Positions 1 through 33,032 of a stretch of 33,032 nucleotides of DNA are shown one piece after another. Location of the stretch: NCBI GenBank assembly GCA_016213945.1, contig JACQZF010000055.1, positions 1 through 33,032 on the forward strand. The letters are read 5' to 3'. Positions within the stretch are counted from its first letter, which is position 1, and the number at the start of each line of letters is the position of its first letter. This DNA is from Nitrospirota bacterium (lineage in GTDB: Bacteria > Nitrospirota > Thermodesulfovibrionia > UBA6902). A program made the translations under genes and the position numbers. The notes below the pieces were generated by a model. It was not told where the DNA came from and ran no database searches. It was given only the letters and a program-made list of their open reading frames with translations.

Positions 1-2
1 TG

Positions 3-370
3 CGCCAAAAAAACGGAAATATTGATGCAGCGGGCTGCGAAAGTGATCCCGTGTCTCGATGCAACGGCAAAGAACTGGGAAAGATGATAGAAAACTGCGT
101 CCCCGTCGAAAAAACGACGGTTTATAAACAGACTCTAATTACACCGTATCAGGGGAAGGCAAGACCCATGCGGGATTCTGTAAAGACCTGAGCCATACGG
201 GGATCAAATTTCTCACGGAACGCAATCTTGAGAAGGGAACGCGGATAGAAATTTTATTTGACACAAAAAACAGCAGGTTCAAGCCGGTGAAGGCAGAGGC
301 TGAGATCGTCCGGTCGGAGTTTAAAAACAATAAATATGTCGTTGCAGGCAAGATACTGAAATATAAATAG
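3..370 (+). pseudogene. PilZ-domain protein, 3' part, frame-disrupted and cut by window start
   Basis: The stretch 139-370 reads as the core of a PilZ (c-di-GMP-binding) domain. It has the D-x-S-x-x-G motif (DLSHTG, Asp codon at 185-187) followed by the usual beta-barrel pattern, and it ends at TAG 368-370. This frame has no usable start codon and a TAA at 125-127 just upstream. The expected RxxxR motif (RFINR) lies at 118-132 in another frame. A Cys-containing stretch ending ENCVPVEK lies in the third frame from position 3. Two +1 frame changes would join the pieces, one near the A6 run at 109-114 and one near 133-138. This could be a decayed gene or base errors at a contig edge. The domain call is fairly safe; whether the gene works is not. 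Confidence 0.5.
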
Positions 371-398
371 CCTGTGCCTGCTTATCTCTAATATCACA

Positions 399-1106
399 AT
401 GAAAAATATCAAGAAAACATTGTTCTTTTTTTACTTGTCCTCGCTTATCTTTTTCAATATCCATCCTGCATTCGGATGGGATGATAATACACATCTTGCC
501 GCTGCAAAGGCATCGGGTTATTACAGGTGGTATGCTGTCGTCGGGCCTGATATTGCCAAAGTTAAGGCTGGCAAGATCGAGGGGTACAACCATTTTTTCG
601 ATAATGACAGGAATGTTGAAGTGACGCCGAAGATGGTTTTTGAGCAGGTTGCAAGATACAACAATCCCGAAGATATGGAAGGGCATCTCTACGGGGCCAT
701 CATTGCCTCTCTCAGGGAATACAACAATCATCGGAAGGACGCTGAATATCACATTGATTTTTGCGTTCATTATATTACCGACTTGTCGGCCCCGCTTCAC
801 AATGTCATCTATGATGATTTCAACAAAACACGTCATGCTGAAAATGACGGCGTAATCGGTGGGGAAGTTTTAGATAATATTAACAGGCTTAAAAGACGCA
901 TGTACCAGGTTGATCTCAGGGACGACCATTTTGAGGAAGACCTTGCAAAAGAGATCGCGGTGATTGCCAATAAGGCAAGGCATCTGGACCATAAGCTCAA
1001 AAAAGAAAACAGGGTCATGACAAAGGAAGAGGCTTACAATCAATTGGCCCAAAGCGCCTCCCTGATAAATGCAGCATTGAAACACCTCGGCAAAACGCAT
1101 CGTTAA
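399..1106 (+). CDS. Secreted zinc-dependent phospholipase C / S1-P1 nuclease-like protein
   Basis: The protein has 235 residues. Residues 1-26 are a signal peptide (KNIKK, then a hydrophobic stretch, ending PAFG). The mature protein would start at Trp27. In the phospholipase C/P1 nuclease superfamily the N-terminal Trp of the mature enzyme is itself a zinc ligand, so this fits well. Further candidate ligands are H32, H65, H96, H118, H124, D128, H134 and H146. The HxxxD...PLH pattern in HYITDLSAPLH (124-134) is the family hallmark. Expected role: an exported or periplasmic hydrolase of phospholipid head groups or nucleic acid; substrate cannot be told. It is shorter than classical PLC (about 250-280) or P1 (about 270) enzymes. 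It stands alone between a PilZ remnant and rpmH. Confidence 0.65.
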   Translation: MKNIKKTLFFFYLSSLIFFNIHPAFGWDDNTHLAAAKASGYYRWYAVVGPDIAKVKAGKIEGYNHFFDNDRNVEVTPKMVFEQVARYNNPEDMEGHLYGAIIASLREYNNHRKDAEYHIDFCVHYITDLSAPLHNVIYDDFNKTRHAENDGVIGGEVLDNINRLKRRMYQVDLRDDHFEEDLAKEIAVIANKARHLDHKLKKENRVMTKEEAYNQLAQSASLINAALKHLGKTHR

Positions 1107-1234
1107 TAAAATTGGACGACAATTGAATGAAACAGCTTTAATTGCTTTTTTGGAGATGTATAAGTAAAATAGTCTTTTAAAACTCAGGGACCTTTCATCT
1201 TGAAGTTCCCCGCTATTATGAAAAGGAGATCGTC

Positions 1235-1372
1235 ATGACTTATACAACCTATCATCCTCACAACAAAAAGCGCAAAAGGACCCACGGGTTTTTGGAGAGG
1301 ATGAGCACAAAAGGCGGCCGTAACGTATTGAAAAGAAGGCGCGCAAAAGGCAGAAAGAAACTGTCCGCGTAA
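1235..1372 (+). CDS. rpmH: 50S ribosomal protein L34
   Basis: This small ORF encodes 45 very basic residues. It shows the L34 signature: an N-terminal T-Y-x-P-(H)-N-x-K-R-K-R-x-H-G-F-x-x-R-M, then [19 protein letters not shown]. The ATG follows AAAAGGAG at 1221-1228 with good spacing. L34 is a structural protein of the large ribosomal subunit. It starts the usual rpmH-rnpA-yidD-yidC-jag-mnmE order, but here its TAA (1370-1372) abuts the yidD ATG with no room for rnpA. The length fits the family (44-47 residues). Confidence 0.95.
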
Positions 1373-1591
1373 ATGAAAGCTTTAGTGATCTTTGCCGTTG
1401 AAGCTTACAGGAAATACATTTCACCTTTTCTGCCGCATTCCTGCAGATTTTATCCGTCATGCTCTGCTTACTGTGTCAGCGCAATAAGCAAATATGGTCT
1501 GGCAAAGGGGCTGTGGCTTTTCACCAAACGGATTTCAAAATGTCATCCTTTACATCCGGGCGGGTATGACCCGGTTGAACAACCGGAATGA
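1373..1591 (+). CDS. yidD: Membrane protein insertion efficiency factor YidD
   Basis: The protein has 72 residues and the complete YidD signature: an N-terminal amphipathic helix, then [20 protein letters not shown] (15-34), a YG-x-x-KG stretch, and the C-terminal K-C-HP-x-HPGG-x-DPV. The Cys residues in [11 protein letters not shown] and the later Cys are family-typical. YidD is a small inner-membrane-associated protein that helps YidC-dependent insertion. The ATG directly follows the rpmH stop, so translation is probably coupled to rpmH. yidC follows after 36 bp. Confidence 0.95.
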
Positions 1592-1627
1592 CCCCCGTTA
1601 AAATGGCTCATTTAAAAGAGAGATAAA

Positions 1628-3157
1628 ATGGAAAAAAGAACGCTGTTAGCTGTTGTACTGTCGCTTGTTATATTGTTGGGCTGGACATATTTTTTTCAGA
1701 CAAAACCGGCTCCGCAAAAGGCAAAACCCGCTGAACAATCCGCCACGCAAACAGGGCCTGCGGCCAACCCTGAGACAGTACAGCCTGTCGCGCAGGTATC
1801 CGTTGAACCCACGGTTACAAAAGACGCAGCGGCAAGCGATATTACAGTAGAGACGGACCTGTATAAAGCCGTCTTTTCCACCCAGGGGGCTGTTATAAGA
1901 TCATGGGAATTGAAAGATTACAAAGACAACAATAAAATGCCTGTTGTGCTTTTAAAAGACAGCGGCGTTGTCCCTCCTGCCGGAATTGTTTTTGAAGGTG
2001 CAAACCGCACCCTGCCGTTAACGCTTATTTATGAAACCAGCGCCAACCAGCTCACCCTCTCCAAAGGAAACAATCATGGAGAACTGGTTTTTATTTACAC
2101 CGACGGCAGGATGTCCATAAAGAAGAAGTTCGTTTTCTTTAACGATGATTATAAGGTAGACCTTTCCATTGAAACCGCTAACACCCCTCCATACATTCTT
2201 CCTGTCGGGACCGACTTCGGCGTTTACGACAAAAAACAGAGCGAGCATAAAGGCCCGGTTATCCTTATCGATTCAGACAGGAAGGAATTTGACGAGAAGC
2301 TGAAGGAGAAAACTGATTTTACCGGCAACATCCGCTGGATCGCCCAGGAAGATAAATATTTTACAGCCGCGCTGATCCCCCTTACCCCGGCAGAAGGCGC
2401 AACCGTCTGGAAGGAAGGCGCTTCGCCTGAGATCGGATTTAAGATAAAACAGCCCAAACAGGATTTCATCCTTTACGCGGGGCCGAAGGAATACGACAGG
2501 CTAAAAAACTTAAATAAGAAACTTGAATACATTGTTGATTTCGGCTGGTTTTCAGTTGTCGCGATGCCGCTCTTCTGGGTGCTGAAATATTTCTATTCGT
2601 TCCTTGGGAATTACGGCTGGGCAATAATTCTGATAACGATTGTCGTGAGAATACCATTTATCCCACTCCTCAATAAAAGCCAGCAGTCCATGAAGAAGAT
2701 GCAGACGATCCAGCCCATGATGAATGAGATAAAGGAAAAATATAAAAAAGACCCCCAGAAAATGCAGCAGGAGACCATGGCGCTTTACAAAAAACACAAG
2801 GTCAACCCTGTCGGCGGCTGTCTGCCCATGCTCCTTCAGATCCCGGTTTTCATTGCGCTGTATAACGTTCTCAACAAGGCCATCGAACTAAGAGGCGCGC
2901 CCTTTGCGCTCTGGATAACCGACCTCGCTGCAAAAGACCCATACTACATACTTCCTATCACAATGGGTGTAACCATGGTCATCCAGCAAAAGATGACGCC
3001 CACGGCCATGGACCCCACGCAGGCAAAGATGATGATGTTTATGCCGGTTATTTTCACCTTCATGTTTTTAAGTTTCCCATCCGGTCTTGTCCTGTACTGG
3101 CTCGTAAACAATGTCCTCGGAATAGCCCAGCAGTATTACGCAAACAAGAAAGGGTAG
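1628..3157 (+). CDS. yidC: Membrane protein insertase YidC/OxaI
   Basis: The protein has 509 residues and the Gram-negative YidC layout. There is an N-terminal transmembrane anchor (about 5-22), a Pro/Ala/Thr-rich linker (about 27-65), and a periplasmic beta-sandwich domain to about residue 300. The conserved five-helix insertase core follows. The core carries the hydrophilic-groove Arg in TIVVRIPF (near 340), the cytoplasmic hairpin with QQSMKKMQTIQPMMNEIKEK, and GGCLPMLLQIPVFIALYNVL. The long periplasmic domain argues for an outer-membrane-bearing host. The ATG follows AAAAGAGAGAT. It inserts membrane proteins alone or with SecYEG. The jag/khpB gene that often follows is absent; mnmE comes next. 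Confidence 0.95.
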   Translation: MEKRTLLAVVLSLVILLGWTYFFQTKPAPQKAKPAEQSATQTGPAANPETVQPVAQVSVEPTVTKDAAASDITVETDLYKAVFSTQGAVIRSWELKDYKDNNKMPVVLLKDSGVVPPAGIVFEGANRTLPLTLIYETSANQLTLSKGNNHGELVFIYTDGRMSIKKKFVFFNDDYKVDLSIETANTPPYILPVGTDFGVYDKKQSEHKGPVILIDSDRKEFDEKLKEKTDFTGNIRWIAQEDKYFTAALIPLTPAEGATVWKEGASPEIGFKIKQPKQDFILYAGPKEYDRLKNLNKKLEYIVDFGWFSVVAMPLFWVLKYFYSFLGNYGWAIILITIVVRIPFIPLLNKSQQSMKKMQTIQPMMNEIKEKYKKDPQKMQQETMALYKKHKVNPVGGCLPMLLQIPVFIALYNVLNKAIELRGAPFALWITDLAAKDPYYILPITMGVTMVIQQKMTPTAMDPTQAKMMMFMPVIFTFMFLSFPSGLVLYWLVNNVLGIAQQYYANKKG

Positions 3158-3194
3158 TCAACCTCAGGACACAGAGTAAAAATAATCTTCGCTA

Positions 3195-3215
3195 AGACGT
3201 CCCGGCGGGACGTCT
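3195..3215. repeat. Palindromic repeat unit upstream of mnmE
   Basis: AGACGTCCC (3195-3203) and GGGACGTCT (3207-3215) form perfect 9-bp arms with a 3-bp loop. No T-run follows, so it is not an obvious intrinsic terminator. It sits in the 76-bp yidC-mnmE gap, just where jag would be expected. Its form resembles short dispersed palindromes common in environmental genomes; only this copy was seen here. Confidence 0.5.
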
Positions 3216-3233
3216 CTACATATTAAAGTTACC

Positions 3234-4622
3234 ATGCACACCGCAGACACCATAGCAGCCATATCAACCCCGCAGGGCCGCGGCGGCATCGGCATTATCA
3301 GGCTCAGCGGCAGAGACGCGATAAAGATCGTTGACAGGATTTTCATCTCCCCCAAAAAGAAAAGGATAAAACAGACCCCGTCCCACAGGGTCCTCTACGG
3401 TCATATCATAAATCCGTCTGACAAAGAGATTGTGGATGAAGCGCTGGTTTCGGTTATGAAGGCGCCAAATACTTATACGAAGGAAGATGTCGTGGAAGTA
3501 AACTGCCACGGAGGGCCTGTGCCTTTGCGCAGGACATTGGAGCTTGTTCTCAGCGAAGGGGCAAGACTTGCGGAGCCGGGAGAATTTACGCAAAGGGCGT
3601 TTTTAAACGGAAGGCTCGACCTCGCGCAGGCTGAGGCAGTTCTTGATATAATCAACTCGCTTACAGAACAAAGCAGAAAGACAGCGGTTGCGCAGCTCAA
3701 AGGGGGCCTTTCAAAAAAGATCGAGGTCCTACGCGAAGAATTAATTGAGCTTACCGCGTTTGTGGAGGCCCACATAGATTTCCCCGATGAAGACATAGAA
3801 GCACCGTCATTAAAAGACATGGAAAAGATGGCGCTGAAGGTCCGGCAATCCCTGCAAGAACTCATTGAGGGCTCGCGATATGGTCTGGTCCTGCGTGAGG
3901 GACTGAAGACCGCGATCATCGGCAGGCCGAATGTCGGCAAGTCCTCTTTGCTCAACGCATTGCTTGAGCATGACCGGGCAATCGTGACCGAGATGCCGGG
4001 AACAACAAGGGATGTCATCGAGGAGTATTTAAACATCAACGGCATTCCAGTAAGGATCATGGATACAGCCGGTATAAGAGATGTCAAAGACATTGCGGAG
4101 AAGGAAGGGGTGAAGCGGAGCCTCAAGGCAATGGACGACGCGGACCTGGTATTGCTTGTCCTGGACGGCAGCAGCGAACTGCATGAAACAGACATAGAGT
4201 TGATCGGGAAAACAGGCCCGGGAAATACTATCTTCGTCATAAACAAGGACGATCTCCCACAGATGATGGATTTAAATGTAGGGGTGGGTTTGAAACCCGC
4301 CCCTGAGAAAATCTTTGTCCGCGTCTCCGCCAAAAAAGAAACCGGGCTCGATGAATTGAAAAACAAGATAGCCGAAACTGTCTTGCGCGGTCATGCTGAA
4401 GGCAACGCGGATGTCGTTACCAACATCAGACATGTCCATGCGCTCAAAAAGGCGCTTGCATCAATTAATTCTTTCATCACTGCTGCCGGTCAGAAAACCT
4501 CTCCCGAATTCCTCTCAGTTGAATTAAGGGACGCCCTCGATGCAGTCGGGGAAATAACAGGGGTCACCACACCCGATGATATCCTCAACAGGATCTTCAG
4601 CAATTTCTGTATCGGGAAGTAG
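3234..4622 (+). CDS. mnmE: tRNA modification GTPase MnmE (TrmE)
   Basis: The protein has 462 residues (usual 450-460). It has the N-terminal formyl-THF-binding domain (DTIAAISTPQGRGGIGIIRL), a helical domain and an inserted G domain. The G domain has G1 GRPNVGKS (230-237), G2 GTTRD, G3 DTAG (277-280) and G4 NKDD (337-340), followed by SAK near 365. It ends in the obligatory FCIGK, whose Cys is needed for the modification. With MnmG it makes 5-aminomethyl-type modifications at wobble U34 of tRNAs. Residues 349-357 are encoded by a palindromic repeat that also occurs at 5746-5774, lying between G4 and G5 where length varies in the family. The ribosome-binding site is weak. Confidence 0.95.
   Translation: MHTADTIAAISTPQGRGGIGIIRLSGRDAIKIVDRIFISPKKKRIKQTPSHRVLYGHIINPSDKEIVDEALVSVMKAPNTYTKEDVVEVNCHGGPVPLRRTLELVLSEGARLAEPGEFTQRAFLNGRLDLAQAEAVLDIINSLTEQSRKTAVAQLKGGLSKKIEVLREELIELTAFVEAHIDFPDEDIEAPSLKDMEKMALKVRQSLQELIEGSRYGLVLREGLKTAIIGRPNVGKSSLLNALLEHDRAIVTEMPGTTRDVIEEYLNINGIPVRIMDTAGIRDVKDIAEKEGVKRSLKAMDDADLVLLVLDGSSELHETDIELIGKTGPGNTIFVINKDDLPQMMDLNVGVGLKPAPEKIFVRVSAKKETGLDELKNKIAETVLRGHAEGNADVVTNIRHVHALKKALASINSFITAAGQKTSPEFLSVELRDALDAVGEITGVTTPDDILNRIFSNFCIGK
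4278..4306. repeat. Palindromic repeat inside mnmE (family A copy)
   Basis: The left arm GTAGGGGTGGGTTT (4278-4291) faces AAACCCGCCCCT (4293-4304) across one base. The 29-bp unit matches the intergenic copy at 5746-5774 at 25 of 29 positions by my count. It is in frame and encodes VGVGLKPAP (residues 349-357) of MnmE. Confidence 0.75.
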
Positions 4623-4630
4623 TTTCAAGA

Positions 4631-4659
4631 GTGATAAGTGACGGGTAACGAGTGACGGG
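4631..4659 (+). repeat. Dispersed 29-bp repeat (family B copy 1)
   Basis: This 29-bp unit begins GTGATAAGTGACGGG and ends ACGAGTGACGGG. It differs at one base from 16722-16750. A 24-bp match in inverse orientation lies inside bioA (31199-31222). Internally it repeats the motif AGTGACG/AACGAGTGACG, like a short tandem array. It lies in the mnmE-hemB gap. Confidence 0.7.
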
Positions 4660-4767
4660 ATTTCATGAATGAGGGTTTTAAACTACAATCTGCCCTACGA
4701 ATAAGGACAGGAAATTTGATATACTTAATCAGTTATAAAATTCAGAATCTTTAAAAAGGAGCTAACT

Positions 4768-5742
4768 ATGCCTTTTCCAATTCACAGGCCAAGAAGACTC
4801 AGGATCAACAATGTAGTACGAAACATGGTAAGAGAAACGCATCTCACGCCCAATGATTTTATATATCCCCTGTTTGTCACGTTCGGCAAAGGTGTCAGGA
4901 AGAAAATATCCACAATGCCGGGATGTTTCCAGTTGTCCGTGGACGAGATCGTAAAAGAGGCTCAGCATGTCTACAAGCTCGGCATTCCGGCCATCATACT
5001 CTTCGGCATCCCTGAACACAAGGATGAAAAAGGCACTGAGGCGTATAATCCGAAGGGCGTTGTTCAGCAAGCCATCAAGGCCATCAAGGACAAAGTCCCG
5101 GATCTCCTTGTAATCACTGATGTGTGCATGTGTGAATACATGAGCCACGGCCACTGCGGCATTATCAAGAAAGGGCAGATATTAAATGACCCCACTCTCG
5201 AGCTCCTTGCAAAAGAGGCCTTGTCCCATGTAAAGGCTGGCGCGGACATTGTTGCCCCGTCGGACATGATGGACGGCAGGATAGCTGTGATAAGAGACAC
5301 CCTTGACGCTAACGGTTTTGAGGACATTCCGATAATCAGTTACGCCGCAAAATACGCCTCCGCGTTTTATTCCCCGTTCAGAGAAGCGGCTGAATCAACT
5401 CCCTCATTCGGAGACAGGCGTTCATATCAGATGGACCCGGCAAACAGGAGAGAGGCAATAAAAGAGGTCGAGCTTGATATCGAAGAAGGCGCTGATATCG
5501 TGATGGTCAAACCTGCGTTGTCGTATATGGACATAATTTCTGATGTAAAAGATACATTCGATGTACCTGTCGCAGCATATAACGTCAGCGGGGAATACTC
5601 GATGGTGAAGGCCGCCGCAAAGATGGGATGGATCGATGAGATGAAGGTTGTGATGGAAATCCTGACCTCAATGAAGCGCGCGGGCGCAGACCTGATTCTC
5701 ACATATCACGCAGTGGACGCGGCAAAGGAATTGAATAAATAA
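4768..5742 (+). CDS. hemB: Delta-aminolevulinic acid dehydratase (porphobilinogen synthase)
   Basis: The protein has 324 residues, the full family length. It condenses two 5-aminolevulinate molecules into porphobilinogen in haem, sirohaem and corrinoid synthesis. The active-site zinc Cys triad is C120, C122 and C130 in [13 protein letters not shown]. The two catalytic lysines are K195 in [16 protein letters not shown] and K248 in [11 protein letters not shown]. The ATG at 4768 follows the strong site AAAAAGGAGC at good spacing. The corrinoid-activator-type gene starts 76 bp downstream, with a palindromic repeat between them, so co-transcription is possible but not shown. Confidence 0.95.
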
Positions 5743-5745
5743 TTT

Positions 5746-5774
5746 GTAGGGGCGGGTTTAAAACCCGCCCCTAC
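5746..5774. repeat. Perfect 14-bp-arm palindrome (family A copy)
   Basis: GTAGGGGCGGGTTT (5746-5759) and AAACCCGCCCCTAC (5761-5774) are perfect inverted arms around a single A. No T-run follows, so I call it a repeat rather than an intrinsic terminator, though the hairpin may protect the hemB mRNA end. A diverged copy lies in frame inside mnmE at 4278-4306. Confidence 0.8.
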
Positions 5775-5818
5775 GTGCTTTTGAATGTGGGTAAACACAA
5801 AAAAGGATTAATAAATCC

Positions 5819-7699
5819 ATGGAACTTTCCCTTACCTCCGGTAAAAAGATAACATGCTCCACTGACACATCGATACTTGAAGCGCTGAAGCTGGCAGGAA
5901 TTTACCTCACATCCTCCTGCGGAGGAAAAGGCACCTGCGGGAAATGCAAGGTGATCGTTAAATCCGGCAGGGTCGATTCCAGATCAAAAATAAAACTCAC
6001 CCAGGATGAAGTCGGCAAAGGCTATGTCCTTGCGTGCAGGACCTTCCCGTCAGAAGATGTTCTCATTGATATTCCCAAAGAATCAATGCTGGTAGTTGAG
6101 GGCAAGGTTGTCACGGGGAAATCAAAAGACCTGCAGGCACTCTTAAGCTCAACAGGCGCTGAGATCAAACCTCTTACCGAACGGACCGTCCTTCAACTGC
6201 CTCCGCCGACACTCGATGACAATATCAGCGATCTTGAGAGGTTGAAGCGGGAGCTTTTTTCAAAAGGCATGGCGTGTCTCAGGGTCCCTTTCAGGTTCAT
6301 GCCGGACCTCGCAAAGACTGTGAGGAAGAAGAACTGGGAGATAACACTCAGCACCATTCATACAGACGACTGCGATGAGATCATCCGCATTACATCAGGT
6401 GATAAAAAAACCCCGCAGTACGGCGCTGCGATAGACATCGGCACAACAACCGTTGTTGTCTTCCTCATCGACCTGTCGAGCGGGGAGCTTATTGACGTTG
6501 CCTCCACCTATAATTCGCAGATACGCTTCGGCGACGATGTCATCAACAGGATTGTTCATGCCACTGAACACGGCAAACTGAAAGAATTGAGCGATACTGT
6601 TATTTCCGATATCAACAACCTGCTTTCCATAATCAGGAAAAACCATCATATTGATGTTGAGACCATAGACTGCGTTGTTGCCGCAGGCAATACAACAATG
6701 ACCCAGATGGTCCTGGGGCTTGACCCCGGCGCGATCCGGGAGGAGCCCTATATCCCGACGGCAAATGCTTTCCCTCTTGCCTTCGCAGGAGAGATCGGTA
6801 TCAAGGTAAATCCCAATATCCCTGTGTACGCGTTCCCGTGCGTTGCAAGCTATGTTGGAGGCGACATCGTGGCAGGCGTGCTCGCAACACAGCTTTATAA
6901 AAAGGAGGAGCTGAGCATCTTCATTGACATCGGAACGAACGGCGAGATAGTCATCGGCAATTCCGAGTGGCTCGTGGCTGCCGCGTGTTCGGCAGGCCCG
7001 TGCTTTGAAGGAAGCGGAATTAAATGCGGGATGCGCGCGACCGAAGGGGCAATTGAAGATGTGAAAATTAATCGTGAAACTTTTGAGGTTGAGATACAAG
7101 TCATAGGCGATGCGGACACAAAACCGACAGGTATATGCGGCTCAGGGATGATCGACGCGATAGCTGAGATGTTCCTAACGGGGATAATCGACCAGAAGGG
7201 AAAACTCCAGAAGGATGTTTCAGGCAGGGTAAGGGCTGGAGAGAACGGGCTGGAGTTTGTAGTCTATTCCGGCGAGGGCAGGGACATCGTCCTTGCGGAA
7301 TCCGATATCGAAAATATCGTCAGGGCCAAGGCAGCGATCTACGCCGGCTTCTCAACGCTTCTCATGGAAGTGGGCTTCACATTCAATGATATACAGAAAA
7401 TTTATATAGCAGGCGGCTTCGGAAAATTCCTCGACATCGAAAAAGCGATCATGCTTGGCATGCTTCCCGAATTGCCCAAAGAGAAATTTGAATACATGGG
7501 CAACACCTCTGTAACCGGAGCGTATCTCTGCCTGCTCTCCAGGAAGCTGCGCTCGGAAGCTGAAGAGATCGCAAAGAAGATGACCTATCTCGAACTATCG
7601 GTCTCCCACTCATTCATGAACGAATACGTCTCAGGGCTCTTCATCCCTCATACGAATATAGATGCGTTCCCGGGTGTGAAGAAGTTGATGACGAAGTAG
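5819..7699 (+). CDS. Fe-S/ASKHA corrinoid-protein reductive activator (RACo/RamA-type, DUF4445)
   Basis: The protein has 626 residues. The N-terminus is a plant-type [2Fe-2S] ferredoxin domain with C34, C40, C43 and C73 (CGGKGTCGKC, then ACR). A linker follows, then an ASKHA-fold ATPase core with AAIDIGTTT near 202-210, a second phosphate-type motif IFIDIGTNGEIVIG near 366, and a C-terminal IYIAGGFG. This is the layout of RACo and related proteins. They use ATP to drive an electron onto inactive Co(II) corrinoid, for example in the CoFeSP of the Wood-Ljungdahl pathway. The partner corrinoid protein is not in the window, so the exact target is unknown. The ATG follows AAAGGATT. Confidence 0.8.
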   Translation: MELSLTSGKKITCSTDTSILEALKLAGIYLTSSCGGKGTCGKCKVIVKSGRVDSRSKIKLTQDEVGKGYVLACRTFPSEDVLIDIPKESMLVVEGKVVTGKSKDLQALLSSTGAEIKPLTERTVLQLPPPTLDDNISDLERLKRELFSKGMACLRVPFRFMPDLAKTVRKKNWEITLSTIHTDDCDEIIRITSGDKKTPQYGAAIDIGTTTVVVFLIDLSSGELIDVASTYNSQIRFGDDVINRIVHATEHGKLKELSDTVISDINNLLSIIRKNHHIDVETIDCVVAAGNTTMTQMVLGLDPGAIREEPYIPTANAFPLAFAGEIGIKVNPNIPVYAFPCVASYVGGDIVAGVLATQLYKKEELSIFIDIGTNGEIVIGNSEWLVAAACSAGPCFEGSGIKCGMRATEGAIEDVKINRETFEVEIQVIGDADTKPTGICGSGMIDAIAEMFLTGIIDQKGKLQKDVSGRVRAGENGLEFVVYSGEGRDIVLAESDIENIVRAKAAIYAGFSTLLMEVGFTFNDIQKIYIAGGFGKFLDIEKAIMLGMLPELPKEKFEYMGNTSVTGAYLCLLSRKLRSEAEEIAKKMTYLELSVSHSFMNEYVSGLFIPHTNIDAFPGVKKLMTK

Positions 7700-8151
7700 T
7701 TGCACATGTGACGCTCTGCACATGTTACATTCTTTGCACACTTTTCTGGTTCTTTACATTTTTAGTATGTTCCGTTTATCACTGCACAGCAGAAGATGGT
7801 TGCGACATATTTTGCTTTGAGGACAAAAGTTGCGCTTTCTAATACATTTTAATTTTCAGTAAGTTACGCACCTCCATGCTCCATTATCGTCAACTTTCAT
7901 CGCACCCATTTATAACTGCTGCCTGTCTGTAATTCATTGGTTAATAAAATATTTCTTAATCTCGATACTGAGCATCATTTTTGCATTATAAGATTTGTAA
8001 ATTTTCTTATTTACTTTTACGAAAAAGTATTTTAAGATTCATTTACCCTAACTTAGTATTAAGTGTTTGCGACTTGTCTTGAGATTCATTTGGGGCTTTT
8101 AGTAATTACAGTTTCACATAAACTATAAATTATTAAAGAAGGGGAGGGATC
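7700..8151. other. AT-rich intergenic region without a gene
   Basis: These 452 bp hold no convincing coding frame. The first part has three spaced TGCACA boxes (7701, 7717, 7735), the first two extended to TGCACATGT. They could be binding sites or a decayed mobile-element end. The rest is AT-rich leader to the large repeat-protein gene, whose ribosome-binding site AGAAGGGGAGGG lies directly before 8152. No terminator or RNA gene was recognised. Confidence 0.5.
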
Positions 8152-11100
8152 ATGAGGCGAACCATTTCTTCACGGGCAACAGCTCATATTTACAAATCAG
8201 TTAATACAATGTTACTGCTTTTTATTTTCTTAGCCGCCTTTCCAGCGGCATCTTTTGCCGCGTGGTCTATCGAGGCAGTGGACACACCGAAACAGTTCAC
8301 GAATTTTTATTCGAGGGCAATAGCGATGGATAAGGTGACCAATCAGCCGCATATCGCGTATGGCAAAGACGGCCTTTACCACGCATATTTTGACGGCACA
8401 CAATGGCAATATGAAACGATTGAGCGCTTAACGAATGTAGGGCAATATGCCTCCATAGCGATCGATTCAAACAATAAAGCGCATATCAGTTATTATGATT
8501 CCGATAACGGCGACCTCAAATATGCGACCAATGTCTCCGGGACTTGGGTTATATCCGTAATTGATGCAACAGGAAACGTCGGAGCGTATACTTCTATAGC
8601 CGTTGATTCAAACAACAAAGCTCATATCAGCTATTTTGATGATTCAAACACTGACCTCAAATATGCAACCAACTCCTCAGGCGCATGGGTTATATCTGTA
8701 GTTGATGCAACCGGGAGTGCAGGACTGTTTTCTTCCATAGCGCTTGATTCAAACTACAAGGCACATATCAGCTATTGTGACAACGCCAACGGCGACCTCA
8801 AGTATGCTACCAACGCGTCAGGCTCATGGGTTGTTTCAACAGTAGACTCGTCAGGATATATAGGGCAGTATAGCTCCATAGCGCTTGATACAGACAATAA
8901 GGCGCATATCAGTTATTTTGACAGCACCAACAATGACCTTAAGTATGCGACCAATGTCTCTGGGACTTGGGCGTTATCAACAGTAGACTCGGCAGGGAAT
9001 GTGGGCTTTTACACATCTATTGCGCTTGATTCAAACAACAAGCCGCATATCAGCTATAAGGATTTTGCCAACGGCGACCTTAAGTATGCAACCAACGCCT
9101 CCGGCACATGGATGATAGCTACAATAGACGTAACAGGGGGTGACAATACTTCCATAGCGCTTGATCCAAACAACAAAGTTCATATCAGTTATTCTGCCGG
9201 TGGTCTCAGGCACGCAACCAACTCTTCCGGCGTGTGGGTTTTATCAACAGTGGACTCGACAGGAAATGTAGGACGGGACACCTCCATAGTTATTGATTCA
9301 AACAACAGGACCCATATCAGCTATCTGGATTGGTCTAATTATGAGCTGAAGTATGCAACCAATGCTTCGGGTTCATGGGTTTTATCAAGAGTGGACTCGA
9401 CAGGGACTGTAGGGGAGTATACCTCAATAGCGCTGGATTCAAACAACAAGGCGCATATCAGTTATTATGATAATACTAATACCGATCTTAAATACGCGAC
9501 CAACGCCTCCGGCGCATGGGTTGTTTCAACAGTAGACTCGACAGGTTATATAGGGCAGTATAGCTCCATAGCTATTGACTCGAACAACAAGGCGCATATC
9601 AGTTATTTTGACAGCACCAACTATGACCTTAAGTATGCGACCAATATCTCCGGCGCATGGGTTGTTTCAACAGTAGACTCGACAGGGAATGAAGGAATGT
9701 ATACCTCCATAGCTATTGATTCAAACAACAAGGCGCATATCAGCTATTTGAACTGGTTTAATTATGACCTGAAGTATGCGACCAACGCCTCTGGTTCGTG
9801 GGTTTTATCAACAGTCGACTCGACAGGAAATGTAGGATGGTATACCTCCATAGCTATTGATTCAAACAACAAGCCGCATATCGGTTATTATGATGCGACC
9901 AACTACGTCCTGAAATATGCGACCAACGCCTCCGGTTCATGGGCTACTTCAATTGTTGACTCTTCAGAATGGGTAGGATCGTATACCTCCATAGCTATTG
10001 ATTCAAACAACAAGGCGCATATCAGCTATTATGATAACGCCAATTATGACCTCAAGTATGCAACCAATGCCTCAGGCCCATGGGTTTTATCTACATTAGA
10101 TTCAGCGGGAGATGTAGGAAGGAATTCTTCCATAGCCCTTGCTTCTAACAACACCGCGCATATCAGCTATTATGATTACACCAAGGGCGACCTCAAGTAT
10201 GCTACAAATGATACCAGCGATACAGATAACGATGGGGATGGCTACACGGAAAATCAGGGTGACTGTGATGATAATGACCCAACCATCTATACGGGTGCGC
10301 CGGAAATTTGCGATGGAAAGGACAACAACTGTAACGGACAGATAGATGAAGGCTTCCTAATAAATACTTATTACAGAGACGCAGATGGAGACGGATACGG
10401 CAATCCTGCAGTATCAATGCAGCAATGCCCTCAACCAGCAGGCTATGTATCAAACAGCACTGACTGCAATGATACCAACGCAGCTATAAATCCTGCCGCA
10501 ACAGAGATATGCGATCTTGTAGATAACAATTGCAACGGCGCCACTGACGAAGGAGTTACGGATACGGACGGCGATGGAATTGCAGACTGTGTTGACAGTG
10601 ACGATGATAATGACGGCTTAACGGACGCGGAAGAAATTGCGTTTGGAACTAATCCGTTGAACAGCGACACGGATGGAGATGGAGCAGATGATCTTAATGA
10701 CGCATTCCCTCTAAATCCCCTTGAAACAAAAGATTCGGACGCTGTTGAGACAAGGATTACATCTAATACTTCTCAACAATACTATCCCGCCATATCCGGC
10801 AGCCGCATTGTCTGGACAGATTACAGAAACGGCATCCCTAATATCTATATGTATGACATGTCAACCGGAGTTGAGACGAGGGTTACATCTAATCCATCAA
10901 TTCAAGTTGTTCCCGCCATATCCGGTAACCGCATTGTCTGGGAGGATCATAGAAACGGCCACTATGATATCTACATATATGACATAACAACCGGCATTGA
11001 GACAAGGGTAACATCCAATTCATTTAATCAAAGCTCTCCCGCTATATCCGGCAACCGTATTGTATGGGAGGATTACAGAAACGGCAACTATGACATATAC

Positions 11101-12369
11101 ATGTATGACATAACAACCGGCATTGAGACAAGGATTACATCTAATTCATCACATCAATTGATGCCCGCCATATCCGGCAACCGCATTGTTTGGGAGGATA
11201 GAAGAAACGTTAACTCTGACATCTATATGTATGACATATCAACCGGGGTTGAGACAAGGATTACATCTAATCCAGCTTCTCAATATGATCCTGCCATATC
11301 CGGCAACCGAATTGTCTGGGAGGATTACAGAAACGGCAACTATGACATATACATGTATGACATAACAACCGGCATTGAGACAAGGATTACATCTAATAGT
11401 TCTGTTCAATTATATCCCGCCATATCCGGCAGCCGCATTGTCTGGCAAGATGACCGAGACGGCAATTCTGACATCTATATGTACGCAGGGGACGGAGTTG
11501 GCGATAATTCCGACAACTGTCCAACTGTTTACAATCCCGATCAGGCAGACATGGACGGTGATGGTATCGGGGATGCATGTGATAGCGATAAGGACGGAGA
11601 CGGATATGTCTCCACAGCAAACGGTGGGACCGACTGCAATGATAATGACCCGCTGGAGCATCCAAATCAGACATGGTATCTGGACGCTGACGGTGACAGT
11701 TATTCCTGGGGGACAATAAATACAACATCATGCACCAGACCCGGGGGATATAAAGCAATACCGGAACTCATTGCAACTTTCGGCGACTGCGATGATAACG
11801 ATCCATTGGAGCATCCAAATCAGACATGGTATCTGGATGCTGACAATGACGGTTATTCCGAAGGCACAAACACAATTTCATGCACGAGGCCTTCCGGTTA
11901 CAAGGCGACTTCAGAACTAATCGATACGTCGGTTGACTGTGATGACGGTAATGCGGCCATTAGTCCGGCAACGCTCTGGCATCCGGATTATGACGGTGAC
12001 GGGTTTGGAAATCCAACTGTCTCATTACAACAGTGTACCCAGCCGGCAGGTTATATGCTGAACAGCACAGACTGCAATGACAGTGACGCTAATATTTACC
12101 CCGGAGGGCCCCCGGTAAGGATAGCGGATACAAGCCCTGTGTATTTCTCGACGCTGCAGACAGCTTATACCGCGGCCGGAGAAGGCGATACGCTCCAGCT
12201 ACAGGCAGGCGCCTTGGCGGAGAGCCCGAACATCAACCTCGGCAAATCAGTAATTCTGAGTGGCGGATATAACTGCGGGTATACCGGGATTACCGGCAAG
12301 ACGATGATCAACGGAAAGCTTACCATCAGCAACGGTAAGGTCACAATAGGGAACCTTAAAATACATTAG
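8152..12369 (+). CDS. Large secreted repeat protein: two propeller-type arrays plus MopE/TSP3-type acidic repeats
   Basis: The protein has 1405 residues. A signal peptide probably ends near SFA (residue 36). From about 45 to 686 there are about 14 units, mostly 47 residues long, of the form [16 protein letters not shown]...[21 protein letters not shown]. From about 689 to 860 there are Asp/Cys repeats such as DGDGY...[27 protein letters not shown] and DTDGDG, like MopE metal-binding and thrombospondin type 3 Ca-binding repeats. Six 42-residue TolB-like units follow (865-1114: ETRITSN...[22 protein letters not shown]). More acidic repeats run to about 1320, then a C-terminal domain with a [12 protein letters not shown] pattern. 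No sortase or PEP-CTERM anchor is seen. It is probably an extracellular binding or structural protein; function unknown. Confidence 0.85.
8452..10209 (+). repeat. Tandem array of ~141-bp units (47-residue beta-repeat)
   Basis: Thirteen successive units begin with codons for S-I-[AV]-[ILV]-D. Most are 141 bp. Two in the middle (from about 9151 and 9286 backwards) are 3-9 bp shorter, and the last is partial. A degenerate unit precedes the array. DNA identity between units is high, for example 8857-8970 against 9511-9640, so expansion by recombination is likely. Confidence 0.85.
10744..11490 (+). repeat. Tandem array of six ~126-bp units (42-residue TolB-like repeat)
   Basis: Six units start with [VI]-E-T-R-[IV]-T-S-N and contain PAISG[NS]RIVW and DIYMYD. 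Unit length is 42 residues. A six-unit array fits one six-bladed propeller. Units 3 and 5 share long stretches of identical DNA (around 11065-11110 and 11320-11365), which suggests recent duplication. Confidence 0.85.
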
Positions 12370-12407
12370 TGAAAAATAAGAAAACCTTTAAATAAAGGAG
12401 GAGAGAG

Positions 12408-13131
12408 ATGAAAAAGGCAATATTGATCTTGATGGCAGGGATGCTTCTTATTGGAGTAAATGTATATGCAACAGGCGACTTAACAGTAATGGGCAAGCTT
12501 GGAGTAGGAGCAGACAACACAACCCTGGCAACCATTCTTGTGAAAGATGCAGTTTCAGGCCCAAGGGTATCACTTGAAAACGACGCGGAAAGAGTAAGCA
12601 TATTTTATTTTAAGGCGGGTCAGAGCGATCATCTTTCTACCGTATCCGGCGGCTATTACGGATATTTCCTTTTTGAGGATTCACTGACCGGATTCAACAA
12701 GGAGTTCAGGATATACGGCAACCCGGCAGGGGCGAGCGGGATCTCGTATGGCTCATTACAGGTAGTAGGGGCAACTTCTAATTTTGAGATCAAGACGGGC
12801 AGCAGTGCAAGCAATCTTCTTTTGATGCCGGGGTCAGGCAAAGTGGGGATAGGTGTATCGAGTCCTAATTACGCGCTGGATGTTGCGGGAGTTGTCAATG
12901 CATCAGGGGGGTATTCACAGGTATCGGACATGAAATTCAAAAAGGACGTGACATCAATCGAATCGCCGGGAAAAGAGCGTTGTCTACACCGAGATGATCC
13001 CGCTTCTGATAGAGGCTGTTAAGGAACAGCAGAAGATAATAGAGAAACAGAATAAAGAAATAGAAGAGCTGAAAGCAGGCGTTAAGAAAGCGCTGTCATC
13101 CAATCTTACGGCAGAACAACGCTGGCAGTAG
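12408..13131 (+). pseudogene. Secreted protein with decayed peptidase-S74 intramolecular chaperone domain
   Basis: The first frame (12408-13022) has a signal peptide ending near YATG, then GDLTVMGKLGVG, a glycine-rich beta region, GKVGIGVSSPNYALDVAG, and the S74 opening SDMKFKKDVTSIESP. It then runs out of the family pattern to a stop at 13020-13022. The +1 frame from 12973 to TAG 13129-13131 reads SVVYTEMIPLLIEAVKEQQKI plus a coiled coil, the normal end of an S74 domain. Roughly the middle of the domain (about 60-90 residues in relatives) is missing at the junction near 12970. I infer a deletion plus frameshift. The ATG follows AAAGGAGGAGAG, 38 bp after the large repeat-protein gene, so they were probably co-transcribed. 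Confidence 0.7.
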
Positions 13132-13147
13132 GAAAGTTTTCTGAAAG

Positions 13148-13180
13148 CCCGCCTTCTGCTTTAGAAGGCGGGTTTTTTTT
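13148..13180 (+). terminator. Rho-independent terminator
   Basis: Perfect 10-bp arms CCCGCCTTCT (13148-13157) and AGAAGGCGGG (13163-13172) enclose a 5-base loop, followed by eight T (13173-13180). It ends the transcript of the repeat-protein/S74 operon, just before the convergent typA gene. Confidence 0.9.
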
Positions 13181-13194
13181 ACAATAGAAAAGTT

Positions 13195-15003
13195 CTATCC
13201 CTTTGTCCTCGGCCTTTTGTTGGCCTCAAGGACTCTCTTTCTGAGCCTGATGGACTGCGGTGTTATCTCAACAAGCTCGTCTTCCTTGATGAACTCTATC
13301 GCCTGTTCGAGGTTTAATATTTTCGGAGGTATCAGAAGCAGCGCTTCGTCTGTACCTGATGCGCGCATGTTGGTCTGCTTTTTCTCCTTTGTGACATTGA
13401 CGTCCAGATCGCTCTCTCTCGAATTTTCTCCGATTATCATCCCTTCATAAACAGGAGTGCCTTCTGTTATCAATAAGGTCCCCCTCGGCTGAAGATGAAA
13501 CAATGCGTACGTGTTTGATTTGCCGGGCCTGTCGGAGACAAGCACGCCTGTCTGCCGTTTTGATATATGCCCGTGCCACGGCTCGTATCCATCAAATAAA
13601 TGATTGAGAAGCCCAGTGCCTCTGGTGTCAGTTAGGAACTGCGACCTGAAACCGATCAGTCCCCTTGACGGGATCCTGAATTCAAGCCTCACCCTGCCGT
13701 TTCCGTTGTTCTGCATCTTCTGCATCCGGCCCTTTCTCATCCCGACCTGCTGTGTGACCACGCCGACAAAATCCTCCGGCACGTCTATCACGAGCAGCTC
13801 CATCGGCTCATGCACAACATCGTTGATCTTCTTGGTTATTGTCTCAGGCATTGAAATGGAAAGCTCGTATCCCTCGCGCCTCATCATCTCAATGAGTATC
13901 GCAAGCTGCAATTCGCCGCGCCCCATTACATTGAACGAATCGGATGCGCCGTCAAAAGCTACCTTGATGGATACATTATATAGCAGCTCCTTTTCGAGCC
14001 TTTCCCTGAGATTTCTTGAGGTCACGTATTTGCCTTCTTTGCCTGCAAAAGGCGAGTTGTTAATGGAAAAGACAATTGAAATGGTCGGCTCGTCAACCTT
14101 TATCCTCGGCAGGGGTTTGGGGTTCTCCACGTCAGTGATCGTGTCGCCTATGTTTATCCCTTCAATGCCTGCAAGCGCCACGATATCACCGGCGGCCACT
14201 TCCTTTACGTCGATCCGCTCCAGTCCCTGAAAGGTATAAATGGTTGAGATCTTTCTCTTCAGCGCCTCTCCGCTTGCGTTTATCATGGCAACCGTATCGC
14301 CGACCCTTACGGTCCCTGAAAAGATCCTGCCGATGGCAAGCCTGCCCACATAATCATTGTAGTCAATGTTTGTAACAAGGTATTGAAGAACGCCGCTGCT
14401 GTCGCACTCAGGCGCAGTGACTGTTCTCAGAATAATGTCAAACAGCGGCATTAAGTCCTCTGACGCGTCGTTCATGTCAAGCTTGGCAATCCCCACTTTT
14501 GCGTTTGTATAGATAATGGGAAAATCAAGCTGCTCTTCAGTTGCGTCAAGGTCAATGAACAGGTCATAAACTTCATTCAGCACTTCCTGTATCCGCGCGT
14601 CAGGCCTGTCGATCTTGTTTATCACAAGGATAGGCGGCAGGTTGAGCTCAAGGGCCTTTCTGAGCACAAATCTTGTCTGGGGCAAAGGGCCCTCAGATGA
14701 ATCAACAAGAAGTAAAACCCCGTCAACCATCTTCATTATCCTCTCCACTTCGCCGCCGAAATCCGCGTGCCCGGGCGTATCCAGGATATTTATTTTAACG
14801 CCCTTGTATTCAACGGCTGTGTTCTTCGCCATTATGGTGATGCCTTTTTCCCTCTCAAGGTCATTACTGTCCATGACCCTTTCCTGCACCCTTTCATTGG
14901 CGCGGTAAATCCCCGCCTGCTTCAACATGCAGTCCACAAGGGTTGTCTTGCCGTGGTCGACATGGGCGATAATGGCGATGTTCCTTATATCTTCTCTTTT
15001 CAT
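13195..15003 (-). CDS. typA: Ribosome-associated GTPase TypA/BipA
   Basis: The protein has 602 residues from the ATG at 15003. An upstream in-frame TTG at 15042 would add 13 residues. I prefer the ATG because AAGAGG lies 5-6 bases before it and the family starts close to [17 protein letters not shown]1 is AHVDHGKT (13-20), G3 is [11 protein letters not shown] and G4 is NKID in [11 protein letters not shown]. Domains II, III and V and the BipA-specific C-terminus follow. TypA is a translational GTPase acting in 50S assembly and stress or cold adaptation. It is convergent with the upstream repeat-protein operon and divergent from the cyclase gene. Confidence 0.95.
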
Positions 15004-15111
15004 AAGACCTCTTGGTTTCAAATTTATTCCGCCGTCGGACAATCCTCTGCTGCCTTGTTAATTATCAGGGAAACTACAACAGGAAGTTTCACAACTAAGG
15101 CGGTGTGATTC

Positions 15112-15117
15112 ATTATA
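15112..15117 (-). promoter_or_regulatory. Candidate -10 box for typA
   Basis: The minus strand reads TATAAT at 15117-15112 in the typA/cyclase divergent gap, about 105 bp before the typA ATG. No good -35 is seen at 16-18 bp, so this is only a weak proposal. Confidence 0.25.
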
Positions 15118-15196
15118 AACTATTCGGGATGGATAATACACCCCTCCCTCTATACAAGATAAAATTTTCGTGATACCATTTTCATGGGCAAGAAAA

Positions 15197-16573
15197 ATGG
15201 AAGACAGGCACAAGACAAAGGAACAACTCATTGAAGAGCTGCACGGACTGCGCCGTCGCATTGAAGCGCTTGAAAATGATGGTGTCATGAAAACAGCGGA
15301 TGCATTGCGAAAGAGCGAAAAAGATCTACGGAATATCACATCGAATCTGGCTGAAGGGATTTATGTCCTCAATGAACAAGGGCGTATTGTTTTCATGAAC
15401 CCCGAGGCCGAACGTCTCCTTGGGTGGGCCATTGATGAATTAAACGAGAAAGGCCCTCATGAACTTGTCCACTGCTGGAAAGAGGACGGCACGCCCCTGC
15501 CCTTTGAAGAATGCAATATGCATAATGTCTTCTCAACAGGCAAACAGTATTCCTCTACCGATGAAGTTTTCCTGCGCAAAGACGGCACGGTTTTCCCGAT
15601 ATCCGTAATTACCAGCCCGGTCATCGAAGACGGTAAAATTGTCGCCTCAGTAACCGCGTTTCGCGACATCACCGAGCGCAAGAAGATGGAAGAGCAGCTT
15701 AAGGCCATTTCCGTGACCGACGAATTGACCGGTCTTTTCAACAGGCGCGGTTTCTTTACCCTTGCGGAAAAGGAATTCAAGCTGGCGAACAGGAACAGGA
15801 GGAGGATGTCGCTTCTCTATCTTGACTTGGACGGCATGAAGAAGATAAACGATGAGCTGGGGCACACGGCCGGGGACCAGGCCTTGACAGACGCCGCAAA
15901 TGTCCTCAGGAAAAGTTTTCGCGATTCCGATATCATCGGCCGTATAGGAGGAGATGAGTTTGCCGTTCTTATTACTGAGGCATCCGAGGCTGATATTGAG
16001 AATATAATAATGAAAAATATCAGAAACAATTTGAGGGCCCATAATGAGCATGACGGGCGGGACTACAGACTCCTGCTCAGTATGGGAATGGCGCACTATG
16101 ACCCGGAAGCCCCGTGCCCGATGTATGAATTAATGGCACAGGCGGACACGCGGATGTATGAAGATAAAAAGCGCAATGTACAGCAGAAAAAAGCCTCGCG
16201 GACGTCAAAGAGCGTGCGGACAGAAAGGCGGGTGTATACTCGATACCAAAACGGCGATGATTGCCTGGCGCAGCTTGGTGACCTGGGGAAATTCGGAATA
16301 AAAGACATAAGCGCAGGCGGGATATGCCTGAAGCCTTTCTGTCATTTGCCTGTTAACAGCACCCATAAAATAATAATATCTTCCCCTGCCAATGGCGCAA
16401 TAACGACAACCGGCGCAGTAGTCTGGGCCTCATTGAGAGAAGCGGCTAATGACCCGCCCCAGTATGAGGTCGGCCTGAAATTCATCGGCATGAACAGCGC
16501 GACAGAAAGATCAGTCAACAACTTCATCTTCATCAATAAGTTTGCTGCCGAAAAGACATCAAAAACTATATAG
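15197..16573 (+). CDS. PAS-GGDEF-PilZ diguanylate cyclase
   Basis: The protein has 458 residues from ATG 15197; a GTG at 15170 would add nine. I prefer the ATG because relatives start at a short coiled coil (KTKEQLIEELHGLRRRIEAL), but neither start has a good ribosome site. A PAS domain (about 45-165, ending DITERK) leads to a GGDEF domain. Its active-site GGDEF (251-255) is intact, and an inhibitory I-site RDSD (242-245) lies five residues before it. A C-terminal PilZ domain has RVYTR (345-349) and D370-x-S372-x-x-G375. So the protein should make c-di-GMP and also bind it. No transmembrane segment is seen. The stop codon TAG lies inside the left end of a MITE. A PilB-type ATPase follows. Confidence 0.88.
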   Translation: MEDRHKTKEQLIEELHGLRRRIEALENDGVMKTADALRKSEKDLRNITSNLAEGIYVLNEQGRIVFMNPEAERLLGWAIDELNEKGPHELVHCWKEDGTPLPFEECNMHNVFSTGKQYSSTDEVFLRKDGTVFPISVITSPVIEDGKIVASVTAFRDITERKKMEEQLKAISVTDELTGLFNRRGFFTLAEKEFKLANRNRRRMSLLYLDLDGMKKINDELGHTAGDQALTDAANVLRKSFRDSDIIGRIGGDEFAVLITEASEADIENIIMKNIRNNLRAHNEHDGRDYRLLLSMGMAHYDPEAPCPMYELMAQADTRMYEDKKRNVQQKKASRTSKSVRTERRVYTRYQNGDDCLAQLGDLGKFGIKDISAGGICLKPFCHLPVNSTHKIIISSPANGAITTTGAVVWASLREAANDPPQYEVGLKFIGMNSATERSVNNFIFINKFAAEKTSKTI

Positions 16574-16717
16574 AGTCTGTCCATAAACTCGAACATTGAA
16601 TCGTCATTCCCGCAGTCTGTTGAGCGGGAATCCAGTCTTTATAGTAAGTTCTGGATGCCCGATTAAAGACTTCGGGCATGACAAATTTAAAGAATAACAA
16701 TTTATGGACAGACTCTA
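16570..16717. mobile_element. 148-bp MITE with perfect 17-bp terminal inverted repeats
   Basis: TAGAGTCTGTCCATAAA (16570-16586) is the exact reverse complement of 16701-16717. The ends may really be GAGTCTGTCCATAAA flanked by a TA duplication, as in IS630/Tc1-type insertion; this is inference. Inside are two hairpins, TCATTCCCGC...GCGGGAAT and GATGCCCG...CGGGCATGAC, that themselves make a larger inverted repeat. There is no coding capacity. A second copy lacking the left end lies at 26830-26941. Confidence 0.8.
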
Positions 16718-16721
16718 AATA

Positions 16722-16750
16722 GTGATAAGTGACGAGTAACGAGTGACGGG
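16722..16750 (+). repeat. Dispersed 29-bp repeat (family B copy 2)
   Basis: It matches 4631-4659 at 28 of 29 bases and starts 5 bp after the MITE. A related 24-bp stretch lies inside bioA. It sits upstream of the PilB-type gene. Confidence 0.7.
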
Positions 16751-16839
16751 CTAACCCCGGCTCCCGTCCTGTTCTCATTTATTTAAGTTAAGCCGCCTTT
16801 AAACCGATTATATACGCAGGAGGCGAAGCGCTTTTAAAC

Positions 16840-18567
16840 ATGAAAAGAAAAAAGCTTGGAGAGATCCTTGTAGAAGAAGGGTTAATCTCAGACGAACAGC
16901 TTGATACCGCCCTTATTATTCAGAAAGGGAAAAACAAGAAACTCGGCAAGGTCCTTATTGAGCTCGGCTACATAAATGAGCTGCAGGTAGCTGAAACGCT
17001 TACTAAACAGCTTTCACTGCAGATGGTGGACTGCAACGATTATACCCCGACACAAGAGATATTGTCCCTTGTCCCAAAAGAAATTGCTGAGGCCAAGATA
17101 GTGCTGCCGCTTGAATTGAGGGGAAAGAACCTTCTGCTTGCAATGGCCAATCCGCTTGACTGGGAGACCATAGAGGACATCTCGTTTGAGACCGGGCTGA
17201 AATTGTCTGTTGCTATCTCGTCAGAAAACAATATATTGACTGCGATTGAACGTTTCTATGGCGCTTCGGCTGACACATGGAATTTTCTCAAGGAGCTGCC
17301 ATCGTATGACGAGGTTGAGTTTCTTAAACAGGAAGATGCGGAAGCCGATGCCAGGCAGGGAATCAGCTATCAGGACAGCGAGGCGCCCCCTATCGTCAGG
17401 CTTGTATCCATGATTATAGCCGATGCCGTAAATTCCGGTTCAAGCGATATCCATATCGAGCCGCGTGAAACATACGTGCAGGTGCGCTTCAGGATAGACG
17501 GCAATCTGAAAAATATCCATCAATTTGCAAAAAACATCCATGATTCTGTTGTTTCAAGGATAAAGATTATATCGAATCTCGACATTACAAACAGACGGTT
17601 CCCGCAGGACGGCAGAAGCGCAATGCGCCTCAAGGACAAAGCCGTTGAACTCAGGATATCGACATTGCCTTCTGTTCACGGCGAGAAAGTCGTCATCCGG
17701 CTGCTTGATCCCACTACCGGACTGATTCCTCTCAGCCATCTCGGCATTTCTGCCAACATCATAAGGCCTGTTATTGATATGGTCAGCCAGCCGCAGGGCA
17801 TGCTGCTTGTCACCGGGCCTACCGGCAGCGGGAAGACAACAACACTATATTCCATACTGCAGCAATTGCGTAACGAGACAAAAAATATAATTACGCTTGA
17901 AGACCCGGTTGAATATAAACTTGCTGATATAACGCAGGTCGGAATAAACGACGGTATAGGTTTTTCATTTGCCAACGCTCTTCGATCAGTATTGAGACAG
18001 GACCCGGATATCGTCATGGTCGGGGAAATCAGAGACCTGGATACTGCCGAGATTGGGTCAAGGGCCGCGCTGACAGGTCACCTGGTATTAAGCACCTTAC
18101 ATACCAATGATACTATTTCCACAATAACACGGTTGATAGATATCGGACTGAAACCTTTCCTGGTGACAGCCGCTGTCACAGGCGTTATTGCCCAGAGACT
18201 TATCAGGAGGATCTGCAGCAACTGCAAAGCGGAAACCCCGGCTCCGGAAGAGCTGACGAGGTTTGAAGTCAAGCAGTTAAAGACATATTACAAGGGGGCC
18301 GGCTGCGATAAGTGCAATAACACAGGATATAAAGGCCGGGTCGGCATTTATGAAATGCTGATAATGGACACAAAACTGAAACGTCTTATCTCAAAGAATT
18401 ACACCGTGGATGAACTGTGGGAGTCGGCAAGGAGTTCAGGGACCAAATCACTCTTTGAAGACGCATGGTCAAAGGTGGAAGAAGGGTTGACGACGGTTGA
18501 AGAGGTAATAGCCAAGATCCCTTATCCTCTCTTTTTAAGTGAATCAAAAAAAGAGCCTGTAGGATAA
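16840..18567 (+). CDS. Type IV pilus / type II secretion assembly ATPase (PilB/GspE family)
   Basis: The protein has 575 residues. Residues 3-60 hold two LGE-x-L-x-x-x-G-x-I / LGKVLIELGYI units typical of the MshEN N-domain, which in some relatives binds c-di-GMP. The ATPase core has Walker A GPTGSGKTTT (about 326-335), an Asp box, Walker B VMVGEIRD (near 392) and the His box TGHLVLSTLHTNDT. A zinc-type tetracysteine C459-x2-C462...C489-x2-C492 follows. It powers pilin or pseudopilin polymerisation at the inner membrane. No pilC, pilin or secretin gene is adjacent. The preceding gene is a c-di-GMP cyclase, so regulation by c-di-GMP is plausible. PilB and GspE cannot be separated from sequence alone. 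Confidence 0.88.
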   Translation: MKRKKLGEILVEEGLISDEQLDTALIIQKGKNKKLGKVLIELGYINELQVAETLTKQLSLQMVDCNDYTPTQEILSLVPKEIAEAKIVLPLELRGKNLLLAMANPLDWETIEDISFETGLKLSVAISSENNILTAIERFYGASADTWNFLKELPSYDEVEFLKQEDAEADARQGISYQDSEAPPIVRLVSMIIADAVNSGSSDIHIEPRETYVQVRFRIDGNLKNIHQFAKNIHDSVVSRIKIISNLDITNRRFPQDGRSAMRLKDKAVELRISTLPSVHGEKVVIRLLDPTTGLIPLSHLGISANIIRPVIDMVSQPQGMLLVTGPTGSGKTTTLYSILQQLRNETKNIITLEDPVEYKLADITQVGINDGIGFSFANALRSVLRQDPDIVMVGEIRDLDTAEIGSRAALTGHLVLSTLHTNDTISTITRLIDIGLKPFLVTAAVTGVIAQRLIRRICSNCKAETPAPEELTRFEVKQLKTYYKGAGCDKCNNTGYKGRVGIYEMLIMDTKLKRLISKNYTVDELWESARSSGTKSLFEDAWSKVEEGLTTVEEVIAKIPYPLFLSESKKEPVG

Positions 18568-18576
18568 ACAACAACT

Positions 18577-20370
18577 CTACATCGTCACCTTTGTAATAAC
18601 GCCGTGAAGTTTTTCCGTCGGGAACTCATAAAATCTTATGAAGGTGGGCATCACCCTCTTGATCAGGGAGAAAAATTTCCAGACAGGGTTTCTGGCGGAA
18701 ATATCTTCGAGGCCGTAATAAACCGCCCTTTCATCGATACCCGCTTCTCTTAAAATATCCTCTGCTGAAATAAGCTCCATGTAACCCACCTGGATCTCAA
18801 ACGACCTTATCCCGTTTGCGATGTCTTCCCTGTAAAAACCTATGACCCCGTATGGGTCGCTCCTGCTCATAATGGAGATAAAGATATTGTCTTCGTAAAC
18901 AATGCCGTGAGAAAACATGGTCTGCGTAATGTACGGTGGAATGTTCTGGATGTCCCTGATGAGAAAAAGGGCGGTGCCTCTTATCTTCGGGGCCGTCGCA
19001 TAAGCGTTGTTGAATTTTTCTATGAACTCTGCAAACGGCATGAAATTCATCATCCGGTAAAGCTGCTTCTGTCCCTGCGTGTAAATCAGAATCAGGGTGA
19101 GCGGAATAGCGCCGATAATTAAGGACCAGTAGCCGCCGTGCGGGATCTTATAGAAATTTGAAGACAGGTACAACACATCCACCCCTGTGATAAACAAAGT
19201 CAGGAGCGAATACAGAGGCATTTTCTTGAGATAGAAAATCCACATCATCATGATCCCTGTGATCGTCATCGTTCCGGTAACGGCGAGGCCGTAGGCCGCT
19301 GCGAGACGGCTTGATTGCCCGAACTCCATCATTATGAACACGACAGCCGCAAGCAGAAACCAGTTCACGGACGCAATGTATATTTGCGATTTTCTCTCAA
19401 CGGAAGTATAGCCGACTTTTAAGGGAGGCATGATGCGTATTGTTACCGCCTGATAAATGATCGAGAACATGCCGCTTATCATGGCCTGCGAAGCTATAAC
19501 GGTAGCGATGATGCTGAGGAACAGGAACGGGACGTATAAAGATTTTGCCTGGTCGAATACCATTTCAAAAAGGATGTTCTTCGCATCAGGATGTTTTAGG
19601 AGGAAGGCGCCCTGCCCGAAGTAGTTCAGAACAAGCGCGACAAAGACCCCCGTCCATGCCTGTCTGATGGGTTTTGCGCCGAGATGTCCCATGTCCGCAT
19701 AAAGCGCCTCGCCTCCGGTTGCGCAAAGGATAATCTCTCCAAGCGCGATATATCCCTTCCATCCGTTTTCTATCAGGAAGTTTATTCCGTAGTAAGGATT
19801 GAGCGCCTTGAGTATCTCAGGCGCTTCGGATAAAGATATTAGTCCGATTGAAGCAAGGGAAATGAACCAGACGCCCATTATGGGGCCAAAGGCAACAGAA
19901 ACTCTTTCTGTGCCCTTACTTTGAAAAACAAAAAGGACTATGGCTATCAGTATTGAAATTAATACTATTGTCCCCTGTGAAGTCTTTTCAAAACCCGGTA
20001 TTAAAACAGAGCCTTCCACAGCGCTGAGGATACTGATGGCGGGGGTAATGACCCCGTCGCCTATGAGCAGCGATATTCCAACAAATGACAGTAATGTTAT
20101 AAAAACCGCTTTCTTTTTATCGCGAAGGAGAGGGGCAAGAATCTCCTTAAGCACTATAGTCCCTCCCTCTCCTCGAATACTTAATCCCATGGCGAGCCAG
20201 TCATACTGGATGAAGACGAGAATCACAAGTGTCCAGATAATTAATGACATGACGCCGAGGACATTACCGGCGGTGGGCTGAAGCAGGAGGAAAACTACGG
20301 TCAAGGTATATATAGGGCTTGTACCGATATCGCCGAATACAAGCCCCATCGCTTTAATAATACCTGTCAT
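18577..20370 (-). CDS. kup: Low-affinity potassium uptake transporter Kup
   Basis: The protein has 597 residues (about 620 in E. coli). It opens with the Kup signature GLVFGDIGTSPIYTL, and a GEGGTIVL stretch follows near residue 66. About 12 hydrophobic helices extend to about residue 430, and a soluble C-terminal domain ends the protein. It is a K+/H+ symporter in the inner membrane. The ATG at 20370 has AAGG about 8 bases upstream. The gene is convergent with the PilB-type gene; only 9 bp separate the stops and no terminator is visible. An 8-bp-arm palindrome lies at 20401-20417, upstream of the start. Confidence 0.92.
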   Translation of the reverse strand: MTGIIKAMGLVFGDIGTSPIYTLTVVFLLLQPTAGNVLGVMSLIIWTLVILVFIQYDWLAMGLSIRGEGGTIVLKEILAPLLRDKKKAVFITLLSFVGISLLIGDGVITPAISILSAVEGSVLIPGFEKTSQGTIVLISILIAIVLFVFQSKGTERVSVAFGPIMGVWFISLASIGLISLSEAPEILKALNPYYGINFLIENGWKGYIALGEIILCATGGEALYADMGHLGAKPIRQAWTGVFVALVLNYFGQGAFLLKHPDAKNILFEMVFDQAKSLYVPFLFLSIIATVIASQAMISGMFSIIYQAVTIRIMPPLKVGYTSVERKSQIYIASVNWFLLAAVVFIMMEFGQSSRLAAAYGLAVTGTMTITGIMMMWIFYLKKMPLYSLLTLFITGVDVLYLSSNFYKIPHGGYWSLIIGAIPLTLILIYTQGQKQLYRMMNFMPFAEFIEKFNNAYATAPKIRGTALFLIRDIQNIPPYITQTMFSHGIVYEDNIFISIMSRSDPYGVIGFYREDIANGIRSFEIQVGYMELISAEDILREAGIDERAVYYGLEDISARNPVWKFFSLIKRVMPTFIRFYEFPTEKLHGVITKVTM

Positions 20371-20400
20371 CGCAAAAACCTTAGAAAGATTTTATTCATA

Positions 20401-20417
20401 TTTTCAAAATTTGAAAA
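20401..20417. promoter_or_regulatory. Palindrome upstream of kup, possible operator
   Basis: TTTTCAAA and TTTGAAAA flank a single A. On the minus strand the motif overlaps where a -35 would lie for a TAAAAT -10 about 20 bp before the kup start. AT-rich palindromes can arise by chance, so this is tentative. Confidence 0.25.
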
Positions 20418-20460
20418 CTATATATCATACGTCAGGCTTGTCGATGAAAGCAATGAAATG

Positions 20461-20988
20461 TTATCGCGGATTTCTCTTGAAAAGCTCCCTCGCCTTTTTA
20501 AAGCTATCATGGTACTCTTCTGTCCTGAAATCGGGGTAAGTATACGGCAGGACCTGGTATGATTTGCCTGAGTAAATAAGAGTGACTTCTCCGTATATTC
20601 CATTGCCGAGGTATAACCGGTGGGAGTAGTCTTTTGTGGAAACCAGGACGATCTTTGCCGAATCCAAATAACCCGGGTCAAGATTTATTTCCCTACCGCC
20701 GCTCTCATTGAGGTACTGTTTTTCAAGCTCGATCGTCTTTAATTTTATCTCTGAGATGAGCTGCGGGTTTATTAATTTCTCAAAGAAGACAAACTTCCTT
20801 TTCAGGTCTGCGCCCATCTCTTTTTCATAATAAGCGGAGTGCCGCCACTGCCATACGGCGCTCTCCATGTCCGAAGGCCCGAAGAGGTCCAGGAGTTTTT
20901 CCAGGAGCTGGTCAAAGAGGGAAGCATCCCTTGAAAGCATCCCGATAAATAATTTTACAAGATGCGGGTCTCGAAGCGTTTTGTCCAT
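20461..20988 (-). CDS. DUF4416 family protein
   Basis: The protein has 176 residues from the ATG at 20988. An open frame continues upstream to 21111, but that part is translated repeat DNA, and the family starts at about K-x-V-K-LFIGMLS. Recognisable family blocks are LVKLFIGMLSRD, YYEKEMG, KRKFVFFEKLI, EIKLKTIELE, NLDPGYL, SHRLYLGNGIYGEVTLIY and a YTYPDFRTEEY-type end. The family is widespread in Nitrospirota, Deltaproteobacteria and thermophiles; its function is unknown. A TATAAT lies only 9 bases before the ATG on the minus strand, so the mRNA leader may be very short. Downstream is kup on the same strand, after a 90-bp gap. Confidence 0.8.
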   Translation of the reverse strand: MDKTLRDPHLVKLFIGMLSRDASLFDQLLEKLLDLFGPSDMESAVWQWRHSAYYEKEMGADLKRKFVFFEKLINPQLISEIKLKTIELEKQYLNESGGREINLDPGYLDSAKIVLVSTKDYSHRLYLGNGIYGEVTLIYSGKSYQVLPYTYPDFRTEEYHDSFKKARELFKRNPR

Positions 20989-21063
20989 ACAGTTGTAATT
21001 ATAGCAAACATACTGATGTGTTTTTTGGTATGATATTGCAAAGCAATTTGCCTGTCCGATTAT

Positions 21064-21133
21064 CCCCTCCTTGCCAGGGAGGGGAACAAGGGGAGGGGAA
21101 AATCTGCGCAACTCCGCGGTAATCTGCGGCTAA
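21064..21133. repeat. Composite short-repeat block before the terC-like gene
   Basis: At 21064-21098 an inverted CCCCTCCTTG...CAAGGGGAGGGG unit is followed at 21099-21133 by an AATCTGCG...CCGCGG...AATCTGCGG unit. The second unit resembles 28191-28226 (TCTGCGG...AATCTGCGGCTAA). It fills the leader of the terC-like gene and is the source of the false N-terminal extension of the DUF4416 frame. Confidence 0.55.
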
Positions 21134-21138
21134 AAAAA

Positions 21139-21867
21139 ATGGACTTAGGTGCTTTCGGCAGCATAACATTCGACATCAATTTTCTTTCCAGTCTCATGAG
21201 TATCGTGATAATAGATCTGATACTGGCAGGAGACAATGCCGTTGTGATCGCCATGGCTGTCAGGTCTCTTCCCCATGAGCAGAGGAAGAAAGGTATCCTT
21301 TTCGGTTCAGGCGCTGCCGTCCTGCTCAGGGTAATTCTGACCTTCTTTGTGGCCCAGCTCCTCCAGGTAAATTACATAAAACTTATAGGCGGCATACTGA
21401 TTTTATGGATAGCAGTAAAGCTTTTCATGGAAGGCGTGCCTGAGGACAGTTCCGGGAAGGAAGCTACTACGATAACGCAGGCGATCAAAATAATCGTCGT
21501 TGCCGATATCACAATGGCAACAGACAATATGCTGGCAGTGGGCGGGGCCTCGCACGGCAACCTGTTCCTGCTCCTGTTCGGTCTTGGTTTAAGCATCCCG
21601 TTTATTGTTTTCACGAGCAACCTCCTCTCAAAGCTGATGGACAAGTACCCGGCTATTATCTACATCGGCGCCGCCATACTCGGGAAGGTCGGCGGTGAGA
21701 TGATCATTACGGACCCTGTTATTGTAAACATGCTGAGCCCCGGCAAGGTGATACAATATGCTGTAGAGATCACCTTTGCTGCCGGAGTTATCGTGGCTGG
21801 GAAGCTTTGGATGAAGTGGAAGGTTTCAAGGGAAGAGAAAAAGGACCATGTTCATGAAGACGCTTAA
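21139..21867 (+). CDS. TerC/YjbE-family integral membrane protein
   Basis: The protein has 242 residues and about seven hydrophobic segments. The TerC hallmark acidic residues are present in IDLILAGDNAVVIAMA (near 25-40) and in the paired ATDNMLAVGG in the second half. This pseudo-symmetric arrangement is typical of the family. TerC-family members are linked to tellurite resistance and, in several bacteria, to Mn2+ export; the substrate here is unknown. No yybP-ykoY riboswitch was recognised upstream. There is no clear ribosome-binding site before the ATG because repeat DNA runs up to it. The C-terminus is short and charged. Confidence 0.85.
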   Translation: MDLGAFGSITFDINFLSSLMSIVIIDLILAGDNAVVIAMAVRSLPHEQRKKGILFGSGAAVLLRVILTFFVAQLLQVNYIKLIGGILILWIAVKLFMEGVPEDSSGKEATTITQAIKIIVVADITMATDNMLAVGGASHGNLFLLLFGLGLSIPFIVFTSNLLSKLMDKYPAIIYIGAAILGKVGGEMIITDPVIVNMLSPGKVIQYAVEITFAAGVIVAGKLWMKWKVSREEKKDHVHEDA

Positions 21868-21925
21868 TACATTAACCACAGAGGACACAGAGGGATATAC
21901 TATGGTTTCGTTTTCAAGGAAGAGA

Positions 21926-21981
21926 GATTCCCGACAAGCGGGAATGACACAATGTTCTGTCATTCCGGCTCGTCCGGAATC
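21926..21981. repeat. Paired palindromic GTCATTCC-type repeats
   Basis: GATTCCCG-acaa-CGGGAATGAC and then GTCATTCCGG...CCGGAATC form two hairpins. They belong to the same broad type as the core of the MITE at 16570-16717. The pair ends 27 bp before the cytidylate-kinase-like ATG. Confidence 0.55.
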
Positions 21982-22008
21982 TTTTCCTATCTCAGTGGAG
22001 GAGACAAT

Positions 22009-22818
22009 ATGGCGATACTGACTATATCAAGGGAATTCGGAAGCGGGGGAAGGGAGATAGGGCAGGCCGTAGCAAAGCTTTTAAATTATGAATATGTAGA
22101 CAAGCAGAATATATTAGCCGACCTGAAGGCCGCAGGCAGTAAGTGGGAAAAGTGGGGAAAAGACCTCGATGAGCACTGTCCGACCCTATGGGAAAAACAT
22201 GACTGGTCATTCAGGGGATTTTCAGCCCTCGTGCAAAGTTTCATTCTTGATCACGCGCTTAAAGGCAGGGTGGTGATCATGGGAAGGGGCGGGAACTTCC
22301 TGCTCAGGGGCATTCCCCCGGCGCTCAGTGTCCGTATCATTGCGCCCGTTGAAAAAAGGCTCGAAAGGATAATGCTTCGTGAATCTGTTGACAGGGAGAC
22401 CGCAAAGTGGCTTACGGAGAGAACTGATAATGAACGGGATTGTTTTATACGTTCAGTCTACGGTAAAAAGTGGGACGATTCAACTGAATACGACATGGTT
22501 GTGGATACCGGAGTTAAATCTGAAGACGAGATCATAAAAACCCTGCACGAAAAACTTCTGGAAAAGCAGCGGTTCGATTCGGAAATTGAAACGCTCCGCA
22601 TACGCGCTGATGCGGCAAGGGTCAAAGCCGGGTTGCTTACAAACCCCAGGATCTTTGTCCCTACTCTGGATGTTTTTTACGATAAGCACGGGCTTGTCCT
22701 GCGGGGGATCGTGCACAACCCCGGAGAACATAAGGCCGTTGAAGAAGAGGCAAAAAAATTGGCCGGAGACCTGCCGCTGAAATGCGAGCTCCACTACAGA
22801 GGAAAGCATCAGTCTTAA
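22009..22818 (+). CDS. Cytidylate kinase-like protein with extra C-terminal domain
   Basis: The protein has 269 residues from ATG 22009. The frame is open from 21952, but that extension is translated repeat DNA, while GTGGAGGAG sits just before 22009. The start MAILTISREFGSGGREIG carries a P-loop-like GSGGREIG as in the cytidylate-kinase-like family. VVIMGRGGNFLL and a basic LID-like stretch (RLERIMLRESVDRE) follow. Residues from about 190 form a coiled coil and a small alpha/beta region (LDVFYDKHGLVLRGIVHNPGE...VEEEAKKLAGDLPL) resembling a BON-type domain. Substrate is unproven, and true Cmk is normally longer-conserved. It is convergent with the histidine kinase gene, only 8 bp away. Confidence 0.75.
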   Translation: MAILTISREFGSGGREIGQAVAKLLNYEYVDKQNILADLKAAGSKWEKWGKDLDEHCPTLWEKHDWSFRGFSALVQSFILDHALKGRVVIMGRGGNFLLRGIPPALSVRIIAPVEKRLERIMLRESVDRETAKWLTERTDNERDCFIRSVYGKKWDDSTEYDMVVDTGVKSEDEIIKTLHEKLLEKQRFDSEIETLRIRADAARVKAGLLTNPRIFVPTLDVFYDKHGLVLRGIVHNPGEHKAVEEEAKKLAGDLPLKCELHYRGKHQS

Positions 22819-22826
22819 AAATATCT

Positions 22827-24440
22827 TTACTCTGTCTTCGCTGCTGGAAGAGTAATAATAACCTTTGTAAACTTCTCCGGCTCGCTCTCGATCCTGAGAC
22901 TGCCGTCGTGGTCTTTTATAATGCCGTAACTGATGCTCAAACCAAGACCGGTCCCGCTGCCTGAAGGTTTTGTAGTAAAAAACGGGTTCATTACTTTATG
23001 CAGGATGCCGGAAGGGATTCCGGTTCCATAATCAAGGAAGCTGACCCGCGCATACTGATTATAATGCGACAAAGCCGTTTCCCCTTTTATCTCGATTTTT
23101 TTGAATTCATGTGCGCCGGGATACTTCTGATTAAGGGCATATCTTGCGTTATTAAGAACATTCAAGAAAACCTGCTGCAATTGCTGGGGGTTTGCCATGA
23201 CAGGAGGCAGATATTCGGGGATATCGATATTTATATGAATATTGTCCTTTTGAATCTGCGCCATTGTCAGAGTCAATGTATCGGACAGGACGTCCTTGAT
23301 ACGAACGGATATCTTTTCGTCCTTTCCCGCCCGTGCAAAAGACAGGAGACTGTGAACAATTTCGGCTACTCGGCTGCCTTCTTTTATAATCCTGCTTGCC
23401 AAATTTTCTTCCCTTGTTCCGGCCGGCATTTTATCTGCCAGTAACTGCGCATAATTGATTACTCCGTTGATGGGGTTGTTGATCTCATGGGCAATGCCGG
23501 CGGCAAGCTCCCCTAATGACGCGAGATGTCCTGCGCGCAGCATCTCTGCCTGCATATTAGTCTTCTCTGTTATATCGGCAGCCACCACAACAACGCTCTT
23601 TATACTGCCGTCTTCACCCTTCACAGGAAAAGACCGTTCATCGAAAAATTTGCCGTTAGAGGTTGAGACCTGCAATACTTCCGCAGATCCTGTCTCAAAA
23701 CTCCTGAGTGCTGCGCATCTTTCACAGGGGACAGAACGGCCGTGGCATAATTCATAACAGCGCCTGCCTGTTATCTCGTTGATCCCTTTTCCGAGATATA
23801 TAGAGGCGCCCTCATTCGCCCACATGACGGTGAGGCTATCATTTAGCTGGAACAAAGGATCACGGATACAATCAAGGACTGTCCGGAACTGGAGAGAAAG
23901 CTCCCTGAACCTCTCCTCGCTTTCACGAAGCGTCTTTTCGGTGCGATATATAGTTCTGATGGGAAGCAGCCACACAATAAGAAATACTCCCAAACCAAGA
24001 GGAAGCATCAATAATGCCGCCACCCCCGTTTGTTTTATGATCGGACGCAGAGAACGGGATATTTCGACCTTGCCTGCAACGGCTCCTGAATCATGGATGT
24101 TTTCCGACCGCGTGATAATCGGAAATTCCAATATGTCCGCATTCTCTGCAACGAGTTTATTGCTTAAGTTCAGGATGCGCCTTATCTCCGCGTCTCCCCT
24201 GATTGGACGGCGTGAAAGGTACTCCTGAAGTCTCAGTTGCTGGAACTCCCACATTTCAGGATTTGCGCTGATCATAGTTGTAATGTTTCTTGCATTAATC
24301 TCCGCTTCAGCCTCAAGCGCGCCTGCCATATTTTGATAAGAAACAAAGAAATATCCAAGCGGGAAAACGACCATAACTATAAAAATAACTGTCCCGGAGA
24401 GGACAGTGATTATGCGGCTTATGTTTTTAGATACCTTCAC
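22827..24440 (-). CDS. Membrane-bound PAS sensor histidine kinase
   Basis: The protein has 537 residues from a GTG start. TM1 is about 12-34 and TM2 about 138-160, enclosing a periplasmic sensor region of about 100 residues. A PAS domain (about 180-292) carries a Cys cluster C228-x3-C232-x6-C239-x2-C242. The dimerisation/phosphoacceptor box is GELAAGIAHEINNPI with H318. The ATPase domain has an N-box (NVLNNARYAL), DYGTGIP and GSGTGLGLSISYGII. Its GTG start shares one base with the TAG of the upstream binding-protein gene, so translation is coupled. No response regulator is in the window. Confidence 0.9.
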   Translation of the reverse strand: MKVSKNISRIITVLSGTVIFIVMVVFPLGYFFVSYQNMAGALEAEAEINARNITTMISANPEMWEFQQLRLQEYLSRRPIRGDAEIRRILNLSNKLVAENADILEFPIITRSENIHDSGAVAGKVEISRSLRPIIKQTGVAALLMLPLGLGVFLIVWLLPIRTIYRTEKTLRESEERFRELSLQFRTVLDCIRDPLFQLNDSLTVMWANEGASIYLGKGINEITGRRCYELCHGRSVPCERCAALRSFETGSAEVLQVSTSNGKFFDERSFPVKGEDGSIKSVVVVAADITEKTNMQAEMLRAGHLASLGELAAGIAHEINNPINGVINYAQLLADKMPAGTREENLASRIIKEGSRVAEIVHSLLSFARAGKDEKISVRIKDVLSDTLTLTMAQIQKDNIHINIDIPEYLPPVMANPQQLQQVFLNVLNNARYALNQKYPGAHEFKKIEIKGETALSHYNQYARVSFLDYGTGIPSGILHKVMNPFFTTKPSGSGTGLGLSISYGIIKDHDGSLRIESEPEKFTKVIITLPAAKTE

Positions 24441-25297
24441 TACTTGTCCATTTTATTGCCTGTCACAGCAAGATTGTCGAGAGCTTCAAGTATCTCTACG
24501 CCTTTTTCAGACTGAATGAAATCCAGAAACCCGCGGGCCAAAGCTGACGGCTTCTGCTTCGTCACAATGTAAAGCGCTTTACTGAGAGGGTATATCCCTT
24601 TTGCAAGGGCTTTAACACTTGGCTCCACGTTATTATACGCAAGTATTTTTACGTGACGCATCTCGGAAGTGATCTGTGTCAAAGTGGAAAATCCGGCAGC
24701 GCCTGGAGTTCTCTCAATCAGATCGACATTCTCCTGATCGGTCGGCGCCGTAAGCATCCCTGCCCTCAAAGAAGCGGCTTCAAGCGCCTCGTTCATTTCA
24801 GGTGATATTTTCCTGATAACTAAAGTATCGCTGTCGGAAGCCGGGCGGAGGATCAGGCGTATGCGCTGCCCGTCCGGCCATTTCTGTTTTTTCCCTTTAT
24901 AAATCTCTACAATTTCCCCGGTGGTCAGTCCTGATATTTTCACGCTTTTATTTACAACAAAGACCATGGGAGTTCTTGCATATTCAATTACTGATAAACC
25001 CGTTTTCAGCTCTTCATCCTTCAGCGCCCTTCCGCTCAGCCCTATATCTACCGAACCTTCCGCAACTGCCTTGACCCCGCCGGTGCTCCCAAGGCTCGGG
25101 AATATTTTTACTTTTATGCCGGGATGCGATTGTTCAAAAACAGCGCCGAGCACTTTCATGGCGCCCAGCGCGCTTCCGACACCGCCTATCTTCAATTCAT
25201 TTTCTGCTGAATATACATATGGAGCAGAAAAAAAACTTAGAGTTATCGAGAGGGCCGACAGTACCATGAAATATAAGCTGTTAGATTTGTAATTCAT
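24440..25297 (-). CDS. PstS-like periplasmic substrate-binding protein
   Basis: The protein has 285 residues from ATG 25297, which has GGTGG just before it; a GTG at 25303 would add two. A signal peptide ends near YSA-ENE. The mature protein resembles PstS-type phosphate-binding proteins: LKIGGVGSALGAMKVLGAVFEQSHPGI, a SLGSTGGVKAVAEG ligand loop, VDIGLSGRAL and GLTTGEIVEIYKGKKQKWPDG. It is followed, with a 1-bp overlap, by a histidine kinase rather than by pstC/A/B permease genes. It therefore probably serves as a ligand receptor for the kinase, sensing phosphate or another oxyanion. The ligand is not established by sequence. Confidence 0.8.
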   Translation of the reverse strand: MNYKSNSLYFMVLSALSITLSFFSAPYVYSAENELKIGGVGSALGAMKVLGAVFEQSHPGIKVKIFPSLGSTGGVKAVAEGSVDIGLSGRALKDEELKTGLSVIEYARTPMVFVVNKSVKISGLTTGEIVEIYKGKKQKWPDGQRIRLILRPASDSDTLVIRKISPEMNEALEAASLRAGMLTAPTDQENVDLIERTPGAAGFSTLTQITSEMRHVKILAYNNVEPSVKALAKGIYPLSKALYIVTKQKPSALARGFLDFIQSEKGVEILEALDNLAVTGNKMDK

Positions 25298-25459
25298 TTC
25301 CACCGCCCCATTTTTACTATCTATAGTTTATCTTATTTTAACAATTCCGGTAATGAAGATAACAGAAAGAGGCGAAAATCCGCGTCCTGATGTTATTCGG
25401 GATAATTCGGGGAACTTCGTGGTCAAAAATTTTTTTAGATTAATCGCCGGGTAGAGGTG

Positions 25460-26113
25460 TTACGGCTTGCAGACTTTGACGCAGAGGCCGCAGATGTACT
25501 GTCCAACGTTGTATTCCCTGGCAAAGTATTTCAATTTTTCGAGGCAGGCTGCTTTGTCCCAGTCCCTGTAGGAATCCCTGATTGCAGACACGGGGCATAT
25601 CTCGATGCACTTTCTGCATCCGCCGCAGTCTCTTTCAAGAAGCGTATCTGTCTGCAAAGGCATGTCGGTCAGGACAGTAGCAATTCTAATTCTGGAGCCT
25701 GCTTCAGGATGCACCAGCAGGTTGTTCCTCCCTATCCATCCGAGTCCGGCCCGCAGAGCCACCATCTTGTGCGAGAGGTGGGCTGTCTGCTTTACCCAGT
25801 CTACGATCTGACTTGCAGGAACAGGAAGGGCATTATATCCTTTGTCCTGTATGGCAAGAGATATTTTCAGGGCGGTTTGATCGAGCAGGAGGTTGACCAT
25901 CTTGTAATGGTGCAGATAGTGACGGGTGGGGCCGGTCACGCAGCTCTTGAGGACCGAAGCGGAGACCCTCGCTCCTATGGAAACCCCCAATGACAAACCC
26001 TCTGTCTGGTCCAGCGGGAGAGCGTCAAAGTGAGATCTCAGGTCCTCAACATTGGCGACGCCGAACGCGGTCAGTCCCCCTGAAAAAGCAATGTCTTTAA
26101 GCTTCTTATACAT
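25460..26113 (-). CDS. QueG-like 4Fe-4S double-cluster protein (short form)
   Basis: The protein has 217 residues. The central block GLGWIGRNNLLVHPEAGSR matches the epoxyqueuosine reductase (QueG) family. It is followed by CGGCRKCIEICPVSAI and, at the very end, CGLCVKVCKP, the Cys sets for two [4Fe-4S] clusters. QueG itself has about 310-380 residues with a C-terminal HEAT-like part. Here the protein stops right after the second cluster and the N-terminal domain is short. It is more likely a family member of unknown substrate than the queuosine enzyme. The corrinoid pocket residues cannot be judged. The ribosome-binding site is poor. Confidence 0.7.
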   Translation of the reverse strand: MYKKLKDIAFSGGLTAFGVANVEDLRSHFDALPLDQTEGLSLGVSIGARVSASVLKSCVTGPTRHYLHHYKMVNLLLDQTALKISLAIQDKGYNALPVPASQIVDWVKQTAHLSHKMVALRAGLGWIGRNNLLVHPEAGSRIRIATVLTDMPLQTDTLLERDCGGCRKCIEICPVSAIRDSYRDWDKAACLEKLKYFAREYNVGQYICGLCVKVCKP

Positions 26114-26150
26114 AGTTTAAAAAGTAAGATTCAAAGACTCACAAAATTAC

Positions 26151-26242
26151 CACAGAGACACAGAGGCACGGAGAAGAGCCAGGAGTAGAACGGAAAGTTT
26201 TTTATTTAGTTTTCTCTGTGTCTCAGTGACTCAGTGGTTTAT
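26151..26242. repeat. Head-to-head CACAGAG repeat (family C)
   Basis: ACCACAGAGACACAGAGG at 26150-26167 is mirrored by TCTCTGTGTCTCAGTGACTC followed by AGTGGT at 26213-26238, making an imperfect large inverted repeat of about 90 bp. Related single arms occur at 3165-3174, 21873-21890 and 28137-28157, and another head-to-head pair at 32508-32561. Confidence 0.6.
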
Positions 26243-26244
26243 TC

Positions 26245-26760
26245 TTACAAATACTTCTCAAGTATTTTGATATTCTCAGGATTGGTCCACTCTTTTGGTC
26301 CCACTAACTTTTCCCTGACTATTCCGTCTTTATCAATAATAAAGGTTTCGGGAACGCCTGTTATCCCGTATAGCTTCGCCATATCATTTTCAGGGCTTAA
26401 GAGCGTTGGAGGGCTGACAGGCTGCGTCCTGTAATAGTCAGAAAGATTGGCCGGGTCGTCTCTGAACAGAACGCCCAACATCTGAAAGGGCTTGCCCTGC
26501 ATCTTCTGGAAGAGGGCTTCCTTGTAAGGGGCTTCAGATTTACACGTAGTGCACCAGGTGGCCCAGAAATTTAAAAATACAACTTTGCCCTTGAGGTCAG
26601 CGAGCTTCCATGTATTGCCGTTTGCGTCCCTTAATTCAAACGCAGGGGCAGGCTTGCCTACCGACGCGATTTCCGTGTATTTCTTTTCCTTTGGAAGGAG
26701 CAGTAATGCAGCAAGACAAACTGCGATAATGATTACCAGAACAAGACCTTTATGTTTCAC
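26245..26760 (-). CDS. TlpA/ResA-type membrane-anchored thioredoxin-like protein
   Basis: The protein has 171 residues. The GTG start at 26760 follows AGGAGG at good spacing. An uncleaved N-terminal anchor (about 5-23) leads to an AhpC/TSA-Redoxin fold: VGKPAPAFELRDANGNTWKLADLKGKVVFLNFWATWC-TTC. The redox pair is C70-x-x-C73. The cis-Pro loop follows in GVPETFIIDKDG. Such proteins reduce disulfides in the periplasm, often of apocytochrome c haem-binding Cys residues (ResA/CcmG-like). No cytochrome c maturation gene is adjacent, so the substrate is open. Confidence 0.85.
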   Translation of the reverse strand: MKHKGLVLVIIIAVCLAALLLLPKEKKYTEIASVGKPAPAFELRDANGNTWKLADLKGKVVFLNFWATWCTTCKSEAPYKEALFQKMQGKPFQMLGVLFRDDPANLSDYYRTQPVSPPTLLSPENDMAKLYGITGVPETFIIDKDGIVREKLVGPKEWTNPENIKILEKYL

Positions 26761-26829
26761 AACAACCTCCTGAATAGTGAATTGAAATTATTATAACTTA
26801 AAACCCGCTTTGAGTGTTAAAGCTGAGAT

Positions 26830-26941
26830 GTCATTCCCGCAGTCTGTTGAGCGGGAATCCAGTCTTTTCAATAAATTCTGGATGCCCGATTACTGACTTC
26901 GGGCATGACGAAAATAAAATGAGTCAGTTTATGGACAGACG
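26830..26941. mobile_element. Truncated second copy of the 148-bp MITE
   Basis: From GTCATTCCCGCAG (26830) to TTTATGGACAGAC (26928-26940) it matches 16602-16713 of the complete element at roughly 85-90% by eye. The left terminal inverted repeat is missing, and the right end has a C insertion or change after GACAGAC. It lies directly downstream of the ispF stop. Confidence 0.7.
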
Positions 26942-26945
26942 CTCA

Positions 26946-27419
26946 TTAGTATTTACGCTTCAGCAGACACACGGCCTGAGCGGCAATCCCTTCGCCTCTG
27001 CCGGTAAAACCCATGCCTTCATTTGACTTGGCTTTTATGTTGATCGAATATAAAGGGATGCCTGCCTTTGAGATGTTCTCTTTCATTTTTTCAATATACG
27101 GCAGAAGCTTTGGCTTTTCAGCGATGACAGTTGAATCAATGTTGACGATATCAAAGCCTTTCTGTTTCATCAGCTCTACAGTCTTTGTGAGGAGATCAAT
27201 GCTTGAAGCATTTTTCCATTTCGCATCAGTATCGGGGAAGTGCCTGCCGATGTCTCCTTCTCCCAACGCCCCGACGATCGCATCAATTATCGCATGACAC
27301 AGGACATCCGCATCGGAATGACCGAGCAGGCCTTTTTCAAAAGGGATCTCCACCCCGCCGAGGATGAGCTTCCTCCCCTCGACCAATCTGTGCGAGTCGT
27401 AACCGGTCCCGATTCTCAT
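26946..27419 (-). CDS. ispF: 2-C-methyl-D-erythritol 2,4-cyclodiphosphate synthase
   Basis: The protein has 157 residues from ATG 27419, matching the family start [12 protein letters not shown]; an upstream in-frame start is unlikely. Metal ligands are D8, H10 and H42 ([14 protein letters not shown]). The family ending [18 protein letters not shown] is present. It makes MEcPP in the non-mevalonate isoprenoid pathway. Its ATG overlaps the ispD stop as TAATG, so the two are translationally coupled. The MITE remnant lies directly beyond its stop. Confidence 0.95.
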
Positions 27420-28126
27420 TATAAATTCACCCTTGCCATCAGCCACTCCGCCAGCTCCATGTCTTCCGGCGTTGTGACCTTAATATTATAAGGACTGCCC
27501 GTGATAATTTTGACCCTGCCGCCGATCTTTTCTACGAGCGCCGCGTCATCCGTCGCGTATGATCCTTCAGCGTATGCCGCGTCATATGCCTTTTTAATTA
27601 CGCCGAAAGTAAAAGCCTGCGGGGTCTGGATTGCGCGGATGTTCTCCCGGTCCATGGTAGTGACCACAACATTATCAGAAGAAACCTCTTTCAGCGTGTC
27701 TTTTACAGGTATGCCTGGAATGACCCCGTCAAAGTTTTCTAAATCGCTGATGAGATTTTCAATTAAGCCTTGGGGAATGAACGGCCGCACACCGTCGTGT
27801 ATCAACACGATACTCTCTGGATCAATTCCTGTCTGTTCAAGAAGTTTCAGCGCGTTGTAAATGGAGTCCTGTCTTTCCTTTCCTCCGGGGGCAATCCGTT
27901 TTATCTTTGAGAGATCATGCGCCTTGACCAGTTCATGCCCGTTTTCAATGTCCTCGGCCTTGAGCGCAGGCACCACTTCGGAGATCAATTCTTCACTGTT
28001 GAGCCTTTTTAAAGTGTGGACTATGAGGGGGACGCCGTTAAGGTCCGCAAAGGTTTTCTTAATGGATGCGTTGAACCTTTTACCCAGGCCGGCTGCCGGA
28101 ACTATAGCGATCACTTTTTTTGTCAT
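27419..28126 (-). CDS. ispD: 2-C-methyl-D-erythritol 4-phosphate cytidylyltransferase
   Basis: The protein has 235 residues from ATG 28126 ([18 protein letters not shown]). A GTG at 28150 is possible, but the extra eight residues come from a CACAGAG-type repeat. The nucleotide loop is PAAGLGKRF (9-17). [29 protein letters not shown] and the final [17 protein letters not shown] are family blocks. It activates MEP with CTP in isoprenoid synthesis. Its stop overlaps the ispF start. No good ribosome site precedes the chosen ATG. Confidence 0.95.
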
Positions 28127-28229
28127 TAACTTATTAACCACATAGAACACGGAGACAATTCAAGAATAATTAAGCCACAGATTATGTTACTTGATCTGCG
28201 GGACCCGCGAAATCTGCGGCTAAGAAATC

Positions 28230-29234
28230 CTAATGCCGCGCCGCCTTTGCCTCTTCCCTGTCAGCATCTTCCTTTAATCTTGCGAATATCATGCGGCCCG
28301 CGGTGGTTTGCAGCACGCTCGTAACGACAACATCGAGCTGCTGGTTTATCAGTTTTCTCGCGTTGTCAACAACCACCATTGTGCCGTCATCAAGGTAGCC
28401 CACGCCCTGGTTATATTCTTTCCCCTCTTTGACTATAAAGATATTCATCGTCTCACCGGGCAGGACAACGGGCTTTATGGCGTTTGCAAGCTCATTGAGA
28501 TTCAGCACCGTGACTCCCTGAAGCTCAGCGACTTTATTCAGATTGAAGTCATTGGTGATTATCTTTGCGCCAAGCAGTCTGGCTAACGCGACAAGTTTTG
28601 AGTCTACCTCTTTTATCTTCGGGAAATCTTCATCGATAATTTTCACCGTGACATTAGATAGTTTCTGCACCCTGTGAAGGATGTCAAGGCCTCTCCTGCC
28701 GCGCGCCCTCCTGAGGGAATCAGTAGAGTCAGCGATATGCTGAAGCTCCTGCAGGATGAACTGCGGGATGATAAAAGTCCCTTCGATGAAACCTGCCTCG
28801 CATACATCAACGATCCTGCCGTCGATGATTACGCTGGTGTCAATGATCTTGGCGTGTTCTTCCTCGACCCTGGTTTTAAAGGCCTTCACTATGTTTTGCA
28901 GGGTAAAGTCTTTCCCCCCCCTTAGCCCCAAAAGCAGCCCGCTGTAGCCGAATAGCGCATTAATGACAACACCGATATAAGTCCCGTCAACGTTTGTGAA
29001 AACGGTTTTAATGGGGAGATAAATAAGCTTTGCAAACAAAAGCCCGACTGAGAGGCCTATCAGCCCGCCGACTATTGTACCGAAACCGATCATGGTGAGC
29101 ACATACTCTAAGATGAGGGCGATTACGCCGACTCCGGCGCCCCAGAAAACACCCTGATACGATGCGCCTGTGCTCATCCCGATAATAAATCCGCCTGCTG
29201 TAAAGATTAAGAAAAAAATGACCCTGTAAAGCAT
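28230..29234 (-). CDS. YacL-type membrane PIN/TRAM domain protein
   Basis: The protein has 334 residues from ATG 29234, placed well after AAAGGAC; GTG 29240 would add two. Four hydrophobic segments (about 3-23, 28-48, 50-72 and 85-105) precede a PIN nuclease-like domain with acidic residues in IIDTSVIIDGRIVD and ITNDFNLNKVAEL. A C-terminal TRAM domain, a likely RNA-binding barrel, begins near GETMNIFIVKEGKE. The order yacL-ispD-ispF is conserved in many bacteria, and it is kept here. The PIN domain suggests RNase activity, but substrates are not known. Confidence 0.88.
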   Translation of the reverse strand: MLYRVIFFLIFTAGGFIIGMSTGASYQGVFWGAGVGVIALILEYVLTMIGFGTIVGGLIGLSVGLLFAKLIYLPIKTVFTNVDGTYIGVVINALFGYSGLLLGLRGGKDFTLQNIVKAFKTRVEEEHAKIIDTSVIIDGRIVDVCEAGFIEGTFIIPQFILQELQHIADSTDSLRRARGRRGLDILHRVQKLSNVTVKIIDEDFPKIKEVDSKLVALARLLGAKIITNDFNLNKVAELQGVTVLNLNELANAIKPVVLPGETMNIFIVKEGKEYNQGVGYLDDGTMVVVDNARKLINQQLDVVVTSVLQTTAGRMIFARLKEDADREEAKAARH

Positions 29235-29249
29235 AACCACGTCCTTTTT

Positions 29250-30725
29250 TTAAGAATAAATTTTCAAGGTGATATAAAATTTGTTGCTGCCCCTGTTAAT
29301 AAAAAGGAGCAGAGTATCTCCTTTCCTGACGTTAGCAACCGTGCTGTTAAAATCACGTATGTTTTTAATGCTTCTTTTGTTGATTTCCTGAATGACGTCT
29401 CCTTTTTTCAGTCCCGCGTCTTCAGCGGCGCTGTATGGTTCCACCTTGACTATTACAACGCCTTTCTCATCCTTCGGCAGGTCCAGTTGTTTTGCTATCT
29501 CCTGCGTCATGTTCATCACGCTGAAGCCAGCGAGGGTATGCTCATCAGGAGATTTTTTTTCTTCCTGCTCCTGCGGGGCCGCCTGCGCCAATTCCTGCGG
29601 GAATTCCGTTACGTTTGCAACAAGTGTAAGCGTCTTGCCGTCCCTCATCACTTTCAATTTTATCTTGCTTCCCACATTGCTTTGAGCGATCATGTTGCGG
29701 AGGGACTCCACATTTTTGATTTCCTTATCGTCAACTTCAATAATTATATCACCTCTTCTTAAACCTGCCTTTTCAGCAGGACTTCCTTTAAGTATCTCCG
29801 TGATAAGGGCGCCTGCGGATTTGTTCATTCCGAACTCCTTTGCAAGTTCGGGGGTGAAGTTCTGTATCGTTATCCCCAGCCATCCGCGGGTGACCCTGCC
29901 ATTTGTTATGAGCTGTGTCATTACCGATTTGGCCATGTTGCACGGAACGGCAAAACCTATCCCCTGATATCCGCCCGTTCTTGAGAAGATGGCGGTATTA
30001 ATGCCGATCAGCTCGCCTTTTATGTTTACAAGGGGGCCGCCTGAATTGCCGGGGTTTATTGCCGCGTCGGTCTGGATAAAATCTTCATAATCCGCGATGC
30101 CTACATTTGCCCTGCCGATTGCGCTGACTATTCCCATTGTAACGGTATTGCTCAGGCTGTAAGGGTTGCCAAAGGCAAGTACAAATTCGCCTACCTGGAT
30201 TTTGTCCGAATCCCCCCATTTTATTGCGGGGAATTTCTCAACCGGGATCTTTATGACCGCAATGTCCGTCTTCGGATCAGACCCGATGATCTTGCCTTTA
30301 TAATTTTGCTGGTCATACACGGTAACCTGTATCTCATCGGCCTTTTCAACTACATGAGCATTTGTAAGAATGTATCCGTCGGGAGATACTATTACTCCGG
30401 ATCCGAGACTCTGTTCTTTCCATTTTTTCGGCATCTTATGATGGGGTTCGAATAAATCGGGGAACTGATCGTCGAAGAGGTCCGAGAAAGGTTTGGCGTC
30501 TCTTTCCACAATCTTTGAAGTGGAGATATTTACTACAACGGGGCTTATGACTTGTACAATCTCTGAAAAGGCGTTGCTTTCCCCTGAGAGCTCTTTTGGT
30601 ATATGGAAGTTATAAACATATGGCGGGCTGGTAGATTTAGCGGGGAATATATTTACGCGATTTCCTATCAAATAACCAGCGATTAAAGCAACAAACACAA
30701 AAATCAGTAAAGTCGTCTTTTTCAT
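29250..30725 (-). CDS. HtrA/Deg-family periplasmic serine protease
   Basis: The protein has 491 residues. An N-terminal signal or anchor (about 4-20) leads to a trypsin-like domain with the complete triad H124 (NAHVVEKAD), D154 (KTDIAVIKI) and S228 (NPGNSGGPL). Two PDZ domains follow (about 275-365 and 395-491), separated by a Gln/Glu-rich linker (AAPQEQEEKK). This is the DegP/DegQ/MucD layout: quality control of misfolded envelope proteins. The stop is 15 bp from the PIN/TRAM start, so both are probably co-transcribed with ispD-ispF. It is divergent from bioA. Confidence 0.93.
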   Translation of the reverse strand: MKKTTLLIFVFVALIAGYLIGNRVNIFPAKSTSPPYVYNFHIPKELSGESNAFSEIVQVISPVVVNISTSKIVERDAKPFSDLFDDQFPDLFEPHHKMPKKWKEQSLGSGVIVSPDGYILTNAHVVEKADEIQVTVYDQQNYKGKIIGSDPKTDIAVIKIPVEKFPAIKWGDSDKIQVGEFVLAFGNPYSLSNTVTMGIVSAIGRANVGIADYEDFIQTDAAINPGNSGGPLVNIKGELIGINTAIFSRTGGYQGIGFAVPCNMAKSVMTQLITNGRVTRGWLGITIQNFTPELAKEFGMNKSAGALITEILKGSPAEKAGLRRGDIIIEVDDKEIKNVESLRNMIAQSNVGSKIKLKVMRDGKTLTLVANVTEFPQELAQAAPQEQEEKKSPDEHTLAGFSVMNMTQEIAKQLDLPKDEKGVVIVKVEPYSAAEDAGLKKGDVIQEINKRSIKNIRDFNSTVANVRKGDTLLLFINRGSNKFYITLKIYS

Positions 30726-30789
30726 TAAACAAATTATACATCCGATAGTTTGACCTTGTAAACCCTGCTTAATTATTATATTTTCACGG

Positions 30790-30818
30790 TTGATTAGAAA
30801 GAGCGCATGTTATATTCT
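30790..30818 (+). promoter_or_regulatory. Candidate sigma70-type promoter for bioA
   Basis: TTGATT (30790-30795) is followed 17 bp later by TATTCT (30813-30818); an overlapping TATATT gives a 15-bp spacer. It points at bioA, about 50 bp before its ATG. Both boxes are imperfect. Confidence 0.35.
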
Positions 30819-30871
30819 TAATAAATATTTAATAATGAAATCCCAATGACCAATAGCCAAATAACAAAAAG

Positions 30872-32251
30872 ATGAATGTCCAATCATACATAAGGCATAT
30901 AGAGAAGCTTGATAAACAGTACCTCTGGCATCCTTTTACCCAGATGAAGGAATGGGCTGAAGAACCGCCCGTAATTATTACGGAGGGACGCGGACCTTTC
31001 CTGAAAGACATTTCCGGCAAATGGTACATTGACGGCGTGTCGTCTCTATGGGTGACGGTCCACGGCCACCGGAAGAAAGAGATAGACGACGCGATAAAAA
31101 AACAGGTCGACAAGATCAGCCACTCCACCTTGTTAGGGCTCACACATCCCCCGGCAGTTTTATTGGCGGAGAAACTGATGAAGCTTATTCACTCGTCGCC
31201 CGTCACTCGTCACCCGTCACTTCAAAGAGTTTTTTACTCCGACAACGGCTCAACTGCTGTGGAGATAGCGCTGAAAATGGCCTTCCAGTACTGGAGGCAT
31301 AAAGGGGTCAAGGGCAAAAAAACATTTCTCACACTTAATAACGCATATCACGGCGATACATTGGGCGCGGTAAGTGTCGGCGGGATCGACCTGTTTCACT
31401 CTATATTTTCTCCGCTCCTGTTTAAAACCTTTAAAGTGCCATCGCCTTATTGCTACAGGTGCGGGCCTGGTAAAAAATATCCTTCGTGCAAACTGTCTTG
31501 TCTTCATGAGATGGAAAAGATAATGAAGAAACATCACGGGGAAATAGCCGCTTTGATCATTGAGCCGCTTGTTCAGGGGGCCGGAGGCATGATCATGTCG
31601 CCGCCCGGTTATTTAAAAGGGGCCAGGAAGCTGTGCAGCAGATACGGCATCCTTATGATCGCCGATGAGGTTGCAACGGGCTTTGGAAGGACCGGCAGGA
31701 TGTTTGCCTGCGAACATGAAGACGTAAGCCCCGACATCCTTTGCCTTGCAAAGGGAATAACAGGAGGCTGCCTGCCGCTTGCCGCTACGGTCACGAGCGA
31801 AGAAGTTTACAGCGCGTTTCTTGGTGAATATAAAGAATTGAAGACCTTTTTCCACGGGCACACATACACCGGCAATCAGCTCGCATGTGCCGCAGCCCTT
31901 GCCAACCTGGATCTGTTCAAAAAAGAAAAGACCTTAAACAGGATGCAAAAGAAGATTGATGTCCTGAAGAAAGAATTGGAGAAGATGAATTCATTTTCTC
32001 ATGTCGGGGAAGTTAGGCAGAAAGGTTTTATGGTCGGCATCGAACTTGTGAAGAACAAGAAGACAAAGGAGCCTTATCCTCTCGAAGAAAAAACAGGCTG
32101 GAAGGTCTGCTGCCGTGCAAGGGAAAAAGGCTTGCTGATACGGCCCCTCGGCAGTGTTGTAGTGCTGATGCCGCCGCTCAGCATATCTCACCAGGAATTA
32201 AAAAGCCTCGTACGGTTGACCGCCGAGGCCGTAAAAGAAGTCACAGGATAA
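30872..32251 (+). CDS. bioA: Adenosylmethionine-8-amino-7-oxononanoate aminotransferase
   Basis: The protein has 459 residues. This PLP enzyme makes 7,8-diaminopelargonate in biotin synthesis. Family blocks are YLWHPFTQMKEW, DGVSSLWVTVHGH, VFYSDNGSTAVEIALKMA, AYHGDTLGAVSVGG, ADEVATGFGRTG with D265, the PLP lysine K294 in LAKGITGG, and FFHGHTYTGNQLACAAALA. A Cys set C194/C197/C206/C210 is also seen in other BioA proteins of this type. Residues 110-117 are encoded by a dispersed repeat (31199-31222). No bioB, D or F gene is nearby. The ribosome site is weak. Confidence 0.93.
   Translation: MNVQSYIRHIEKLDKQYLWHPFTQMKEWAEEPPVIITEGRGPFLKDISGKWYIDGVSSLWVTVHGHRKKEIDDAIKKQVDKISHSTLLGLTHPPAVLLAEKLMKLIHSSPVTRHPSLQRVFYSDNGSTAVEIALKMAFQYWRHKGVKGKKTFLTLNNAYHGDTLGAVSVGGIDLFHSIFSPLLFKTFKVPSPYCYRCGPGKKYPSCKLSCLHEMEKIMKKHHGEIAALIIEPLVQGAGGMIMSPPGYLKGARKLCSRYGILMIADEVATGFGRTGRMFACEHEDVSPDILCLAKGITGGCLPLAATVTSEEVYSAFLGEYKELKTFFHGHTYTGNQLACAAALANLDLFKKEKTLNRMQKKIDVLKKELEKMNSFSHVGEVRQKGFMVGIELVKNKKTKEPYPLEEKTGWKVCCRAREKGLLIRPLGSVVVLMPPLSISHQELKSLVRLTAEAVKEVTG
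31199..31222 (-). repeat. Family B repeat inside bioA
   Basis: On the minus strand this 24-bp stretch matches 4636-4659 with one mismatch. Flanking bases 31185-31198 continue the GTGACG/CGAGTGA pattern. It is in frame in bioA, encoding PVTRHPSL (residues 110-117), just before the conserved VFYSDNGS block. Confidence 0.75.
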
Positions 32252-32258
32252 GCCTGTC

Positions 32259-32420
32259 TCAGTTCAATCTTCTATCCAGGAACTCTTCGAGATACTGGAG
32301 CAGCTTCGGGTTATTGACCGAAACAATATAGTAATCATCTTCCGGGTCGCATTTGTAATAGGCAAGAAAATCCCTGTATAACTTTTTCCGGTCAGTGTTG
32401 AAAACCATGTAGTTGTACAT
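32259..32420 (-). CDS. Small hypothetical protein, 53 residues
   Basis: This short frame opens with MYNYMVFNTDRKKLYRDFLA and ends YLEEFLDRRLN. Its ATG (32420) follows GAGAGAGGATAGAGC, a good ribosome-binding site. The composition is ordinary for a soluble protein: acidic and aromatic-rich, one Cys, no membrane segment. Codon use resembles the neighbours. I do not recognise the family. It is convergent with bioA, with only 7 bp between stops. Confidence 0.6.
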   Translation of the reverse strand: MYNYMVFNTDRKKLYRDFLAYYKCDPEDDYYIVSVNNPKLLQYLEEFLDRRLN

Positions 32421-32507
32421 GCTCTATCCTCTCTCCAGCATTGCCGTGTTTCCTGATATTATTATCGGAATATGGAGGGGAAAGCTTTAGTGTTTTTAGT
32501 AAAAAAA

Positions 32508-32561
32508 CCACTGGGACACAGAGGTAATTTTGTCCTCTGTGTCTCAGCGCCTCTGTGGTCA
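32508..32561. repeat. Head-to-head CACAGAG repeat (family C)
   Basis: CCACTGGGACACAGAGG and, 11 bases on, CCTCTGTGTCTCAG...CCTCTGTGG form an inverted pair. The arms match the pair at 26151-26242. It lies between the small ORF and the DUF2892 gene. Confidence 0.6.
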
Positions 32562-32580
32562 ACCTGGTTATTATTAATAA

Positions 32581-32802
32581 CTACTTATGCGTTTCACAGG
32601 TTGCTGAACCGCAGCAGGATGAGGCCCCGCAGCTTGTAAATCCAAAGACACTATAAAGCGGGCACCAGCCTATGAAAGATGTAATGAGAGGCACAAGCCC
32701 TATCACGCCCAGCCAGCTCTTAAAGTAAACACCCAGGCCAATGGCTGCAAGTCCTGCGACAATCCTTATCGTCCTGTCTGCACTTCCTATATTTGCTTTC
32801 AT
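32581..32802 (-). CDS. DUF2892 (YgaP-like transmembrane) protein with Cys-rich tail
   Basis: The protein has 73 residues. It starts MKANIGSADRTIRIVAGLAA, a typical DUF2892 opening, and has two hydrophobic segments (about 12-26 and 28-45) joined by KSW. A GWCPLYSVFGFTSC block follows. The tail has CGASSCCGSATCETHK, an unusually Cys-rich end for this family that might bind metal or take part in sulfur handling. The ATG follows AAAGGAG. The same domain occurs fused to rhodanese in YgaP, so a link to sulfur transfer is possible but unproven. Confidence 0.8.
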   Translation of the reverse strand: MKANIGSADRTIRIVAGLAAIGLGVYFKSWLGVIGLVPLITSFIGWCPLYSVFGFTSCGASSCCGSATCETHK

Positions 32803-32919
32803 GATTCTTACTCCTTTCAGGTTTAATTATTATCTGATTCAACTTTAACAGGTGGGAATCAGATTGTCTGTGACAATGTTACAGAAGCGAAGATTAATCT
32901 CTCTTAGGGTCTAATTCCC

Positions 32920-32933
32920 CGCCGCTTGCGGCG
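32920..32933. other. Hairpin at the left end of the IS200/IS605-type element
   Basis: CGCCGC-TT-GCGGCG forms a perfect 6-bp stem with a 2-base loop, 15 bp before the transposase GTG. Subterminal hairpins of this kind are what Y1 transposases recognise. A TATAAT at 32936-32941 right after it may be the transposase -10 box. Confidence 0.5.
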
Positions 32934-32948
32934 AGTATAATAGATGAC

Positions 32949-33032
32949 GTGAGCATCTATATACATAAGAGCCATAATGTCAGTGTATTGCTGTATCATT
33001 TTGTCTTTCCAACGAAGTATCGACGCATGGTT
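32949..33032 (+). CDS. IS200/IS605-family Y1 transposase (TnpA/RAYT-like), N-terminal fragment cut by window end
   Basis: From GTG 32949 the 28 visible codons read a protein starting SIYIHKSHNVSVLLYHFVF and continuing PTKYRRMV. This is the characteristic opening of small HUH/Y1 transposases of the IS200/IS605 group, including REP-associated ones. The catalytic HUH pair and Tyr lie beyond the window. The GTG start is chosen because the conserved part begins immediately. A hairpin and TATAAT precede it. No TnpB is visible within the window. Confidence 0.75.
   Translation, partial: MSIYIHKSHNVSVLLYHFVFPTKYRRMV

Follow-up and report, generated by a model that had tools for sequence, protein, structure and literature searches.

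MnmE is a universal tRNA-modifying enzyme, and in the bacterium considered here its gene carries a 29-bp palindrome that is read in frame. How did the repeat come to lie inside such a protein, and what does its presence say about the place that it occupies? We consider it very probable that it is one copy of a dispersed, REP-like palindrome, which was inserted into mnmE in the common ancestor with the nearest relative and would have been translated ever since, in a loop that is recurrently colonised.

The locus lies in a stretch of 33,032 nucleotides (the window) from the 3.5-Mb genome of a groundwater bacterium (Thermodesulfovibrionia, Nitrospirota; 101 contigs, 98% complete), called G000 below. 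A preliminary description, made from the letters of the window, had stated that the palindrome downstream of hemB recurs with four changes within mnmE, that the copy encodes VGVGLKPAP between the NKDD and SAK motifs of the GTPase domain, and that the frame is kept and the protein otherwise intact. All of this holds, coordinates included (Table 1): the mnmE copy reads GTAGGGGTGGGTTTGAAACCCGCCCCTGA and the copy downstream of hemB GTAGGGGCGGGTTTAAAACCCGCCCCTAC, with 4 differences between them, and no further site in the window matches the 29-mer (at most 3 mismatches, central position N; none expected in 100 shuffles). The encoded protein matches the solved MnmE structures 3geh, 1xzp, 3gee and 9hip, and N337, K338, D340 and S365 are invariant in an alignment of 26 MnmE sequences. 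In an AlphaFold2 model based on a 26-sequence alignment, residues 349-358 are predicted as an unstructured, low-confidence loop (pLDDT below 50, no secondary structure) between the strand that ends at residue 337 and the SAK region.

Other repeats are also present in the window. A palindrome of another type, GCTAAGACGTCCCGGCGGGACGTCTCTAC, occupies 3191-3219, in the gap between an ORF end at 3157 and the ORF start at 3234; a degenerate GTGACGGGTAACGAGTGACGGG tandem just 3' of mnmE, at 4630-4660, resembles a tandem in the murD loop of the relative G034; and at 21925-21982, directly 3' of the ORF at 21139-21867, lies an imperfect inverted repeat of 58 bp, whose ends resemble GTCATTCC and which is probably a worn copy of the VIPAKAGIQ-type element listed in Table 1.

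Table 1. Features of the mnmE locus in the window, and repeat types found in the MnmE loop of G000 and its relatives (genome copies given as forward/reverse).
Feature	Window position or genomes	Strand	Remarks
mnmE, tRNA-modification GTPase, 462 aa	3234..4622	+	intact ORF, repeat in frame
G4 motif NKDD, residues 337-340	4242..4253	+	left border of the variable loop
Palindromic repeat copy, 29 bp	4278..4306	+	codons 349-357 = VGVGLKPAP; three mismatched arm pairs
G5 motif SAK, residues 365-367	4326..4334	+	right border of the variable loop
Perfect 29-bp palindrome, same family	5746..5774	.	gap 3' of hemB ORF (4768-5742)
29-bp palindrome in MnmE loop	G000, G036, G040, G044; decayed in G014
GTAGGGGCACGGCGCGCCGTGCCCCTAC in MnmE loop	G046		encodes VGARRAVPL; copies 11/10
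GTCATTCCCGCG...CCCGGAATGAC in MnmE loop	G041, G043, G007, G008		encodes VIPAKAGIQ...PGQARND; copies 10/8, 38/41, 30/28 and 16/13, respectively
CCCCCTT...AAGGGGG palindromes	G013, G005, G038 (several stacked)		encode SPLTKGGIKGG and similar; copies 7/1, 9/9 and 16/13, respectively
GTCATTGCGAG...GCAATCTC element with tandem expansions, in MnmE loop	G004		82 residues total; copies 11/3
Composite of repeat pieces in MnmE loop	G037

The relatives are MAGs of Nitrospirae/Thermodesulfovibrionia, several of them of groundwater origin. It had been proposed that the residues might be an insertion unique to this genome. Aligned against MnmE of the relatives that lack this copy, whose loop is either plain and shorter or filled by another repeat and does not have the same residues, it is indeed an insertion, but it is not unique: the nearest relative, G036, whose MnmE is 93% identical, carries the same element. 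Since both genomes have not only the insert but also its altered right end, TGA, the insertion predates their split. The corresponding place downstream of hemB is occupied in G036 as well (L045 at 4017), by a copy that differs at one position of the 23-bp core.

The same pair of genomes bears on the idea that the insert is selected, its added peptide or mRNA hairpin regulating MnmE. The loop does lie between two nucleotide-binding motifs, and as RNA the mnmE copy folds into a strong hairpin (-21 kcal/mol, z -5.3). However, GTAGGGGTGGGTTTGAAACCCGCCCCTGA of G000 and GTAGGGGCGGGTTTGAAACCCGCCCATGA of G036 differ at two positions in opposite arms, GTG (V) against GCG (A) in the left arm and CCT (P) against CAT (H) in the right one; both differences change the amino acid and each breaks the palindrome in one of the two genomes. 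In other words, arm pairing was lost independently in the two lineages through amino-acid-changing substitutions, which speaks against selection acting on hairpin or peptide at this site. Given also that the inserts of the loop are wholly different in sequence, range in length from about 4 to 82 residues and are missing from many relatives, we regard a regulatory role as very unlikely and the peptide as presumably neutral.

Elsewhere in the genome, the palindrome is widespread. A search of G000 for GGGGCGGGTTTNAAACCCGCCCC with up to 3 mismatches gave 38 sites, against 0 for the reversed pattern, so that the count asked for in the preliminary description came out far above the two copies known from the window. 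The family consensus is G(T/C)AGGGGCGGGTTTNAAACCCGCCCCT(A/G)C, that is, G(T/C)A GGGGCGGGTTT N AAACCCGCCCC T(A/G)C, and full-length copies with GTA...TAC ends number 28 in G000, 41 in G036 and 96 in G040, with fewer or none in more remote members of the order. Viral contigs seldom carry the palindrome: its exact form was found in 15 stretches among 2.9 million such contigs. As judged from the 4-kb stretches around the G000 copies, about 15 of the 38 sites (some 40%, mnmE included) are in genes, 19 in gaps or at gene ends, and 4 at uncertain N-termini; at gene ends, the GTAG sometimes provides the stop codon (L019, L025, L033). The 15 copies in genes are read in the VGAG(L/F)KPAP frame in 13 cases, in the RGGF(Q/E)TRP frame in 2 and in the TAG-containing frame in 0.

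Besides the one in mnmE, at least 14 copies lie in frame within ORFs longer than 220 residues. Eleven of these copies are in proteins that Pfam recognises, including MurD, CobT, TrpE, a DinG-like helicase, an alcohol dehydrogenase and a radical SAM protein. By Pfam boundaries, several copies sit inside conserved domains: at residues 120-127 of CobT (domain 11-356), at residues 184-191 of MurD (middle domain 142-344) and at residues 82-89 of a histidine phosphatase (domain 36-256). Two copies were found in anthranilate synthase/TrpE, one of them within the N-terminal domain, and two in a nucleotidyltransferase. Across the genome, copies in genes are not significantly more decayed than other copies (p = 0.22), and relaxed constraint on the palindrome in genes therefore lacks statistical backing. 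Other repeat families, such as NPLSPPFRKGG and TPLTPLDRGEVSPPLKKGD, occur in the same G000 proteins; in those of L018, L023 and L035, in-frame LSPPLKKG/TPLTPLDRGE peptides that resemble translated CCCC...GGGG repeats stand beside the 29-bp palindrome. An apparent open frame of 24,059 residues on contig C79 was discarded as a masked run of N.

We then asked how the MnmE loop behaves across the order, where most of the 47 genomes yielded an MnmE. In the aligned proteins, the segment that links NKxD to SAK varies strikingly, while the remainder is nearly free of length changes. Relative to the insert-free protein of G009, insertions of 4 residues or longer fall at alignment positions 344-347 in 18 of 35 MnmEs, and elsewhere in the body of these 35 proteins there is one single insertion of that size class, 4 residues long. 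At the DNA level, the inserts are palindromes of distinct families (Table 1; the inserts of G011, G042, G031, G001 and G035 could be placed in no family), each multicopy in its own genome with 0 hits for reversed controls. Parsimony on a tree of MnmE from which the loop was left out requires no fewer than 12 changes of insert type and no fewer than 9 of presence or absence, counts that are rough minima given the weak support of the deep branches. Turnover is best supported in the clade of G042, G043, G044 and G046 beside G000 and G036, where sister species carry different families. Beyond the order, palindromic inserts turned up in the same loop of G062, G073 and G195 in a sample of 20 genomes; the dispersal tests cover the inserts within the order.

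Could all of this descend from a single insertion into the MnmE loop of the whole lineage, diversified by point mutation and indels, with no repeated colonisation? The mnmE genes of G044 and G046 have the identical left junction, GCGATGGTC/GTAGGGGC, although their palindrome cores differ, G014 retains a decayed copy, and one of the TrpE sites described below seems to be vertically inherited across a genus, all of which would suit such a history. Against it, the loop holds near-exact copies of mutually unrelated families, each of them multicopy in its own genome, and point mutation would have to convert one dispersed family into another with arm complementarity kept; we find a single ancestral insertion very unlikely. 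Even less credible, and in our judgement hardly worth entertaining, is an artefact of MAG assembly or binning. The genomes are mostly MAGs and repeats can mislead assembly, but the insert is in frame and at the same junction in two different genomes (G000 and G036), it is shorter than a usual sequencing read, and misassembly is not expected to put repeats into one loop across many separate assemblies.

Recurrent colonisation is not confined to MnmE. Three further proteins, TrpE (at two sites), MurD and CobT, picked solely for having a G000 copy, show the same multiple occupancy as the MnmE loop. In murD, the 29-bp palindrome is present in G000, G036, G038 and G040, another core, GTAGGGGCGAACGGCCGTTCGCCCCTAC, in G037, and short tandem repeats in G035, G039 and G041, with a short loop in G033. 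In cobT, the palindrome is present in G000 and, as worn copies, in G037 and G040, while G033 has a CCTCCCTTACCAAGGGGGG repeat and G041 none. At the second TrpE site, G000, G036, G040 and G035 share one family and G041 retains a worn copy; from these sequences, the site looks like one insertion that was inherited and then decayed. The units of the murD tandems in G035, G039 and G041 (L258, L260, L256) are GGGGCAA, GGGTCA and GGGATTAG. A short GCAGAAG-type tandem, encoding peptides like EVQKSRRAEVQK, was seen both in TrpE loops (L200, L203) and in MnmE loops (L231, L232) of different genera.

Comparison of these sequences thus shows the palindrome to be a dispersed repeat that survives in frame, and the MnmE inserts to be a turnover of families within a single loop. 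The following course of events would produce this pattern. Several small hairpin-forming repeat families would spread through these genomes, the palindromes striking genes and gaps alike, and the survivors in genes would be those that offer a stop-free frame, cause no net frameshift and fall into a loop tolerant of extra residues. In MnmE, this would be the connection of the NKxD strand to the SAK motif in the G domain. A resident insert may then drift, decay, gain further repeats or give way to another family. For the last of these steps, we note that palindromes with the same outer arms, GTAGGGGC...GCCCCTAC, and different cores occupy one junction in mnmE (G044 and G046) and in murD (G040 and G037), which hints at a possible exchange between resident and incoming palindromes. 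That such palindromes replace each other at the same nucleotide in genes by exchange of their cores is an idea we put forward as doubtful, though worth keeping; we found no description of this mechanism for REPs or RPEs. If it is true, a resident palindrome is itself a target for replacement, and an occupied loop stays a dock for changing peptide inserts.

As for the enzyme that presumably moves the repeat, the palindromes might be a GTAG-type REP family mobilised by RAYT (Y1) transposases, which would be compatible with recurrent colonisation by a dispersed palindrome and which we hold possible, if short of an even chance. The palindrome has a GTAG terminus and the 29-bp size; Y1 transposases (PF01797) occur in 39 of the 47 genomes of the order, G000 among them with four matches, one at a masked contig end; and in family f1 copy number rises with Y1 count (rho 0.55, p 0.0005, phylogeny ignored), with 7 of 8 genomes without Y1 also lacking copies. 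Yet no correlation is left once the whole order is considered (rho 0.16), G013 carries 10 copies without having any Y1 match, none of the 24 Y1 gene neighbourhoods examined, among them those of three of the four G000 matches, contains the palindrome, and the GTAG lies within the paired stem instead of forming an unpaired tag at one end.

How does the family compare with known systems? The likeness to the protein-coding palindromic elements of Rickettsia, in another lineage, that was suggested at the outset is borne out by the copies in gaps and in frame in conserved genes. The RPEs (Ogata 2000, 2002) are dispersed palindromic repeats found in gaps and in frame in conserved protein genes, where the inserts lie in solvent-exposed regions and protein function is kept, guanylate kinase having been shown to be active (PMC2229807, PMC3767692). 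Here, 15 of 38 sites are in genes such as mnmE, murD, cobT and trpE. RPEs, however, are 100-150 bp long and known from Rickettsia and Wolbachia (PMC2229807, PMC3767692), compared with a 29-bp unit in Nitrospirota, and here unrelated families share one loop. GTAG REPs are palindromes of 20-40 bp with a GTAG end, located in gaps and genes and providing TAG stops at gene ends (Di Nocera 2013, PMC3733652); the 29-bp multicopy palindrome agrees with them in size and copy number, but its ends, GTAG...CTAC, are alike and paired, and none of the 24 Y1 stretches contains a palindrome-flanked RAYT gene (REPtron). The presence of short hairpin repeats alongside Y1 transposases in one genome recalls REPIN/RAYT systems, which are mostly extragenic, inverted pairs (PMC8049555), whereas here single palindromes are found, about 40% of them in genes. 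Because of its unit size and lineage we do not class the family as an RPE, nor, because the GTAG is paired and no Y1 gene examined is flanked by the palindrome, as a GTAG REP; it is neither by these criteria, though it works like both.

Intragenic REPs are known in a range of bacteria, and different REPs at about the same site have been described in one case, recB of two Xanthomonas species (PMC3733652). Literature searches on MnmE with palindromic repeats, and on Nitrospirae with palindromic repeats in coding regions, returned nothing relevant. What is new is that one orthologous loop is occupied by unrelated families; RPEs and intragenic REPs are otherwise alike.

In-frame palindromic repeats have so far been regarded mainly as an oddity of Rickettsia, and the possibility that RPE sites act as hotspots, receiving inserts of different origin, was left open (PMC3767692). 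With at least five multicopy repeat types in one loop of a universal enzyme among related species, and three more proteins that behave alike, this question becomes answerable: orthologous loops are recurrent docks. The peptides concerned, such as GAGLKPAP, VIPAKAGIQ and LSPPLKKG, can mislead annotation and homology searches. At the same time, the loops amount to a natural experiment that reveals which places in conserved enzymes can accommodate random peptides.
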